This document shows, piece by piece, positions 1-64,000 of a DNA stretch of 64,000 nt; position 1 is the first letter of the stretch, and each line of letters begins with the position of its first letter. The stretch is from NCBI RefSeq assembly GCF_018139625.1, contig NZ_JAGSOH010000007.1, positions 1-64,000 on the forward strand, given 5' to 3'. Position numbers and translations under genes: made by a program. The notes below the pieces were generated by a model. It saw only the letters and a program-made list of their open reading frames with translations, was not told the origin of the DNA and did not search any database. Source of the stretch: Actinospica acidithermotolerans. GTDB taxonomy: Bacteria; Actinomycetota; Actinomycetes; Streptomycetales; Catenulisporaceae.

Positions 1-32
1 AGCTCGCGGAAGGGATCGGTGCGCATCAACAT
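1..32 (-). CDS. hsp18: Hsp20 small heat-shock protein, N-terminus only (cut by window edge)
   Basis: Only the first 10 codons are inside the window, reading [10 protein letters not shown]. The same opening ([14 protein letters not shown]) begins the complete Hsp20 gene at 28041-28481, so this is a paralogous small heat-shock chaperone. A consensus AGGAGG lies at 39-44, six bases before the ATG. The gene is preceded by a RheA-type promoter-operator at 102-130. Hsp20 proteins are ATP-independent holdases that bind unfolding proteins. The rest of the gene lies to the left of the window, so domain content cannot be checked. Confidence 0.8.
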   Translation of the reverse strand, partial: MLMRTDPFRE

Positions 33-101
33 CGAAAGCCTCCTGGTGAGTCAGAACGGGCCGGACCCGGGCTGCCGGGCTCCGGTGTGCCTTCGCAGAA
101 C

Positions 102-130
102 TTTCTAGCATGTCATCGTTTCGATGACAA
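102..130 (-). promoter_or_regulatory. RheA-type promoter-operator of hsp20 copy 1
   Basis: On the minus strand: -35 TTGTCA (125-130), 17 bp spacer, -10 TAGAAA (102-107). Overlapping it is a perfect TGTCATC-N5-GATGACA inverted repeat at 111-129. This is the published operator of RheA, the thermosensing repressor of hsp18 in Streptomyces albus (established knowledge). The distance from operator to start codon is 79 bases. The same promoter layout occurs at 884-912 and 28551-28579. Confidence 0.8.
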
Positions 131-173
131 CTCTCTCTGTCGCCTGTTGGACGACGACATTGGACCGGCCGGG

Positions 174-854
174 CTACCCGGCGCGGTTTCCGTCCCGCCG
201 CTGGGCGCGGGCGTCGGCGCGGGCACTCTCCGCACCGTCCGAGATGGCGTCGATCCGCGCGGCCAGCTGCTCGTGCCCGTCGCCGAGGTGCGCGCGGGTG
301 TCGAGCAGCGGCCCGAGCAGCGCCGCGGCGTCCGCGCCGCCGAGGGCCTCGAGCAGCGCCGCGACCGGCGCGTCCGCGCCGCGTGGCAGGCCGGTCAGGC
401 CCCCGACCTGCGCGGCGAGCACACGCAGGTCCGCGGAGCGGTCCCGCGCGTACGCGTCCACGGCGCGTATCCCAGCGCGCCGGTCGCGCTCCGCGGAGAC
501 CCGCTGGTCGCCGGTCGTCGCGGCCTGATCGGCGGCCGGGCGCAGCCGCAGCGCGCGGCGCTCGGCCGCCTGCCGGCTGGCCACGCCGAGCGCGGGGGCG
601 AGCTGCGCCCAGCTCGCACCGCTGGCCCGGGCCGCGTCGATCAGTTCCGGCTCCCAGCCGGCCAGCTGCTCGCGCATCTGCCGCAGCAGGGCCAGGGCCA
701 CCAGGAACTGGGCGGAATCCGGCTTCGCCGACGCGCCCGCCCGGGCGGTGTCGACGGCCGCCTCGATGCGCCGCAGGCCCGAGGCCGCCTCCGTTCTCCC
801 GGAATCCCCGCCGGGTGCCGCCGCGCCCGGCTCCGGAACAGTCGATCGGACCAT
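174..854 (-). CDS. rheA: RheA-like HSP18 transcriptional regulator
   Basis: 226-residue predicted cytoplasmic regulator. The block 'GASWAQLAPALGVASRQAAE' (about residues 70-90) is a helix-turn-helix region that I recognise from Streptomyces proteins named HSP18 transcriptional regulator. The rest is alanine-rich helix. I chose the ATG at 854 because GAAAGGG stands eight bases upstream. An in-frame ATG at 890 would lie inside the operator. RheA of S. albus represses hsp18 and releases DNA on heating (known); the same role here is inferred from the perfect RheA operator before the adjacent hsp20. The gene points towards that hsp20 and is divergent from the STAS gene at 981, with an operator between them. 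Confidence 0.75.
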   Translation of the reverse strand: MVRSTVPEPGAAAPGGDSGRTEAASGLRRIEAAVDTARAGASAKPDSAQFLVALALLRQMREQLAGWEPELIDAARASGASWAQLAPALGVASRQAAERRALRLRPAADQAATTGDQRVSAERDRRAGIRAVDAYARDRSADLRVLAAQVGGLTGLPRGADAPVAALLEALGGADAAALLGPLLDTRAHLGDGHEQLAARIDAISDGAESARADARAQRRDGNRAG

Positions 855-883
855 GACAGTCACCCTTTCGCCGACACTTGATT

Positions 884-912
884 TTGTCATCGTTCAGACG
901 ACATGCTACAAC
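884..912 (+). promoter_or_regulatory. RheA-type promoter-operator upstream of STAS gene
   Basis: On the plus strand: -35 TTGTCA (884-889), 17 bp spacer, -10 TACAAC (907-912). The overlapping operator is TGTCATC-N5-GACGACA at 885-903, one mismatch from the RheA consensus. The distance from operator to the GTG at 981 is 78 bases, matching the hsp20 promoters. It also lies just upstream of the divergent regulator gene, so it could serve both. Confidence 0.7.
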
Positions 913-980
913 GAGGACGCGAGGCCGCCCAAGGGTCTCCGGCCTCTCCGGACGAGCATCGTGTGACAGGAGGAGCTGAC

Positions 981-1409
981 GTGGACACCACGCTCGAGAT
1001 CACCAGCCACCGGGACCCCGACGGCCGCAGCGTGCTGACCTTGCGCGGCGAGGTCGACATCCGCACCGGCCCGCGCCTGCGCGCCGCCCTCGACGAGCAG
1101 ATCGCCCGCGGCAGGCCGCTGGTGCTGGACGTCGCCGGGGCGGTCCTGATCGACGCGGCCGGGCTGCGCGTGCTGACCTCGGCCCAGCGCCGGGCCGCCG
1201 AGCTCGGCAGGCCGCCGATCACGCTGCGCGGGGTGCGCCCCCTGTTCGCCAAGACCCTCGACCTGACCGGCCTCGACCACCTCTTCCCGCGTGAACCCGC
1301 CCCCGCACCCGTGCTCGCCGGGACCGCACCGGGTGCGGGCCGTCCCCGGCAAGCCCCGCCCGCAGCCCGCCGCCCGCATCCGGCAGCCCGCGCCCTGGCC
1401 TCGGCCTAG
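981..1409 (+). CDS. STAS-domain anti-sigma factor antagonist-like protein
   Basis: 142 residues. The STAS domain covers about residues 5-105 with the usual strand-helix pattern (VLTLRGEVDIRTG, VLDVAGAVLIDAAGLRVL). The site where SpoIIAA/RsbV proteins carry the phosphorylated serine (D-S-S-G) is D58-A59-A60-G61 here, so classical kinase switching by an RsbW-type anti-sigma factor looks impossible. The last 40 residues are a Pro/Ala/Arg-rich tail. The GTG start has AGGAGGAG six to nine bases before it. The gene is preceded by a RheA-type operator and is divergent from the rheA-like gene, so heat induction is inferred. Confidence 0.8.
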   Translation: MDTTLEITSHRDPDGRSVLTLRGEVDIRTGPRLRAALDEQIARGRPLVLDVAGAVLIDAAGLRVLTSAQRRAAELGRPPITLRGVRPLFAKTLDLTGLDHLFPREPAPAPVLAGTAPGAGRPRQAPPAARRPHPAARALASA

Positions 1410-1461
1410 GCGGGCACCGGACACCGGTTTCTCCATCCCGGCTCGCAAGAAGAGGAACGTC

Positions 1462-2037
1462 GTGACACCCGTGGAAGAGCTCGTCGAGCATGCCCGCACC
1501 ATGGCGCGGCGGGCCCGGCATCCCGGAAGCGAGGGTTGGCGCCACGGATCGATCCACGACGTCGTGCTGGCCCACGGGCGGGTCTTCGAACCGGCGCCGC
1601 TTCCCGGGGACGTCTATCCGGCGCTGCCGGGCCACGCCTGCCAGGCCGCCGCGATCCTCGCCGATCGGCACGCGCTGACGTACGTCGAAGGCCTTGCCCT
1701 CCTGCCGGACTCGCGGACGGTGATCGAGCACGCCTGGTGCGCCACCTTCGGCGGACAGGTCGTCGACGCCGGTCTCAGCGGGTTGAGCGCCACGGCTTAC
1801 CTGGGCGTCGCGTTCACCATGAAATTCCGCCGCAGCGCCCTGGCCCGCAGCGGCGGGACGCGGCCGATCCTCATCGGCGATCCGGCCGGCACCCCGGCCG
1901 GCCTGGAGATCCTCAAGCACGGCCTCGCGCCCGAGACCACCCTGGCCGTCGGCAAGCCGTACAGCGAATTCGGCACGGTGTCCGGCGGCGCGGGCGCGGG
2001 GGCCAAGACCCGCGACGGCCTGGCTTCGGCGGCCTGA
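1462..2037 (+). CDS. Hypothetical protein, 191 aa
   Basis: I do not recognise the family with certainty. The protein starts MTPVEELVEHARTMARRARH and has a conserved-looking middle (ALTYVEGLALLP, then EHAWCATFGGQVVDAG) with a Gly-rich C-terminus. There is no signal peptide or membrane segment, so it is probably cytoplasmic. The GTG start at 1462 is supported by GAGGA five bases upstream. It follows the STAS gene by about 50 bases on the same strand and may be cotranscribed with it. Confidence 0.65.
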   Translation: MTPVEELVEHARTMARRARHPGSEGWRHGSIHDVVLAHGRVFEPAPLPGDVYPALPGHACQAAAILADRHALTYVEGLALLPDSRTVIEHAWCATFGGQVVDAGLSGLSATAYLGVAFTMKFRRSALARSGGTRPILIGDPAGTPAGLEILKHGLAPETTLAVGKPYSEFGTVSGGAGAGAKTRDGLASAA

Positions 2038-2082
2038 CAGGCCGTCGGCCGATCAAGAACCGGTCCCGCGCCTCGGCCTAGG

Positions 2083-2104
2083 CCTGACCTACGCCTGACC
2101 TACG
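2083..2104. repeat. 11-bp tandem duplication at STAS gene end
   Basis: Two exact copies of CCTGACCTACG (2083-2093 and 2094-2104) follow each other. The right copy contains the stop codon of the broken STAS gene on the minus strand, so the stop region has been duplicated. Confidence 0.7.
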
Positions 2105-2446
2105 CCTTGAGCGCGGCATCGACGTCCGCGAACACCTCGAAGAACTGCAGCAGGCCGGCGATCTCCAGCACACGCCCGACCGCCGGGGAGGGCGCGGCCA
2201 GTCGCAACGCCGTGCCCTTCGCGCGCGCGGGCCTGACCCGCCTCGACCAGCAGCCGCAGGCCGGAGGAATCGCAGAAGCCGACCTCGGACAGCTCTAGCA
2301 CCGTGGTGCCCCGTCCGACGGCCGCGGACAGCAGCCCGCCCAGCCGCGCGCAGGAGGACAGGTCGATCTCCCCGGTCGCGGTGATCACAGTGGCGTCCGA
2401 CCTGCCGCGGCACTCCCGCACCTGGAGGGGGGGCTCCCGCGCCCAT
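2100..2446 (-). pseudogene. STAS-domain gene broken by two apparent frameshifts
   Basis: A complete STAS protein can be read only by changing frame twice. An ATG at 2446 with AAGGGAG ahead of it opens the gene. A seven-base G run near 2425-2433 then shifts it away from the STAS frame (TATGEIDLSS, LELSEVGFCDSSGLRLLVEA at about 2225-2385). A CG-repeat near 2222-2232 shifts it again, and the expected C-terminus (EIAGLLQFFEVFADVDAALKA) ends at a TAG at 2100. Both shifts lie in low-complexity runs, so either sequencing error or true decay is possible. The phospho-acceptor motif D-S-S-G is intact, unlike in neighbouring STAS genes. An 11-bp tandem duplication covers the stop. Confidence 0.6.
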
Positions 2447-2473
2447 CGCAGCTCCCTTGCTCGTGGGCGTCCC

Positions 2474-2857
2474 TCACCCGGGGACGGCCAGCAGCTGTCC
2501 GGCCCCGGCCAGCGTCAGGACGCGGGTGACGTGGAAGCTGCACGGGGCGAGGGTGAACGCCCGGCCCCGGGTGCGGGCGAAGGCCTTAGCGGCCATCAGC
2601 GCATGCGCCGTCGAGCAGTCGCAGAACTCCACGGCGCTCAGGTCCAGGCTCAGCCCCGCCGGCTCGGCTTCCACGGCTTCGCACAGCGCCCCGGCCAGGA
2701 GACCGGCACTGGTCATGTCGAACTCGCCGGACATTACGGCCCGGGCCGGCCCTCCTCGATGGCGCTCGATGAGCAGTGCCGCCCGTTCGCCGATCTTCCC
2801 GCGCACGGCTGGGGCGGCCGCGACCGCGCGAACCTCGGATACCTGCTGGGGGGACAT
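2474..2857 (-). CDS. STAS-domain protein (anti-sigma factor antagonist-like)
   Basis: 127 residues. The STAS core runs from about residue 38 (RAVMSGEFDMTS) through LDLSAVEFCDCSTAHAL to residue 120. The phospho-site region reads D80-C81-S82-T83, which keeps the second serine (the one phosphorylated in SpoIIAA) but lacks the glycine. The N-terminal 35 residues are an extension. CCAGGTAGG precedes the ATG. The gene lies 27 bases downstream of the broken STAS gene's start and is read in the same direction, so the two may form one unit. It is divergent from the winged-helix gene at 3015. Confidence 0.75.
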   Translation of the reverse strand: MSPQQVSEVRAVAAAPAVRGKIGERAALLIERHRGGPARAVMSGEFDMTSAGLLAGALCEAVEAEPAGLSLDLSAVEFCDCSTAHALMAAKAFARTRGRAFTLAPCSFHVTRVLTLAGAGQLLAVPG

Positions 2858-3014
2858 GGCCTACCTGGGACCGTCGAGGGTTCAGCGCCGTTTTTCCGAC
2901 GCGGTGACGCTGGTCCAGGAACCATCGTGAGCGCGCTCCCCAACCTACGTCAAGCGTTGCACGAAAAACATTTCGCGCATTGTGCTTCGCCTACCGCGAG
3001 CGCAGGATGGAGAG

Positions 3015-3326
3015 ATGGACGCGACGACGCCGACCTGGACGTTCCTGACCAACCACGCCCGCATCCTCATCATGATCGCGCGGGACCCCGGCGTCCGCCT
3101 GCGCGACGTCGCCGCCGTCAGCGGGATCACGGAACGCACCGCCCAGGCCATCGTCGCCGACCTCGAGCACGCCGGATACCTCACCCGCACCCGCGACGGA
3201 CGCCGCAACCACTACGCGATCGCCACCGGTACCCGCTTCCGCCACGCCGCCGAGGCCGACCACGAGATCGCCGGCCTGCTCGCCCTGATCAACGGCGACA
3301 CCGAGCCACCCGCCCCCCGGGATTGA
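3015..3326 (+). CDS. Winged-helix (MarR/ArsR-like) transcriptional regulator
   Basis: 103 residues. A winged helix-turn-helix fills most of the protein: helices at RILIMIARDPGVRLRDVAAVSG, the recognition helix in ERTAQAIVADLEHAGYL, and the wing TRTRDGRRNHYAIA. Family members bind operator DNA as dimers, usually as repressors. The target here is unknown. The ATG at 3015 has GGATGGAG just before it. The stop is nine bases from the glycosylase start, so the two genes are probably cotranscribed. Confidence 0.8.
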   Translation: MDATTPTWTFLTNHARILIMIARDPGVRLRDVAAVSGITERTAQAIVADLEHAGYLTRTRDGRRNHYAIATGTRFRHAAEADHEIAGLLALINGDTEPPAPRD

Positions 3327-3335
3327 GCCGCCACC

Positions 3336-4124
3336 GTGCCCGAACTGCCCGATGTCGAAGGCTTCCGGAAGCTGCTCGAGTCCTGCGCGACCGGCCGTGT
3401 CATCCAAGGGGTCGAGGTACGCGACGCCGGTGTGCTGCACGGAGTCAGCGCGCGCGGCCTGAGCGGCGCGCTCGAGGGGCGACGGTTCGCCGCGCCGGAA
3501 CGTCGCGGGAAGTGGCTGCTCGCGCGCACCGACGGCCCCACGCTCATGGTGCACTTCGGCATGACGGGCCTGCTCGTCTGCGCCGCGCCCGGGGATGAGC
3601 CGCACGCCCACGACCGCGTGCTGTTCACCCTGGACGACGGCCACCGGCTGCTCTACCGGGACCAACGCAAACTTCGAGGTCTCTGGCTCGCCGAGGACGA
3701 GAGCGAGGTCGCACGGCTGCTGGGGGACCAGGGCCCTGACGCGATGGCGGTCGGCCGCGACGAGTTCGAGCACGCGATCGGCGCCCGGCGCGGGCGCCTC
3801 AAGACCGCCCTGACCGACCAGACGATGATCGCCGGCCTCGGTAACCTGCTCGCCGATGAGATTCTCTGGCGCGCCGGACTCCGCCCGGACCGTTCGACGC
3901 ACGACCTGACCCAGGCCGATCGCCGCCGCCTCTACACGCAGATGCACCGCACCGTCCGCTCCGCGATCGCCGCCGAGTGCGTCCCGCCGCGCGCGACCTG
4001 GCTCACCGGCCATCGTGACGAGAAGGTGCCCACCTGCCCTCGCTGCGGCACCCGCCTGTGCCGGACCCGGATGGCGGGACGGGGCACAGTGTGGTGCCCT
4101 CATTGCCAACCCGACGAGTCCTGA
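3336..4124 (+). CDS. Fpg/Nei-family DNA glycosylase
   Basis: 262 residues. The family excises oxidised bases and cuts the abasic site by beta/delta elimination. Visible hallmarks are the N-terminal PELPDVE (catalytic Pro2 and Glu3 after Met removal), the lysine of RRGKW, FGMTG, the helix-two-turn-helix GLGNLLADEILWRAG with its asparagine, and the C-terminal CPRC...CPHC zinc finger with the DNA-binding arginine (AGRGT). The usual DPRRFG intercalation loop of MutM reads DQRKLRG, so the Phe that stacks opposite the lesion is missing and lesion preference may differ from MutM. GTG start. It follows the winged-helix regulator by nine bases. Confidence 0.85.
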   Translation: MPELPDVEGFRKLLESCATGRVIQGVEVRDAGVLHGVSARGLSGALEGRRFAAPERRGKWLLARTDGPTLMVHFGMTGLLVCAAPGDEPHAHDRVLFTLDDGHRLLYRDQRKLRGLWLAEDESEVARLLGDQGPDAMAVGRDEFEHAIGARRGRLKTALTDQTMIAGLGNLLADEILWRAGLRPDRSTHDLTQADRRRLYTQMHRTVRSAIAAECVPPRATWLTGHRDEKVPTCPRCGTRLCRTRMAGRGTVWCPHCQPDES

Positions 4125-4139
4125 GCCGGTCGGCCGGGA

Positions 4140-4511
4140 TCAGTCGCTCGTCGCGGGGGGCGCCGCGAGTCGAAGAGCGGCCGCGGCCGTGTCGTAGACC
4201 AGTAGCGCGGCTTGGCGGCTCGTCAACCGGAGTATCTCGGTGACGACGCCCTCCGGGTCGGCGACCAGGCGCAACTCGAAGCCCCCGCGGACGCGCGCAT
4301 CAGCGAAGCCGAGGATCGACCGCGCCCCGGCCGCCGCCAGGGCCTTCAGATCGGAGAGGTCGAGGACGATCACCGTCGGGGGTGTCACGGCGCTCAGCGC
4401 TCTGTGCAGCGCCGCCACACCGTACTGGGCGACCGGCGCGTCGATCTCACCGGCCATCCGGACGTGTATCGACTCCTCGCTAGCCGTACGGGTCACCTCG
4501 ATCTTGAGCAC
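4140..4511 (-). CDS. STAS-domain protein lacking phospho-acceptor serine
   Basis: 123 residues forming one STAS domain (HVRMAGEIDAPVA, VIVLDLSDLKALAAAGARSIL). The D-S-S-G site is A59-A60-A61-G62, so phosphorylation control is lost. I chose the GTG at 4511 because AAGGA lies seven bases upstream. A second GTG at 4526 is in frame but has no ribosome site. It is convergent with the glycosylase gene, 15 bases apart. Role in anti-sigma binding is inferred from the family only. Confidence 0.75.
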   Translation of the reverse strand: MLKIEVTRTASEESIHVRMAGEIDAPVAQYGVAALHRALSAVTPPTVIVLDLSDLKALAAAGARSILGFADARVRGGFELRLVADPEGVVTEILRLTSRQAALLVYDTAAAALRLAAPPATSD

Positions 4512-4763
4512 CGTGCCGTCCTTCACCCCGGGCGGATGGCGCGTGGCTTTCCGGGGACCGACCGCCGCGCTCGATCATGCGCCTGACCATTGGTTCCGCA
4601 AGGCTAGTGGGGGCAGGCCGCGCCGTCACGGCCCCGAGGGCGGAATTCTCGGATTGTGCGCTCAGCAGCGAAGCGGCTTCGTTCAGCGGACAGCGGGCGG
4701 GTAGGTTGGTTGATCGTGCCGTCGAGGCGTGCTCGGGCACTACCGTGCGGAGGTGGCAGGACC

Positions 4764-5753
4764 GTGGCCAGGATGGTCGACACCAGGGACATAGACGTCA
4801 CGTGCCAGGCACTGTCGTCGATGTACGGTGTGCGGCGATTCGAGGCCTCGCCCGCTCGGCACCGGATGCGCATCGACCAGCAGCAGCTGGCACCGACCGC
4901 GGCGCTGCACGAGTTCGACTGCGTCATGCGCCTGGACGCGGAGGCCGGTCCGCTCGGGGCGTACTTCTTCGGCCAGATGCTGGCCGGGCGGATGACCTTC
5001 GATCGCAAGGGCGCCACCCGCGTCTACGGTCCCGGTGACGTCTTCCTCGCCGCTCAGCCCGACCGAGGCTACGACGCCAGGCTCGAAGACTCGCGGCATC
5101 GTTGGGCGGCTGTCGATCAGAGCCTTCTGCACGAGGTGGCCGACGCAGCGCCGGGCAGTCGGCAGCGCGCGATACAGATCACCGGCTTCGAGCCGACCTC
5201 CGCACAGGCCGCCGAGTTGTGGCGCACCACATTCGCGTACGTCTACGACACCTTCGCCGCCGGGACTCCGACGTCGCCGCTGCTCGCCCGCCAGGCTGCG
5301 CGCCTGCTCGCCGCGACGGCGCTGGAGGTCTTTCCCAGCACCGCCGCCCTCGAACCGACAGCCGCCGACCGGCGCGACGCGCACCCCGCCGCCGTGCGCA
5401 GAGCGATCCGGTTCATCGACGACAACGCGCACCTCGATATCGCCGTCGCGGACATCGCCGCCGCCGCGTTCGTGTCCATCCGCGCACTGCAGCTGGCATT
5501 CCGACGGCACCTGGACCTCACGCCGACGGCCTACCTCCGCCGGGTCCGGCTCGAACAGGCCCACCGCGCGCTGACCGCCGCCGACCCGGCCACGACGAAG
5601 GTCGCCGAGATCGCCGCGCGCTGGGGCTTCGTCAGCCACAGCCGCTTCTCGGCCCACTACCGGGACGTGTACGGCGTCACCCCCACAGCCACGCTGCGCT
5701 CGGCGGACCCGGCTCGCCGGTCTTCCGAGAAAAGCCTCGACCGGGACGTTTGA
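4764..5753 (+). CDS. AraC-family transcriptional regulator
   Basis: About 329 residues. The N-terminal half (to about 190) is a cupin-like sensor similar to the AraC-binding domain of 'AraC family' regulators acting on aromatic catabolism (GDVFLAAQPDRGY). The C-terminal AraC/XylS double helix-turn-helix spans about 210-318 (AIRFIDDNAHLDIAVADIAAAAFVSIRALQLAFRRH, then VAEIAARWGFVSHSRFSAHYRDVYGVTPT). The start is either GTG 4764 (GGAGG 10 bases upstream) or ATG 4773. It ends 64 bases before fdhA on the same strand, so it could regulate or be cotranscribed with the formate dehydrogenase genes. No inducer can be inferred. Confidence 0.85.
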   Translation: MARMVDTRDIDVTCQALSSMYGVRRFEASPARHRMRIDQQQLAPTAALHEFDCVMRLDAEAGPLGAYFFGQMLAGRMTFDRKGATRVYGPGDVFLAAQPDRGYDARLEDSRHRWAAVDQSLLHEVADAAPGSRQRAIQITGFEPTSAQAAELWRTTFAYVYDTFAAGTPTSPLLARQAARLLAATALEVFPSTAALEPTAADRRDAHPAAVRRAIRFIDDNAHLDIAVADIAAAAFVSIRALQLAFRRHLDLTPTAYLRRVRLEQAHRALTAADPATTKVAEIAARWGFVSHSRFSAHYRDVYGVTPTATLRSADPARRSSEKSLDRDV

Positions 5754-5817
5754 CCGGGTTTCCTCCGGGCAACCGCCGCCGACTCACCGGGACGGCCGCG
5801 GGTACGTGGAGGTAGCG

Positions 5818-8800
5818 ATGGACCTGTTCGATCTGGCGCGCCGGTGGCCGGCGTATCGGCAGCTGACCGGCGCGGACCGGCTGGGCCGGGGCGCGGCGGC
5901 GTTCTCCCGCCGCACCGAGGAGCTGACCGCGCGGACGGGCACGGCGGACCGCGTGGTCAAGTCGGTGTGCCCGTACTGCGCGGTCGGCTGCGGGCAGAAC
6001 ATCTACGTCAAGGACGAGAAGGTCGTCCAGATCGAAGGCGATCCGGATTCGCCGGTCAGCCGCGGCAGGCTGTGCCCCAAGGGTTCGGCCAGCCTGCAGC
6101 TGACCACCGGCTCGGCCCGGCTGCACCAGGTGCTGCACCGCAAGCCGTACGCCTCGGAGTGGGAGGCGCTGGACCTGGAGACGGCGATGGACATGGTCGC
6201 CGAGCGGGTCGTGCGCACCCGCCGCGAGACCTGGCAGCGCGAACTCGACGGCAAGCGCGTCAACCGCACGCTGGGAATCGCGAGCCTGGGCGGGGCGACG
6301 CTGGACAACGAGGAGAACTACCTGATCAAGAAGCTCTTCACCGGGCTCGGCGTCATCCAGGTGGAGAACCAGGCCCGGGTGTGCCACAGCGCCACGGTCT
6401 CCGGGCTCGGCACCTCGTTCGGCCGCGGCGGCGCGACGACGTTCCTGCAGGATCTGCAGAACTCCGACTGCATCGTGATTCAGGGGTCGAACTTCGCCGA
6501 GGCGCATCCGGTGGGCTTCCAGTGGGTGGTCGAGGCGAAGGCGCGCGGCGCGAAGGTCATCCACGTCGATCCGCGCTTCACCCGCACCAGCGCGCTGGCC
6601 GATCTGCACGTGCCGATCCGGGCCGGCAGCGATATCGCGTTCCTCGGCGGGATCATCAACCGCGTCCTGGCCGAGGGCAAGGACTTCCGCGAGTACGTCT
6701 TGCGCTACACCAACGCTTCCTTCCTGGTGAACGAGGACTTCCTGGACTCCGAGGATCTCGACGGGGTCTTCTCCGGCCTGAACGAGGAGGGCCGCAGCTA
6801 CGACCCGGACAGCTGGCAGTACCAGGGAGCCGCGGTCAAGGAGGCGGGCGGCGAGCAGGAGGAGACGCAGGGCGATCACGACGGCGGATCCGCGGACGAG
6901 GGCGGCTCCGAACTGTCGGCGAGCGTCTCGCAGGCCGGGGGCTCCGAGGCGCACGGCTCGGGCGGGGCCTCCGCGCACCCGGACCCGGAGCGGGACGAGA
7001 CGCTCCAGCACCCGCGCTGCGTGTACCAGATCCTCAAGCGGCACTTCTCCCGGTACACCCCCGAGATGGTGGAGCGGGTCTGCGGGGTGCCGCAGGACCT
7101 GTTCCGCCAGGTCTGCGACGCGCTGATCTCGAACTCCGGGCGCGAACGGACCAGCGCGTTCTGCTACGCGGTCGGCTGGACCCAGCACACCGTCGGCTCG
7201 CAGTACATCCGCACCGCGTCGATCCTGCAGCTGCTGCTTGGCAACATCGGGCGCCCGGGCGGCGGCATCATGGCCCTGCGCGGGCACGCGAGCATCCAGG
7301 GCTCCAGCGACATCCCGACGCTCTACAACCTGCTCCCCGGGTACCTGCCCATGCCGCACGCGCACCGGGAGGAGAACCTGGCGGGCTACGTCGAGGCGAT
7401 CCGCGCCCGCAAGGGCTTCTGGGGCGAGGCGGGCTCCTACGCGGTGAGCCTGCTCAAGGCGTACTTCGGGGACGCCGCGCAGCCCGGCAACGACTTCTGC
7501 TTCGACCACCTGCCGCGGCTCACCGGCTCGCACAGCACCTACGACACGGTGATGGAGCAGCTCAAGGGCGTGTGCAAGGGCTACTTCCTGATGGGCGAGA
7601 ACCCGGCCGTCGGATCGGCGAACACGCGGCTGCAGCGGCTCGGGATGGCGAAGCTCGACTGGCTGGTGGTGCGCGACTTCTCGCTGATCGAGTCGGCCAC
7701 CTGGTGGAAGGACGGGCCGGAGATCGAGACCAGGGAGCTGCGCACGCAGGACATCGGCACGGAGGTCTTCTTCTTCCCGGCCGCGGCGCACACCGAGAAG
7801 TCCGGCTCGTTCACCAACACCAACCGGATGCTGCAGTGGCACCACGCGGCCGTGGAACCCGGCGGCGACGCGCGCAGCGACCTGTGGTTCATGTACCACC
7901 TCGGCCGGCGCATCCAGGAGAAGCTGGCCGGGTCGACGAACCCGGACGACCGTCCCGTCCTCGACCTGGCCTGGGACTACCCGGTCGAAGGAGAGCTGCG
8001 GGAGCCGTCCGCCGAGGCGGTGCTGGCCGAGATCAACGGCACCGGCGGACCGGACCGGGAGCCGTTGTCGGCGTACACGCAGCTGAAGGACGACGGATCG
8101 ACCTCCTGCGGCTGCTGGATCTACTGCGGCGTGTACGCGGACGGGGTCAACCAGGCCGCCCGGCGCAAGCCGCACACCGAGCAGGACTGGGTCGCGTCGG
8201 AGTGGGCCTGGTCCTGGCCGGCCAATCGGCGGCTGCTCTACAACCGGGCCTCCGCCGATCCGGCGGGCCGGCCGTGGAGCGAGCGCAAGGCGTACGTGTG
8301 GTGGGACGCCGAGTCCTCCCGGTGGACGGGCCGCGACGTGCCCGACTTCCCGCCGGATCTCGCGCCCGGCGCGCGGCCCGAGGCCGGGGCGACCGGGCCG
8401 GCGGCGCTGCGCGGCGACGACCCGTTCATCATGCAGAGCGACGGCAAGGGCTGGCTGTACGCCCCGGCCGGCCTGGTGGACGGCCCGATGCCGGTGCACT
8501 ACGAGCCGCAGGACTCCCCGTTCGACAACCCGCTCTACGGGCGCGGCCGCAATCCGGTGCGCCAGGTCTTTCCGCACGAGGGCAACCGCTACCACCCCAG
8601 CGGCCGCGAGCCCGGATCAGAGGTCTTCCCGTACGTGGTCACCACGTACCGGCTCACCGAGCATTTCACGGCGGGCGGGATGACCCGCTGGTCGCCGTAC
8701 CTCGCGGAACTCCAGCCCGAGCTGTTCTGCGAGGTCTCCCCGGAACTCGCCGCCGAACGAGGACTGGAGCACCAGGGCTGGGCGACGCTGATCACCGCGC

Positions 8801-9102
8801 GCGGCGCGATCGAGGCCCGGGTCATGGTCACCGAGCGGATGGCGCCCCTGCGGGTGGACGGGCGCACCGTGCACCAGATCGGCCTGCCCTACCACTGGGG
8901 GCCGAACGGCTACGTGACCGGGGACGCGGCGAACGAGCTCTCGTCGATCTCCCTCGACCCCAACGTGCACATCCAAGAAGTCAAGGCGTTGACGGCCGAC
9001 GTGCGGCCCGGGCGGCGGCCGCGTGGCCCCGCCCTGCCGCGCCTGCTGGCCGAGTACCGCGAGCGCGCCGGCATCACGGCGTCCACCGGAACGGAGGTCT
9101 GA
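5818..9102 (+). CDS. fdhA: Formate dehydrogenase catalytic (molybdopterin) subunit
   Basis: 1094 residues. It oxidises formate to CO2 at a Mo/W-bis-MGD centre. The N-terminal [4Fe-4S] ligands are C51-x2-C54-x3-C58 and C86. The metal ligand that is selenocysteine in many relatives is a plain cysteine here (C189, in RVCHSAT, codon TGC), followed by the conserved His. The motif FAEAHPVGFQWV and the C-terminal MGD-binding domain are present. There is no twin-arginine signal at the N-terminus, so it is probably cytoplasmic. An unusual acidic Gly/Ser/Glu-rich stretch (residues about 342-395) interrupts the core. The ATG follows GGAGG. The fdhB start is two bases past the stop. Confidence 0.93.
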   Translation: MDLFDLARRWPAYRQLTGADRLGRGAAAFSRRTEELTARTGTADRVVKSVCPYCAVGCGQNIYVKDEKVVQIEGDPDSPVSRGRLCPKGSASLQLTTGSARLHQVLHRKPYASEWEALDLETAMDMVAERVVRTRRETWQRELDGKRVNRTLGIASLGGATLDNEENYLIKKLFTGLGVIQVENQARVCHSATVSGLGTSFGRGGATTFLQDLQNSDCIVIQGSNFAEAHPVGFQWVVEAKARGAKVIHVDPRFTRTSALADLHVPIRAGSDIAFLGGIINRVLAEGKDFREYVLRYTNASFLVNEDFLDSEDLDGVFSGLNEEGRSYDPDSWQYQGAAVKEAGGEQEETQGDHDGGSADEGGSELSASVSQAGGSEAHGSGGASAHPDPERDETLQHPRCVYQILKRHFSRYTPEMVERVCGVPQDLFRQVCDALISNSGRERTSAFCYAVGWTQHTVGSQYIRTASILQLLLGNIGRPGGGIMALRGHASIQGSSDIPTLYNLLPGYLPMPHAHREENLAGYVEAIRARKGFWGEAGSYAVSLLKAYFGDAAQPGNDFCFDHLPRLTGSHSTYDTVMEQLKGVCKGYFLMGENPAVGSANTRLQRLGMAKLDWLVVRDFSLIESATWWKDGPEIETRELRTQDIGTEVFFFPAAAHTEKSGSFTNTNRMLQWHHAAVEPGGDARSDLWFMYHLGRRIQEKLAGSTNPDDRPVLDLAWDYPVEGELREPSAEAVLAEINGTGGPDREPLSAYTQLKDDGSTSCGCWIYCGVYADGVNQAARRKPHTEQDWVASEWAWSWPANRRLLYNRASADPAGRPWSERKAYVWWDAESSRWTGRDVPDFPPDLAPGARPEAGATGPAALRGDDPFIMQSDGKGWLYAPAGLVDGPMPVHYEPQDSPFDNPLYGRGRNPVRQVFPHEGNRYHPSGREPGSEVFPYVVTTYRLTEHFTAGGMTRWSPYLAELQPELFCEVSPELAAERGLEHQGWATLITARGAIEARVMVTERMAPLRVDGRTVHQIGLPYHWGPNGYVTGDAANELSSISLDPNVHIQEVKALTADVRPGRRPRGPALPRLLAEYRERAGITASTGTEV

Positions 9103-9104
9103 GC

Positions 9105-10103
9105 ATGGCACAGGACACCGACACCTCCGGCGCCGGGCGCCGGACCGGGACGCTGCGGCGGCTGCTGTCCGGCCCCGAGCCGGAGCCCGCCGAGGACGCC
9201 GGGCACACCGGCGCTCCCGCGCGCGTCGGGTTCTTCACGGACACCTCCGTCTGCATCGGCTGCAAGGCCTGCGAGGTCGCGTGCAAGGAGTGGAACGCGA
9301 TCCCCGAGGACGGGATCGACCTGACCGGGATGTCCTACGACAACACGCAGTCCCTGGGCGCTTCCACCTGGCGGCACGTGGCCTTCATCGAGCAGAACGT
9401 GGTGGCCGCGTCGCTGCCTTCGGCGCAGGACCACAGCGACGTCGACGTGTTCGCCCTGGCCTCAGGAACGGAACCGGGGACGGTCGGGGCGACCGAGCCC
9501 GGTGACGGCGCGGAGCGCGACGGCGTGCGCTGGCTGATGTCCTCCGACGTGTGCAAGCACTGCACCCACGCCGCGTGCCTGGACGTCTGCCCGACCGGGG
9601 CGCTGGTGCGCACCGAGTACGGCACGGTCGTCGTGCAGCAGGACGTGTGCAACGGATGCGGCTACTGCGTCCCGGCGTGCCCGTACGGCGTCATCGACCA
9701 GCGTAAGGACGACGGCCGGGTCTTCAAGTGCACCATGTGCTACGACCGGCTCGGCGACGGGCTCGAGCCGGCCTGCGCGAAGGCCTGCCCGACGGAATCG
9801 ATCCAGTTCGGTCCGCTGGAGGAGCTGCGCGAGCGGGCCGCGGAGCGCGTCGAGCAACTCCACCGGCGCGGAGTGACCTCGGCGCGGTTGTACGGCCACG
9901 AGCCCGACGACGGAGTCGGCGGCGACGGCGCCTTCTTCCTCCTGCTCGACGAGCCAGAGGTCTACGGTCTGCCGCCGGACCCTGTGGTGACCACGCGGGA
10001 TCTCCCGGAGATGTGGCGCCACGCGGCGTACGCGGCACTGGGCCTGGTCGGCGCGGCAGCCGCGGTGTTCCTGCCGCTGCCCGGAAGGAGGAGCGGACGA
10101 TGA
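9105..10103 (+). CDS. fdhB: Formate dehydrogenase iron-sulfur subunit
   Basis: 332 residues. It carries electrons from FdhA to the membrane. Four cysteine clusters fit four [4Fe-4S] centres: CIGCKACEVACKEW, CKHCTHAACLDVCPTG, CNGCGYCVPACPYG and CTMCYDRL...CAKACPTESI. The C-terminus has one hydrophobic helix (AAYAALGLVGAAAAVFLPL) that could anchor it to the membrane, as in E. coli FdnH. A loop between the first and second clusters is expanded by some 50 residues. GGAGG lies inside the end of fdhA. The stop overlaps the nrfD start as ATGA, indicating translational coupling. Confidence 0.93.
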   Translation: MAQDTDTSGAGRRTGTLRRLLSGPEPEPAEDAGHTGAPARVGFFTDTSVCIGCKACEVACKEWNAIPEDGIDLTGMSYDNTQSLGASTWRHVAFIEQNVVAASLPSAQDHSDVDVFALASGTEPGTVGATEPGDGAERDGVRWLMSSDVCKHCTHAACLDVCPTGALVRTEYGTVVVQQDVCNGCGYCVPACPYGVIDQRKDDGRVFKCTMCYDRLGDGLEPACAKACPTESIQFGPLEELRERAAERVEQLHRRGVTSARLYGHEPDDGVGGDGAFFLLLDEPEVYGLPPDPVVTTRDLPEMWRHAAYAALGLVGAAAAVFLPLPGRRSGR

Positions 10104-11092
10104 CGGAGACCGGAAACGGCCGCGTCGGCACCGGCCGGCGGCGGCGCGGCGCACGCGGCGAGCGATTGATGGTCGAGCGCGCCGAGTTCACCTCGTACTA
10201 CGGCCGCCCGATCCTGAAGGAGCCGACCTGGTCGTCGGTGGACATCGCGGGCTACTTCTTCCTCGGCGGACTGGCCGGCGCCGGCTCGGTGCTCGCGGCC
10301 GGCGCGCAGCTGACCGGCCGGCCTGCGACGGCCCGGGCGCTCAAAACGTCCTCGGCGCTCGCGATCGCCGGATCGGCCGCGGCCCTCGTGCACGACCTGG
10401 GGCGGCCCGGGCGGTTCGCGAACATGCTGCGCGTGATCAAGCCGACCTCCCCCATGAGCGTCGGCTCCTGGCTGCTTGCCGGGTACGGGCCCGCCGCCGC
10501 CGGAGCGTGCGCGTCCGCGCTCACCGGCCGGCTGCCCCGGCTCGGGACACTGGCCACCGTCGGGGCCGCCACCCTCGGTCCCGCCGTGGCGACGTACACC
10601 GCCGTTCTGGCCGCCGACACGGCGACCCCGGCCTGGCACGACGCCCATCGGCACCTGCCGTTCGTCTTCGCAGCCTCGGCGACCTGCGCCGCCTCTGGAA
10701 TGGCGCTCGTCGCGTCCCCGGTCCACGAGGCCGGGCCGGCCCGCCGGGCAGCCGTGGCAGCGTGCGCGGCGGATTTGGCCGCGACCGAGATGATGACCAA
10801 ACAGCTCGGGCTGGTCGGTGAGACGTACGAGCAGGGCAAAGCCGGGCGGCTCATGCACACGGCCCGCATCCTGACCACGGCCGGCGCCCTCGGCGCGGCG
10901 CTGCTCGGCGGCCGCAGCCGTACCGCCGCGGTGCTCGGCGGCGCGGCCCTGCTCGCCGGCTCGGCGCTCACCAGGTTCGGCGTGTTCGAGGCCGGAGTCG
11001 CCTCGGCCAGAGACCCGAAGTACACGGTCGTTCCCCAGCGCAGCCGCATGGCCAGCCGCTCCGAGGAAACCGATCCGGCGGCATCGGCGTGA
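10100..11092 (+). CDS. nrfD: NrfD/PsrC-family membrane quinone-interacting subunit
   Basis: 330 residues with about eight hydrophobic helices. The NrfD family anchors Fe-S/molybdopterin enzymes and exchanges electrons with quinone. The diagnostic stretch is FFLGGLAGAGSVLAAGAQL, followed by HDLGRPGRF and KPTSPMSVGSWLL, all typical of NrfD. A basic N-terminal 25 residues precede the first helix. The ATG overlaps the fdhB stop and GGAAGGAGGAG lies just upstream, so this completes a three-gene operon delivering electrons from formate to the quinone pool. No fdhD or fdhE maturation genes are in the window. Confidence 0.88.
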   Translation: MTETGNGRVGTGRRRRGARGERLMVERAEFTSYYGRPILKEPTWSSVDIAGYFFLGGLAGAGSVLAAGAQLTGRPATARALKTSSALAIAGSAAALVHDLGRPGRFANMLRVIKPTSPMSVGSWLLAGYGPAAAGACASALTGRLPRLGTLATVGAATLGPAVATYTAVLAADTATPAWHDAHRHLPFVFAASATCAASGMALVASPVHEAGPARRAAVAACAADLAATEMMTKQLGLVGETYEQGKAGRLMHTARILTTAGALGAALLGGRSRTAAVLGGAALLAGSALTRFGVFEAGVASARDPKYTVVPQRSRMASRSEETDPAASA

Positions 11093-11140
11093 ACGGCCAC
11101 ATCCCCGTGGCGCGCCGAACCGACTATTGAGGAGCCGGCG

Positions 11141-11300
11141 ATGCGCGAATCCTTCCACCAGCAACTCGGCGACTGCGGCCGCGACGTGTCGACGATGGCG
11201 ACCCTGGCTGCATATGCCCTGCGCTGCGCGACGCTCGCGCTACTCGAAGCCGATCTCGACCGGTCAGTCGAGGCTGTCGGATTCCGCGATGCCCATCGCC
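11141..11300 (+). pseudogene. PhoU N-terminal remnant
   Basis: The first 50 codons (MRESFHQQLGDCGRDVSTMA...ALRCATLALLEADLDRSVEAV) match the start of PhoU, the phosphate-uptake regulator whose full length is about 220 residues. Homology then stops and the frame runs on through an Arg/Gly/Pro-rich stretch with no PhoU character into the DUF3140 gene. The start codon and its GAGG ribosome site survive. I read this as a decayed phoU, though a short PhoU-like leader cannot be excluded. No pst genes are nearby. Confidence 0.6.
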
Positions 11301-11333
11301 TCGACAACCGCCTGACGATGCGTCATGGGACCA

Positions 11334-11352
11334 CCCGCCATCCGGTGGCGGG
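11334..11352 (+). terminator. Small GC hairpin after PhoU remnant
   Basis: CCCGCCA-TCCGG-TGGCGGG forms a 7 bp stem with a 5-base loop. There is no T-run, as usual in actinobacteria. It lies between the PhoU remnant and the DUF3140 gene. Confidence 0.35.
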
Positions 11353-11476
11353 CAGTCCGGTTACCCGATCGGCGAGCGCCAAACCCGGCGGCACACCTCG
11401 GGCGCGGGCGCGAATACGCGTCGCCCGACCGGGTAGCCCGGGACGCATCCCGAGCCGACGATCCCGAGGGGCGAAC

Positions 11477-11818
11477 ATGAGCCACGCGATAGTTTCCGAC
11501 GAGCTCTGGCAGGACTTCCACGCCGTCGTCAACATGACGTCGCGGGAACTCGAGGACTGGCTGCGCACCGAGGACGCGCACGAGGCCACGGAGCCGTTGC
11601 CGGACCAGGCCGGCGGTCACGGACGCGGCCACGACGTCCTGCGCATCCTCGGCAAACGGCGCACCGACCTGGACCGCCACGACGAGACCGTGATGCGCGA
11701 GGTCGTGGAGACGGTGTCCGCGCAACGCGACGAGCAGTACACGACCAAGCCCGGCGACACCGTCTGGCGGCACCGGCTCATGTGCCTGGGGCACGACCCG
11801 CTCAAGCCCGTCGGCTGA
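11477..11818 (+). CDS. DUF3140 family protein
   Basis: 113 residues. Recognisable DUF3140 sequence: DFHAVVNMTSRELEDWLRTEDA, LRILGKRRTDLDRHDETVMREVVETV and the C-terminal TVWRHRLMCLGHDPLKP. The function is unknown; the family is common in actinobacteria near stress genes. The ATG at 11477 has GAGGGG six bases upstream. The same frame stays open back to the PhoU remnant at 11141, so an N-terminally extended product is formally possible. It is convergent with the oxidoreductase gene at 11894. Confidence 0.85.
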   Translation: MSHAIVSDELWQDFHAVVNMTSRELEDWLRTEDAHEATEPLPDQAGGHGRGHDVLRILGKRRTDLDRHDETVMREVVETVSAQRDEQYTTKPGDTVWRHRLMCLGHDPLKPVG

Positions 11819-11893
11819 AAACCGGACCGCTGGAAGAGGAAATCAGCTGACAGACGGGCCGGGCGCTTATCCGGAACCCTCCGCCCCTCCGCC

Positions 11894-13507
11894 TCACCCG
11901 GCCAGGCTTCGTTGCGCCGCGGTCCATCCCGCGGCGATCAGGCCGCCGAGGCGGCGTCCGTGCAGGGCGGCGCGGGCGGCGTTGGCACCGCAGGCGCCGT
12001 GGACGCCGCCGCCGGGGTGCGCCGAGGACGAGGCCAGGTAGAGGCCGTTGACCGGTGTCTCGGGTCGGGCGGTGCCGGGGGTCGGGCGCAGGAAGAGCTG
12101 CTGGTGCGGCGAGGCGGTGCCGCCGCCCAGCGCGCCGGCCGAGAGGTTGGCGTTGAGGGCCTCGAATCGGGGCGGGGTGAGGATCCGCCTCGCGACGATC
12201 AGGTCGCCGAATCCCGGGGCGAAACGCTCGACCTGCTGCTGCATCCGCTCGGCCATGGCCTCGGCCTCGCGCTCGCCCCAGCGACCGCTCAGCCCGTCCG
12301 GCCCGAGGTCTTCCGTGATCCGCCGCGGCACGTGGGTGTACATCCAGGCGGACTCGGTGCCCGCGGGCGAGCGGGTGGGATCGGCCGTGGTCATCTGCCC
12401 GAGCAGCCCGAAGGGGCGGGCCGGGACGCGGCCGGTGACGACGTGGTGGGCGAAGTCGCTCAGCTCCTGCATGTCGGCCGCCAGGTGCACGGTCCCGGCC
12501 CGGTGCGCCGGCGCGGCGGTCCACGGGATGGGGCCGGAGAGGGCCCAGTCGACCTTGACGGTCGCGAAGTCCCACTCGAAGCGGGTCATGTCCGCGCGCA
12601 TCCGGGCGGGCAGGTGCTCCCAGCCGACCAGGTGGCCGTAGAGCAGGGGCGCCGAGACGTCGGCGATCACCGCGTACCGCGCGGGCACGCCGCGGCCGTC
12701 CGCGGTCCGCACGGCCACCGCCCGCCGTCCGCGCACGACGACCTCGGCGACCGGGGCGCCGCAGTGGACGACGCCGCCGTGCGAGGTGAGCCGGTCGACG
12801 AGCGCGTTGGTGAGCGAGGCCGCGCCGCCGACCGGGACCGGCCAGCCGACCTGCTGGCCGAGCATCGCCAGCAGCCAGCCGTACATGCCACTGCCCGGGG
12901 ACTCCGGCTGGAGATCGGCGTGCAGGGCGCAGCCGGCCAGCAGCAGCCCGGGACCCGGGTCGGTGAACTCCTCCTGCGCCAGGCGCGCGACCGGCAGCGC
13001 GGCGAATCGGGCCGCCCGCAGCGCACCCGACACGCGCAGCCGGGCGGCCAGGCTCAGCCCGGCGCGCACCGGCGGGAACGGCGCGAAGAGGGATTCGACC
13101 AGACGCGGCTGCAACGTCCGCCAGAGCTCGGTCAGCCCCTGCCACGCCGCACCGTCCGCGGGGCCGAACATCGCCTCGATGCCGGCGGGCCCCTCGGCCA
13201 TCCCGCGCTCGAGCACGGCGCAGCGTCCGTCCGCCATCGGATGGGCGAGCACCGCCGGGGCGTGGCTCCAGGACAGCCCGTGCTCTTCCAGGGACAGCGA
13301 CCGGATCGCGGGCGAAGCGGCGGCGAGCGGATAGAACGAGCTGCACTCGTCGGTGACGTAGTCCGGGTGCACGCTGCGGTCACTGTGGACGGCGCCCCCG
13401 GGGTGCTCGTTCGCTTCCAGCACCTCGACGCTCCAGCCCGCGTCCACCAGGAGGTTCGCGGCGACGAGCCCGTTGGGGCCGGCGCCGATCACGACCGCGT
13501 CAGCCAT
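11894..13507 (-). CDS. FAD-dependent oxidoreductase (phytoene desaturase-like)
   Basis: 537 residues. The N-terminal Rossmann motif VVIGAGPNGLVAANLL and the following acidic end VEVLEANEHPGGA bind FAD, as in the carotenoid desaturase/NAD(P)-dependent amine oxidase superfamily. The C-terminus has the second FAD contact (PVNGLYLASSSAHPGGGVHGACGANAA). The substrate is unknown. No carotenoid or isoprenoid genes are nearby, so a pigment role is not supported. The start overlaps the last bases of the START-like gene upstream, so the two are translationally coupled. A GTG six bases further upstream is an alternative start. Confidence 0.85.
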   Translation of the reverse strand: MADAVVIGAGPNGLVAANLLVDAGWSVEVLEANEHPGGAVHSDRSVHPDYVTDECSSFYPLAAASPAIRSLSLEEHGLSWSHAPAVLAHPMADGRCAVLERGMAEGPAGIEAMFGPADGAAWQGLTELWRTLQPRLVESLFAPFPPVRAGLSLAARLRVSGALRAARFAALPVARLAQEEFTDPGPGLLLAGCALHADLQPESPGSGMYGWLLAMLGQQVGWPVPVGGAASLTNALVDRLTSHGGVVHCGAPVAEVVVRGRRAVAVRTADGRGVPARYAVIADVSAPLLYGHLVGWEHLPARMRADMTRFEWDFATVKVDWALSGPIPWTAAPAHRAGTVHLAADMQELSDFAHHVVTGRVPARPFGLLGQMTTADPTRSPAGTESAWMYTHVPRRITEDLGPDGLSGRWGEREAEAMAERMQQQVERFAPGFGDLIVARRILTPPRFEALNANLSAGALGGGTASPHQQLFLRPTPGTARPETPVNGLYLASSSAHPGGGVHGACGANAARAALHGRRLGGLIAAGWTAAQRSLAG

Positions 13508-13982
13508 GCTCACCGCCCCCGGACGCCGCGTGCTCGCGCTCGGGGGCGGGCGGTGCTTCTTCGACGGCGGACGCCAGCCGGGCCAGCAGGAGGCGGTGGC
13601 GCAGGTGCAGGACGAACTCGAACGGGGCGATGTGGAGGGAAGCGGCCGGACCGCGCAGCGGGTGCTCGTCGACGATCACGAGGGTGTCGCGGCCCCAGCG
13701 CGTGAGCCGGATCGCGATCCGCGCGCTGCCGGCCTTCCCGAGGATCGCCTCGAGTTCGAGCCGGGTGGGCGGCTCGCAGACTCGCACGACCGTACGGCCG
13801 GGAAGCGTCAGCCGTCCGACGCCGACCCGGTACGCGAGCGCGGAGCCGACCTGCGGCCACTGCCCGAGGCGGCCGGTGCTCTCCACCGTCCCCGGCACCC
13901 AGGTCCGGTAGCGCTCGGGGTCGCTCAGCAGCGCCCAGACCGTCTCGACCGGTCGATTCACGAGCCTGTGCCTGATCGCCAT
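13500..13982 (-). CDS. SRPBCC (START-like) superfamily protein
   Basis: 160 residues. Polyketide-cyclase/START-like fold: N-terminal IRHRLVNRPVETVWALLSDPERYRTWVPGT, several beta strands (TRLELEAILGKAGSARIAIRLTRW) and a long C-terminal helix. Such proteins bind hydrophobic ligands. The ATG at 13982 begins the conserved domain. Its 3' end overlaps the FAD oxidoreductase start by eight bases, so the pair may act together on a lipophilic substrate (inference). It is divergent from the transporter gene at 14194. Confidence 0.78.
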   Translation of the reverse strand: MAIRHRLVNRPVETVWALLSDPERYRTWVPGTVESTGRLGQWPQVGSALAYRVGVGRLTLPGRTVVRVCEPPTRLELEAILGKAGSARIAIRLTRWGRDTLVIVDEHPLRGPAASLHIAPFEFVLHLRHRLLLARLASAVEEAPPAPEREHAASGGGEHG

Positions 13983-14193
13983 GGCGCCGCGGGCCTTCCC
14001 TCGGAGAACTGGGAGGGCGCCGGTACCCCGGTCGGCGGGCGGGAAACGACTTCGGAGACGCCGGAGAGATCGGAGGCGCGGGAGAGCCGGAGACGGCGGA
14101 GACCGGCGTTCGCCGGACGCATGTCCGCGGCGGACCCGGGTACACCCGCCGCTCGACACTGAGGTGGGCACGGTGATCGGAGGGCAGAAGGAT

Positions 14194-14907
14194 ATGAACG
14201 AGGCCGCAGACACCGACGCGCACGGCTCCGCCGTGCTCGACCGCGAGCCGCGGGCTGCGAGCGTCGTCGTGCGCGCTTACGCCAACCCGCTGCCGCTCGG
14301 GTTCTTCTCGTTCGGAATCGGCATGGCCCTGCTGGCGTGCCTCGCCCTGGGCGTGATCACGGGAAGCGAGCAGGTGCGGGCCACGGGCGTCCTGCTGGCG
14401 GCGTTCGTGTGCCCACTCGAGATTCTCGCCGCGGTCGTCGCGTTCCTGGTCCGCGACACCGGCGCGGCCAGTGCGCTGGGACTGTTCTCCACCTCCTGGG
14501 GGGCCCTGGGCGTGCTCTACATCCTCTCCCCCGACCAGCAGACGAGCAGGACCATCGGCGTCTACCTGTGCGCGTTCGCGCTGATGCTGGTGCCGCTGAC
14601 CGCGGTCGCCTTCCTTGGCAAGAGACTGCTCGGGCTCGTCCTGTCCGTCTCGATAGCGCGAGGCGCCTTCGCCGCCGCCTACCAGCTCGGTGCCCCCCAC
14701 GCGCTCCAGACGGCCGACGCGGTGACCGCCCTGCTCCTCGTCGGCCTCGCCGTGTACTCGGGCACCGCGTTCCTGATCGAGGACGTACGGCAGCGCACCA
14801 AGCTTCCCATCATGCGGCACGGCGACGCCCGCGGCGCCATCGAGGACGACCTGGCCGCCCAGCAGGCCAGGCTCCCGCGAGAGCCGGGTGTTCGCCGCCA
14901 GCTCTGA
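14194..14907 (+). CDS. GPR1/FUN34/YaaH-like (acetate uptake) membrane protein
   Basis: 237 residues with about six transmembrane helices after a 30-residue polar N-terminus. The first helix carries the family signature in ANPLPLGFFSFGIGMALLA (compare NPAPLGL in SatP and Ady2). Characterised relatives import acetate or succinate with protons. The C-terminus is cytoplasmic and charged. The ATG at 14194 is preceded by AAGGAT and an upstream GGAGGG. The gene is monocistronic, and its substrate here is inferred from the family. Confidence 0.8.
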   Translation: MNEAADTDAHGSAVLDREPRAASVVVRAYANPLPLGFFSFGIGMALLACLALGVITGSEQVRATGVLLAAFVCPLEILAAVVAFLVRDTGAASALGLFSTSWGALGVLYILSPDQQTSRTIGVYLCAFALMLVPLTAVAFLGKRLLGLVLSVSIARGAFAAAYQLGAPHALQTADAVTALLLVGLAVYSGTAFLIEDVRQRTKLPIMRHGDARGAIEDDLAAQQARLPREPGVRRQL

Positions 14908-15177
14908 CAGCGCGGGCCTCCGCCTCGGCGTTTGCCGACCCGAATGGCGCAGTTTGGCCGGGGGCAGGCCATCGGAGTGACTGTCATCACAGAGCCCGAT
15001 GGCCTGGTGTTTCGAGAGGTCAGGGAGGTGCTTTCGTTTTCCGCTCAAGAAAGTTCGTTTTGCGATGAAGGCCTTTCGCCGCGATCGGGCACACGAGATG
15101 GACCGGCTGCGAGTCTTCGCGTTCTTCGGCGACGCCGGCGCAGCCAATAAACCTTCACGAGCGGCGGGTGACACGGT
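14908..15177 (+). other. Intergenic region before the STAS-GAF-sigma gene
   Basis: 270 bases without a convincing gene. Local AT content rises around 15020-15075, which would suit a promoter for the sigma-factor gene at 15178, but I find no clean -35/-10 pair or sigma-B-like box. Confidence 0.4.
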
Positions 15178-16809
15178 ATGAAGTGGTCGGCCCTTTCCTC
15201 AACGGCGCACGTCGCCGTGGGCGGCCAGGGCGCGGTCCCTGTCATCCACCTGGCAGGCGAACTCGACGCCCGCTGCGCACACGGCGTCCTCGACATGATG
15301 GCGCAAGCCCGGCGCGCCGGCGGCGATCGGCTGGTCGTCGAGGCCAGCCGAGTCACCTACTGCACGATCGCCTCGGCACGCGCGCTCTACGAGGCGCAGA
15401 CGAATCTGCGCGCGTGCGGTGTCCGCCTGGAGTTACGCGCCCCGCACAGCGCCATGCGGCAGGTGCTCGAGTCGACCGGCCTGTCGCTGTGCGACGAACG
15501 CGAACGTCCGCCGACCCCGCCTCAGGCACACGTGGAGGAGCTGACCGAGGCGCTCGACGCTGCCACGTCGATCGCAGGTACGCGCATGGGCATGGCCCAA
15601 CTCCTCGATCGGGACGCACAGGCGCTGCGGCTGGTCGCTCACGTCGGCCTCGGCGCGCGGTTCACCGCGTTCTTCGAAACCGCCGGGTACGGCGAGACCG
15701 GCGCCGGCGACGTTCAACTGACGCGACCGGTCTTCAGCGAGGACGTGACCGCCGACGAGCGCTACGGCGGCTCCCCGGAACTCGCTGCCATGCTCGAAGC
15801 CGGCATCGGATCCTGCGCTTCGGCGCCGGTCACCACGTCCACCGGCCAACTCCTCGGCGTCGTCACCGCCTACCGACCCGAAGCCGGTACGTGGAGCACG
15901 GCGCAACGTGAAGGACTGCTGCGCCTCCGTGTCCAGCAGGAGTCCGACGATCCCGGTGCGCCGTCGGCCCGCGCTCCCGGCGCCGCCGCGACCTCTCCCG
16001 GGTCTCCCGGGCGGGAGAGGGAGCGCGAGGAGACGATGCGGCTGCTGCGGCGCCTCGCGGCACTGCCCGATTCCGATCCGGAAAGGGCGCGGCTGCGCAC
16101 CCAGGTCATCGAAGATCACATGAACTACGCCCGGCATCTGGCGCGCCGCTACGTCCGGGCGCATCACGCCGCGGGTGAGGACTTCGAGCAGGTCGCCTAT
16201 CTCGGGCTGGTCAAAGCCGTCGACAACTTCGACCCGGAATACGGCACCGGGTTCCTCGGCTACGCCACGCCGATGATCCTCGGCGAGATCAAGCGCCATT
16301 TCCGGGACGGCACCTGGGCGGTGCACGTCCCACGCCACCTGCAGGAACTGACCGCGGCTATGTACAAGGCCAAGGACGCGCTGCGCACCGAACTCGGACG
16401 CGAACCGACTGTGCGCGAACTCGCCGCCCGGCTCGACGTCGGCGAGGACGACGTCGTCCAGGCCCTCGATGCCGCGGACGCCTACCGCACCGCCTCACTG
16501 GACCGGCCCGTGGGGGAAGGCGAGGGATCCGCGAGCCTCGGCGAACTGCTCGGCTCTGAGGACCCCGGCTTCGAACACGCCGTCAACCACGAGGTCCTGC
16601 GCGGGCTGATGGCCGAACTGTCGGAACGCGACAAGAAGATCCTGCTCATGCGGTACTTCCGCGGCATGACGCAGCATGAGATCGGCGCCGTGATCGGCAC
16701 CTCGCAGATGCAGGTCTCCCGCCTGCTCACGAAGATCATCGCAAGGCTGCGCGACGGCTTCTTCCCCGACGATGACGAGGCCGAGTCGACCGCCGACGCA
16801 GGCCGCTGA
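15178..16809 (+). CDS. STAS-GAF-sigma factor (SigB/SigF family) fusion protein
   Basis: 543 residues with three modules in order. Residues 10-105 form a STAS domain, 118-255 a GAF-like sensor (GMAQLLDRDAQALRLVAHVGLG), and 285-535 a complete sigma-B/F-type sigma factor: region 2 (NYARHLARRY...DFEQVAYLGLVKAVDNFDP...GFLGYATPMILGEIKRHFRD), region 3 (VPRHLQELTAAMYKAKD) and region 4 (LLMRYFRGMTQHEIGAVIGTSQMQVSRLL). The STAS phospho-site D-S-S-G reads T63-I64-A65-S66. Normally the STAS antagonist and the sigma factor are separate proteins competing for the anti-sigma factor. A 30-residue Pro/Ala/Glu/Arg linker separates GAF and sigma parts. The reading frame is unbroken, so this is not a sequencing chimera at a frame boundary. 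The ribosome site before the ATG is weak. Confidence 0.88.
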   Translation: MKWSALSSTAHVAVGGQGAVPVIHLAGELDARCAHGVLDMMAQARRAGGDRLVVEASRVTYCTIASARALYEAQTNLRACGVRLELRAPHSAMRQVLESTGLSLCDERERPPTPPQAHVEELTEALDAATSIAGTRMGMAQLLDRDAQALRLVAHVGLGARFTAFFETAGYGETGAGDVQLTRPVFSEDVTADERYGGSPELAAMLEAGIGSCASAPVTTSTGQLLGVVTAYRPEAGTWSTAQREGLLRLRVQQESDDPGAPSARAPGAAATSPGSPGREREREETMRLLRRLAALPDSDPERARLRTQVIEDHMNYARHLARRYVRAHHAAGEDFEQVAYLGLVKAVDNFDPEYGTGFLGYATPMILGEIKRHFRDGTWAVHVPRHLQELTAAMYKAKDALRTELGREPTVRELAARLDVGEDDVVQALDAADAYRTASLDRPVGEGEGSASLGELLGSEDPGFEHAVNHEVLRGLMAELSERDKKILLMRYFRGMTQHEIGAVIGTSQMQVSRLLTKIIARLRDGFFPDDDEAESTADAGR

Positions 16810-16873
16810 GCACCCGTGTCCGCTTCGGCGCAGCAGCGATCAGATCGGCGGCTCCGCGACGTGCGCACGCCGC

Positions 16874-17149
16874 TCACTCATCGACGTCATGCAAGCGCCG
16901 GTAGTGGCCCTCGGCCAACTCGTCGCACAAGATGCACTGGGGCGCCGCCCTCGACGCCGGGGCGTCCCCCTTCTTGACCCGCTTGCCGCAGATGCATTGG
17001 GCGTCGTGCGGTGCCACCGGCTGCGTCTCGAACGCCGGGTAACACAGGAAGCAGATGATGTGGCGCAGTCCGTCGTCGGCGGAGTCGCTCCGCGACCGCG
17101 ACCGGTCGGGCTTCGTCCCCTGCTGCTCGCTCACCTTCAGCGTCAACAC
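16874..17149 (-). CDS. Small cysteine-rich (zinc-ribbon-like) protein
   Basis: About 91 residues. Three cysteine pairs (HIICFLCYPAF, AQCICGKRV, PQCILCDELAEGHYRRLH) suggest a zinc-binding fold similar to small actinobacterial proteins of unknown function. It starts with GTG at 17149; a GTG six codons in is an alternative. It is convergent with the sigma-factor fusion gene and divergent from the SRPBCC gene at 17342. No function can be given. Confidence 0.6.
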   Translation of the reverse strand: MLTLKVSEQQGTKPDRSRSRSDSADDGLRHIICFLCYPAFETQPVAPHDAQCICGKRVKKGDAPASRAAPQCILCDELAEGHYRRLHDVDE

Positions 17150-17168
17150 CCCCTGACGTGCGTACGGC

Positions 17169-17194
17169 GTGTCCTGTCGGTCTTTGCGGGTTAC
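17169..17194 (+). promoter_or_regulatory. Possible sigma-B-type promoter of SRPBCC gene
   Basis: GTGT-N15-GGGTTAC resembles the Streptomyces sigma-B consensus GNNT-N14-16-GGGTAY, with one extra T in the -10. It lies about 150 bases upstream of the ATG at 17342. A similar GGGTTACC box occurs at 37818-37841. Confidence 0.35.
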
Positions 17195-17341
17195 CGCCTG
17201 GACCGTCGGTCAAACTCGTTCCGCTCGCCGGGGCCGACCGTCCCGCGTGTCCGGCGATCGGGGAGTTTGCCGCGCGGATCGGCGGGCACCCGCAGGCCGT
17301 CAACGCCCGTAGCGGATCATCGCTCGAGAGGAAGACACCTG

Positions 17342-17821
17342 ATGACTGACGTGACCGAATCCGTCGACGTGAACGTGCCCGTCAACACCGCGTACAACCA
17401 GTGGACGCAGTTCGAGTCCTTCCCGCAGTTCATGGACGGGGTCGAATCCGTCCGGCAGCTCGACGACCGGCACACCCACTGGGTGACCGAGGTCGCCGGC
17501 GTGCGCCGGGAGTTCGACGCCGAGATCACCGAGCAGCACCCGGACGAGCGCATCGCTTGGAAGAGCGTGAGCGGGGACACCAAGCACGCCGGAGTCGTGA
17601 CGTTCCACCGGCTCAACGACTCCCAGACCAAGGTGACGGTGCAGCTGTCCTGGGAGCCGGAAGGCGTGAAGGAGAAGGTCGGCAGCGCCCTGCACGTGGA
17701 TAACCGGCAGGTGAAGGCCGACACGGCGCGGTTCAAGCGGTTCATCGAGCAGCGCGGCACCGAGACCGGCGCCTACCGCGGCGAGCACCCCGCGCCCCGG
17801 CCGGGCGGCTTCGGCGTCTGA
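17342..17821 (+). CDS. SRPBCC family (polyketide cyclase/dehydrase-like) protein
   Basis: 159 residues. N-terminal TESVDVNVPVNTAYNQWTQFESFPQFMDGVESV is the classic opening of the COG5637/SRPBCC 'cyclase' group, followed by VTEVAGVRREFDAEITEQHPDERIAW and a C-terminal helix. Actinobacterial members often sit in stress or sigma-B regulons; their ligand is unknown. AGGAAG precedes the ATG. A strong terminator lies 60 bases after the stop. Confidence 0.85.
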   Translation: MTDVTESVDVNVPVNTAYNQWTQFESFPQFMDGVESVRQLDDRHTHWVTEVAGVRREFDAEITEQHPDERIAWKSVSGDTKHAGVVTFHRLNDSQTKVTVQLSWEPEGVKEKVGSALHVDNRQVKADTARFKRFIEQRGTETGAYRGEHPAPRPGGFGV

Positions 17822-17841
17822 CCGCCTTACAGCCTGAAGGG

Positions 17842-17874
17842 GCGCCGGATTCGAACCGATGTCGAGTCCGGCGC
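17842..17874 (+). terminator. Hairpin after SRPBCC gene
   Basis: GCGCCGGA (17842-17849) pairs with TCCGGCGC (17867-17874), 8 bp stem with a 17-base loop that can form inner pairs. It is the first of two hairpins between convergent genes. Confidence 0.5.
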
Positions 17875-17884
17875 TCCGGCGTCT

Positions 17885-17929
17885 GCTGATCCTGGATAAG
17901 GCCGGGTCCGGGCCTTATCCGGGATCAGC
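17885..17929. terminator. Strong bidirectional terminator between convergent genes
   Basis: A 19 bp stem (17885-17903 with 17911-17929) with one G-T wobble and a 7-base loop separates the SRPBCC gene from the end of the seven-gene minus-strand operon. It is the most stable hairpin I find in the window and should end transcription from both sides. Confidence 0.8.
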
Positions 17930-17959
17930 GGCATCGAGCCCCCGAAGTCCTCACAGTCC

Positions 17960-18817
17960 TCACACGGCGGCGGTCACGGGCTTGCCCGCTTCATCCCACT
18001 TCCGGTGCAGGGGGTCGGCGACATCGATGACCAGCTCGCCGATCCGCTCGACCGACAGCACGACGTGATCGCCGTCCTGCACCGGCCCCATGCCGATGTG
18101 GTAGGTGCCGGTGGCGATGACGTCCCCCGGGGCTACGCCGGCGACGGATGAGGCCACTTCGACGAGCCGGTCGATCCGGTTCGCCATCTGCCCGGTCGAG
18201 AAGCGCTGCCGCCGCACGCCGTTCACCGACAGTTCGACCACGAGGTCGTGCGGGTCCGGGATCTCGTCGGCGGTCACCAGGAACGGGCCCATCGGCCCGA
18301 ATTCGGCGGGCGACTTCTTGAAGTAGTAGGTGTCTCCGACGTCGCGCGCCGAGAGGTCGAGGAAGCCGGTGTAGCCGAAGACGTGGCTCATCGCCTCCGC
18401 GGCGGGAATGTTCCGGCCGCCCCGGCCGATCACGGCCGCGAGCTCCGCCTCGTGGTGGAACACCCGGGCGGCGATCGGCGGCAGGGTCACCGTCGTTCCG
18501 GTCGGGACGATGGACAGCGGCGACTTCAGGAAGAAGTCGGCCTCCACGCCCTGCCGGTCGTCGGCGTAGTTCTTGACCGCGCACAGCAGTTGCCGCGGCG
18601 ACGGGACGGGGGCCTCGAGCGTGACGCCGGCCAGCGGGGGCGAGGATTCACCGGGCAACGCGGCCAACTGCGTTCTCACCTCCTCGTAGCAGGAGATCAG
18701 GGCCACCAGGCGGTCCTGCGGCGTCGTCGTCGCGGGAACCAGGGATTCCGGTACCTCGGTCACGCCGCGGTCGTCGACCACGCCGAGCCGGCCGCCGTCG
18801 AAAAAGCAGAAGATCAT
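17960..18817 (-). CDS. Fumarylacetoacetate hydrolase (FAH) family protein
   Basis: 285 residues. The FAH C-terminal fold includes hydrolases, decarboxylases and isomerases acting on ring-cleavage products. The metal-binding region is visible (ARVFHHEAELAAVIGRGGRNI, with E ligands), then YTGFLDLSARD and the conserved ATGTYHIGMG near the C-terminus. The N-terminal 80 residues are the variable FAH domain. AGGA stands eight bases before the ATG. It is the last gene of the seven-gene operon, ten bases after the DUF3500 stop, with the strong terminator behind it. The context suggests catabolism of an imported organic acid or aromatic compound. Confidence 0.88.
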   Translation of the reverse strand: MIFCFFDGGRLGVVDDRGVTEVPESLVPATTTPQDRLVALISCYEEVRTQLAALPGESSPPLAGVTLEAPVPSPRQLLCAVKNYADDRQGVEADFFLKSPLSIVPTGTTVTLPPIAARVFHHEAELAAVIGRGGRNIPAAEAMSHVFGYTGFLDLSARDVGDTYYFKKSPAEFGPMGPFLVTADEIPDPHDLVVELSVNGVRRQRFSTGQMANRIDRLVEVASSVAGVAPGDVIATGTYHIGMGPVQDGDHVVLSVERIGELVIDVADPLHRKWDEAGKPVTAAV

Positions 18818-18827
18818 TGCAAAGTCC

Positions 18828-19988
18828 TTAGTCGTGTACGAAGGTCGGCCGCGCGTGCAGCTCCGGATCCGACGAGGTCAGCCGGGTCTTGAGGTGATGC
18901 CCCGTCAGCCGCTCCCTCTCGTAGTGTTCGAGCAGCAGCTCGTGGCCGAAGTCGTTGCGGTATTCCCGCCACATCGAGTGGATGTGGTTGCCGTCGTCGA
19001 TCGCGTTGTCGAACTCGAACAGCAGCCGCTCGCTCTGGATGCGGTAGTAGTGCGAGGTGCCCGGCAGCGTCCCCCCGGCCCAGCAGAAGAAGATGTTCTC
19101 CGCGCCCTCCTCGCGCAGCCGCGCGAGCTGCTTGTCCGCGACGACCTCCGGCATCCGGTTCAGATGGCTCGACGCGAGCGACCAGAACGCGTCCGCCTGC
19201 TCGGGCTTCATCTGCGAGACGGCCACGCCGCGGGGATTGTCCTTCTCGAACTTCAGCGCCTCCCGGTCCTCGTCGGAGATCACGTAGGACGGGATGCCCA
19301 GGTCCCAGTAGTCCGGGTACTCCACCTTGCCGATGAGCGGCACCTGCCGGGTGACGAAGTCGGCGGGGGCCACGTCGTGGATGATCGCTCTGGTCCGCTG
19401 CTCCGGCGAGAGCGCGTCCAGCAGCCGGAACCCGAGCCGGTCGTCTTCCCGGAGCGGGGCGATGACGCCGGCCGCGAGCGGCTGGCTGCCCATGTTGCAC
19501 GGGGTCACCGACAGGAATCGCTGATCCACGATCGTGTAGTTCAGCGAGAGGTGATGCCCGACGACCCGCCACCCCCAGGTCTCCTCATGGCTGGGCCGGC
19601 CGAAGAAGGAGAAGAAGTACAGATCCGGATTGCGCATGTCCGCGGCCGCCACGCCGAAGCGGGCCGCCCCGGTCTCGCGCAGGACGTTCTCCATGGCCAT
19701 GATCGACAGCGCCATGGTGTATCCGCGCATGCTGAGACCGCTGCTCAGCAGGGTGTGGGCCAGGGCGCGCTGGTGGCCGTCCATCGCGGACAGCGGCAGC
19801 CCGGCGCGGTCCGGCTTCGGCACGAAATCCCAGTCCCGCCGGTCCGCCGCGTCCAGCGGGAACCACGAACGCGCGCGCTGCTCCACGGTCATGCAGCTCA
19901 GCAGGGCACTGGTGTTCACCAGCATCCGCCGAATCACCTCAGGCGCTTCATATACCTCAGACATAGCCTTCCCAACCCACTCGATCAC
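18828..19988 (-). CDS. DUF3500 family protein
   Basis: 386 residues. Recognised by WFPLDAADRRDWDFVPKPDRAGLPLSAMDGHQRALAHTLLSSGLS, then NPDLYFFSFFGRPSHEETWGWRVVGHHLSLNYT and late HYYRIQSERLLFEFDN with HIHSMWREY. DUF3500 has no established activity. Its many conserved His, Trp and Glu residues suggest an enzyme. The GTG at 19988 has GGGAG six bases ahead; an ATG at 19964 is also possible. It is 18 bases after the SDR and ten before the FAH gene, which ties it to the same catabolic operon. Confidence 0.85.
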   Translation of the reverse strand: MIEWVGKAMSEVYEAPEVIRRMLVNTSALLSCMTVEQRARSWFPLDAADRRDWDFVPKPDRAGLPLSAMDGHQRALAHTLLSSGLSMRGYTMALSIMAMENVLRETGAARFGVAAADMRNPDLYFFSFFGRPSHEETWGWRVVGHHLSLNYTIVDQRFLSVTPCNMGSQPLAAGVIAPLREDDRLGFRLLDALSPEQRTRAIIHDVAPADFVTRQVPLIGKVEYPDYWDLGIPSYVISDEDREALKFEKDNPRGVAVSQMKPEQADAFWSLASSHLNRMPEVVADKQLARLREEGAENIFFCWAGGTLPGTSHYYRIQSERLLFEFDNAIDDGNHIHSMWREYRNDFGHELLLEHYERERLTGHHLKTRLTSSDPELHARPTFVHD

Positions 19989-20006
19989 GCACTCTCCCGG
20001 CCCGAG

Positions 20007-20786
20007 TCAGACAAGGCCCACGTAGCTGCCGCCGTCCACGTGCAGGTTGTTTCCCGAGATGTATCCGGCCTGGTCAGAGCAGAAGAACGCGCACGCCGCG
20101 GCGATCTCGCCCGGAGTGCCGAGGCGGCGTGCGGCGACGGACTCCGCCTGACGCCGGCGAGCCTGCTCGAAGCTGATCCCCTCGCGGTCCGCGGTGCGCC
20201 GCGCGAGTTCGAGCTGCCGCCCGGAGTCGATGCGCTCCGGCAGGATGTTGTTGATCGTCACGTTGTGCTTGGCCACGTCCTTGGACACGGCCTTCATGAC
20301 CGCGGTCATGCCTGCCCGCGCACCGCTCGAGGCCACCATCGTGGTGCTCGGCCGGGTCACGACCGCCGAGGTGATGTTGACGATGCGGCCGAAGCGCCGC
20401 CCGACCATGCCGCCCATCACCGCGCGCATCAGGTGGATCGGCGCCGCGAAGTGGAGGCCGAGGGCCTCCGCGAGGTCCGCGTCCGAGATCTCGTCGAGAC
20501 GGCCCGGCCGCGGTCCGCGGTTGTTCGTGACGAGGATGTCGGGCTGCGGGCAGGCGTCCAGCAGCGCGCGCCTGCCCTCCTCCGTCGCGATATCGCCCAC
20601 CACGCCGTGCACGGCGAACTCGCCGTCACGGCCGGCCTCCTTCACCGCCTGCGACAGTGACTCCGAGTGCCGTCCGTTGAGCCAGACCTCCGCGCCCTCG
20701 GCCGCGAGGGCAGCCGCGCAGGCGAAGCCGATTCCCCGGCTCGACGCGCATACGATCGCCTTCCGGCCAGCGATTCCCAAGTCCAT
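20007..20786 (-). CDS. SDR-family oxidoreductase with altered active site
   Basis: 259 residues with the Rossmann fold of short-chain dehydrogenases: KAIVCASSRGIGFACAAAL, VTNNRGP in place of NNAG, the ITS serine at about 140 and the C-terminal YISGNNLHVDGG. The catalytic YxxxK motif is absent: the region reads VASSGARAGM, giving Ser and Arg where Tyr and Lys are expected. Some SDR subgroups carry this change and their chemistry is unclear. It lies 12 bases after the FMN reductase stop within the operon. Confidence 0.88.
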   Translation of the reverse strand: MDLGIAGRKAIVCASSRGIGFACAAALAAEGAEVWLNGRHSESLSQAVKEAGRDGEFAVHGVVGDIATEEGRRALLDACPQPDILVTNNRGPRPGRLDEISDADLAEALGLHFAAPIHLMRAVMGGMVGRRFGRIVNITSAVVTRPSTTMVASSGARAGMTAVMKAVSKDVAKHNVTINNILPERIDSGRQLELARRTADREGISFEQARRRQAESVAARRLGTPGEIAAACAFFCSDQAGYISGNNLHVDGGSYVGLV

Positions 20787-20798
20787 GTCGGTGACCTT

Positions 20799-21449
20799 CT
20801 AGGCAGTAGCCGGGGTGGTGGGAGAAGTCGTTTTCGGCGCCGGGGAGATCAGCGAGCTCGTCAGATACTTGTCGACGGCCCGGATCTCGGGCAGATAGCC
20901 GGCGAGGGTCCGCCGGACGTCGACGAGCCGGCCGGCGTCGTCGACGTCGCCTTCGGGGATCTTGATCTGCACGCCCTCGGCTGCGACCTGCATGTGCAGG
21001 CCGGTGAGGACTTCCCGCATCTGCTGCGCCGCCCGCGCCCCGCCCCGGGATCCATAGGTGACGAGCGCGGCCGGCTTGTCCCGCCATTCCGCGTACAGGA
21101 AGTCCAACGCGTTCTTCAGCGGCGCCGGGTATCCCCAGTTGTACTGGGGGAAGACGAGGACGAAGCCCTGGAAAGATCGCACGATCTCGCTCCACGCCCG
21201 GGTATGAGCGTGCTCGTAGTCCCCGAGCGCGGGCTTTCGCGGCTCATCCAGGAACGGCAGGCCGATGTCCGCGAGGTCGATCGTCGCGTAGGTGAGTTCG
21301 CTGTCCTCGGCGAGGCACTCGGTGACGAGTGCGGCGATCTCAGCGCAGATCCTGGTCGGCCGCGTGCTTCCGACGATCACTCCCACCCGCGCCGGGGGCG
21401 GCGCTGTCGTCACTGCCGGGCCACCGCCACCTGGACGCGCGTCCACCAT
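20799..21449 (-). CDS. NADPH-dependent FMN reductase (flavodoxin-like)
   Basis: 216 residues. It reduces FMN with NAD(P)H. The phosphate-binding loop GSTRPTRICAEI follows the first strand, and FPQYNWGYPAPLKNALDFLYAEW is the family's flavin-site motif (usually PEYNxSxPGxLKNAIDW). The ATG at 21449 has GGAGG five bases upstream. Such reductases often feed flavin-dependent monooxygenases, but none is encoded in this operon. It lies 57 bases after the substrate-binding protein gene. Confidence 0.9.
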   Translation of the reverse strand: MVDARPGGGGPAVTTAPPPARVGVIVGSTRPTRICAEIAALVTECLAEDSELTYATIDLADIGLPFLDEPRKPALGDYEHAHTRAWSEIVRSFQGFVLVFPQYNWGYPAPLKNALDFLYAEWRDKPAALVTYGSRGGARAAQQMREVLTGLHMQVAAEGVQIKIPEGDVDDAGRLVDVRRTLAGYLPEIRAVDKYLTSSLISPAPKTTSPTTPATA

Positions 21450-21506
21450 GGCTTCCTCCTTCATCTTCTTCCCTTGAGATGCTGATCGGCGCCGCCTCGG
21501 ACGCGG

Positions 21507-22559
21507 CTAGCCGAGGTACTGGTTGGTCCAGTCGGTGCCCTGGCGCACGGTCGTACTCGCGCTGACGGCGCCGGTCTGCACCGTGAACTTCACTCCGGCA
21601 GTCCACCCGGCGACCGTCATGGCGCTGGTCTCGGGCCAGTCGATCTCGGCGATGGACTGTTCGAGGACGTCGTTCGGAACGCCTGACAGCTCCTTCGCCG
21701 CTATGGCGGTGACCGCGCCGGACTGCTCGTTGCCGTGGATGTACTGCACCGCCGCCTGCATCGCCTGGGTGAACTTCTTGACGACGTCCGGGTTCTTCGC
21801 CGCGTAGCTCTTCGTGGTGATCGTGACGTTGCCGGGGCCGATGGTCTCCGGCGCCCACGCCGCGACGTTCTTCGAGGTCGCCACCACGATTCCGGCGCCC
21901 TGCGCCTGGGCCTGGAGCGGGGTCGGCTCCGAGGTCATGAACCAGTCGATCTCGTTGGTCTTCAGGGCGGTCAGATAGGTCTGCGCGCTCGAGAGCGTCG
22001 CGATCTTCATGCTGCTCGTGCTGACGCCGTAGGGCTTGAGGAACAGGTTGACCTCGGCCGTCGTCGAGGTCGACGCGGAGCCGCCGGTGGAGCCGACCAG
22101 GTCCTTGGCGACGGTGGCCAACGGCGTGTCCTTGGTGATGTGGTGCGCGCTGGCGAAGTTCGTGCTCACGACCAGGCCCAGCGGAACCCCGATGGAGGTC
22201 TGGGCGACGGCGATCTCACCCACGTTCTGCTGGACCGCGGTCAGGAAGTTCTTCGCGCTGCCGGCCAGGAACTGCACCGAGCCGGAGGCGAGCGCGCTGT
22301 TCGTGCTCGTCGCGCTCAGCACCGCGAGCTTGACGTTGATCCCGTACTTGGCGAAGTAGCCCTTCTGCTGGGCGACCCACACCGGCAGGATGTTGACGTT
22401 GTCGCCGGACACGCCGACCGTCACGCTGTCCGTCCCGCCTCCCGAGCCCGACGCGGACGAACCCGCGCAGGCACCGGCGAGCAGGCCGACGGCCAGGGCG
22501 AGGGCCGTCGCGGCCACCCGGCGGCGCGACCCGGAGCGACGCAGAACTGTTTCATGCAT
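21507..22559 (-). CDS. ABC transporter substrate-binding lipoprotein (NitT/TauT, SsuA type)
   Basis: 350 residues. Positively charged N-terminus, hydrophobic helix and lipobox ending at C31 (LLAGAC) mark a lipoprotein anchored outside the membrane, followed by a Gly/Ser linker. The mature part has the NMT1/SsuA-like fold: LPVWVAQQKGYFAKYGINV, then SVQFLAGSAKNF and KTNEIDWFMTSEP. The family binds nitrate, sulfonates, aromatic acids, thiamine precursors and similar compounds, so the ligand cannot be named. Third gene of the operon. Confidence 0.9.
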   Translation of the reverse strand: MHETVLRRSGSRRRVAATALALAVGLLAGACAGSSASGSGGGTDSVTVGVSGDNVNILPVWVAQQKGYFAKYGINVKLAVLSATSTNSALASGSVQFLAGSAKNFLTAVQQNVGEIAVAQTSIGVPLGLVVSTNFASAHHITKDTPLATVAKDLVGSTGGSASTSTTAEVNLFLKPYGVSTSSMKIATLSSAQTYLTALKTNEIDWFMTSEPTPLQAQAQGAGIVVATSKNVAAWAPETIGPGNVTITTKSYAAKNPDVVKKFTQAMQAAVQYIHGNEQSGAVTAIAAKELSGVPNDVLEQSIAEIDWPETSAMTVAGWTAGVKFTVQTGAVSASTTVRQGTDWTNQYLG

Positions 22560-22614
22560 GGGTGTACCTACTCTTGTCGATGATCCGGATGGGGAAGAGG
22601 TGCGGAACGGGGCT

Positions 22615-23514
22615 TCAGCGGCTCTTCGCGGCGGCGGCCCTGCCGCGGTCGCCGAGGCCGAGCAGGCGCAGCACGAGGTTGTCCAGCCAGGTCAGAATGC
22701 TGTTGATGATCAGCGACATGATGACCAGGACGACGAGCGCGCCGAAGGTGCCGGCGGCGTCGAGCTGCTGGGAATCGATGTAGAGCAGGTGGCCGAGGCC
22801 GTTGAACGAGGCGATGAACTCGCCGGCGATCACGCCCAGCATGGCCAGCGGCGCGCTCGCCTTCAGGCCCGCGAAGAACGGCGGGGCGAGGCTCGGGAGG
22901 GTCACGTAGCGCAGGACGTCCTGCCACCGGCCGCCCATGACGCGGACGATCTCCACCAGTTCGCCGTCGACGAGCCGCAGACCCAGGTAGAGGTTGTAGA
23001 ACATGATGAACGACGCGCTGAACACGGCGATCGCGATCTTCGACTCGGTCCCGATGCCGAAGAACAGCAGGAACAGCGGCGCGAGCGCGATCTTGGGGAT
23101 GCCGTTGACCGCGGCGATCAGCGGCTCCAGGACGCGTCCGGCCACCGGCACCGCGCCGAGCACCAGCGCCAGCACCGTGCCGATGAGCACGCCGAGCGCG
23201 AAGCCGACGACCAGCTCGATCCCGGTGGTCTGGATATCGGACCACCCCGCGCTCGAGGTGAGCAGGTTCTTGGCCGCCTCGGCCACGGAGACCGGGTTGC
23301 TGACCGCGTAGGCCGGCAGGATCGGCCCGCTGGCCAACTGCCAGAAGACCAGGATCACCAGCACGGTGGCGATGCGCATCAACGTGATCGCGTACGGGCC
23401 GGAGAAGCGGCCGCGCTTCGGGCCCACCATCGCCGCCCACGCGGCGCCGTCCACGGCGGCGCCCGCCGTTTCCGGCTGCTCCACGTCCACGTCCGAACTC
23501 GTCGAGACCTCCAT
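22615..23514 (-). CDS. ABC transporter permease (SsuC/TauC type)
   Basis: 299 residues with about six membrane helices. The binding-protein-dependent transport motif near the C-terminus is visible (EIVRVMGGRWQDVLRYVTLPSLAPPFFAGLKASAPLAMLGVIAGEF). The N-terminal 40 residues are cytoplasmic and variable. The ATG overlaps the ATPase stop as GTGATG, giving translational coupling. It forms the membrane channel of the importer as a homodimer (family knowledge). Confidence 0.9.
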   Translation of the reverse strand: MEVSTSSDVDVEQPETAGAAVDGAAWAAMVGPKRGRFSGPYAITLMRIATVLVILVFWQLASGPILPAYAVSNPVSVAEAAKNLLTSSAGWSDIQTTGIELVVGFALGVLIGTVLALVLGAVPVAGRVLEPLIAAVNGIPKIALAPLFLLFFGIGTESKIAIAVFSASFIMFYNLYLGLRLVDGELVEIVRVMGGRWQDVLRYVTLPSLAPPFFAGLKASAPLAMLGVIAGEFIASFNGLGHLLYIDSQQLDAAGTFGALVVLVIMSLIINSILTWLDNLVLRLLGLGDRGRAAAAKSR

Positions 23515-24365
23515 CACGCCGCGACCTTCCGGCTCGTGTCGAGCTCCGCGTGGAACAACTCCCACAGCTCCCGGTAGATGCTCGCGTACTCGGGCGACTC
23601 GAGGATCGCGCCGATGTCGCGGGGCCGCTCGATCGGCACCGGCAGCACCTTGCGCACCGTGGCAGGGCCGTGCGACATCACGATCACCTCGTCCGCCAGG
23701 CAGATCGCCTCGGACAGGTCGTGGGTGACGAACACGACCGTCCCGCTCTGCTGCTGCCAGATGTCGAGCAGTTCCTGCTGCAGGTTGAGCCGGGTGATGG
23801 CGTCGAGCGGGCCGAACGGCTCGTCCATCAGGACGATGGAGGGGTCGTACACCAGCGCGCGGGCAATCGAGGCCCGCTTCTGCATGCCCCCGGACAGCTC
23901 GCGCGGGTAGTGGTGCTCGAATCCTTCGAGCCCCACCAGCGAGATCCAGCGGGCCACCCGCTCGCGGCGCTCGCTCTCGCCGACGTCGCGGAACTTCAAC
24001 GCCAGCCCGATGTTGCGCTCGACGGTCAGCCACGGCAGCAGATTCGCGCTCTGCGTCACGTAGGCGGCCTCGGCGTTGATCTTCTCGACCTTGCGGCCGC
24101 CGAAGTAGACCTCGCCGCGGACGGGCGAGAGCAAGCCCGCGGAGAGGTTGAGGATCGTGCTCTTGCCGCAGCCGCTCGGGCCGATGACCGCGACGAACTT
24201 GCGCCGCGCCACGCGGAACGAGACGTCGCGGATCGCCGGACGCGCACTGCCGGCGAAGCCGAACGTCACATCCTCGAAGCGCAGAGCCTCGTCCTCGACG
24301 GCCGGCCGTGCGTCGCGTGACGCGGAGGCCGGCGCGCCGACCGACTCTGGTCGTCGCCATTGCAT
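23514..24365 (-). CDS. ABC transporter ATP-binding protein (SsuB/TauB type)
   Basis: 283 residues. Walker A GPSGCGKST, Q-loop in VTQSANLLPWLTV, signature LSGGMQKR, Walker B VLMDEPFGPLD and the switch histidine in FVTHDLSEA are all present, in the order and spacing of NitT/TauT-type ATPases. I chose the ATG at 24365 because AGAAGGGA precedes it; an ATG at 24401 in the same frame has no ribosome site. First gene of the seven-gene operon, 45 bases downstream of a GntR-like operator. Confidence 0.9.
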   Translation of the reverse strand: MQWRRPESVGAPASASRDARPAVEDEALRFEDVTFGFAGSARPAIRDVSFRVARRKFVAVIGPSGCGKSTILNLSAGLLSPVRGEVYFGGRKVEKINAEAAYVTQSANLLPWLTVERNIGLALKFRDVGESERRERVARWISLVGLEGFEHHYPRELSGGMQKRASIARALVYDPSIVLMDEPFGPLDAITRLNLQQELLDIWQQQSGTVVFVTHDLSEAICLADEVIVMSHGPATVRKVLPVPIERPRDIGAILESPEYASIYRELWELFHAELDTSRKVAA

Positions 24366-24409
24366 AGCTCGGTTCCCTTCTACGCTGAACTGAACTGCCA
24401 TGCTTCAGA

Positions 24410-24420
24410 TCGTCTAACAA
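24410..24420 (-). promoter_or_regulatory. GntR/FadR-like operator (copy 1)
   Basis: TCGTCTAACAA fits TNGTNNNACNA, the operator pattern described for the FadR subgroup of GntR regulators. It lies just downstream of the -10 box at 24427-24432, where a bound repressor would block the ABC operon. Confidence 0.5.
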
Positions 24421-24426
24421 TATGGC

Positions 24427-24455
24427 ACCGTAGCACCGCGCCTACCGGTACACAA
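24427..24455 (-). promoter_or_regulatory. Promoter of the seven-gene ABC/catabolic operon
   Basis: On the minus strand: -35 TTGTGT (24450-24455), 17 bp spacer, -10 TACGGT (24427-24432). The predicted transcript would start about 55 bases before the ATG at 24365 and carry the operator at 24410-24420 near its start. Confidence 0.5.
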
Positions 24456-24651
24456 GGGATCACTACGCCCTTCCATAATCCCCTTCATCCCTGAGCGGAC
24501 AGGCTGTGCCACTTGCCCCTCTACGAGGCCAAATACCTGACCGGCATGGCGAATAACCAGCATCAGCCGACGGCTGCGCGCCAAGCGCACCGCCTCGCAG
24601 CGCCCGACGGCGGGCGAGCGCATCCTCGCGACCAGCTCATGCCAGGCACAC

Positions 24652-24666
24652 GATTGACAGACAATC
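24652..24666. promoter_or_regulatory. Palindrome, diverged operator-like site
   Basis: GATTG-ACAGA-CAATC, a perfect 5 bp inverted repeat. The core TTGACAGACAA differs from TNGTNNNACNA at one fixed position, so it may be a weaker copy of the operator family. Confidence 0.4.
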
Positions 24667-24696
24667 TAGGACTCGGCCGCCAAGGCGCGACGGGGC

Positions 24697-24756
24697 GACG
24701 CCGAGCGACGCGCAGGGACGCCGAGCGACGCGCAGGGACGCCGAGCGACGCGCAGG
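24697..24756. repeat. Three 20-bp tandem repeats
   Basis: Three exact, adjacent copies of a 20-base unit beginning GACGCCGAGCGACGC (24697-24716, 24717-24736, 24737-24756). No spacers, so not CRISPR. The unit contains an internal GCGACG/GCCGAG similarity, which suggests replication slippage. Confidence 0.85.
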
Positions 24757-24856
24757 TGCGTTCGAGGTGGGTTCGTACACGGCGCACACGGCGCCGCCGA
24801 GCCCACGCGGTGTGCGTGCTCACCGGTCACCCGGTCACCGACCGGCTCTGCTCACT

Positions 24857-24867
24857 TTGTCTAGCAA
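24857..24867 (-). promoter_or_regulatory. GntR/FadR-like operator (copy 2)
   Basis: TTGTCTAGCAA is one base from TNGTNNNACNA. The similarity to copy 1 extends to the right: both are followed by ATGG, then ACCGTA and CACC, so the -10 box TACGGT is also duplicated. No gene starts directly to the left. Confidence 0.45.
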
Positions 24868-24961
24868 GATGGACCGTAACACCTCGGGCTCAACCTCGCT
24901 ACCATCAGTACCATGGCCTCGCATTTTCCCTGATAGAGCGCGATTCCAGCGTCTTCTGCGA

Positions 24962-24979
24962 CCCCGAAAGACGTCGGGG
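24962..24979 (-). terminator. Hairpin after the PP2C phosphatase gene
   Basis: CCCCGA-N6-TCGGGG, a 6 bp stem 21 bases past the TAG stop of the phosphatase gene. Confidence 0.5.
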
Positions 24980-24999
24980 CGCGCGCTCCAAAGTCCGTG

Positions 25000-27201
25000 C
25001 TATGGTCCACTGTTGTCTGACAATATATGGGCTGGATTGGGCGAGCCCGGCAAGCAGTGCACGAGCAGGACGGCGATGTCGTCGGTGTGCTGGGCGCCGC
25101 GCTGGGCGTGGCGCAGCAGCGCGTCGATGACGTGATCGAGGTGGTCGGGGGCCCTCGGGCCGACGTCGGTGAGCACGTCGGCGAGGGCTGCCACCGCGTC
25201 GTCGGGATCGGTGCCGGGCGCTTCGATCAATCCGTCCGTGTACAGGGTCAGCAGCGAGCCGGGCGGCACGTCGAAGGTGGTGGTGGGATAGGTCGAATCC
25301 GGGTCGACGCCGAGCAGCGGGCCTGGTTCGACGGGCACCGGGTCGGCGCGTTCGCCCGGTCGCCGCAGCAGCGGGGCGGGGTGTCCGGCGCTGGACACCA
25401 TCGCGCGGCCGCGGGCGAAGTCGAGATGGACGTAGAGGCAGGAGACCAGCAGATCGGGCTCGAGGTCGGCGATGACCCGGCTCGTTCTGGCCAGAACCTG
25501 GTCGGGGGCCGCGCCGGCGGTGGCGTGCGCGTGCACGGCGGTGCGCGCCTGCCCCATCAGGGCGGCCGCGGCGATGCTGTGGCCCTGCACGTCGCCGATG
25601 ACGGCGGCCGCGGTGTGCTCGGTCAGCTTGATCACGTCGTAGAAGTCGCCGCCGACGTCGAGTCCGTGGCTCGCCGGCAGGTAGCGGGCGGCGACGTCGA
25701 GACCGGGCAGGCTCGGCAGGGTCCGCGGGAGCAGGGCCTGCTGCAGGTCGCGGGCCACGGCGTGCGCCGCGTCGTAGAGCCGGGCGCGCTCGAGCGCCTG
25801 GGCGAGCAGGCCGGCGAGCGAGGTGAGCACGGCTCGCTCGTCGGCGGAGAAGGCGTGCGGCTCGTCGTAGGACAGCGTGCAGACGCCGACCGGGCGTCCG
25901 GAGACGATCAGCGGCAGGAAGGCCCAGGCCTGCTTGTCGGTGAGCGACGGCGCCCGCGGGTAGCCCCGGCTCAGCTCCTCCCGGTCGCGCAGGAAGCAGG
26001 GGCAGCCGGTGGACAGCGCCCGGCCCGCCGGGGTCAGGTCGGTGTCCAGCGGAAGGTGGTCGAGGCGCTCGATGATCTCCGCCGGGTAGCCGTGGTGGCC
26101 GACGATCTTCAGCCGTCCGGCGTCCGCGCCCGAAAGGACCAGACCCTGGGCGCGGAAGGCCGGCAGCACCTGGTCGGCGACCAGGTCCACGACGTCCTGG
26201 GCGCCGACGGTCTCCGTGAGCGCGGCGGCGAGGTGCACCAGCTGGTAGAGCCGTCCGGTCGGGGCGGCTTCGGGCCGGGACGCCGGGCGCGGCAGCGCGT
26301 CGAGCGCCCCCGGCCCGTCGGCCGGGCTGATCAGCACACTGATTCCGCTGGTGTCGGGGTGGAGCTGGAAGGTGAGATGGCAGTCCGGCGGGCGCACGGC
26401 GCTGTAGGTGACCGGTTCGCGGCTCACGACCGCCGTGCGGTAGTGGTCCTCGTAGGCGGGGTCGTCGAGCCACGGCAGCGAATGCCAGGGCCGCGTTCCG
26501 AGCAGGACCTCGGCTTCGCGGCCCAGAAAACGTGCCGCGTGCGCGCTGACGTAGGTGAACCTGCCCTCGAGGTCCAGGGCCGCGGCGCCGGGCAGGCGCT
26601 CGGCGAAGTCCGCGATCGCCGTTTGGTTGCCGACGTGCCGCCGGGCCCGCGCGAGGGCGACCACCTGCGGTTCTTCGGGGAGCGTCCCGGTCCCGACGTG
26701 ATCCAGCAAGCGGCCGATCCGGCGTCCCGAGGAGGTGATGTGGCCGCGCTCACGGCGCCTCGCCTGGCGGGGATGGGCGCCCGACCACAGCAGCAGCAAC
26801 GCGCCCCAGCACCGGTTCGCGCCCTCCAGCGCCACCGCGGCCAGGGCGAGCCGGTACGGAAGGACTGCGGCGACCCGGGGATAGTCGCGCGCCATCTCCT
26901 CCTGCGATCCGATCCACACCAGCCGGCCCTGCCGGACTGCGTCGGCCACCGGCAACGCCTCCGACAAGGGCACGCGCCGCCACGGAGTGGCGAACTCCAC
27001 CGGCAGCCCGCAAAGGGCCGTCATACGCAGCATCCGGTCGCCGGGCTCGAACAGGTAGATCCCGCCCATGGAAGCGCCGGTACGCCGAACGACGTCCGCC
27101 AGCACGTCCTCGATCGCGTCCTGGGCCGGGGACAGGCCGCCGGACGCCGACGGCGTGCCTTCAGCCGTCGAGCGCCGGAGCCCGTTGCGCGCCATGGTCA
27201 T
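25000..27201 (-). CDS. GAF-PAS-GAF-PP2C (SpoIIE/RsbU-type) serine phosphatase
   Basis: 733 residues. Order: GAF (about 25-150), PAS (about 195-290, AALDLEGRFTYVSAHAARFLGREAEVLLG), second GAF (about 310-470), linker helix, and PP2C-type SpoIIE domain (about 490-725) with the metal-binding motifs GGDFYDVI, GDVQGHS, SAGHPAPLL, YTDGLIEA and HTDDIAVLL. The phosphatase removes phosphate from STAS antagonists and so activates a partner-switch sigma factor. The GAF and PAS parts presumably sense an unknown signal. The last ten codons overlap an operator-like sequence at 25013-25023. Monocistronic, with a hairpin after the stop. Confidence 0.92.
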   Translation of the reverse strand: MTMARNGLRRSTAEGTPSASGGLSPAQDAIEDVLADVVRRTGASMGGIYLFEPGDRMLRMTALCGLPVEFATPWRRVPLSEALPVADAVRQGRLVWIGSQEEMARDYPRVAAVLPYRLALAAVALEGANRCWGALLLLWSGAHPRQARRRERGHITSSGRRIGRLLDHVGTGTLPEEPQVVALARARRHVGNQTAIADFAERLPGAAALDLEGRFTYVSAHAARFLGREAEVLLGTRPWHSLPWLDDPAYEDHYRTAVVSREPVTYSAVRPPDCHLTFQLHPDTSGISVLISPADGPGALDALPRPASRPEAAPTGRLYQLVHLAAALTETVGAQDVVDLVADQVLPAFRAQGLVLSGADAGRLKIVGHHGYPAEIIERLDHLPLDTDLTPAGRALSTGCPCFLRDREELSRGYPRAPSLTDKQAWAFLPLIVSGRPVGVCTLSYDEPHAFSADERAVLTSLAGLLAQALERARLYDAAHAVARDLQQALLPRTLPSLPGLDVAARYLPASHGLDVGGDFYDVIKLTEHTAAAVIGDVQGHSIAAAALMGQARTAVHAHATAGAAPDQVLARTSRVIADLEPDLLVSCLYVHLDFARGRAMVSSAGHPAPLLRRPGERADPVPVEPGPLLGVDPDSTYPTTTFDVPPGSLLTLYTDGLIEAPGTDPDDAVAALADVLTDVGPRAPDHLDHVIDALLRHAQRGAQHTDDIAVLLVHCLPGSPNPAHILSDNSGP
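25013..25023. promoter_or_regulatory. GntR/FadR-like operator (copy 3), inside the phosphatase gene end
   Basis: TTGTCTGACAA is a perfect 5-1-5 palindrome and fits TNGTNNNACNA. It is followed by TATATGG, similar to the ATATGG after copy 1. It lies within the last codons of the PP2C gene. Confidence 0.4.
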
Positions 27202-27442
27202 GTCACTGCGTCCAAGGCGGGCAGGCGGGAGGCGACCATCGCGGTAGGGACGGGCTGACCGGCCAGGTTCGACATATACCGGTGCGGCCTGAGGGGTGCG
27301 CCTCGATGGGGTGAATCGGCTCGTTGGACCCTCGGGTGCGTGGAGGCATGCCGTACGGCTACCCCATCACCCTATGTGTATTCGCGTGTGCAACTGGTGC
27401 CCGCGGCGCGGTGCGCGCCGCGATCTGCCGGCCCCGGCCCGG

Positions 27443-27835
27443 TCAGGCCTGCGGCCGGCCGAACAGCAGGTCGTAGCCGTCGGGCAGTTGCAGCAGGATC
27501 TGGGCCGTGAGCCCGTCGCCCGCGGCGTCGGCGGCGACGCTGAGGACGGCGCTGGTGTCCCAGGCGGCAGTCTTCTCGGTGGCCCCCTCGATCCAGGCCG
27601 CCACCGCGCGGATGAAGCGTTCTGGCGATAGCGGTTCGCGTGCCTGGAGGGGGTTGAGCAGGATGAGGGCGAAGGTTTCCGGGAGCCGGGCCGCGAGGTC
27701 GGCGCGGACCTGTCCGACCAGGTGCGCACCGAGCAGGGCGAGCACGACGCGCGCCGCGCGTTCGGCCTCGTCGGGCGAGGTGTATTCGCCGCGTTCCTGG
27801 ACCTGGGCCAGGAATGCGTGCCAGGGCATCGGCAT
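27443..27835 (-). CDS. DUF2267 family protein
   Basis: 130 residues. The N-terminal helix WHAFLAQVQERGEYTSPDEAERAARVVLALLGAHLVGQVRADLAARLPE is typical of DUF2267, a helical family of unknown function often found near stress genes. The second half repeats a related helical pattern (SPERFIRAVAAWIEGA). ATG 27835 has GGAGG seven bases upstream. Lies between the PP2C gene and hsp20 copy 2, all on the minus strand. Confidence 0.85.
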   Translation of the reverse strand: MPMPWHAFLAQVQERGEYTSPDEAERAARVVLALLGAHLVGQVRADLAARLPETFALILLNPLQAREPLSPERFIRAVAAWIEGATEKTAAWDTSAVLSVAADAAGDGLTAQILLQLPDGYDLLFGRPQA

Positions 27836-28040
27836 GCTGGTGCCTCCTTCGCCGTGTTCCGGCGGCCGGCATTTGTCAGGACACTGCGAGAGCGCGGCGG
27901 CTGGCGCCGCGAGGATTCCCCGACCCGGTTCGCACGGGAGGGCGGGTTGCCTGCGCCCGGTTCTCCTCCCGATCGCGCCGGAGGCTCGCCGGGGTGCCGG
28001 CAGCCACACCTGCGGGCACCCCGGGAAGCCCCTGCGGGCG

Positions 28041-28481
28041 TTATCCGGTGATCTGCTTGCGGTCGCCGGTCGCGGTGATCTCGATCTTGCGCGGCTTGGC
28101 CCTCTCCGCGATCGGGATGCGCAGGGTCAGCACGCCCGCGTCGTAGTCGGCGTCGACATGCTCGGCGTCCAGCGTGTCGCCGAGGAACAGCTGCCGCGAG
28201 AAGGCGCCGAGCGGGCGCTCGTTGACCTGCATCTCGAACTGCTCGCCGGTGTGCACCGGCCGCCGCTCGGCCTTGACCGTGAGCACGTTGCGCTCGACCT
28301 CCAGCTCGATCGCGGACGGCTCGACGCCCGGCAGGTCGAAGCAGACGACGTAGGTGTCGCCGTCGCGGTAGGCGTCCATGGGCATCGCGTTCGGGTGCGA
28401 CCAGGTCCCCGCGGCCGCCGTGCCGAGCAGCTGGTTAGCGAGCCGGTCCAGCTCGCGGAAGGGATCGGTGCGCATCAGCAT
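28041..28481 (-). CDS. hsp18: Hsp20 family small heat-shock protein
   Basis: 146 residues. The alpha-crystallin domain covers about residues 40-135: [40 protein letters not shown], then the conserved [33 protein letters not shown]. The N-terminal arm is [20 protein letters not shown] and the C-terminal IEITATG holds the I-x-I-like tail. It binds unfolding proteins without ATP. The ATG at 28481 follows GGAGG by seven bases. An upstream in-frame ATG (28568) lies inside the operator and is rejected. Controlled by the RheA-type promoter at 28551-28579. Confidence 0.93.
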
Positions 28482-28550
28482 GGCACTACCTCCATGAGTC
28501 AGAGCGGGTCGAACCCGGCCTGTCACGGGCTCGACATGCCTACACCACTC

Positions 28551-28579
28551 TTTGTAGCACGTCGTCATTACGATGACAA
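28551..28579 (-). promoter_or_regulatory. RheA-type promoter-operator of hsp20 copy 2
   Basis: Minus strand: -35 TTGTCA (28574-28579), 17 bp spacer, -10 TACAAA (28551-28556). The operator at 28560-28578 keeps a perfect TGTCATC half; the second half is GACGACG (two mismatches). Operator-to-ATG distance is 79 bases, as for copy 1. The leader also resembles copy 1 (GAGCCCG... and a shared TCTGACTC). Confidence 0.75.
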
Positions 28580-28615
28580 ATCGACAGGTCGCTTGAGCGA
28601 CGACAAGCCGGGACC

Positions 28616-28637
28616 GCGTCCGGCGCCCGACGGACGC
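28616..28637 (-). terminator. Hairpin downstream of glgX
   Basis: GCGTCCG-N8-CGGACGC, 7 bp stem, 22 bases past the glgX stop. A short GGCCGC run follows between hairpin and stop. Confidence 0.5.
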
Positions 28638-28658
28638 GGCCGCGGCCGCGGCCGCGGC

Positions 28659-30794
28659 CTACGGCGTGCTGCGCCTGAGTACCAGCATCGAGCGGCCCTC
28701 GATCAGGACCGACTCCTCGGGCTTGAGCCGGGTCACGTCGGCGCAGGTCGGCGACGCCGTGTCGAGTTCGGCCTCCCAGACGTCGCCGAAGCGCGTGGGC
28801 GGCAGTACGAATTCCAGCCCCTCGTGGTGGGCGTTGAACAGCAGGAGGAAGGAACTGCCGGTCACCCGCTCGCCGCGCTCGTCCGGCTCGGCGATGGCCT
28901 CTCCGTTGAGGAACACCGTGAGCGCGCGGGCGAATCCGGCCTGCCAGTCCTGCTCCGTCATCTCCTGCGCCGCCGGGGTGAACCAGGCGATGTCCGGCAG
29001 CGCATCCGGCTCGGCGCCGGGGGGCGGGGCGCCCCGGAAGAACCGGCGGCGCCGGAAGACCGGGTTCTCGGCCCGCAGGCGGACCGTCTTCGCGAGGAAT
29101 TCGCCGAAGCCTCCGTCCGGCGCGGGGTTCTCCCAGTCCACCCAGCTCAGTTCGCTGTCCTGGCAGTACGCGTTGTTGTTCCCTTGCTGGGTGCGTCCCA
29201 GTTCGTCGCCGTGGGAGATCATCGGCACGCCCTGGGACAGCAGCAGCGTCGCGATCATGTTGCGCCGCTGACGGGCTCGCAGGGTATTGATCTGCCCGTC
29301 GTCGGTCTCGCCCTCGGCGCCGCAGTTCCACGAGCGGTTGTGCGACTCGCCGTCGCGGTTGTCCTCGCCGTTGGCCTCGTTGTGCTTCTCGTTGTAGGAC
29401 ACCAGATCGCGCAGGGTGAACCCGTCGTGGGCGGTGACGAAGTTGACCGAGGCGATGGGGCGCCGGCCGTCGCTCTGGTACAGGTCGGCGGAGCCGGTCA
29501 GCCGGGAGGCGAGCTCCGCGTGCGTCGCCGGCTCGCCGCGCCAGAAGTCGCGCACGGTGTCCCGGTACCGGCCGTTCCACTCCGCCCACAGCGGCGGGAA
29601 GTTGCCCACCTGGTAGCCGCCCTCGCCGAGGTCCCAGGGTTCGGCGATCAGCTTCACCTGGGAGACCACCGGGTCCTGCTGCACCAGGTCGAAGAAGGCG
29701 GAGAGCCGGTCCACCTCGTGGAACTGCCGGGCGAGCGTCGCGGCGAGGTCGAAGCGGAAGCCGTCGACGTGCATCTCCGTCACCCAGTAGCGCAGCGAGT
29801 CCATGATCATCTGCAGGACGTGCGGATGGCGCATCAGCAGGCTGTTGCCGGTGCCCGTGGTGTCCGCGTAGTAGCGCGGATCCTCGTCGACCAGGCGGTA
29901 GTAGGCGGCGTTGTCGATGCCGCGGAACGAGAGCGTCGGCCCGAGGTGGTTGCCTTCGGCGGTGTGGTTGTAGACGACGTCGAGGATGACCTCGATGCCC
30001 GCCTGGTGCAGGCTCTTCACCATCATCTTGAACTCCTGCACCTGCTCGCCGCGGTCCCCGCTCGCGCTGTATCCGTTGTGCGGAGCGAAGAAACCGATGG
30101 TGTTGTACCCCCAGTAGTTGGACAGCCCCAGCGAGAGGAGCCGCTCGTCGTGCACGAACTGGTGCACCGGCATCAGCTCCAGGGCGGTCACGCCCAGTCC
30201 CTTGAGATGCTCGATCACTGCCGGGTGCGCCAGCCCGGCGTAGGTGCCGCGCTGCTCCGGCGGTATCTCCGGATGACGGGCCGTCAGACCCTTGACGTGG
30301 GCTTCGTATATCACCGTGTGGTGATACGGAGTGTTCGGGCGGTGGTCGGCGCCCAGGCCCGCGTCCCAGTCGAAATAGGGGCTCACCACGATCGAGCGCA
30401 TGGTCCGCGCGGCGCTGTCGGAGTCCTCGCGGGCGTCGGGCGCGCCGAACGGGTACCCGAAGACCTCCTGCCCCCAGGCGACGTCGCCGCTCACGGCTTT
30501 GGCGTAGGGGTCGAGGAGCAGCTTGCTCGGGTTGCAGCGCAGGCCCGCCGCGGGCTCGAAGGGCCCCTCGACGCGGAATCCGTAGCGCTGCCCCGGACCG
30601 ACGCCCGGCAGGTAGCAGTGATGGACGAAGCCGTCCACCTCGGTCAGCCGCACCTGCTCCTCGCGCCCCTCGTCGTCGAACAGGCACAGCCGGACCGACG
30701 AGGCAGCCTCGGAGAACACGGAGAAGTTCGTTCCCGCCCCGTCGTACGCCGCGCCGAGCGGATAGGGACGACCAGGCCATGCGTGCGTCGACAT
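28659..30794 (-). CDS. glgX: Glycogen debranching enzyme GlgX (isoamylase type)
   Basis: 711 residues, the usual length. It hydrolyses alpha-1,6 branches of glycogen. N-terminal CBM48 (YPLGAAYDGAGTNFSVFSEAASSVRLCLFD), then a GH13 barrel: DVVYNHTAEGN, the nucleophile in DGFRFDLA (about 346), the acid/base in IAEPWD (about 384) and TAHDGFTLRDLVSYNEKHNEANGE with the third acidic residue (about 455). The C-terminal beta domain is complete. GGGAGGGG precedes the ATG. It stands alone between hsp20 and the divergent stressosome operon. Confidence 0.95.
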   Translation of the reverse strand: MSTHAWPGRPYPLGAAYDGAGTNFSVFSEAASSVRLCLFDDEGREEQVRLTEVDGFVHHCYLPGVGPGQRYGFRVEGPFEPAAGLRCNPSKLLLDPYAKAVSGDVAWGQEVFGYPFGAPDAREDSDSAARTMRSIVVSPYFDWDAGLGADHRPNTPYHHTVIYEAHVKGLTARHPEIPPEQRGTYAGLAHPAVIEHLKGLGVTALELMPVHQFVHDERLLSLGLSNYWGYNTIGFFAPHNGYSASGDRGEQVQEFKMMVKSLHQAGIEVILDVVYNHTAEGNHLGPTLSFRGIDNAAYYRLVDEDPRYYADTTGTGNSLLMRHPHVLQMIMDSLRYWVTEMHVDGFRFDLAATLARQFHEVDRLSAFFDLVQQDPVVSQVKLIAEPWDLGEGGYQVGNFPPLWAEWNGRYRDTVRDFWRGEPATHAELASRLTGSADLYQSDGRRPIASVNFVTAHDGFTLRDLVSYNEKHNEANGEDNRDGESHNRSWNCGAEGETDDGQINTLRARQRRNMIATLLLSQGVPMISHGDELGRTQQGNNNAYCQDSELSWVDWENPAPDGGFGEFLAKTVRLRAENPVFRRRRFFRGAPPPGAEPDALPDIAWFTPAAQEMTEQDWQAGFARALTVFLNGEAIAEPDERGERVTGSSFLLLFNAHHEGLEFVLPPTRFGDVWEAELDTASPTCADVTRLKPEESVLIEGRSMLVLRRSTP

Positions 30795-31070
30795 CGGGAC
30801 CCCTCCCAGGTGACCGGCGAGAGCCGGTGCTCTCGACGTGGCGGTGCGCCGTCCGGGTTGCCGCGCGGGCGAGGGCCCAAACGGGCGCGCACGCCCGCGG
30901 TGCGCGCCCTCTTCCCCGCCCCTCCGGGCGAATCCGGCATTCCGGACTTTATGCTCGATTCCTGACTACCTTGGCCGGCCGCGCATGTTTTCCGCGCAGG
31001 CGGTTATCCGGCGCCGACAGAGCCGGACCCGATGGAGGGAGGGTCCGGTCCCGGTAAGAATGAGGTTGCA
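30795..31070. other. Divergent promoter region of glgX and stressosome operon
   Basis: 276 bases between divergent starts. An AT-richer patch (30950-30995, TTTATGCTCGATTCC and ATGTTTTCC) probably holds the promoters, but I see no confident boxes and no RheA site. Confidence 0.4.
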
Positions 31071-31919
31071 GTGAAGCTGGGATCTTCAGATCACCTGCTC
31101 GGCTTGATGACGACGCGCCGCGACGAGCTCGCCGCCGCCTGGATCGAGGTGGTCTCGCAGACCCTCGCGGGCCGGATCAGCCGGGCCGAACTCGACCAGG
31201 AGCTGCACGAGCTGTACGCGGCGCTGGTGGAGGCCTTGCGCGCTGGAGGCCTCGACGCCTCCGGCGAGCACTACACGGAGGTGCGCGCGCTGCTCGCCGA
31301 GCTCTCCCGCAACCGTGCCCGGCAGGGTTTCCGGCCGGCCGAGACCGCCGTCAGCCTGTTCGCGCTCAAGCGCGGCCTCGAGAGGCTGCTCGACGACGGG
31401 TCGGCCGACGACGTCGCCGCCTACCTCGCGCTCAGCCGGCTCACGGACGAGCTCGGGATGTTCACCGTCGACAGCTTCGCCGCCAGCCGCGAGCAGATCA
31501 TCAGCTCGCAGGCGGAGGAGCTGCTCGAGCTCTCCACTCCGGTGGTCAAGCTGTGGGACGGCGTCATCGGCGTTCCGCTCGTCGGCACCCTCGACTCGGC
31601 GCGCACCCAGGTGGTGATGGAGAAGCTGCTCCAGGAGCTCGTCGACACCGGCTCGGCGCACGCGATCATCGACATCACCGGCGTGCCGGCGGTGGACACC
31701 GAGGTCGCCCAGCACCTGCTCAAGACAGTCGTGGCGGCCCGGCTGATGGGTGCGGAATGCATCGTGTCCGGCATCCGGCCGCAGATCGCGCAGACCATCG
31801 TCGCGCTGGGGATCGAGTTCGGCGACATCGTCACGAAGGCCACCCTCGCCGACGCGCTGCGCCACGCCCTGCGGCGGTCCGCGCAGCGCGCGGCGCTGAG
31901 CGTCGGGGATGCCGCGTGA
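31071..31919 (+). CDS. rsbR: RsbR-type stressosome protein (RsbRD/STAS)
   Basis: 282 residues. Helical N-terminal RsbRD-like sensor domain (LLGLMTTRRDELAAAWIEVVSQTL...) to about 150, a linker ELLELSTPVVKLWDGVIGVPLVGTLD typical of RsbR paralogues, and a C-terminal STAS domain. Both threonines phosphorylated by RsbT in B. subtilis RsbR have counterparts: VDTEVAQ (about 208) and AQTIV (about 241). RsbR forms the stressosome shell with RsbS and senses stress through the N-domain. The GTG at 31071 has GAGG six bases ahead. It overlaps rsbS by four bases. Confidence 0.9.
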   Translation: MKLGSSDHLLGLMTTRRDELAAAWIEVVSQTLAGRISRAELDQELHELYAALVEALRAGGLDASGEHYTEVRALLAELSRNRARQGFRPAETAVSLFALKRGLERLLDDGSADDVAAYLALSRLTDELGMFTVDSFAASREQIISSQAEELLELSTPVVKLWDGVIGVPLVGTLDSARTQVVMEKLLQELVDTGSAHAIIDITGVPAVDTEVAQHLLKTVVAARLMGAECIVSGIRPQIAQTIVALGIEFGDIVTKATLADALRHALRRSAQRAALSVGDAA

Positions 31920-32293
31920 GCGACCGCGTGCCGATCCTGCGCATCGGCGAGAACCTGCTGGTCTCGATCCAGATCGACCTGGACGACCAGACGGTGATGA
32001 ACCTCCAGGAGGATCTCGCCGCCCAGGTCGTCAAGTACGGTGCCCGCGGCGTCGTCATCGACATCACGGCCGCCGAGATCGTGGACTCCTTCGTCGGGCG
32101 CATGCTCTCCACCATCGCCTCGGTCAGCCGGCTGCTCGACGCCGAGACCGTCGTGGTCGGGATGCGGCCCGCGGTCGCGATCACGCTGGTCGAGCTCGGG
32201 CTCTCGCTGGGCGGAGTGCGCACCGCGCTCAATCTGGAGCAGGGACTGGCCATTCTGGCGAAGCGCGCCTCGGCCGGCGCGGCAGGGCGGTGA
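31916..32293 (+). CDS. rsbS: RsbS stressosome scaffold
   Basis: 125 residues forming one STAS domain. VPILRIGENLLVSIQIDLDD opens as in RsbS, and the phospho-serine is kept at residue 58 in EIVDSFVGRML (S59 in B. subtilis). RsbS binds and holds RsbT; phosphorylation of the serine by RsbT releases the kinase. The start overlaps the rsbR stop (GTGA) and the stop overlaps the rsbT start (GTGA), so the three proteins should be made in coupled amounts. Confidence 0.92.
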   Translation: MSDRVPILRIGENLLVSIQIDLDDQTVMNLQEDLAAQVVKYGARGVVIDITAAEIVDSFVGRMLSTIASVSRLLDAETVVVGMRPAVAITLVELGLSLGGVRTALNLEQGLAILAKRASAGAAGR

Positions 32294-32712
32294 CGGTGGC
32301 GGAGCCGGATGTCGGCGAGGTCCGCGTCCAGACCATCGCAACGTCCGACGACGTGGTGCGGGCCCGGCAGCTGGCGCGCAACCTCGCCGTGGAGTGCCGG
32401 CTGTCGCTGGTGGACCAGACGAAGCTCGTGACCGCGGCGAGCGAGCTGGCCCGCAACACGCTCGTCTACGGCGGCGGCGGTTCGCTCAGCGGCGCGCTCG
32501 TCCAGGACGCCCGACGCCGCGGGGTGCGGCTGACCTTCACCGACCAGGGGCCCGGCATCCCGGACGTGGACCTCGCGCTGAGCGACGGCTGGTCGTCCGG
32601 CAGCGGGATGGGGCTGGGCCTGAGCGGCGCCCGCAGGCTCGCCGACGACTTCGACCTGCGCACGACCGTGGGAGCGGGGACCACGGTGACGGTGATCAAA
32701 TGGACGCACTGA
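32290..32712 (+). CDS. rsbT: RsbT serine/threonine kinase (stressosome switch)
   Basis: 140 residues, GHKL ATPase fold. N-box ASELARNTLVYGGGG, G1-box TDQGPGIPD, and G2 region GMGLGLSGARRLADDF are intact. RsbT phosphorylates RsbS and RsbR, then leaves to activate a PP2C phosphatase (family knowledge). The likely target here is one of the PP2C proteins encoded downstream or at 25000. Start overlaps the rsbS stop; the next start lies 13 bases inside this gene. Confidence 0.92.
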   Translation: MTVAEPDVGEVRVQTIATSDDVVRARQLARNLAVECRLSLVDQTKLVTAASELARNTLVYGGGGSLSGALVQDARRRGVRLTFTDQGPGIPDVDLALSDGWSSGSGMGLGLSGARRLADDFDLRTTVGAGTTVTVIKWTH

Positions 32713-33788
32713 CCGGCACCCTGCCGGCCGATCCGCGCGAGGGCGTCTGGCTCCGCCAGGAGGTCTCCCTCGCCGCCCGGGCCCGCCGCACGGCAGCGGC
32801 GCTCGGCAAGCGGATCGGGCTGGAGCCCGAGCGCGTCGCGGAGATCGAACTCGCCGTCACCGAGACCGCCGTGAACCTCAACCGGCACGCCGCCGACGGC
32901 GCCGTGCTGCTGCGTCTGGCGGACGACGGCGGCCGCGCCGCCGTGGAACTGATCGCCGTCGACAACGGGCCGGGCATGGCGGACGTCGCCGGCGCGCGGC
33001 GGGACGGGTACTCCTCGGCCGGGACGCTGGGCATCGGCCTCGGCGTGGTCGAGCGCATGGCGGACTCCTTCGACGTGCATTCGCTGATGGGTCGCGGAAC
33101 CGTCCTGGTCGCGCGGTTCCGCGCGCGCGGGAAGCACGGCCCGGCCCCCTATCCGGAGCCCGCCGTGGCCGGATTGACCCGGCCGATGAGCGGCGAGGCC
33201 GTCTGCGGGGACGGCTGGGCTCTGCGCGAGATCGCCGCGGCCGCGGCGGACGGCCCCGCGCCTGAAGGACAGCTGCCGCTGCTGGTCCTGATGTGCGACG
33301 GCCTGGGCCACGGCCCGCTGGCCGCGCGGGCGAGCGAGCAGGCCAAGATCGCCTTCCACGGCGCCGGGTCCGCCGAGCCCGTCCGGATCGTGAGCGAGCT
33401 TCACCGCGCGATGGCGGGCACCCGCGGCGGCGCCCTGGCCGTCGCGCGGATCGCCCCGGACGGCGAGGGCGTGTCGTTCTGCGGCGTGGGGAACATCAGC
33501 GCCTTCATCGTCGCCGACGGCCGTCGCAGCTCGCTGCTGTCCTCGCCGGGGATCGTGGGCCACCATCTGCCGCGGCTGCGCGGTTTCGAGGCCGAGCTGC
33601 CCGCCGGGGCGAGCCTCGTCCTGCACTCCGACGGGCTGAGCGAACGCTGGGACCAGTCCGCGCTCGCCGGGCTGTTCGGCCGTTCGAGCACGGTCATCGC
33701 GGCGCAGCTGCTGCGCGAGGCCGGGGTGCGCCGCGACGACGCGAGCGTGGTCGTCGTCAAGGGCGGCCGCCGCGGGGTCGGGCCGTGA
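32700..33788 (+). CDS. HATPase-PP2C fusion (RsbT-like kinase plus RsbX-like phosphatase)
   Basis: 362 residues. Residues about 10-145 form a second RsbT-like ATPase (N-box ELAVTETAVNLNRHA, DNGPGMADV, LGIGLGVVERMAD). Residues 165-355 form a compact PP2C/SpoIIE domain (LMCDGLGHGPLAARASEQAK, CGVGNISAFIV, LVLHSDGLSERWD, RDDASVVVV) resembling RsbX, which dephosphorylates RsbS/RsbR to reset the stressosome. The same two-domain layout is seen downstream of rsbT in other bacteria. Coupled to rsbT and to the kinase gene by overlapping starts. Confidence 0.9.
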   Translation: MDALTGTLPADPREGVWLRQEVSLAARARRTAAALGKRIGLEPERVAEIELAVTETAVNLNRHAADGAVLLRLADDGGRAAVELIAVDNGPGMADVAGARRDGYSSAGTLGIGLGVVERMADSFDVHSLMGRGTVLVARFRARGKHGPAPYPEPAVAGLTRPMSGEAVCGDGWALREIAAAAADGPAPEGQLPLLVLMCDGLGHGPLAARASEQAKIAFHGAGSAEPVRIVSELHRAMAGTRGGALAVARIAPDGEGVSFCGVGNISAFIVADGRRSSLLSSPGIVGHHLPRLRGFEAELPAGASLVLHSDGLSERWDQSALAGLFGRSSTVIAAQLLREAGVRRDDASVVVVKGGRRGVGP

Positions 33789-35536
33789 CCGGCGCGGTCC
33801 AGCTGCTGGCGACCGGCATCTCGGCGGAACAGGACGTCTTCGCGCTGCGGCGCGACGGCCGTGCGGTGGCCGAGATCGTCGGGCTCGACCCGCAGGACCA
33901 GATCCGGCTGGCCACCGCGCTCAGCGAGTTCGGCCGCGACCGGATCGGCTGCGCGGACGCGACGTGCCGGTTCTCGCTGCGCGCGGAGCCGGCCGCGATA
34001 CTCGAGGTGGCCCTGCGCTGGTCCGGCGGCCCCGCGCCGGCCGCGGAGACGCTGCTCTCCATGCGCCGGCTGGTGCGCGAGCTCGACCAGGAGATCGGCT
34101 GCCGCCGCGGCCGGATCATCCTGCGGTACCCCGTCGCGGTGCCGCTCGAGGATTTCGCCGCGGCGGCCGAGCGAGTCACGGAGGCACTGAGCATGGGCGT
34201 CGCCGCCAGCCGCGAGGAGGACCTTCGCGCGCAGACCCGGGATCTGATCGTCGCGCTCGAGGAAGCCCGTGCGCACGGCGAGGAGCTGAAGCTGCTCAAC
34301 GAGGAGCTCGAGCAGACGAACTCGGGCGTCATGGCTCTGTACGCGGAGCTCTCCTCCGAGCTGGAGCAGACGAACATCGGCGTCGTCGCGCTGCACGCGG
34401 AGCTCGAGGACAAGACCCGCCGGCTGCGCGAGGCGAGCGAGGCGAAGACCCGGTTCTGGGCCAACGTCAGCCATGAGCTGCGCGGGCCGCTCAATTCGGT
34501 GATCGGCCTGAGCCGGCTGCTGGCCGACGCCCCGCCCGAGGAGCTCGGGGAGGCGCAACGGCAGCAGGTCGAGCTGATCGCGTCCTCCGGGGCGACGCTG
34601 CGCACCCTGGTGGACGAACTGCTGGACGTCGCCAAGGCGGAGGCGGGCCAGCTGATCCCGCAGCCCGCGCCGGTCGACCTCGGCCTGCTGCTGGCGGAGC
34701 TCGAGGCCGTCATGCGCCCCGCGGTCCCGAACCCGGGCGTCGCGCTGGTCTTCCCCGAGCCGGCCGGCCTGCCGGCGCTGGTGACGGACGAGACGATGCT
34801 GACCCGAATCCTGCGGAACCTCGTCGGTAACAGCCTCAAGTTCACCGAGTCAGGCCACGTGCGGATCGAGGTGGCGGTCTCCGGATCGGATCGCGACCGG
34901 ATCGAGATCGGCGTCGAGGACACCGGGATCGGGATTCCGGAGCAGGAGCAGGCGAGAATCTTCGAGGAGTTCTATCAGGTACGCGGACCGCACCAGCGGG
35001 GCAAGGCCGGCACCGGCCTCGGCCTGCCCTACGCCCGCCGGCTCGCCGAACTGCTCGGCGGCTCCCTCACGCTCGAAAGCGCGCCGGGCCGCGGCACGCG
35101 GATGACCGTCTCGCTGCCCGCCCCGGCCGCCGGGGCCGCGGCCGACACGCCGGCCACCGTGCCGTGCCTGGTCTGCGCGGACGACGATCCCGCGTTCGCG
35201 GCCGTGTTCCGCCCGACACTGACCCGGCTCGCCGAGCGCGTGATCGAGCTCCGGGACGGCGCGGACCTGCTCGCCACCGTCCGGCGCGAGGGCGCGGACG
35301 CGGTCGTCGTCGACCTGGACATGCCGATCGTGGACGGGTACGAGGCGGTGCGCCTGCTCGCCGAATCGGAGGACCTGGCCGCCGTACCGGTCGTGGTCGT
35401 CACGGGCTTCGCCCTGGCCGACGTGGACATGGCCCGCCTCGGGCATGCCCGCGCCGTGCTCGCGAAGGAATCCGTCGACGCGAGCCGCCTTGCCCGGGCA
35501 CTCGGCCTGGCGCCCCTCGACGAGGGGGCCTCGTGA
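33785..35536 (+). CDS. Hybrid sensor histidine kinase with RsbT-like N-domain
   Basis: 583 residues. A degenerate RsbT-like region comes first (about 10-130, QIRLATALSEFGRDRIG). A coiled coil (about 140-220) holds two copies of ELEQTN-x-GV-x-AL-x-AEL. Then HisKA with the phospho-His in NVSHELRGPLNSVIGLSRLL (about 229), HATPase_c (330-455: NLVGNSLKFT, DTGIGIP, GTGLGLPYARRLAELLGG) and a receiver domain (462-583) with phospho-Asp in VVVDLDMPIVDGYEA. No membrane helix, so cytoplasmic. Overlaps both neighbours as GTGA. It may pass phosphate to the REC-GAF-PP2C protein encoded next. Confidence 0.9.
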   Translation: MTGAVQLLATGISAEQDVFALRRDGRAVAEIVGLDPQDQIRLATALSEFGRDRIGCADATCRFSLRAEPAAILEVALRWSGGPAPAAETLLSMRRLVRELDQEIGCRRGRIILRYPVAVPLEDFAAAAERVTEALSMGVAASREEDLRAQTRDLIVALEEARAHGEELKLLNEELEQTNSGVMALYAELSSELEQTNIGVVALHAELEDKTRRLREASEAKTRFWANVSHELRGPLNSVIGLSRLLADAPPEELGEAQRQQVELIASSGATLRTLVDELLDVAKAEAGQLIPQPAPVDLGLLLAELEAVMRPAVPNPGVALVFPEPAGLPALVTDETMLTRILRNLVGNSLKFTESGHVRIEVAVSGSDRDRIEIGVEDTGIGIPEQEQARIFEEFYQVRGPHQRGKAGTGLGLPYARRLAELLGGSLTLESAPGRGTRMTVSLPAPAAGAAADTPATVPCLVCADDDPAFAAVFRPTLTRLAERVIELRDGADLLATVRREGADAVVVDLDMPIVDGYEAVRLLAESEDLAAVPVVVVTGFALADVDMARLGHARAVLAKESVDASRLARALGLAPLDEGAS

Positions 35537-37188
35537 CCGGCCGGGCGGCCGCCGAGGCCGAGAGCGGCCTCGTGCTGATCGTGGACGACAACGCGGCCAA
35601 CCGCTATCTGCTGTCCCAATGGCTGCGCCGCGCCGGACACGAGGTCGTCGAAGCGGTCGACGGAGCCGACGCCCTCGACAAGCTGAGCCGGCTGAACGCC
35701 GTGCCCGAGGTCGCCCTGCTCGACATCGTGCTGCCCGACATGACAGGCTTCGAACTGTGCCGGCGCCTCAAGGCCGCGCCGCGGACGGACGAGATTCCCG
35801 TCATCCACATCTCGGCCACCGCCGTCTCCGTCGCCGATCGCACCCAGGGCCTGGACGGCGGCGCGGACGCCTACCTGACCGAGCCGGTGGATCGCGACGA
35901 GCTGCTGGCCACCATCACGGCGGTGCTCCGCTACACCCGGGCCCGGCGCAGAGTGCAGCGGCTCGCCGACCGCCTCCTCCTGCTGAACCGGGCCACGCTC
36001 GATCTCTATCGCGCGACCGACTTCGAGCGCTTCGCCCGGGCGGCCGTCGACGGCACCCGGGCGGTGCTCGGGGCGCAGTCCGCCAGCGTGTACCTGAGCC
36101 TGGCCGGGCGGCCGGTGCGGACCTACCAGCTGCACGAGAACGCGCCGGTGGTCTCCGAACCGCTGTCGACCGAAGTGCTGGAGAGGATCGCCCGCACGGT
36201 GCTCGGCGCGGGCTCCGGCGCGCGGATCGCCTTCATCCCCCAGCGGGAGTGGCGGACCTTGGTCTCAGGGCCCGTGCTCCGCGGCGACGTGCTGGTCGCC
36301 GCGGTCAGGGCGCGTGCCGAGCGACCGCCGGTGTGCGTCGCGATCGCCGCCGACCAGGCGCCGCCGAACGACGACAAGACCCTGCTCATCCAGATCGCTC
36401 AGGCCTGCGCCCTCGCCCTGGAATCGCTGCGCAACTACGCCGAGGAACACGCCCTGGCTCTGGAACTGCAGCGCTCCTTCCTGCCGAGCCGGCTCGCCGC
36501 GTCCGAGGGCATCCGGCTGGCGGTGCGCTACGTGCCCGCCAGCACCCAGGCCGAGATCGGCGGGGACTTCTACGAGGCCATCGAGACCCGCCGCGGGCTG
36601 CTGCTGGCGATCGGCGACGTCGTCGGGCACTCGCTGCAGGCGGCGATCCTGATGGGCGAGGTCCGCCACGCGCTGCGGGCCTACGCGATCGAAGGGCACG
36701 CCCCCGAGGTCATCCTCGACCTGCTCGACAACGTCCTGGCGCACGGGCGATCGGAACTGACCACCGTGACGCTGTGCCTGGTCCTGGTCGAATCCGGGCG
36801 ACGCCGCCTGCGGATCGCCAACGCGGGCCATATCCCGCCGCTTCTCGCCTCCCGCGCCGGGACGCGGTTCGTCGCCGAGCACGGCCGGCTGCTCGGCCTC
36901 GGCGGCGGCCGGTTCGAGGCGACCGTCGTGGATCTGCCCGAGCCGACCCGCCTGGTGCTGTGCACCGACGGGCTGGTCGAGGTGCGCCACGTCTCGATCA
37001 CCAAGAACCTCGCCGCGTACGAGGAGGCAGTGCGCGGCGGCCCGGAGGACCTCGAAGCCCTCTGCGACGCGGTGCTCGCGGAGTTCGGCCGCGGCAAGGA
37101 CGACGACATCGCGCTGCTCGCGGCCGACCTGATTCCGGAACCGCCGCGCGACGAGCGGTCCCCGTCGGGCCGGTCCTCGCCGGATTAG
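35533..37188 (+). CDS. Response regulator with GAF and PP2C phosphatase output
   Basis: 551 residues. Receiver domain (about 12-130) with acidic pocket VDDNAANR, phospho-Asp in ALLDIVLPDMTGFELC and a late E-P (in place of the usual K-P) at YLTEPVD. GAF-like middle (about 150-300). PP2C/SpoIIE domain (about 315-540) with GGDFYEAI, GDVVGHSLQAAILMGE, NAGHIPPLL, CTDGLVEV and KDDDIALLA. Phosphorylation could steer its phosphatase activity towards STAS antagonists. The conserved receiver lysine appears replaced by Glu, so phospho-signalling may be altered. Last gene of the operon. Confidence 0.9.
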   Translation: MTGRAAAEAESGLVLIVDDNAANRYLLSQWLRRAGHEVVEAVDGADALDKLSRLNAVPEVALLDIVLPDMTGFELCRRLKAAPRTDEIPVIHISATAVSVADRTQGLDGGADAYLTEPVDRDELLATITAVLRYTRARRRVQRLADRLLLLNRATLDLYRATDFERFARAAVDGTRAVLGAQSASVYLSLAGRPVRTYQLHENAPVVSEPLSTEVLERIARTVLGAGSGARIAFIPQREWRTLVSGPVLRGDVLVAAVRARAERPPVCVAIAADQAPPNDDKTLLIQIAQACALALESLRNYAEEHALALELQRSFLPSRLAASEGIRLAVRYVPASTQAEIGGDFYEAIETRRGLLLAIGDVVGHSLQAAILMGEVRHALRAYAIEGHAPEVILDLLDNVLAHGRSELTTVTLCLVLVESGRRRLRIANAGHIPPLLASRAGTRFVAEHGRLLGLGGGRFEATVVDLPEPTRLVLCTDGLVEVRHVSITKNLAAYEEAVRGGPEDLEALCDAVLAEFGRGKDDDIALLAADLIPEPPRDERSPSGRSSPD

Positions 37189-37210
37189 TCCGCGTCGGTC
37201 AGCCGGGATC

Positions 37211-37260
37211 AGGCCAGTCGGGCCAGTCGGGCAATCAGACCAGTCAGGCCAGTCGGGCCG
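37211..37260. repeat. Imperfect 10-bp tandem repeats
   Basis: Four copies of a GGCCAGTCGG-like unit lie between the convergent stressosome operon and RsbW-like gene. Copies differ by a few bases. Confidence 0.6.
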
Positions 37261-37279
37261 CTCCGGTCGGGAAGGCCGG

Positions 37280-37774
37280 TCAGTGCTGGACGCCGCGCAG
37301 CGGTTCGGTGAAGATCAGGGTGCCCGCGCCGTCGCGCACCTGCCAGTGCGGCTCCTCGACGAGCGCGCAGAGCATGGTCCAACCCACGTCGTCCGGCGTC
37401 GGCGGACGACTCGGAGCCGGGCCGTCGACGGTGATCCTCAGCCAGCCCTCGAGGCGGTCGAACGCCACGGCGAGGCGCCGCCGCCCCGCCCCGGCCGGCT
37501 CGCCGCCGACGAACAGCGCGCACGCCTCGTTCACCGCGAGCCTGAGATCGGTCACCCGGCCGATCGGCAGCCCGAGCAGGCCAGTCACGTGCATCGTGGC
37601 CATCCGCGCGAGCGGGAGGTAGTCCTTCTCGGCCGTGAACTCGACGCTCGCGAGCCGGGTGACGCCGTCCGGCGTCCCCGGGAGGTACCGCCCGGCGGCC
37701 AGGTTGCGTGCGCGGATCGTTGCCCCGGTCGGCGCATGCGAAACCGGGGTGAGATTCAACCCCCTCATGTCCAT
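37280..37774 (-). CDS. RsbW-like anti-sigma ATPase domain protein
   Basis: 164 residues. GHKL-type ATPase of the anti-sigma kind: N-box RVTDLRLAVNEACALFVGGE, then LRITVDGPAPSR in place of a clear DxGxG box, and DDVGWTMLCALVEEPHWQVRDGAGTLIFTEPL at the end. The glycine-rich ATP lid is poorly kept, so kinase activity is uncertain although binding to a sigma or STAS partner is plausible. The ATG at 37774 has GGGAG eight bases upstream. Convergent with the stressosome operon; a sigma-B-like promoter lies 44 bases upstream. Confidence 0.75.
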   Translation of the reverse strand: MDMRGLNLTPVSHAPTGATIRARNLAAGRYLPGTPDGVTRLASVEFTAEKDYLPLARMATMHVTGLLGLPIGRVTDLRLAVNEACALFVGGEPAGAGRRRLAVAFDRLEGWLRITVDGPAPSRPPTPDDVGWTMLCALVEEPHWQVRDGAGTLIFTEPLRGVQH

Positions 37775-37817
37775 TCTGCAGCTCCCGTTCCTCGGCATCG
37801 GTATCGTCTCAACGAGG

Positions 37818-37841
37818 TAACCCGAAGCCGAAGGCGCAAAC
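37818..37841 (-). promoter_or_regulatory. Sigma-B-like promoter of the RsbW-like gene
   Basis: Minus strand GTTT-N14-GGGTTA fits the actinobacterial sigma-B/F pattern (GTTT...GGGTA) with one inserted T. It lies 44 bases before the ATG at 37774. Confidence 0.45.
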
Positions 37842-37929
37842 CCCGGTCAGTAAATATGACCCCTGATTTTCGAATTCGCCGCGCAGGCCACAGTGTTCTG
37901 TCTGGCATGCCGACGAGGAGAATGCGCGT

Positions 37930-38904
37930 ATGACGGTAGGAGTCGTGGGAGTCGGCCGCATCGGTGCGCTGCTCGTCGACCGCCTGGTCCGAGCCGGGCA
38001 CGAGGTGGTCGCGACGGATGTGCGCCCGGAGCGGCGCCATGTGGTGCAGGAGGCCGGTGCCCGCTGGGCCGAGGACGCGGCCGAGGTCGCCGCCGCCGGT
38101 GACCTGGTGCTGACGGCGCTGCCGGGAAGCCCCGAACTGCGCGAACTCGTCCTCGGCGCCGGCCGAATGATCACGCACATGCGCGGCACAGCCATCTGGA
38201 CCGACCTCACCAGCGCGTCCGTCGAACTGGGCCATGAGTGCGCGCGCCACGCGCGGGAGCAGGGCGTGGGCTATCTCGATGCGCCGATCGGTGGCGGCGT
38301 CGGCGCCATGAGCGAGGGCACTGTGACCCTCTACGTCGGCGGGCGGCAAGAAACACTCGAAACAGCCGCGCCGGTTCTGCGCTCCTTCGCCGCGACGATT
38401 CACCATGTCGGGGAGAACGGGGCCGGGTACCTGACCAAGCTGCTGATCAACCTACTGTGGTTCAGCCAAGCGGCCGTCACGACCGAGGCGCTGCTGCTGG
38501 CCCAGCACCACGGAATCTCCCCCGCGGTCATGCAGACCGTGCTCCGAGACAGCGCGGGCGACAGCGCGTTCGCCGCCCGGCATCTGCCCGCCCTCCTGCG
38601 CGGCGACTACCTCCGCGACTTCGGCCTCGAACGCTGCGTCGAGGAGCTGGACTCGATCGACCGCACCGCCGACCTCGCCGGCCTCCCCCATCCGCTGACG
38701 TCCGTGACCGCGGCGCTGCACCGCGCCGCGCTCGACCACTTCGGGCCGGTGGACGGAGAGCTCATGGGGCCGGCGTGGCTGGAGGAGCAGGCGGGCACCC
38801 GACTCGCCGACTCCTCCCGCGCCCGCCGGGCGACGCCCCGGCGGGACCAAGGTCCCGAATCCGCGGACGTCCGGCCCCTGCCGCGCCCGCACGGCGGCGG
38901 TTAG
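37930..38904 (+). CDS. NAD(P)-dependent beta-hydroxyacid dehydrogenase
   Basis: 324 residues. N-terminal Rossmann motif VGVVGVGRIGALLVDRLVRAGHEV; substrate region DAPIGGGVGAMSEGTVTLYVGG (the DAPVSGG signature of 3-hydroxyisobutyrate and related dehydrogenases, with one change); catalytic lysine in GAGYLTKLLINLLWFSQ. The C-terminal all-helical domain is complete, with a 40-residue disordered tail. The exact substrate is unknown. GAGGAG precedes the ATG. Divergent from the RsbW-like gene. Confidence 0.88.
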   Translation: MTVGVVGVGRIGALLVDRLVRAGHEVVATDVRPERRHVVQEAGARWAEDAAEVAAAGDLVLTALPGSPELRELVLGAGRMITHMRGTAIWTDLTSASVELGHECARHAREQGVGYLDAPIGGGVGAMSEGTVTLYVGGRQETLETAAPVLRSFAATIHHVGENGAGYLTKLLINLLWFSQAAVTTEALLLAQHHGISPAVMQTVLRDSAGDSAFAARHLPALLRGDYLRDFGLERCVEELDSIDRTADLAGLPHPLTSVTAALHRAALDHFGPVDGELMGPAWLEEQAGTRLADSSRARRATPRRDQGPESADVRPLPRPHGGG

Positions 38905-38965
38905 AGAGGAAGCAGGAGCGGGTGCCGGCTCGCGCGCCCGCGGACCGGCCGAGGAGGGCGCGACG

Positions 38966-39289
38966 ATGGCATGGCTGCTGATCGTGATCGCAGGGATCTT
39001 CGAAACGGGGTTCGCCGTGCTGCTGAAGCAGAGCGAGACCTTCACCAAGCCGTGGCCCACCGTGGGCTTCGCCGTCTGCGCGCTGATCAGCTTCGGCCTG
39101 CTGACCTGGGCACTGCGCGGTTTGGAGGTCGGTCCGGCCTACGCGGCATGGACCGGTCTTGGCACCGCCGGGACCGCCGTCGTCGGGATGGCGGCGCTCG
39201 GCGAGTCGGCGTCCGTCCTCAAGCTCGCCTCCCTCGGCCTGGTCGTGGCCGGGGTGATCGGATTGAACCTCTCCGGGGTCACCGCCTGA
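38966..39289 (+). CDS. SMR-family efflux protein (SugE/Gdx-like)
   Basis: 107 residues with four membrane helices. The essential membrane glutamate is in helix 1 (AGIFETGFAVLLKQSETFT) and the conserved WTGLGTAGTAVVG in helix 3 resembles SugE/Gdx guanidinium exporters more than EmrE. The position after the glutamate that is Trp in Gdx is Phe here. It works as a dual-topology dimer (family knowledge). GAGGAGGG precedes the ATG. No guanidine riboswitch is visible in the 60-base leader. Confidence 0.85.
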   Translation: MAWLLIVIAGIFETGFAVLLKQSETFTKPWPTVGFAVCALISFGLLTWALRGLEVGPAYAAWTGLGTAGTAVVGMAALGESASVLKLASLGLVVAGVIGLNLSGVTA

Positions 39290-39291
39290 CG

Positions 39292-39336
39292 GTCAGTGCC
39301 GCGGGCGCAGGCACAGTCAGTGCCGCGGGCGCAGGC
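39292..39336. repeat. 21-bp direct repeat covering a stop codon
   Basis: Two exact copies of a 21-base sequence beginning GTCAGTGCCGCGG (39292-39312, 39316-39336), 24-base period. The right copy contains the last codons and stop of the minus-strand membrane protein gene; the left copy repeats them. Confidence 0.85.
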
Positions 39337-39745
39337 GGCCGAGTATCCCGAGCACGTCGGCGTCGAGCGCGGACGGGCGCGACGGGCTCACCGCGTGCCT
39401 GGCCGTGGCCGAAACCCACAGCCCCATCGTCGTGCCGAACAGCACCGCGAGCGCCGTCCCATCTCCCCCGACCAGCGCGAAGAACCCGCTGACCAGCGCG
39501 GTGAGGCCGAGGACGCCGGCGAGCACGCCGTAGAGCCGCATTCCGCGCGCGCGTCCGGTCGAGAACACCTCGCCCACTCTGCCGAGCACGCATCCGCCGC
39601 CGAGTCCGAGGACGAGCATCGTCGCGGCGACGCCGCGCGTGCTCGACAGCAGCTCATCCTCTGTCCCGGAAAGGTAGGCCGCGTATGCCGCGACGATCGC
39701 CGCCATGAACGGCAGGGCGACCACATCCCGCCAGGTCAGCCTCAT
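39317..39745 (-). CDS. Four-helix membrane protein of unknown function
   Basis: 142 residues. Hydrophobic segments at about 8-26, 38-56, 72-92 and 97-115 (LPFMAAIVAAYAAYL, AATMLVLGLGGGCVLG, GVLAGVLGLTALVSGFFALVG, ALAVLFGTTMGLWVSA). The C-terminus is polar. I do not recognise the family. GGAGG lies eight bases before the ATG. Convergent with the SMR gene, divergent from the P-type ATPase gene. Confidence 0.7.
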   Translation of the reverse strand: MRLTWRDVVALPFMAAIVAAYAAYLSGTEDELLSSTRGVAATMLVLGLGGGCVLGRVGEVFSTGRARGMRLYGVLAGVLGLTALVSGFFALVGGDGTALAVLFGTTMGLWVSATARHAVSPSRPSALDADVLGILGRLRPRH

Positions 39746-39976
39746 GATCACACCTCCCGACGCCGCCTTCGCCGTCGCGCCCGGATCACGCCCGGGTCGT
39801 GGCGTGCCCTCCTACACCGTCAGCCTCCAGCCGAGACCACGGACGCAGTAGGGCCGAACGTCCAGGCGATGCGTCACCGATCGGGCGGCGGTCGTGCCAG
39901 GCTCCCGCCGAAGGGCCCCGATCCGCCGGGCCCCCTGGCCCCTGCGCAACCCGCGCGGCGCGGAGATGCTGGCCTC

Positions 39977-42676
39977 ATGTCCGCGATCGACCAGACGACG
40001 CAGGCCGCTTCGGCGCGCCATGCGGCCGGGCTGTCCTCGCCGGAGGCGGCGCGGCGCCTGGCGCTCAACGGTCCCAACGCTCTTCCGCCGCGTCGGCGGG
40101 TCCGGCTGTGGCAGCGGGTCCTGATGCAGCTGCGCGACCCGCTGGTGGCCGTCCTGCTGGTCGCGGCGGCGTTGACGATCGGCACCGGGGACTGGACGGA
40201 TGCTGGCGTCATCCTGCTGGTGATCGTGGTGAACACGAGCGTGGGCGTGGCGCAGGAGGTCAAGGCGGACCAGTCCATCGCAGCGCTGGACGCGCTGACC
40301 GCCCCGCACGCCCGCGTCGTGCGCGACGGGCTTCAGCAGGAGATCGCATCGGCCGACGTGGTGCGGGGAGACCTGCTCGCCTTGGGCGAGGGCGAGATCG
40401 TGCCCGCCGACGCCGTCCTCGTGCAGGCGGCGGCACTGCTGGTCGACGAGTCCGCGCTCACCGGGGAGTCGGTGCCCGTGGACAAGGGCGCCGACACCGG
40501 TCAGGGAGCGGACCCGGCCGTTTCGAAGCTGTCTGCGGGCACCGTCGTTGTGCGCGGGCGCGGACTGGCGACGGTGACCGCGACCGGAGCCGACAGCGCC
40601 ATGGGCCGGATCGCCGCCCTGATGGGCTCCGGACCCACGCTCACCCCGCTGCAGCGCCGCCTGGTCGGAGTCGGACGCGCGCTCGCGATCGCCGCGGTGG
40701 CCTTGTGCGCGGTCGTGCTCGCGCTCGGCCTCGCGCGCGGGCAGGCGGTGGAGTTGATGATCGTCACCGCGATCAGCCTGGTCGTCGCCGCGGTCCCGGA
40801 ATCCCTGCCCGCCGTGGTGACCCTCGCGCTCGCGCTCGGCGCACGGCGGATGGCCGCCCGCAACGCCCTGGTACGGCGGCTGCCCGCGGTCGAGACCCTC
40901 GGCTCGGTGACCGTGCTGGCCACCGACAAGACGGGCACCATCACCGAAGGCGCAATGCTCGCCCGGGCCCTGTGGACGCCGGGCCGCGGCGCCGCGCGGA
41001 TCGAGGGCACGGGCTACGAGCCGAGCGGCCGGATCCTGCGCGCCGGTCCGCCACGCGAGGCCGCGCCCGGCGCGGATACGGACGCGAGCGCGGACGCGGC
41101 TGCGGCTACGGCTACGGCTACGGCTACGGCTACGAACGCGGATACATACGCGGACGCCGTCGCGCTGCTCAGCGCGGCCGCGCTCTGCAACGACGCGGCG
41201 CTGCGCGCACCGACGGATCGAAACCCCGCCTGGACCGCCGTCGGAGACCCCATCGAGGCGGCGCTGCTGGCGGCGGCCGGCAAGCTCGGCCTGGACTCCG
41301 CGGACCTCGCCGCCGCCTACCCCCGCGTGGCCGAGAGCCCCTTCGACAGCGAACGGCGCCGGATGACCACGGTGCACAGGCGGCCGGGCGGTCTCCGGGT
41401 GGTGTGCAAGGGAGCCCCCGAGGCTCTGCTGAAGTCAGGCGTACTGGCCGAGTCGCCTTCGGTGATCGCCGAAGCGTCGCGCCGCGCCGAGGACTTCGCG
41501 CGCGACGGCCTGCGGGTGCTCGCCGTCGCGCAGGCCGAGTTCTCCGGCGGCATCCCGCGGGACGCGGCAGGGCTCGAACACGACCTGCGCCTCCTCGGCC
41601 TGGTCGCGGTCCTCGACCCGCCGCGCGCATCGGCCGCCGCCACCATCGCCGCATGCCGCGCCGCGGGAATAGCGCCCATACTGATCACCGGCGATCATCC
41701 CGCCACCGCATGCGCCATCGCCCGCGACGTGGGCATCCTCCGATCGGGCGAAGACGGCGTGATCGACTGCCGGCGCCTCGGCGGGCTGAGCGCGGACGAG
41801 GTACGCGCGGCACGGGTGTTCGCCCGTGCCCTGCCCGCCCAGAAACTCGCCGTCATCGAAGCCCACCGCGCGGCCGGGGACGTGGTCGCGATGACCGGCG
41901 ACGGGGTCAACGACGCTCCGGCCCTGCGCCGCGCCGACATCGGCGTCGCGATGGGCGACCGCGGCACCGAAGTCGCCCGCCAGGCCGCCGACCTCGTGCT
42001 CGCCGACGACGAACTCGCCACCGTCGTCCACGCCGCCGAAGAAGGGCGCCGCGTCTACGCCAACATCCGCCGCTTCCTGCTCTACGCCCTCGCCGGGGGC
42101 AGCGCCGAGATCATCGTCATGCTGCTCGGTCCGCTGCTCGGCCTCCCGCTCTTCCTGCTGCCCTCCCAGATCCTCTGGATCAACCTGCTGACCCACGGCC
42201 TGCCCGGCGTGGCCCTCGGCAGCGAGCCGGTCGACCCCGGCACGATGCGCCGCCCGCCGCGGCCGCCCGCCGAAAGCGTCCTCGGCGCCGGACTGTGGCA
42301 GCGCATCCTGTGCGTCGGCACCGTCATCAGCGCCGTGACGCTGGGCGTCGCGGTCTGGGGGCACGCCGACGGACGGCCGTGGCAGTCCATGGCGTTCTTC
42401 GCCCTCGGTGCCACCCAACTGGCTGTGGGCCTCGCCTCGCGCGCACGCCCCGGCACCCGCGCCAACCCGCTACTGCCCGCCGCCATCGCCGGGGCCCTCG
42501 CCCTGCAGCTCGCCGGCCTCTACCTCGCCCCGCTGCGCCACCTGCTCGGCACCCAGCCGCTCACCGGGCTGGAACTGCTGGTCGTCAGCGTGCTTTCCGC
42601 GCTCGGCTACCCCGCTCTCAAGATCGTCCAGCGCATCGGCGCCGGAAGACGGCACGCCGATCACCACGCCACGTGA
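39977..42676 (+). CDS. Cation-transporting P-type ATPase (P2-like)
   Basis: 899 residues. Actuator motif DESALTGESVPVDKG, phosphorylation motif ATDKTGTITEG (DKTGT), nucleotide domain KGAPEALL, hinge AMTGDGVNDAPALRRADIGVAMG, and about ten membrane helices. Helix 4 reads AAVPESLPAVV, as PEGLP in Ca2+ pumps. Helix 6 reads WINLLTHGLPGVALG, with His where Ca2+ pumps have Asp, so ion specificity is uncertain. The nucleotide domain carries an Ala-Thr repeat encoded by a GGCTAC array (41104-41133). The ribosome site is weak. Convergent with sulP. Confidence 0.9.
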   Translation: MSAIDQTTQAASARHAAGLSSPEAARRLALNGPNALPPRRRVRLWQRVLMQLRDPLVAVLLVAAALTIGTGDWTDAGVILLVIVVNTSVGVAQEVKADQSIAALDALTAPHARVVRDGLQQEIASADVVRGDLLALGEGEIVPADAVLVQAAALLVDESALTGESVPVDKGADTGQGADPAVSKLSAGTVVVRGRGLATVTATGADSAMGRIAALMGSGPTLTPLQRRLVGVGRALAIAAVALCAVVLALGLARGQAVELMIVTAISLVVAAVPESLPAVVTLALALGARRMAARNALVRRLPAVETLGSVTVLATDKTGTITEGAMLARALWTPGRGAARIEGTGYEPSGRILRAGPPREAAPGADTDASADAAAATATATATATNADTYADAVALLSAAALCNDAALRAPTDRNPAWTAVGDPIEAALLAAAGKLGLDSADLAAAYPRVAESPFDSERRRMTTVHRRPGGLRVVCKGAPEALLKSGVLAESPSVIAEASRRAEDFARDGLRVLAVAQAEFSGGIPRDAAGLEHDLRLLGLVAVLDPPRASAAATIAACRAAGIAPILITGDHPATACAIARDVGILRSGEDGVIDCRRLGGLSADEVRAARVFARALPAQKLAVIEAHRAAGDVVAMTGDGVNDAPALRRADIGVAMGDRGTEVARQAADLVLADDELATVVHAAEEGRRVYANIRRFLLYALAGGSAEIIVMLLGPLLGLPLFLLPSQILWINLLTHGLPGVALGSEPVDPGTMRRPPRPPAESVLGAGLWQRILCVGTVISAVTLGVAVWGHADGRPWQSMAFFALGATQLAVGLASRARPGTRANPLLPAAIAGALALQLAGLYLAPLRHLLGTQPLTGLELLVVSVLSALGYPALKIVQRIGAGRRHADHHAT
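41104..41133 (+). repeat. GGCTAC hexanucleotide array inside P-type ATPase gene
   Basis: Five perfect copies of GGCTAC, with degenerate copies before it. In frame it codes for alternating Ala-Thr in the nucleotide-binding domain. Copy-number changes would stay in frame. Confidence 0.9.
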
Positions 42677-42718
42677 GCTGGGCGGCCAGCGGGAGTGCGC
42701 GCCGCCGTCGCCGATGGG

Positions 42719-44443
42719 CTACTCCCCCGTGCCATATCCCCGTCCGTGGGCGCGGCGCCAGGCTTCGTAGGCGTCCACGGCGCTGGGCAGGGTCGGGAAC
42801 ATCAGGTCCCGGCCGACGGATTCGGTCAGGCCGTACGCGTCGAGTTGGGTGCGCAGGTCCTGCTTGACGCGGGCGAGGGCGAAGACGGTGCCGCGCCGCG
42901 TCAGCTCCTTGCGGAGCGCCTCGACGGCGTCGAGCGCGGTGATGTCGACCTCCACGTTGGCCTCGACGTTGAGGACGAACCAGCGCACGGGGGAATCCTG
43001 CCTAGACGCCGCGCCGAGTGCTCGGCGCTTGAAGTCCTGCGCGTTGGCGAAGAACAGCGGCGAGTCGTAGCGGTAGACCAGGAGCCCGGGAACGGTGCGT
43101 GCCTGCGGGTAGTCGTCGATGTCGTGCATGCCGGCCAGGCCAGGGACGAAGCCGAGGATCGCGTCGTGCGGCCGGGCGACCCGGCTCAGCAGTTCGGCGA
43201 CCGAGAGGCCCACCGCGATCAGGACCCCGTAGAGGATGTCGAGGGCCAGCACGCCGATGAGGCACGCCAAGGCGAGCAGCAGTTCCCGGACCCTGAAGGA
43301 CGCGAGGCGGCGCAGTCCGGCGATATCGATCAGGCGGGCGGCGGCGACCACCACGAGCGCCCCCAACAGGGCCGACGGGGTGTTCGCGAGGAGCGAGTGG
43401 CCGAACAGCAGCACGGCCACGACCGCCGCGCCCGCGGTCAGCGAGTACACCTGGCTGCGCGCGCCCGCCGAGGAGGCGATCGTGGTGCGGCTCGCGCTGC
43501 TGCTGACCGGGAAGCCGTGCAGCATCCCGGCTCCGAGGTTCACCGCGCCCAGCGCAAGCAGTTCCTGGTTGGGCTTCAGCCGCTCGGCCCCGCCCGGGCG
43601 CTCGAAGGCGCGGGCGGTGAGGATGACGTCCGTGTACCCGACGAGCAGCAGGCCCAGCGCCGGCAGCAGCAGGCGCTGGAGGCCGGCGAGGTCCGGGAGC
43701 GACGGCCTGGGCAGTCCGGCCGGGATCTCGCCGATGACCGCCACACCGTGCGACTTCAGGTCGAACGCCGCGACGGCGGCCGTGGACAGGATGACCGCGA
43801 GCAGCGGGCCGGGTGCGCTCGGAACGAAGCGGGCCATGAGGACGAGGAAGAGGATCGTGATCGCCCCGACGGCGACCGTGGGGAGGTTCACCTCGTCGGC
43901 ATGGCTCGCGAAGGACCTCAGCTGGGCGGCGAACCCGGCGCCCGTCGACGGGACTCCGGTGAGCTTCGGCAACTGGTCCACCATCATGATCAGGGCCACT
44001 CCGGCCAGGTAGCCGATCAGGACCGGACGCGAGAGCAGATCCGCCAGGAAGCCGAGCCGTGCCAGCCAGGCCGCGAGGCACAGCAGCCCCACCACGATCG
44101 CGAGTGCGGCGGCGAGGTCGGCGTAGCGTCCGGCGTCTCCGCCGGCGAGCGGGCCGATCACCGTGGCGGTCATCAGCGCCGTCGTCGACTCCGGGCCCAT
44201 CGAGAGCAGGCGCGATGAGCCGAGGAGGGCGTACCCGCCGAGCGCCGGGAGGATCGCCCACAGCCCGGCGACCGGCGGCAGGCCGGCGACCGTCGCGTAG
44301 GCCATCACCTGCGGCACCAGGTACGCGGTCACGGTCACCCCCGCCAGGAGGTCTGCGCGCAGCCAGGCTCGCCGATACCCGGCCGCCAGCGCGGGCTCGG
44401 GCACGGCGGGAAGCGCCCGCCGCCACCATCGCTCGGCCCTCAT
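42719..44443 (-). CDS. SulP-family anion transporter with STAS domain
   Basis: 574 residues. Twelve or more membrane helices to about 420, opening with RADLLAGVTVTAYLVPQVMAYATVAGLPPVAGLW (the SulP signature) and PVLIGYLAGVALIMMVDQLPKL. The C-terminal STAS domain covers about 445-560 (VPGLLVYRYDSPLFFANAQDFKRR...VLNVEANVEVDITALDAVEALR). Family members move sulfate, bicarbonate or other anions. No carbonic anhydrase or sulfate genes are next to it, so the substrate is open. An inverted repeat stands 49-72 bases upstream. Confidence 0.92.
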   Translation of the reverse strand: MRAERWWRRALPAVPEPALAAGYRRAWLRADLLAGVTVTAYLVPQVMAYATVAGLPPVAGLWAILPALGGYALLGSSRLLSMGPESTTALMTATVIGPLAGGDAGRYADLAAALAIVVGLLCLAAWLARLGFLADLLSRPVLIGYLAGVALIMMVDQLPKLTGVPSTGAGFAAQLRSFASHADEVNLPTVAVGAITILFLVLMARFVPSAPGPLLAVILSTAAVAAFDLKSHGVAVIGEIPAGLPRPSLPDLAGLQRLLLPALGLLLVGYTDVILTARAFERPGGAERLKPNQELLALGAVNLGAGMLHGFPVSSSASRTTIASSAGARSQVYSLTAGAAVVAVLLFGHSLLANTPSALLGALVVVAAARLIDIAGLRRLASFRVRELLLALACLIGVLALDILYGVLIAVGLSVAELLSRVARPHDAILGFVPGLAGMHDIDDYPQARTVPGLLVYRYDSPLFFANAQDFKRRALGAASRQDSPVRWFVLNVEANVEVDITALDAVEALRKELTRRGTVFALARVKQDLRTQLDAYGLTESVGRDLMFPTLPSAVDAYEAWRRAHGRGYGTGE

Positions 44444-44491
44444 GGAACGCCCTCGGCACTCACCGCCGCCTCCGTTCCGGAAAGCAACCGG

Positions 44492-44515
44492 GTACAGCTG
44501 CGTGAATGGCTGTAC
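44492..44515. promoter_or_regulatory. Inverted repeat upstream of sulP
   Basis: GTACAGC-N10-GCTGTAC, a perfect 7 bp inverted repeat 49 bases before the sulP start. Its size and position suit an operator for a dimeric regulator. No matching site was noticed elsewhere in the window. Confidence 0.5.
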
Positions 44516-44671
44516 AGGGCACCATTCTGGCCGTGCCCCACGCGCCCCGCCCGCCGATTCGACGGGCGCGTCGCGCTCAGCCTTCCCGAACGACCGGTGG
44601 TCCGGTTCGGGACACCTGCGCGCCGGGCGCGGGCCTCGCGGCCGCGGTGCCGCGCTGAGCGGCCGGGATCC

Positions 44672-46609
<1,938 letters not shown>

Positions 46610-46647
46610 GGCCGTCCTCTCCTCCGGTACGGGCCTGCGGTCCGGTG

Positions 46648-46782
46648 TCAGTAGGGCAGCACGCGGCCGGACGGGGTGCGCAGGTCCAGCGGCTCGATGT
46701 CGCGCGGACGGCGCTTGCGGACGACCTGGACGCGGCGGCGGGCAGACCCGTTCGGGTCGCGGCGGACGGGCTCTGTCTGCAT
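46648..46782 (-). CDS. Small basic protein, 44 aa
   Basis: MQTEPVRRDPNGSARRRVQ start, about one third Arg/Lys, ends at TAG shortly before ftsH on the same strand. GGAGG lies eight bases before the ATG, which is the main support. No domain is recognised and it has no membrane segment. It may be a leader of ftsH or a small partner; it could also be non-coding. Confidence 0.5.
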   Translation of the reverse strand: MQTEPVRRDPNGSARRRVQVVRKRRPRDIEPLDLRTPSGRVLPY

Positions 46783-46898
46783 CGTGATCGCCTCCAGGTT
46801 CCGGCTACGTACCTGCAAGGCTGCCGCCGCGGGGGCGCTCCGGGCACGGCCGTGCGGCCCGCAACGCGCGGGTCCATGGTCCCGAAACGGACCCGCGG

Positions 46899-47636
46899 CT
46901 ACCCGCGTGCCGCGGTGAGCGCCGTGGTCTGGATCTCGCGGACGGCCTGTTCGAGTTCGTCCGCGGCCTCCTCCAGCCGCTCGCGCCAGACGGTGTCCGA
47001 GGCGGCGGCGCCCGTCAGCAGGAGGCTGGCGGCGAAGATCCGGTTGACGGCGTCCTGCGCCGCCCGGGCGATCGCCTCGTCGGAGCGCGCCACCCCCGGG
47101 TCCCAGGTGCGCGCGACGAGCTCGCCGGCGAGCCGGCCGTAGACGCGCAGCGGACGCAGGGCATGCTCCTCGACGCGGCCCGGGCGGCGCAGGTGGGTGG
47201 AGACCATGCCGACGAGCGCGCCGCTGCGGGCGGTCAACGGCGTGGAGACCACGGCCCGGAAGCCGAAGGCGGCCGCGACCGCGCGGTGCGGAGCGAAGTC
47301 CGCGTCCAGTTCGACGTCGGCGATCACGGTCTGCGCGCGCACCCTGGCGGCGCGACCGCACGCCGAATCGTCGTCGACCACCAGGGCGAAGTGCTCCAGG
47401 AACTCGGGCCCGAACCCGTCCTGCGCCGCGATCCACAAACCCCCGGAGACCGGATCGACCAACTGCACGTTGCCCAGGTCCGCGCCGGCCAGGTCGCGTG
47501 CACCGTCGAGGATCTGCCGAAGCACGTCCTCGAGGCCGCCGGCGGCGCGCCCGCTCTCCGGATAGTGCTTGGCCGGGGCGGGCGCGGCGGGGCCCCCGCC
47601 CGTCGCGAACGCCCTGTGCTCGCGGATGACCTCCAT
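46899..47636 (-). CDS. GAF-domain protein
   Basis: 245 residues. A GAF domain spans about 35-175 (LGNVQLVDPVSGGLWIAAQDGFGPEFLEHF, DFAPHRAVAAAFGFRAVVSTPLTARSGALVGMVSTHLRRP). The C-terminal part is a helical region (VWRERLEEAADELEQAVREIQ) that could dimerise. Similar GAF proteins sit next to stress-sigma genes in actinobacteria. Ligand unknown. ATG 47636 has GAGGTGG ahead. Divergent from the V-type ATPase operon. Confidence 0.85.
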   Translation of the reverse strand: MEVIREHRAFATGGGPAAPAPAKHYPESGRAAGGLEDVLRQILDGARDLAGADLGNVQLVDPVSGGLWIAAQDGFGPEFLEHFALVVDDDSACGRAARVRAQTVIADVELDADFAPHRAVAAAFGFRAVVSTPLTARSGALVGMVSTHLRRPGRVEEHALRPLRVYGRLAGELVARTWDPGVARSDEAIARAAQDAVNRIFAASLLLTGAAASDTVWRERLEEAADELEQAVREIQTTALTAARG

Positions 47637-47849
47637 CGCAACCACCTCGGCATTCCGGCGCATTCTCCCGCGTTCTCCTGGATTCTCCCGGATTAACCCC
47701 GGAGATGTACGCCTTTTTCCAAGACTAATCCCGGCCCGGGCCGCCGGGAAGCGGTTCGGCCGTGCCGCCGGGGGACCTTCGGCCCTAGAGCGCCGCGACG
47801 CCCGCGGCCGACGATGGGTGCGATGGCCGAGGACGGCGAGGAGGTCACG
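47637..47849. other. Divergent promoter region of GAF gene and V-type ATPase operon
   Basis: 213 bases. Three short direct repeats of TTCTCC (about 47660-47690) lie next to the GAF gene. An AT-richer patch around 47700-47725 may hold a promoter. No clear operator found. Confidence 0.35.
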
Positions 47850-48296
47850 GTGGCCGTGTTCCTGCACGCGGTGCTCGCGCGGTTCCGGCCGGTGGCGGTG
47901 CCTGGAGCGCCGACCGGCGCGGTGCCCGCGGACCGCGCGGCACAGCGCGCGGCCGAGCTCGAACCAGTCTTCGCCTCCCTGGACGGCGCGGTCGCGGAGG
48001 CGGCCGCGGTGCGCGCGCGGGCCGAGGCGCGGGCGGCGGCGATCCGCGCCGACGGGCTGCGCGAGGCCGAAGCCGTCATCCGGGCGGCCCGGGAACGTCA
48101 GGCCGCTGAGAGCGAGCAGGCCGTCCGGCGCGCTCGGCGCGATGCCGGCGAGTACTGCGATGCGCTTCTCGCCCGTTCGCGGCAACGAGCCGCGTCGATA
48201 CGCGAACAGGCCGAACCGCACGTGAACGCGTTCGCCGACGAGGTCGTGGACCGTGTCGTACGGGGGCTGACTCAGAACTCGGAGCCGCCGCGATGA
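47850..48296 (+). CDS. V/A-type ATPase peripheral-stalk-like coiled-coil subunit (G/H type)
   Basis: About 148 residues, almost all helical. A long Ala/Arg/Glu-rich heptad stretch (about 45-135, AVRARAEARAAAIRADGLREAEAVIRAARERQ) matches the peripheral stalk helices of A/V-ATPases (AhaH, NtpF/VatG). I chose the GTG at 47850 since GAGGAGG stands five bases upstream; ATGs at 47814 and 47823 are alternatives. First gene of the ATPase operon; its stop overlaps the next start as ATGA. Confidence 0.75.
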   Translation: MAVFLHAVLARFRPVAVPGAPTGAVPADRAAQRAAELEPVFASLDGAVAEAAAVRARAEARAAAIRADGLREAEAVIRAARERQAAESEQAVRRARRDAGEYCDALLARSRQRAASIREQAEPHVNAFADEVVDRVVRGLTQNSEPPR

Positions 48297-49223
48297 GCGC
48301 GGGGTGGGTCGCCGCGACGGTCCGGGCCAGAGCACTGCTCGAGCGCAGGATCGGATCCGCCGCGACCGGGAACCTGGCCGCGGCCCCGACGTTCCACGCG
48401 GCGACCGTCACTCTCGCCGGCACGGCCTACCGCCGCTTCCTGCCGGAGGAACCGAACGCGGCGCAGGCGGAGAGAGCGGTGGACGAGGCCGTTCTGTGGA
48501 ATCTCCGGGTACTGGCCGGCTGGCTTCCGCGCTCCGGCGCCGCGGCCGTGGGCGTGCTGGTGGCCGACTACGAGATCCGCAACATCGCCGACAGGCTGCG
48601 TGCCCTGGCGGGGGCGCCCGTCCCAGCGCCCTACCGGCTCGGCTCGCTTTCCACCGCGTGGCGGGAAGCGGCCGCGGCCGATTCGGTCGGCGGGCTCCGG
48701 CGCGCGCTCGGCGCCTCGGCTTGGGGCGATCCCGGGGTGGACGACGCCGCCGAGCTGGTCTGCGACCTTCGGCTCAGGGCGGCGCAACGCCTCGCCGACC
48801 TGCACGAGGCCTGCCGCCCCTTGGGGGTGGCCGCCTGCGCTCTCGGCTACGCCCGGCAGCGATTCCTGATCGGCCGCCGACTCGCCCCGAAGTCCCGCAA
48901 GCGGGCCCGCACGCTCCTCGGCGAGCGCGCGGCCGGCGCCGAGAGCTGGCAGGAGTTCGCCGCGCACGTGCCGAAGGCGACCGCCGGATGGGTCTTGGAA
49001 GGGATCGAAGAACCCCGGCAGCTGTGGCGCGCCGAGGAGCGGTGGTGGTCGCGCGCGGAGCAGGACGCCGGGGCACTGGCCCGCGCGTCCCGGTTCGACC
49101 TGGCCTGTCCGCTGGGGTGCGCGCTGCTGCTCCTCGTGGACGCCCGGGCGGTGCGCGGTGCCGTGAACCGCGCCGCGCGCGGCGCCGACGGGGGCGGCGG
49201 GCAGCAGCCGACGGGAGACGACC

Positions 49224-49237
<14 letters not shown>
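48293..49237 (+). CDS. V/A-type ATPase subunit C (d/AC39 type)
   Basis: 314 residues, helical. The position in the operon, the repeated helix bundles (VRARALLERRIGSAATGNLA, ADYEIRNIADRLRALAGAP) and the motif DYEIRNIADRL, close to the EIRNL(K/R) of archaeal AhaC, identify the funnel-shaped subunit that joins the rotor shaft to the membrane ring. Sequence is more divergent than A and B. Overlaps the I subunit start by 14 bases. Confidence 0.75.
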
Positions 49238-50959
<1,722 letters not shown>

Positions 50960-50963
50960 CGGC

Positions 50964-51191
50964 ATGTCCCGGCACGGAGTCGTGGTGGCGCTCGGCGAGG
51001 AGGAACGCGTCCAGGGCTTCGCTCTGGCGGGTGTGCGCGTCGTGCCCGCGCAGGACGGCACCTCAGTGCTCGAAGCGTGGCGGGAGCTGGCGCCGGACGC
51101 GGTGGTGGTGATCCTGACCCGGAAAGCCGCGCAGGCGCTCGGTACGCGCGTGCGGGATTCGGCCGCACTGACGGTGGTGTTGCCGCGATGA
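50964..51191 (+). CDS. V/A-type ATPase subunit F
   Basis: 75 residues. Small alpha/beta protein (VVVALGEEERVQGFALAGVRV...DAVVVILTRKAAQAL) with the AhaF/NtpG pattern of a flavodoxin-like half fold, bound to the central shaft. Shorter than typical (about 100), lacking the C-terminal helix. Lies four bases after the K stop; stop overlaps the E start as ATGA. Confidence 0.78.
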   Translation: MSRHGVVVALGEEERVQGFALAGVRVVPAQDGTSVLEAWRELAPDAVVVILTRKAAQALGTRVRDSAALTVVLPR

Positions 51192-51715
51192 GCGCGAACC
51201 TGCGGACTCCGGACACGCAGACGCTGGATCCGGTGCGCGACCGGGCTCTGCTTCGTGCGAGGTCGGATGCCGAGTCCGTGATCGCCGCCGCGCGTGCCGA
51301 GGCGGCCGCCGCCGTCGAATCCGCCCATGCACACGCGACGGCCATCCTCGACCAGGCCCGGGCGGACGGCGAAGCACGCGGCGCGCTGGAGACCGCCCGG
51401 ATGCGCTCCGATGCCCGGCGGCACGCGCGGTCGCTCGAATTGGAAGCGGAGAACGACGTGTACGGCGCGGTTCGCGCGCGGGTGGCGAGCGGAATCAAGG
51501 GTCTGCGGCGCCGGCCGGACTACCCGCGACTGCTCGACGCGCTCGGCGCGCGGGCCCTCGAACTGCTCGGTCCGCAGGCGGAGATCAGGCAGGATCCGAG
51601 CGGCGGGATCGTCGCGACGGTGCCGGGCCGACGCGTCGATCTGAGCCTGCCGACGGTCGCCGAACGCGCGATCGAAGGACTCGGCGAGGAGGTCTGGGCC
51701 CTGTGGACGAGGTGA
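51188..51715 (+). CDS. V/A-type ATPase subunit E (peripheral stalk)
   Basis: 175 residues. N-terminal coiled coil (about 20-90, ARSDAESVIAAARAEAAAAVESAHAHATAILDQARADG) and a globular C-terminal domain (about 95-170), the AhaE/NtpE plan. Pairs with the G/H-type stalk helix encoded first in the operon. Its end overlaps subunit A by 13 bases. Confidence 0.82.
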   Translation: MSANLRTPDTQTLDPVRDRALLRARSDAESVIAAARAEAAAAVESAHAHATAILDQARADGEARGALETARMRSDARRHARSLELEAENDVYGAVRARVASGIKGLRRRPDYPRLLDALGARALELLGPQAEIRQDPSGGIVATVPGRRVDLSLPTVAERAIEGLGEEVWALWTR

Positions 51716-53457
51716 CCGGCGCGGTGCGGCGGGTGGCCGGGCCCCTCGTCGAGCTCGACGGGCTTCCCGGCGCGGCCATGGCGGAACTGGTGCTGCTCGG
51801 CGCGGCGGAGATCCCCGGCGAGGTGGTCTCGATCCGCGGCGGCGTGCTGACCGTGCAAGCCTACGAATACACCGGGGGACTCGCCCCCGGCGATCCCGCG
51901 CGCTCCCAGGGCCGTCCGCTGTCCGCCGCGCTCGGGCCAGGACTGCTCGGCGGCGTGTTCGACGGGCTGCTGCGGCCGCTCGCGAACACCGGGATCTGGC
52001 TCGGCGCGCCGGCCGCAACACCGGGCCCGGCCGCGGCCGAGCGGGTCTGGCGGTTCACCCCGGCGGCCAAGCCGGGCGATCTCGTCGCGCCGGGCCACCG
52101 GCTCGGCTCGGTGGCGGCGGCCCGCGCCGTCGAGCACCGGATCCTGGTGCCGCCCGGCCCCGATCCGGGCGTGACCCGGCGGGTGGACAGGATCGCGCCC
52201 GCCGGCGAGTACCCCGCCGACGCGGTCGTCGCCGAGGTCGGCGGCGTTCCCGTCGCCGTCACCGAGCACTGGCCGGTCCGGCGCCCGCGGCCGGTCGCCC
52301 GGCGGGTCGACGCGAACGCGCTGCTGCACACCGGTCAGCGGGCGCTCGACCTGCTGTTCCCGATCGCGAAGGGCGGCACGGCCGCGGTGCCAGGCGGCTT
52401 CGGCACCGGGAAGACGGTGCTGCTCCAGCAGATCGCCAAGTGGTGCGACGCCGACGTCATCGTCTACGTCGGCTGCGGCGAGCGCGGCAACGAGATGGCC
52501 GAGGTCGTCGACGAGCTCTCCCGGCTCGAGGACCCGCGCACCGGGGGCCGGCTCGCCGAGCGCACCGTGGTGATCGCCAACACGTCGAACATGCCGATGA
52601 TGGCCCGGGAGGCAAGCGTCTACACGGGCGTCTGCGTGGCCGAGTACTTCCGCGACATGGGCCACGACGTCGTGGTCATCGCGGATTCGACCTCCCGCTG
52701 GGCCGAGGCGCTGCGCGAGTTCGCGTCCCGGTCGGGCGCGCTCCCGGCCGAGGAGGGGTTCCCGGCGAACCTGGCCTCCGCGCTCGCCGCGTTCTACGAG
52801 CGGGCCGGGGCGGTGCAGACCCTCGGCGGAGAGCGCGGCTCGGTCACCGTGATCGGCGCGGTCTCCCCGCCCGGCGGCGACCTGGCCGAGCCGGTGACCG
52901 TGCACACCGAGCGCGTCGTGCGGGCGCGCTGGACGCTCGACCGCGACCTCGCCTACGCGCGGCACTACCCGGCCGTCTCCTGGGCCGAGTCGTTCTCCCG
53001 GGACGCCGCCGCGCTGGCCGAGGACGCCGCCGCGCCCGGCGGAGAAGATCTCAGCTCCCTGCGGAACCGGCTGGCGCGCATCCTGTCCCGGGCGGACCGG
53101 CTCGTCGACCTCGTCGACCTGGTCGGCATCGCCGCGCTGCCGCCCGCCGAGCGGATGGACGTGCTCGCCGGGCGGCTCGTGCGCGAGGGCGTCCTGCAGC
53201 AGAGCGCCCTGTCCGAGGCCGACGCGCACAGCCCGGCCGCGAAGACGGCCGCCCTGGTCGAGGCGGTCCTCGACGTCATCGACGCCTGCGACAGGGCGGC
53301 GCAGACCGCCGGACCCGCCGCCGTCGAGGGCGTCGACTTCGGCCCGCTGCTGCGCGCCCGCGACGAGGCCGGCCCCGAGAACCTCGACGCGGTATTCGCC
53401 CGGCGCGACCGCGTCCTCGGCGCGCTCGCCGATCTGGCCGGGGAGGCGGCGCGATGA
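51703..53457 (+). CDS. V/A-type ATPase catalytic subunit A
   Basis: 584 residues. Beta-barrel opening [27 protein letters not shown], the non-homologous bulge region typical of A subunits (about 110-190), P-loop [17 protein letters not shown] (about 228-240), [13 protein letters not shown] with the catalytic glutamate, and [16 protein letters not shown]. Hydrolyses or makes ATP in the A3B3 head. The family P-loop is normally GPFGSGKT; Gly for Pro is a small change. GTG start; stop overlaps B as ATGA. Confidence 0.95.
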
Positions 53458-54842
53458 CGACGGGCACGCAGTGGCCGGATGCCGAGTTCACCTCGGTGGC
53501 TTCGCTGCGCGGTCCGCTGATGGCCGTGACCGGCGTGCGGGGCGTCGGATTCGACGAGTACGTGCGCATCACCGAGGACGGTTCCGGGACGCGGCGGTAC
53601 GGAACGGTCGTGGAAGTGGACGGCGACACGGCCGTCGTCCAGGTGCTCGAGGGCACGTCGGGTCTCAGCCAGGCGGCCCGCGTGGCGTTCGCCGGGGCGC
53701 CGCTGCGCATCCCGGTCGGCCCCGGCTGGCTGGGCCGGATCTGCGACGGGCGCGGCGGGCCGACGGACGGCGGGCCGCCGGTCTTCGGCGCGCGCACCGC
53801 GCCGGTCAACGGATTCCCGATGAACCCGACCCGGCGCGAGCCGCCGGCGGAGCCGGTGCTGACCGGCGTGCGCTGCATCGACTCGCTCGCCACCCTCGTG
53901 CGCGGCCAGAAGCTGCCGGTCTTCTCCGTGCCCGGCCTGCCGCACCTCGAGCTCGCCACCCAGATCGCCGCGCAGGCGACCGCGGGCGACGAGGCCTTCT
54001 GCGTCGTGTTCGCCGGCATGGACCTCACGCACGCCGACGCCGCTTACGTGCGCGACGCCCTCGAGGAGCGGGCCGCCGCCGGAGAGCTGACCCTGCTGGT
54101 CAACACCTCCGACGCGCCCGTGCTCGAACGCATCCTGACACCGCGGATCGCGCTCACCGTCGCCGAGGACCTCGCCTTCGCCGAGGGGCGGCACGTGCTG
54201 GTCGTGCTGGTGGACATGACGAGCTACGCCGAGGCGCTGCGCGAGGTGTCGGCAGCCCGGGACGAGATCCCGGCCCGCCGGGCGTATCCCGGCTACCTCT
54301 ACAGCGATCTCGCGTCGCTCTACGAGCGCTGCGGGCGGATCCGCGGCGCGCCGGGATCGGTGACGATCCTGCCGGTGCTGACGATGCCGGGCGGCGACAT
54401 CACCCACCCCGTGCCCGATCTGACCGGATACATCACCGAGGGCCAGATCGTCCTGTCGCCGGAGGTCGCCGCCCGCGGCGTCTACCCGCCGATCGACCCG
54501 CTCTCCTCGCTCTCCCGGCTGATGCGGCACGGCGCCGGGCCGGGACGCACCGCGCCCGAGCACCTTCCGCTCGCCGCCCAGCTCCTCGCGGCGCTGGCCA
54601 GGGCCCGCCAGGTGCGCGACCTCGCCGACCTCGTCGGCGCCGACGCGCTCGGCCCGACGGACCGCCACTACCTCGACTTCCAGGACGAGTTCGAGCACCG
54701 CCTCGTCGACCAGGGCCGCACCGAACGATGCCCGCTCGCGCAGGCCCTGGAGCGATGCCGCCAGGTCGCGCTGACTCTGCCGCGCTCGGAACTGACGATG
54801 CTGCCCGAGTCCCTCCTCGACGCCGGGGCGGCGGAGCCATGA
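53454..54842 (+). CDS. V/A-type ATPase regulatory subunit B
   Basis: 462 residues. Typical non-catalytic B subunit: GTSGLSQAARVAFAG, RPP-like stretch FPMNPTRREPPAEPVLTGVRCIDSLATLVRGQKLPVFSVPGLPH (no functional P-loop), VVFAGMDLTHADAAYV, TYAEALREVSAARDEIPARRAYPGYLYSDLASLYERCGRI and the DITHPVPDLTGYITEGQI motif. Alternates with A in the hexamer. Overlaps A and D by four bases each. Confidence 0.95.
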   Translation: MTTGTQWPDAEFTSVASLRGPLMAVTGVRGVGFDEYVRITEDGSGTRRYGTVVEVDGDTAVVQVLEGTSGLSQAARVAFAGAPLRIPVGPGWLGRICDGRGGPTDGGPPVFGARTAPVNGFPMNPTRREPPAEPVLTGVRCIDSLATLVRGQKLPVFSVPGLPHLELATQIAAQATAGDEAFCVVFAGMDLTHADAAYVRDALEERAAAGELTLLVNTSDAPVLERILTPRIALTVAEDLAFAEGRHVLVVLVDMTSYAEALREVSAARDEIPARRAYPGYLYSDLASLYERCGRIRGAPGSVTILPVLTMPGGDITHPVPDLTGYITEGQIVLSPEVAARGVYPPIDPLSSLSRLMRHGAGPGRTAPEHLPLAAQLLAALARARQVRDLADLVGADALGPTDRHYLDFQDEFEHRLVDQGRTERCPLAQALERCRQVALTLPRSELTMLPESLLDAGAAEP

Positions 54843-55516
54843 CGAAGATCCGCGTACCGCCGGGCCGGGCCGGCCGGCTCCGCCTGCGCCGCAGGCTCGA
54901 CGCCGCGCAGCGCGGCGCGGACCTGCTGGAGCGCAAGCTCCATGCCCTCCTGGAGGAGCAGCGCGCCCGGCACCGCGCTGCCGAGGCGAGCACCCGCGCC
55001 TGGATCGAAGCCGCACGCGAAGCGGACAGGTGGCTCGACCGCGCGCTCGCCGCCGAGGGACGCGGCGGGCTCCACCGCTGCGCGCCGACGGACGCCGCGC
55101 ACACCACCGTCCGCGAGACGGTGTCCATGGGTGTGCGTATGCCCGGCGATGCCGAGTACGAGCCGCCGCCGCCGGACGCGCTCGGCGCGCCCGATCCGGA
55201 GACCGCGGCACTCGCATGCGCGCGCAGCGCCTACCTCGACGCCGCCCGCGCGGCGGTGGCGGCCGCCGCGGACCAGGCGGCGGTGCGCATCGTGGACGAC
55301 GCGGTCACCGCGACGCGCCGCCAGGTCCGAACCCTCCAGCGGCACTGGATCCCCGCGCTGCGCGAGAGCCTCGCCCTGCTCGAGCTGAGCCTCGAGCAGG
55401 CCGACTTCGAGGACGGCCTGCGGCGCCGGCACCTCGGCGCGGACACGGGACGAAGGACCCGGGTGGACGCGCCCGATCGGCGCGAGAATGCGAACAGTCA
55501 AGGCAATCGGTTGTAA
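54839..55516 (+). CDS. V/A-type ATPase subunit D (central shaft)
   Basis: 225 residues. Long antiparallel coiled coil: N-helix from MTKIRVPPGRAGRLRLRRRLDAAQRGADLLERKLHALLEEQ (compare the P-T-R-x-x-L-x-x-L-K opening of AhaD), C-helix about 150-200 ending in EQADFEDGLRRRHL. It is the rotating shaft equivalent to gamma. Ends with a hydrophilic tail. Last core subunit. Confidence 0.88.
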   Translation: MTKIRVPPGRAGRLRLRRRLDAAQRGADLLERKLHALLEEQRARHRAAEASTRAWIEAAREADRWLDRALAAEGRGGLHRCAPTDAAHTTVRETVSMGVRMPGDAEYEPPPPDALGAPDPETAALACARSAYLDAARAAVAAAADQAAVRIVDDAVTATRRQVRTLQRHWIPALRESLALLELSLEQADFEDGLRRRHLGADTGRRTRVDAPDRRENANSQGNRL

Positions 55517-55535
55517 TCGGAGCAAGGAGAATGCC

Positions 55536-55712
55536 ATGAACGGGACGCCGGCGGACTCCGGCAAGGCCGGACGGGAAGCCAAGAACGACGTCGTGAGCCG
55601 CGCCGGGCGGGCGAGCGACGCGGCGGAGCGCCGCTACGAGGCCCTGCTGCGCTACATGCGCGGGCTCTACAGCCGGAGCTCGAAGGAGAGCACGCGCCGG
55701 AAGGACACATGA
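55536..55712 (+). CDS. Small protein after V-type ATPase genes, 58 aa
   Basis: MNGTPADSGKAGREAKNDVV start, rich in Arg, Ser and Ala, with a helix in AAERRYEALLRYMRGLYSR. AAGGAG lies nine bases before the ATG. No family is recognised. It follows subunit D by 19 bases on the same strand and is likely cotranscribed; an accessory role is a guess. Confidence 0.55.
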   Translation: MNGTPADSGKAGREAKNDVVSRAGRASDAAERRYEALLRYMRGLYSRSSKESTRRKDT

Positions 55713-55792
55713 CCTTCGACCCTGGCCGGACCCTCAGGGCGGTGATTGCATGAGGGTGATGGAAGGACGCTGAGACGAGACGGGAGACGACG

Positions 55793-55996
55793 GTGAAGGC
55801 GAAGGTCGGAGACAGGCTGGTGATCATGTCCCAGCACCTCGACGAGCGGGTGAGCGAGGGCGAGATCCTCGAGGTGCGCGGCGCGGACGGGGAGCCGCCG
55901 TTCCTGGTGCGCTGGGAGGAGAACGGCCACGAGGCGCTCGTCTTCCCCGGCCCGGACGCGCACGTCGTGCCCTATGAGCACCCCGCGCCCGCCTGA
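55793..55996 (+). CDS. DUF1918 family protein
   Basis: 67 residues. KAKVGDRLVIMSQHLDERVSEGEILEVRGADGEPPFLVRWEENGHEALVFPGPDAHV matches DUF1918, a small SH3-like beta barrel of unknown function common in actinobacteria, usually with the ending GPDAxV. GTG start with GGGAGA upstream. In the accessory part of the ATPase locus. Confidence 0.88.
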   Translation: MKAKVGDRLVIMSQHLDERVSEGEILEVRGADGEPPFLVRWEENGHEALVFPGPDAHVVPYEHPAPA

Positions 55997-56029
55997 GCGG
56001 CGGCGCGGCGAAGCCGGGAGATGAGGATC

Positions 56030-56686
56030 ATGACGTTCGCCCACCGCGCCGAGGCGGGCAGGCGGCTGGCCGCGCTCGTCGCGCGCCGGTGCCTCGAGGA
56101 CGTGGTCGTACTCGGCCTGCCGCGCGGCGGCATGCCGGTCGCGGCCGAGGTCGCCGCGGTGCTGCGCGCCCCGCTCGACGTGCTCCCGGTTCGCCGGCTC
56201 ACCGTCCCGTCCCGTCCGGAGCTCGCCTTCGGCGCGATCGGCGAGGACGGGCTTCGCGTGATCAATCGAGCCGCCGTGCGCTCGCTGCGCCTGAACCCCG
56301 AGGAGATCGCGGCGGTCGAGGTCCGCGAGCGCGCGGAACTCGTCCGGCTCTCGCACCGGTACCGGGACGGCGGCGCACCCCTGTCGCTCGAAGGCCGGAC
56401 CGCGGTCATCGTGGACGACGGCGTCTCCACCGGCGCGACGGCGCACGCCGCCTGCCTGATCGCCCGGCAGCGCGGAGCGGAGAGCGTGGTGCTGGCCGTG
56501 CCGGTCGCACCGCGCGGGTGGACGCGCCGGCTTCGGGAGGTCGCCGACGACCTGATCTGCCTCGACGAACCGCGGCGCTTCTACGCCGTCGGCCAGTTCT
56601 ACGACGACTTCCCGGCCACGACCGACGAAGAGGTCCGCGGCATCCTGCGCCAGGCCGGGGAGGCGCTCGACCGCGTCGCGCCCTAG
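56030..56686 (+). CDS. Phosphoribosyltransferase-domain protein
   Basis: 218 residues. Type I PRTase fold: N-terminal LAALVARRCLEDVVVLGLPRGGMPVAAEVA and the 13-residue PRPP motif AVIVDDGVSTGATAHAA at about 125-138. This stand-alone family (PRTase_2-like, often called 'phosphoribosyltransferase') is frequent next to stress and dienelactone hydrolase genes; its base is unknown. I prefer the ATG at 56030, with GGGAG nine bases upstream, over the ATG at 56021. Confidence 0.88.
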   Translation: MTFAHRAEAGRRLAALVARRCLEDVVVLGLPRGGMPVAAEVAAVLRAPLDVLPVRRLTVPSRPELAFGAIGEDGLRVINRAAVRSLRLNPEEIAAVEVRERAELVRLSHRYRDGGAPLSLEGRTAVIVDDGVSTGATAHAACLIARQRGAESVVLAVPVAPRGWTRRLREVADDLICLDEPRRFYAVGQFYDDFPATTDEEVRGILRQAGEALDRVAP

Positions 56687-56985
56687 GCCGGCGTCGGTCG
56701 GCTGGCGGCATCTAACGCGACCTCAGATACGCCCGGCGCAGCTCGTCGGCGCCCCACACGATGAACGGGAACGGCGCCAAGCGGCTCGCGGGGATCGGCG
56801 GTCGTCCGCTGGACGGGGACCGACCTGCGCGGCGGGTGCCGCGGCCTGGCGATCGCGCGCGGCATGGGCTGGCTCCGTTCGCACGGGTTCGGGTGCGGCC
56901 ACATCCCAGGCTCGGCGAACGCCCTGACGCGTCCTAGGGCCCAACGGCTCTGGATTTCCGGCGCCGCCGGGGTTCGACTTGGAGC
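56687..56985. other. Intergenic region, possible gene remnant
   Basis: 299 bases. On the minus strand 56708-56770 can be read as APFPFIVWGADELRRAYLRSR and a stop, which looks like a protein C-terminus, but no start or continuous upstream coding pattern is seen. It may be a scar of a lost gene. A promoter for the CBS gene is expected here but not identified. Confidence 0.4.
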
Positions 56986-57609
56986 ATGAAGCGAACCCGG
57001 CTGCAGACGCGCGTACGCGATTTCATGACGTGCCCGGCGCAGGCGACCCCGCCCGGGGCCCCGCTCGAGCAGGTCGCCGAGCTGCTCGCCGACGGGAGCA
57101 CCGGCGCGGTCCCGGTCGTCGACGCGGACGGGCTGCTGCTCGGCCTGGTCACCGAGGGCGACCTGCTGCGCGATCCCGGCCCCCGCGAGCCGGTGGCCGC
57201 GGCGGTGATGAGCGCCCCGCTGGTGGCCGTCGGGGCCGACCAGACGGCGGCCGAGGCGGAGGCGCTGATGCTCGGCCACCGCGTCCACCACCTGCCGGTC
57301 GTCGACCGCTCGGGCCACGTGGTCGGCATGGTCGCCCGCGACGGTGTGGCGAGCGCCCTCGGCGAGGACGAGTCCGAGCTGCGCACCGAGATCGTCGGCA
57401 TCGTGCACGCCTGCGGCGGATCCATCCTGGCTCTCGACGTGCACGACGGCGTCGTCCGCCTGCACGCCCGCGTCCCGGACATCCAGGCGGCCCGGACCCT
57501 CGAGCAGCGCGTGAACGCGGCACCGGGAGTCCGCGTGCTGATTCCGACGACGGAATGGGGCGGAGAGCTCGGCGGACAGAGCCCCGACCCCGCGGGCGCC
57601 GCCTATTGA
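56986..57609 (+). CDS. CBS-domain pair with C-terminal BON-like domain
   Basis: 207 residues. Two CBS motifs: VRDFMTCPAQATPPGAPLEQVAELLADGSTGAVPVVDADGLLLGLVTEGDLL (about 9-62) and VMSAPLVAVGADQTAAEAEALMLGHRVHHLPVVDRSGHVVGMVARDGV (about 74-122). The tail (about 130-195, LDVHDGVVRLHARVPDIQAARTLEQRVNAAPGVRVL) resembles a BON domain. CBS pairs bind adenine nucleotides and often gauge energy state. The stop overlaps the convergent GH65 stop by seven bases. Confidence 0.9.
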   Translation: MKRTRLQTRVRDFMTCPAQATPPGAPLEQVAELLADGSTGAVPVVDADGLLLGLVTEGDLLRDPGPREPVAAAVMSAPLVAVGADQTAAEAEALMLGHRVHHLPVVDRSGHVVGMVARDGVASALGEDESELRTEIVGIVHACGGSILALDVHDGVVRLHARVPDIQAARTLEQRVNAAPGVRVLIPTTEWGGELGGQSPDPAGAAY

Positions 57610-60020
57610 CCGGCGAGCGCGCCCTCGGCCGAGCCGGGGAACGCGACGCGGCCGCCGGGCGCCAGGAGCGCCGACTCGCCGCGGCAGCGCACGCGGATCG
57701 GCGCATGGCCGCCGGGCACCGCGTCCACGAGCACGCGGTCGCCGTTGATGCGCACGGTCAGCGCGTGCTCGCGGTAGTTCATGGTGAATTCGAGGTGGCC
57801 GAGCTCCGCGGGCCAGAACGGGTCCAGGTGCAGTGCGTCCCCGCGGGTCTCGACTCCGGCGAAGCAGCGCTGGAGCACGTCGAGCGACCCGGCCATCGCG
57901 GCCAGGTGCACGCCCTCCGCGGTGGTGCCGCCCTGCACGTCGGCGACGTCGCTGCGCAGAACCTCCAGGAAGTAGCGCAGCGCCTCGCGGCGGTGCGACC
58001 GGGCCAGCACGGAGGCGTGGACCACGGTGCTGAGGGTCGATCCGTGCGAGGTGCGCGCCAGGTAGTACTCGATGGTCCGGGGAATCGAGGACGGCTCCCA
58101 GGGATAGCCGAGCCGCCGCATCAGGCCGTGCAGCTCGTCCGCGGACAGCAGGTAGAACAGCATGAGCACGTCAGCCTGCTTCGACGCCTTGTACCGGTTG
58201 ACGTCGTCGCCCTCGGCCTCCAGGACGCGGTCGAGCCGCCGGATGTCGCCGTGCCGGGCGCGCAGGCCGGCCCAGTCGAGCTCGTCCAGCTTGTCGTAGC
58301 CGGCGAACTGGCTGATCACCCCGTCGTCGTGGAAGGGCACGTAGAGCCGCTGCGCGACGTGCCCCCAGAGCTCGATCTCCTCGGCGGTCAGGCCGAGCGC
58401 CTCGGACAGCTCCGCGTGCCGGGCGGTCGGCAGCATCTTCAGCAGGGCTCCGGCCCGTTCGAGCAGCCAGGCGGTCATCACGTTCGTGTAGGCGTTGTCG
58501 TCGATGCCCGGCGTCTCCGCTCCGGGATAGCGGGTGTGGAACTCGTCGGGTCCGACGACCCCGCGCAGCGTGAACCGGTCGCGGGCGTGGTCGTAGCACG
58601 CGATGGAGCCGAAGAAGCGGGCGATCTCGAGCACCATCTCCGCGCCGCGCTCGACGAGGAACTCGCGGTCGCCGCTGGCCTGGTAGTACTGCCAGACGTT
58701 GTACGCGACCGCGAGACCCACGTGGCGCTGCAGGTGGGTCGCGTCGGGCAGCCAGCGCCCGGAATCAGGGTTCAGATGCACTGACTGGCTGGTCTCGGCC
58801 CCGTCCGCGCCGGACTGCCAGGGGTACATCGCGCCGCGCGCCCCGATGTCGCGGGCGGCCCAGCGCGCGGCCGGCAGCCGGCGGTGCCGGTAGCCGAGCA
58901 GCGAGCGGGCCACGTGCGGCAGCCGCGTGGTCAGGGCGGGCAGCACGAACAGCTCGTCCCAGAAGACGTGCCCGCGGTAGGCCTCGCCGTGCAGGCCGCG
59001 GGCCGGCACACCCGCGTCCAGGCCGACGGTGTTCGGGGAGACGGTCTGCAGCAGGTGGAAGACGTGCAGGCGCAGCGCCTCGGCCGCCTCCTCGTCCCTG
59101 CCGAGATCGACGCGGCAGCGCTGCCACAGGTGCCGCCAGGCCCGCGTGTGCCGGACGAGGAGCGCGTCGAAACCGTCGAGGCGGCCGAGCCAGTCCATCG
59201 CGGCCTCGGCGGGCTCGCTGATCGCCCGGTCGTGGCCGGTGAACAGGGTGGCGGTCTTCTCGACGGTGACCGGGCGGCCCGCTTCGAGCGGCACGATCAG
59301 GTCGTGGCCCACCAGGCTCCCGTCGGCGACCGGCCGGAACTCGGGCGCCCTCCCGTCGCCGTCCCGGGCGACGCGGGTGCGGATCGCCTGGGCGATGCGC
59401 AGGCGCGACTGCACGGTCTCGGTCTCCACCAGCGCCGTGTCCCCGTCGAGCACCTCGGCCCGTTCGACGCGCAGGTGCCGCCCGGACAGCTCGCGGTACC
59501 GCTCGACCCCGGCGTTGGCGCTCTCGCCGTCCAGCACCGAGCGCACGGTCAGGGTGCCGCTCCAGTCCTCGGCCAGGACGGTGGTCTGCAGCGCGCCGAC
59601 GTGCTCGAACTCCATGTGCGCGAACCGGCGCTGCACGATCCGCGTCGAGCGCCCGTCCGCGTCGCGGAAGGCCAGATCGCGCACCAGCACGCCGCGGCGC
59701 AGGTCGAGCGTCTGCCGGTAGCTGGTCAGCGGCGCCGAGCCGGCGTCGAACCACGGGCCGTCGCCGAACCGCAGCCGCGTGGCCAGCCAGTCCGGCAGGT
59801 TCACCATGCTCTCGTTGACGACCTCGCGTCCGGCGACCGTGTCGGTGAGCGCGTTGTAGCAGCCGGCGGCGTAGGTGCCCGGGTAGTGGACGGCGTCGGC
59901 CACGGCCTCCGGCGCGGACCCGCGGGTGGCGAAGTAGCCGTTGCCGACCGTGCACAGCGTCTCCCGGATCCTCTCCTTCTCCGGATCGATCCCGTCGTAA
60001 GCCACGGACCAGCCGGGCAT
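57603..60020 (-). CDS. Glycoside hydrolase family 65 (disaccharide phosphorylase type)
   Basis: 805 residues. GH65 plan: N-terminal beta-sandwich (WSVAYDGIDPEKERIRETLCTVGNGYFATRGS), (alpha/alpha)6 barrel with HVFWDELFVLPAL, and the catalytic acid in LRGVVGPDEFHTRY (about 490); YKASKQADVLMLFYLL and the phosphate-site region TSHGSTLS are present. Family members phosphorolyse trehalose, maltose or kojibiose, or hydrolyse trehalose; which one cannot be settled. ATG 60020 follows GGGAGG. An ATG/GTG upstream at 60053 is less likely. No phosphoglucomutase nearby. Confidence 0.92.
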   Translation of the reverse strand: MPGWSVAYDGIDPEKERIRETLCTVGNGYFATRGSAPEAVADAVHYPGTYAAGCYNALTDTVAGREVVNESMVNLPDWLATRLRFGDGPWFDAGSAPLTSYRQTLDLRRGVLVRDLAFRDADGRSTRIVQRRFAHMEFEHVGALQTTVLAEDWSGTLTVRSVLDGESANAGVERYRELSGRHLRVERAEVLDGDTALVETETVQSRLRIAQAIRTRVARDGDGRAPEFRPVADGSLVGHDLIVPLEAGRPVTVEKTATLFTGHDRAISEPAEAAMDWLGRLDGFDALLVRHTRAWRHLWQRCRVDLGRDEEAAEALRLHVFHLLQTVSPNTVGLDAGVPARGLHGEAYRGHVFWDELFVLPALTTRLPHVARSLLGYRHRRLPAARWAARDIGARGAMYPWQSGADGAETSQSVHLNPDSGRWLPDATHLQRHVGLAVAYNVWQYYQASGDREFLVERGAEMVLEIARFFGSIACYDHARDRFTLRGVVGPDEFHTRYPGAETPGIDDNAYTNVMTAWLLERAGALLKMLPTARHAELSEALGLTAEEIELWGHVAQRLYVPFHDDGVISQFAGYDKLDELDWAGLRARHGDIRRLDRVLEAEGDDVNRYKASKQADVLMLFYLLSADELHGLMRRLGYPWEPSSIPRTIEYYLARTSHGSTLSTVVHASVLARSHRREALRYFLEVLRSDVADVQGGTTAEGVHLAAMAGSLDVLQRCFAGVETRGDALHLDPFWPAELGHLEFTMNYREHALTVRINGDRVLVDAVPGGHAPIRVRCRGESALLAPGGRVAFPGSAEGALAGQ

Positions 60021-60138
60021 CGCGGCCTCCCGCTCCGGCGGGCGCGGGACCAACGGCCCTACGGCGTGGTCCGCCCGCTGCCAAGAATGGAAATATCGAA
60101 CTTATAGGACATTCTCGCCGCGGTTCGGGAGGCTTGCC

Positions 60139-61767
60139 ATGGACGGACGACCCGCGGACCGCTTCCTGCTCGTCGGCGGCGGCATCGCGTCCCTCGCGGC
60201 CGCCGCGTTCCTGATCCGGGACGGCGGGGTGCCGGGGCGGCACATCAGAATCCTCGAGGCGGCGGACCGGCCGGGCGGCGCGCTCGTGTCCGGCCACGCG
60301 CCCGGGCACCCGACGCTCTACGTGGGCGCCGCCGTGCGCGGCGTGGACGAAAGGGAGCACGCGTGCCTGTGGAACCTGCTGGGATCCGTTCCCACCCTCG
60401 CCGACCCGAGCCGGACTCCGCTCGACGAGATGCGCGCGGCCGAGCGCAGGCCGCGTACCGCGCTCGAAGCCAGACTCGTCGACGCCGATCACCGGGTCGC
60501 CCGTCCCGATCTCCGGCTCGGCGCCGCCGACCGCGCCGCGCTGCGCGGCCTGCTCGACCGATCCGATGCGCGGCTCGCGGAGACGCGCATCGACCAGGCG
60601 GTGCCCGCCCACCTGCTCGCCGGGGACTTCTGGCTGCTGTGCACGACGGTTTTCCGGCTGCGGCCGGCATCCAGCGCGCTGGATCTCAAGCGCGCCCTGC
60701 TGCTCCACCTGCCCGATCTGCGCCGGCTGCCCGTCCTGCCCACCGTGCACCGCACGCGGCGCAGCGAGTACGACTCGATCGTCCGACCGCTCTACGACTG
60801 GCTGCGCTGCGAGGGCGTCGCCTTCACCTTCGGCACCACCGTCACCGACATGCCCATCGCGAGCGAGCCGGGCGGAGGGCGCCGCGCCACCGCCCTGACG
60901 TGCTCCACCCGCGGCAGAGAGCACACCATCGAACTCGGCGGACGCGATCGCGTCCTGGTCACCCTCGGGTCCATGGCCGCGAACGCCTCCCACGGCGACG
61001 ACGAGAACCCGCCCGCCTTCGACGCGACCCGCCGTGACCCGACCTGGCGGCTGTGGGAGTCCGTCGCTCGCCACCAGCCGGATCTCGGCCGGCCCGAAGC
61101 GTTCACCTCGCACGTCGAGGACACCGCGTGGCTCTCGTTCACGCTGACGACGACCACCTCGGATCTGACCTGGTTCATCAGCCACCTCACCGGCGATCCG
61201 GACGGCGGCGGAGGTCCGGTCACCTTCCGCGATTCGCCGTGGCTGCTGACCCTGACCGTGCCGCGCCAACCGCACTTCACCGGGCAACTGCCGCACACGC
61301 ACACCGTGCTCGGCTACGGAATGCGCCTGGCCACGCCCGGCGCGCACACGTCGGCCACCATGCTCCGCGCGACGGGGCGCCAACTGCTCGACGAGACGAT
61401 CGGCCAACTCGGCCTCGAACGCCGCGCGCTGCCGGTGCGCATGAACACCAACGTCCGCTCGATCATGCTGCCCTACGCGGGAAGCCCGCTCGCGACGCGC
61501 CGTCCCGGCGACCGGCCCGAGCAGATTCCGCCCGGAGCGCGCAACTTCGCCTTCCTCGGCCAGTACGTCGAGATCCCGGGCGCGCTCGCGTTCAGCATGG
61601 AGTACTCCGTGCGCTCCGCGATGCGGGCGGTCTACGCGCTTCTCGGTATCGACCGCGAACTGCCGGGCGCCGACGAGCTCGGGGCGGACACGGGCAGGGC
61701 GGGCGACCTGGACGACGCGCTCGCGACGCTCGCAACCGCCGGAGGCCCGGCGCCGCAGCCGCGTTGA
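60139..61767 (+). CDS. Oleate hydratase-like (MCRA family) protein
   Basis: 542 residues. The FAD-binding opening FLLVGGGIASLAAAAFLIRDGGVPGRHIRILEAADRPGGALVSG is that of oleate hydratases, which add water to the 9-double bond of unsaturated fatty acids. Later landmarks: HACLWNLLGSVPTL, SEYDSIVRPLYDWL, TDLTWFISHLTGDP-like SDLTWFISHLTG, and FLGQYVEIPGALAFSMEYSVRSAM. The active loop RGGR(E/M) with its catalytic Glu reads VRGVDERE here, two residues short, so activity may differ. GGGAGG precedes the ATG. Divergent from GH65. Confidence 0.85.
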   Translation: MDGRPADRFLLVGGGIASLAAAAFLIRDGGVPGRHIRILEAADRPGGALVSGHAPGHPTLYVGAAVRGVDEREHACLWNLLGSVPTLADPSRTPLDEMRAAERRPRTALEARLVDADHRVARPDLRLGAADRAALRGLLDRSDARLAETRIDQAVPAHLLAGDFWLLCTTVFRLRPASSALDLKRALLLHLPDLRRLPVLPTVHRTRRSEYDSIVRPLYDWLRCEGVAFTFGTTVTDMPIASEPGGGRRATALTCSTRGREHTIELGGRDRVLVTLGSMAANASHGDDENPPAFDATRRDPTWRLWESVARHQPDLGRPEAFTSHVEDTAWLSFTLTTTTSDLTWFISHLTGDPDGGGGPVTFRDSPWLLTLTVPRQPHFTGQLPHTHTVLGYGMRLATPGAHTSATMLRATGRQLLDETIGQLGLERRALPVRMNTNVRSIMLPYAGSPLATRRPGDRPEQIPPGARNFAFLGQYVEIPGALAFSMEYSVRSAMRAVYALLGIDRELPGADELGADTGRAGDLDDALATLATAGGPAPQPR

Positions 61768-61808
61768 ACGGCGCTTCACCGGGCCCCTCCTTCCACCGGG
61801 CCGGTCCG

Positions 61809-62762
61809 TCAGGTGCCTCCGCGCGCTCGCAGGTCGCGGTAGTGCTCGCGCCAGATCAGCCGGTACACCGGGATGTAGCGCGGGATCGAGCGCAGGCCGG
61901 GGATGAACGGCAGGAACACGAACACCAGGCTGAGCACCGCCATCGTGCCCCAGACCAGCGCGTCGCCGTTGGTCGAGTTGTTGTAGGGCGAGATCTGGTA
62001 CCAGAACGTGTAGAGCCACAGCCACGCCTGGCCCGGGTAGTTGCCGGTCTCGTTCATCATGCCCCACTGCGTACCCGCGAGGTGGTCCTGGCCGGCGAGG
62101 TTGGCGAGGTACGAGCCGTCGGCGAGGAAGAGCAGCGGCAGGGTGTAGTCGGTCTGGTAGAAGACGCCCGATTCGGTCAGCAGCTGGCCGTCGAGCGATC
62201 CGGCCCGCGCCTGCGCGAGCAGTGCGGTCAGCATCGTGGGGACGGGTCCGTAGTCGCCGGGCGCGATCTTGGTCGGGTCGCCGTTCGCCTTGTCGAGGGC
62301 GTTCGAGTAGTTGCCGGTCCACGTGTTCTGCTGCGCGCCGCTCGCGGCCGTGTACCGCGCCACGGCCGAGGAGACGATCGCCGTCTGCGCGGCGGACCGG
62401 AGCGGACGGATGACGAAGTCCTGGGCGGTGTCGATCGGCCTGGTGACACCCATCAGGTTCGCCAGGCCGACCGGCCCGAGCTTCTGGCCCTCGGACGCGT
62501 TGTTGTACGGCGGCCCGTACTGCGCGGTTCCGCTGGTGCCGTCCAGTTCGGCGAGCGCGGTCGCGGTGAAGTCGGCACTGTCGGCCTTGGCCCACGTCGC
62601 GATCGTGACCGGCCGCTTGTCCGGGGAGGAGAAGACGGCGGCGAGCGCGATCGACAGGGCGAGAACCGCCACCAGCGCGATCGTGAACTCCTTGACGAGG
62701 TCGTAGGGGCGCGAGCCGAAGCTGTACGGGTCCGGCTCGGCGGCGCGTGATCTGCGGCTCAC
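61809..62762 (-). CDS. Membrane protein with large exterior domain, partner of cytochrome b
   Basis: 317 residues. A short cytoplasmic N-terminus, one helix (about 27-45, EFTIALVAVLALSIALAAVF), a region of about 200 residues probably outside the cell (DKRPVTIATWAKADSADF...GDYGPVPTMLTALLAQ), then helices near WLWLYTFWYQI and ALVWGTMAVLSLVFVFLPF, and a basic tail. No PEWY motif of canonical cytochrome b C-terminal parts. Start overlaps the cytochrome b stop as GTGA. Function unknown; likely a subunit of the same complex. Confidence 0.75.
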   Translation of the reverse strand: MSRRSRAAEPDPYSFGSRPYDLVKEFTIALVAVLALSIALAAVFSSPDKRPVTIATWAKADSADFTATALAELDGTSGTAQYGPPYNNASEGQKLGPVGLANLMGVTRPIDTAQDFVIRPLRSAAQTAIVSSAVARYTAASGAQQNTWTGNYSNALDKANGDPTKIAPGDYGPVPTMLTALLAQARAGSLDGQLLTESGVFYQTDYTLPLLFLADGSYLANLAGQDHLAGTQWGMMNETGNYPGQAWLWLYTFWYQISPYNNSTNGDALVWGTMAVLSLVFVFLPFIPGLRSIPRYIPVYRLIWREHYRDLRARGGT

Positions 62763-63493
62763 GGCTGCTCCTCGGTTTCGGCGGCTTCGGCCTCGCGGCC
62801 GGCCTCGGACGCGGTCCCGGGCTCGGCCTCGGCGGGCCTGTCGCGCAGCGGCAGCGGCGGGACCACGCCGCGGCGGCGGACCATCAGGACGTGCAGCACG
62901 ACGAGGATCCCGACGAACGCCGGCAGCAGCACGATGTGCCACATGAGCATCTGGCCGAAGTTCATCGGGCTGAAGTAGGCGCCGATCCCGACCGCGTTGA
63001 GCGCGTCCTTGGACTGCACCGCGATCCACTGCGAGTCGAGGTTCTGCTGGGTCAGGTAGCCGGTGAACGCCGTGCCGATCGACCCGAGGAACGCGACGGC
63101 GCCGGTGATCCAGGTCAGTGCGCGCCGGCCGCGCCAGGCGGCCATGAAGAACTTGCCCCACAGGTGGATCACCATGAACGCCATGAACAGCTCGACGCTC
63201 CACAGGTGCAGGCTGTTGAAGAAGTGGCCGATGTCCGAGGTATGCCACCAGGACGGCCCCTGGATCGCGAGCACCGCGCCGCTGCCGAGCACCACCAGGA
63301 AGGCGGCGAGGGTCAGCACGCCGAACACGTAGATCCACGAGGCGACGTACTTCGGCTGCGTGTCGGGCAGCATCGTGTCCGGCGGCAGCTCACGAACCAG
63401 CCTGCGGCGCACCGCCGCGGTCCAGCCGGCTGCCTCGTCCGGCTCGGTCGACTCGCCCGGCTGGACGAGATCTGCTCGGTCGCGGATGCTCAT
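62759..63493 (-). CDS. Cytochrome b/b6-type di-haem membrane protein
   Basis: 244 residues, four membrane helices like cytochrome b6. Helix B holds two His 14 apart (HLWSVELFMAFMVIH) and helix D two His 15 apart (HIVLLPAFVGILVVLH), the haem-ligand spacing of cytochrome b6. The N-terminal 40 residues and the acidic C-terminus are cytoplasmic. It should pass electrons across the membrane from or to quinol. No Rieske or cytochrome c1 gene is adjacent in the window. Overlaps both neighbours (ATGA, GTGA). Confidence 0.9.
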   Translation of the reverse strand: MSIRDRADLVQPGESTEPDEAAGWTAAVRRRLVRELPPDTMLPDTQPKYVASWIYVFGVLTLAAFLVVLGSGAVLAIQGPSWWHTSDIGHFFNSLHLWSVELFMAFMVIHLWGKFFMAAWRGRRALTWITGAVAFLGSIGTAFTGYLTQQNLDSQWIAVQSKDALNAVGIGAYFSPMNFGQMLMWHIVLLPAFVGILVVLHVLMVRRRGVVPPLPLRDRPAEAEPGTASEAGREAEAAETEEQP

Positions 63494-63669
63494 CTGCGGC
63501 CACGACCCTTCGGGAAGGGCAGGAGCAGCGCGAGCACGAAAACCACGATCATCACGCCGATGATCACGAGGTTCGCCGCTGAGATCTGGATGACGCCCCA
63601 GTTCAGATAGTGGCCGGGACCGTTGAGGTCCACCGCGGCCGCGAGGGCGCCCTGCGTGACTGCCGACAT
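63490..63669 (-). CDS. Small single-span membrane protein, 59 aa
   Basis: One helix at about 25-48 (ISAANLVIIGVMIVVFVLALLLPF) after a short exterior N-terminus, with a basic C-terminus (KGRGRR) marking the cytoplasmic side. AAAGG lies upstream of the ATG. Stop overlaps the cytochrome b start as ATGA, so it is probably a small subunit of the same complex. Confidence 0.75.
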   Translation of the reverse strand: MSAVTQGALAAAVDLNGPGHYLNWGVIQISAANLVIIGVMIVVFVLALLLPFPKGRGRR

Positions 63670-63804
63670 TGCCGGACCCGCCTTTCGTCGAGCTCCCGAG
63701 CGGGGAGCGGGCATTGAATGCTTCGAGTGCCTGGCACTGCAAGCGCCGAGCGGTGGGCACTGACCGCCGAACGCCTTCAGGTTGCGTCCGTCCGCCGCCG
63801 ACGG

Positions 63805-64000
63805 TCAGGGCCGAAGGTCCTGTCCCGAGGGGGCCGTGTGCGGGAGCGCCCCGACGTCGATGCCCGCGGTCCGGCGGCCGGCCAGCATCTCGTGCCAGTA
63901 CAGGCGCCGCGCCGCGAGCTTCTCCAGGTGGCCGGGCGGCGACGCGGGGCCGGAACCCGCGTCCACAAGGAAGTTCGCGTGGCCGTCGAAGCGGGCCGGC
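63805..64000 (-). CDS. C-terminal part of an unrecognised protein (cut by window edge)
   Basis: The last 64 codons read ...PARFDGHANFLVDAG, a polar stretch, LEKLAARRLYWHEMLAGRRTAG and a TGA at 63805. Codon use matches neighbours. It lies 136 bases upstream of the small membrane protein on the same strand, so it may belong to the cytochrome b operon. No family recognised from this fragment. Confidence 0.6.
   Translation of the reverse strand, partial: PARFDGHANFLVDAGSGPASPPGHLEKLAARRLYWHEMLAGRRTAGIDVGALPHTAPSGQDLRP

Follow-up and report, generated by a model that had tools for sequence, protein, structure and literature searches.

A SigF-type sigma factor fused to its own STAS and GAF domains in Actinospica acidithermotolerans: a possible phosphorylation-free switch within one protein

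The stretch of DNA analysed here (64,000 nucleotides; the window), from the soil actinobacterium Actinospica acidithermotolerans, carries at 15178-16809, on the forward strand, a gene for a protein of 543 amino acids in which a STAS domain, a GAF domain, a linker and a SigF-type sigma factor, a transcription factor of the stress response, follow one another. An initial annotation had claimed a single unbroken 543-codon frame, and the frame is indeed open from end to end, with coding-like codon use along its length. It had also read STAS, GAF and a full SigB/F-type sigma factor in the one chain, which Pfam and TIGR02980 matches bear out. The STAS domain (residues 23-102; 15244-15483), also seen in the AlphaFold2 model, matches the STAS_2 profile above its curated cut-off (44.2 bits, 2.3e-11) and the STAS profile at 2.2e-7. 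The GAF domain (residues about 122-245; 15541-15912) is not listed by Pfam for the whole protein and appears when its segment is scanned by itself: the segment from residue 118 alone scored 42.8 bits with GAF_2, whose cut-off is 28.6 (7.9e-11), and matched GAF at 1.6e-8. A low-complexity linker rich in Pro, Ala and Ser (residues about 251-282; 15928-16023) is the fusion junction, as placed by the domain borders of relatives. The sigma factor (residues 304-526; 16087-16755) has regions 2, 3 and 4 complete, with Sigma70_r2 (311-380), Sigma70_r3 (393-458) and Sigma70_r4 (477-525) all above their curated Pfam cut-offs, and NCBIfam model TIGR02980 (255.2 against a cut-off of 234.35) assigns it to the SigB/SigF/SigG family.

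GC content per codon position and codon log-odds favoured the fused frame over its full length, and third-position GC was high throughout 15178-16809. Frames +1 and +2 scored below zero in every 60-codon stretch, including the linker, where only the fused frame had a coding-like score and an open reading. Codon statistics along the gene gave no sign of a frameshift or false join. The genome is a draft of 422 contigs and the fusion was seen once, so that an assembly or sequencing error linking two neighbouring genes could be suspected; we consider this very improbable, as frame and codon bias continue across the linker, the junction lies in the interior of a 111.6-kb contig and each half stops at a natural domain border. 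The fusion of STAS-GAF to the sigma factor is confirmed as real.

Three genomes made up the genus comparison: the window genome (G000) and two others (G001 and G002). The STAS-GAF half matches a stand-alone protein of 268 amino acids in G002, which reaches its stop where the linker of the fused protein starts, before any sigma part. The G001 copy is interrupted by a contig end, and no GAF sequence lies upstream of those G001 sigma genes that were found. Stand-alone STAS-GAF proteins are also present in two Streptomyces-group genomes (L031 and L032). The sigma half is one member of a genus-level SigF-type expansion and is 57-69% identical to its sisters. These sisters begin at the linker region of the fused protein, in which their N-terminal stretch is retained (RAETMRVLRRM... 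in the sisters, REETMRLLRRL... in the fusion). Since each half is whole and separately encoded within the genus, two whole proteins have been joined. At alignment positions that do not vary among 14 sister sigma factors, the fused sigma part has five departures (each sister has 0-4), and from its alignment it appears essentially intact. In the sigma tree its end branch is the longest among the sisters (0.42 versus a median of 0.09), which could mean relaxed constraint. A grouping with the sigma factor on contig C144 is neither supported nor rejected (p-AU 0.14), and the tree accepts or rejects neither C144 nor C364 as the nearest sister.

No second fused protein was found in the genus genomes (the G001 copy ends at its contig end), among about 70 SigF-type matches listed from 14 family genomes, in the best few candidates per genome from overlapping genome sets (392 for the order, 395 for the class and 396 for the phylum), or in 72,556 plasmid records; searches of this kind, which start from relatives, would miss fusions assembled from unrelated STAS or GAF parts. 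A pattern scan of genome contigs returned distant Methylobacter sigma factors only. This leaves a single genome from which the fusion is known.

A fusion seen in a single genome might be recent and functionally neutral, the sigma factor working alone, or through an internal start or proteolysis, with STAS-GAF passive or decaying. The long branch of the sigma part would fit this, as would the GAF domain, which has lost a conserved Cys-containing motif that its closest relatives carry. Met287 (16036-16038, +), a Met kept in the sister sigma factors, has GAGGAG upstream of its codon and is a tentative candidate for an internal start; SigH, the Streptomyces coelicolor SigB homologue, occurs in N-terminally truncated proteolytic forms (PMC8346170). 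On the other hand, the coding signal is maintained in both STAS and GAF, both exceed Pfam cut-offs when scanned, and searches of the window genome gave no STAS-GAF gene apart from the fused one. We rate neutrality as improbable, while noting that the long sigma branch and the lost Cys motif warn that constraint may have changed.

The initial annotation gave the STAS phospho-site as T-I-A-S. Alignment to SpoIIAA agrees, placing T63-I64-A65-S66 (15364-15375, +) at the D-S-S-G position, with Ile64 where the phospho-Ser would be; in the AlphaFold2 model these residues stand at the start of the second helix (64-79). The protein thus has the STAS domain expected of an RsbV/SpoIIAA antagonist, but its helix 2 does not begin with a Ser or Thr that could be phosphorylated. 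The phospho-Ser is absent from all five STAS-GAF proteins examined, stand-alone ones included: Ile is also found in the G001 and G002 proteins, and G or F in the Streptomyces-group copies. As the Ser is already missing in stand-alone relatives, its loss was not caused by the fusion, and we rejected the idea that fusion had removed phosphorylation. The suggestion that phosphorylation control has been replaced stands only in part: the Ser is absent and the anti-sigma family (below) looks kinase-negative, but the loss is common to STAS-GAF relatives rather than specific to the fusion.

The best candidate for an anti-sigma partner is encoded at 37280-37774 on the reverse strand, 20 kb from the fused gene on the same contig. 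Its product is RsbW-like, with a weak HATPase_c_2 match (E 4.2e-4, 20.8 bits, under the cut-off of 27.4). It shares 62% identity with the RsbW-like protein encoded directly next to a sister sigma gene on C144, and the two proteins group together in the anti-sigma tree (support 82/79); with RsbW-like proteins beside other sister sigma genes its identity is 37-44%. Its earlier nomination as a partner thus holds up, as it belongs to the anti-sigma family whose genes abut sister sigma genes. In G000, an RsbW-like gene lies near the sister SigF genes on C395, C144 and C24, and in G002 near those at 1142, 1144, 2272 and 2778 kb; the fused gene and the sigma genes on C364 and C19 have none close by. 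Four anti-sigma homologues in G000 are unpaired (37280, two on C364 and one on C389), so that we infer that 37280-37774 is likely, not proven, to be cognate for the fused sigma factor. A homologue at G000:C364:20398-20838 (L085), 48% identical to 37280-37774, contains two in-frame TGA codons and is perhaps a decayed gene.

The N-box Asn and the G1 motif DxGxG, the kinase motifs of RsbW-type proteins, are absent from 37280-37774 and from the whole sigma-paired anti-sigma family; in the same alignment the RsbT-like protein of the window retains both. Because these motifs are lost, the family is probably kinase-negative, like mycobacterial RsbW1. In Mycobacterium smegmatis, RsbW1 is an anti-SigF factor without kinase activity, and a separate protein, RsbW2, which has conserved N, G1 and G2 motifs, performs the phosphorylation (PMC7693655). 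RsbW1 thus provides a precedent, within the actinobacteria, for an anti-SigF factor that is kinase-negative.

AlphaFold2 modelled the STAS part with a pLDDT of about 77-87, its strands and helices in a STAS-like order. Few input sequences were available, and for the whole protein the mean pLDDT was 57, with no usable model of the GAF fold or of the domain-domain arrangement. A fold search of the PDB with the model was consequently informative for the sigma part alone, which is similar to SigB-type sigma factors; phmmer with the STAS part alone found nothing useful in the PDB.

The fused extension might instead inhibit the sigma part directly. No anti-sigma gene borders the fused gene, in which it differs from most sisters, and among ECF sigma factors there are extensions that replace the anti-sigma factor (PMC8999054). 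Those ECF factors resemble the fusion in that a sigma factor bears its own regulatory domain; they differ in that region 3 is absent and the extensions consist of SnoaL, Cys-rich or anti-sigma domains instead of STAS-GAF (PMC8999054). Here Sigma70_r3 is present and placement is with SigBFG, and the sigma part, besides being non-ECF, keeps the sequence of sisters located beside anti-sigma genes. Moreover, RsbW-like proteins are the partners for which STAS is specialised, an anti-sigma homologue is encoded 20 kb away, and the AlphaFold2 model has no confident contact between the STAS-GAF half and the sigma half. Direct autoinhibition is, in our estimate, unlikely, though a reading to be kept in mind.

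At 31107-37188 (+) lies a stressosome-like operon, recognised from domain content and G002 orthologues, encoding an RsbRD-like protein, RsbS-like and RsbT-like proteins (names based on domain and gene order), an HATPase-SpoIIE phosphatase, a hybrid histidine kinase and a receiver-SpoIIE phosphatase. The HATPase-SpoIIE protein (32700-33788) unites a kinase-like and a phosphatase-like part in one chain, its HATPase domain being RsbW/RsbT-like and its phosphatase domain of SpoIIE type, and is conserved in G002 with 69% identity; identities across the operon are 69-86%. In G002 a single STAS gene separates the orthologous operon from the stand-alone STAS-GAF gene. In the window the operon, the adjoining anti-sigma gene 37280-37774 and the fused gene are all on one contig. 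Further partner-switching parts of the window are found at 981-1409, 2474-2734, 4140-4526, 25000-27201 and 46899-47663, together three STAS genes, a PAS-GAF-SpoIIE phosphatase and a lone GAF protein.

These links allow for another role, in which STAS-GAF anchors the sigma factor to the stressosome or captures the anti-sigma factors of sisters, carrying the stressosome signal to several SigF paralogues in trans. Such docking or cross-talk would suit the neighbouring positions of STAS-GAF gene and operon in G002, the contig shared by fused gene and operon in G000, and the four unpaired anti-sigma homologues of G000. However, the fused protein lacks the stressosome-type RsbR architecture, an N-terminal sensor followed by a C-terminal STAS domain: its order, STAS-GAF-sigma, is the reverse. 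We regard docking as improbable.

Two SigB/F promoter-like sites are present in the window, against 0.07 expected in shuffles. One, GTTT...GGGTA at 14024-14047 (-), lies about 41 bp upstream of an SRPBCC gene (13500-13982, -) that neighbours the fused gene, and is a possible target; the other (11362-11384) has no obvious gene. In the Streptomyces group, a SigF-type sigma gene lies within about 1.5 kb at 12 of 30 loci matching the STAS-GAF profile (L036, L038, L039, L043, L045-L050, L052 and L053), these profile loci being mostly GAF-only matches; a check of two of them showed ANTAR proteins, and one of these two has a GAF match.

In the textbook form of partner switching, three separate proteins compete under the control of phosphorylation. 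The Bacillus systems SigB/RsbW/RsbV and SigF/SpoIIAB/SpoIIAA share their sigma family and STAS family with the fusion, but consist of three separate proteins in which the anti-sigma factor is the kinase of the STAS protein. The mycobacterial SigF switch (SigF, RsbW1, RsfA/RsfB and RsbW2; PMC7693655) is closer, having a SigF-type sigma factor, STAS antagonists and a kinase-negative RsbW-type anti-sigma factor, the last of these predicted here from motifs. There, in contrast, sigma factor and STAS antagonist are distinct proteins, and phosphorylation of Ser-63 governs RsfB, the main antagonist (PMC7693655); the fused STAS has no counterpart of this Ser. The stand-alone STAS-GAF proteins (at 2809 kb in G002, and L031 and L032) have the same STAS-then-GAF order without a phospho-Ser at the standard site, but no sigma factor attached, and the G002 copy adjoins the stressosome operon. 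CapS, a STAS-wHTH repressor with the kinase CapK, likewise has STAS fused directly to a DNA-binding transcription regulator; it is, however, a repressor, and is switched by Ser phosphorylation, impossible at that site in the fused STAS (PMC13373217). Thus, ECF sigma factors with regulatory extensions (PMC8999054) and a STAS-repressor fusion (PMC13373217) are already known, and neither a SigB/F-type sigma factor joined to STAS-GAF nor any other STAS-sigma fusion turned up in a search of the open-access literature.

The reading we favour, to which we would give somewhat less than an even chance, is that this lineage-specific fusion has drawn a partner switch that does without phosphorylation partly into one protein. 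The sigma part would be held by a kinase-negative anti-sigma factor of RsbW-like type, 37280-37774 being the best candidate; the STAS part, without its phospho-acceptor Ser, would compete in cis for the same anti-sigma factor; and the GAF domain, via a ligand or its redox state, would determine whether the STAS surface is exposed. As GAF would set this exposure, a signal would act directly on the sigma factor. That a STAS antagonist has been joined in cis to its own sigma factor is plausible; its binding to the anti-sigma factor and the competition in cis we infer, and gating by a GAF ligand is a conjecture. A phospho-null STAS held in cis might be permanently active, leaving the switch constitutive unless GAF gates it. 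Most sister SigF genes have an RsbW-like gene nearby, and the fused gene has its same-family candidate 20 kb off, which speaks for a partner switch; the unsettled tie to C144, the other unpaired anti-sigma homologues and the length of the sigma branch speak against it. The complete scheme, a one-protein switch in which a SigF-type factor carries its own phosphorylation-free STAS and GAF and a signal releases the sigma factor by competition in cis, is doubtful as it stands.

Were it to operate, the fusion may let a signal switch a sigma factor without a separate switch protein and its phosphorylation. The SigF anti-sigma factors of this genus look kinase-negative, and the protein would offer a compact test case, with purified components, for cis competition and phosphorylation-free control. 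Fusions of this kind also point to functional partners; here the STAS-GAF proteins, which have been little studied, are tied to control of SigF-type sigma factors.
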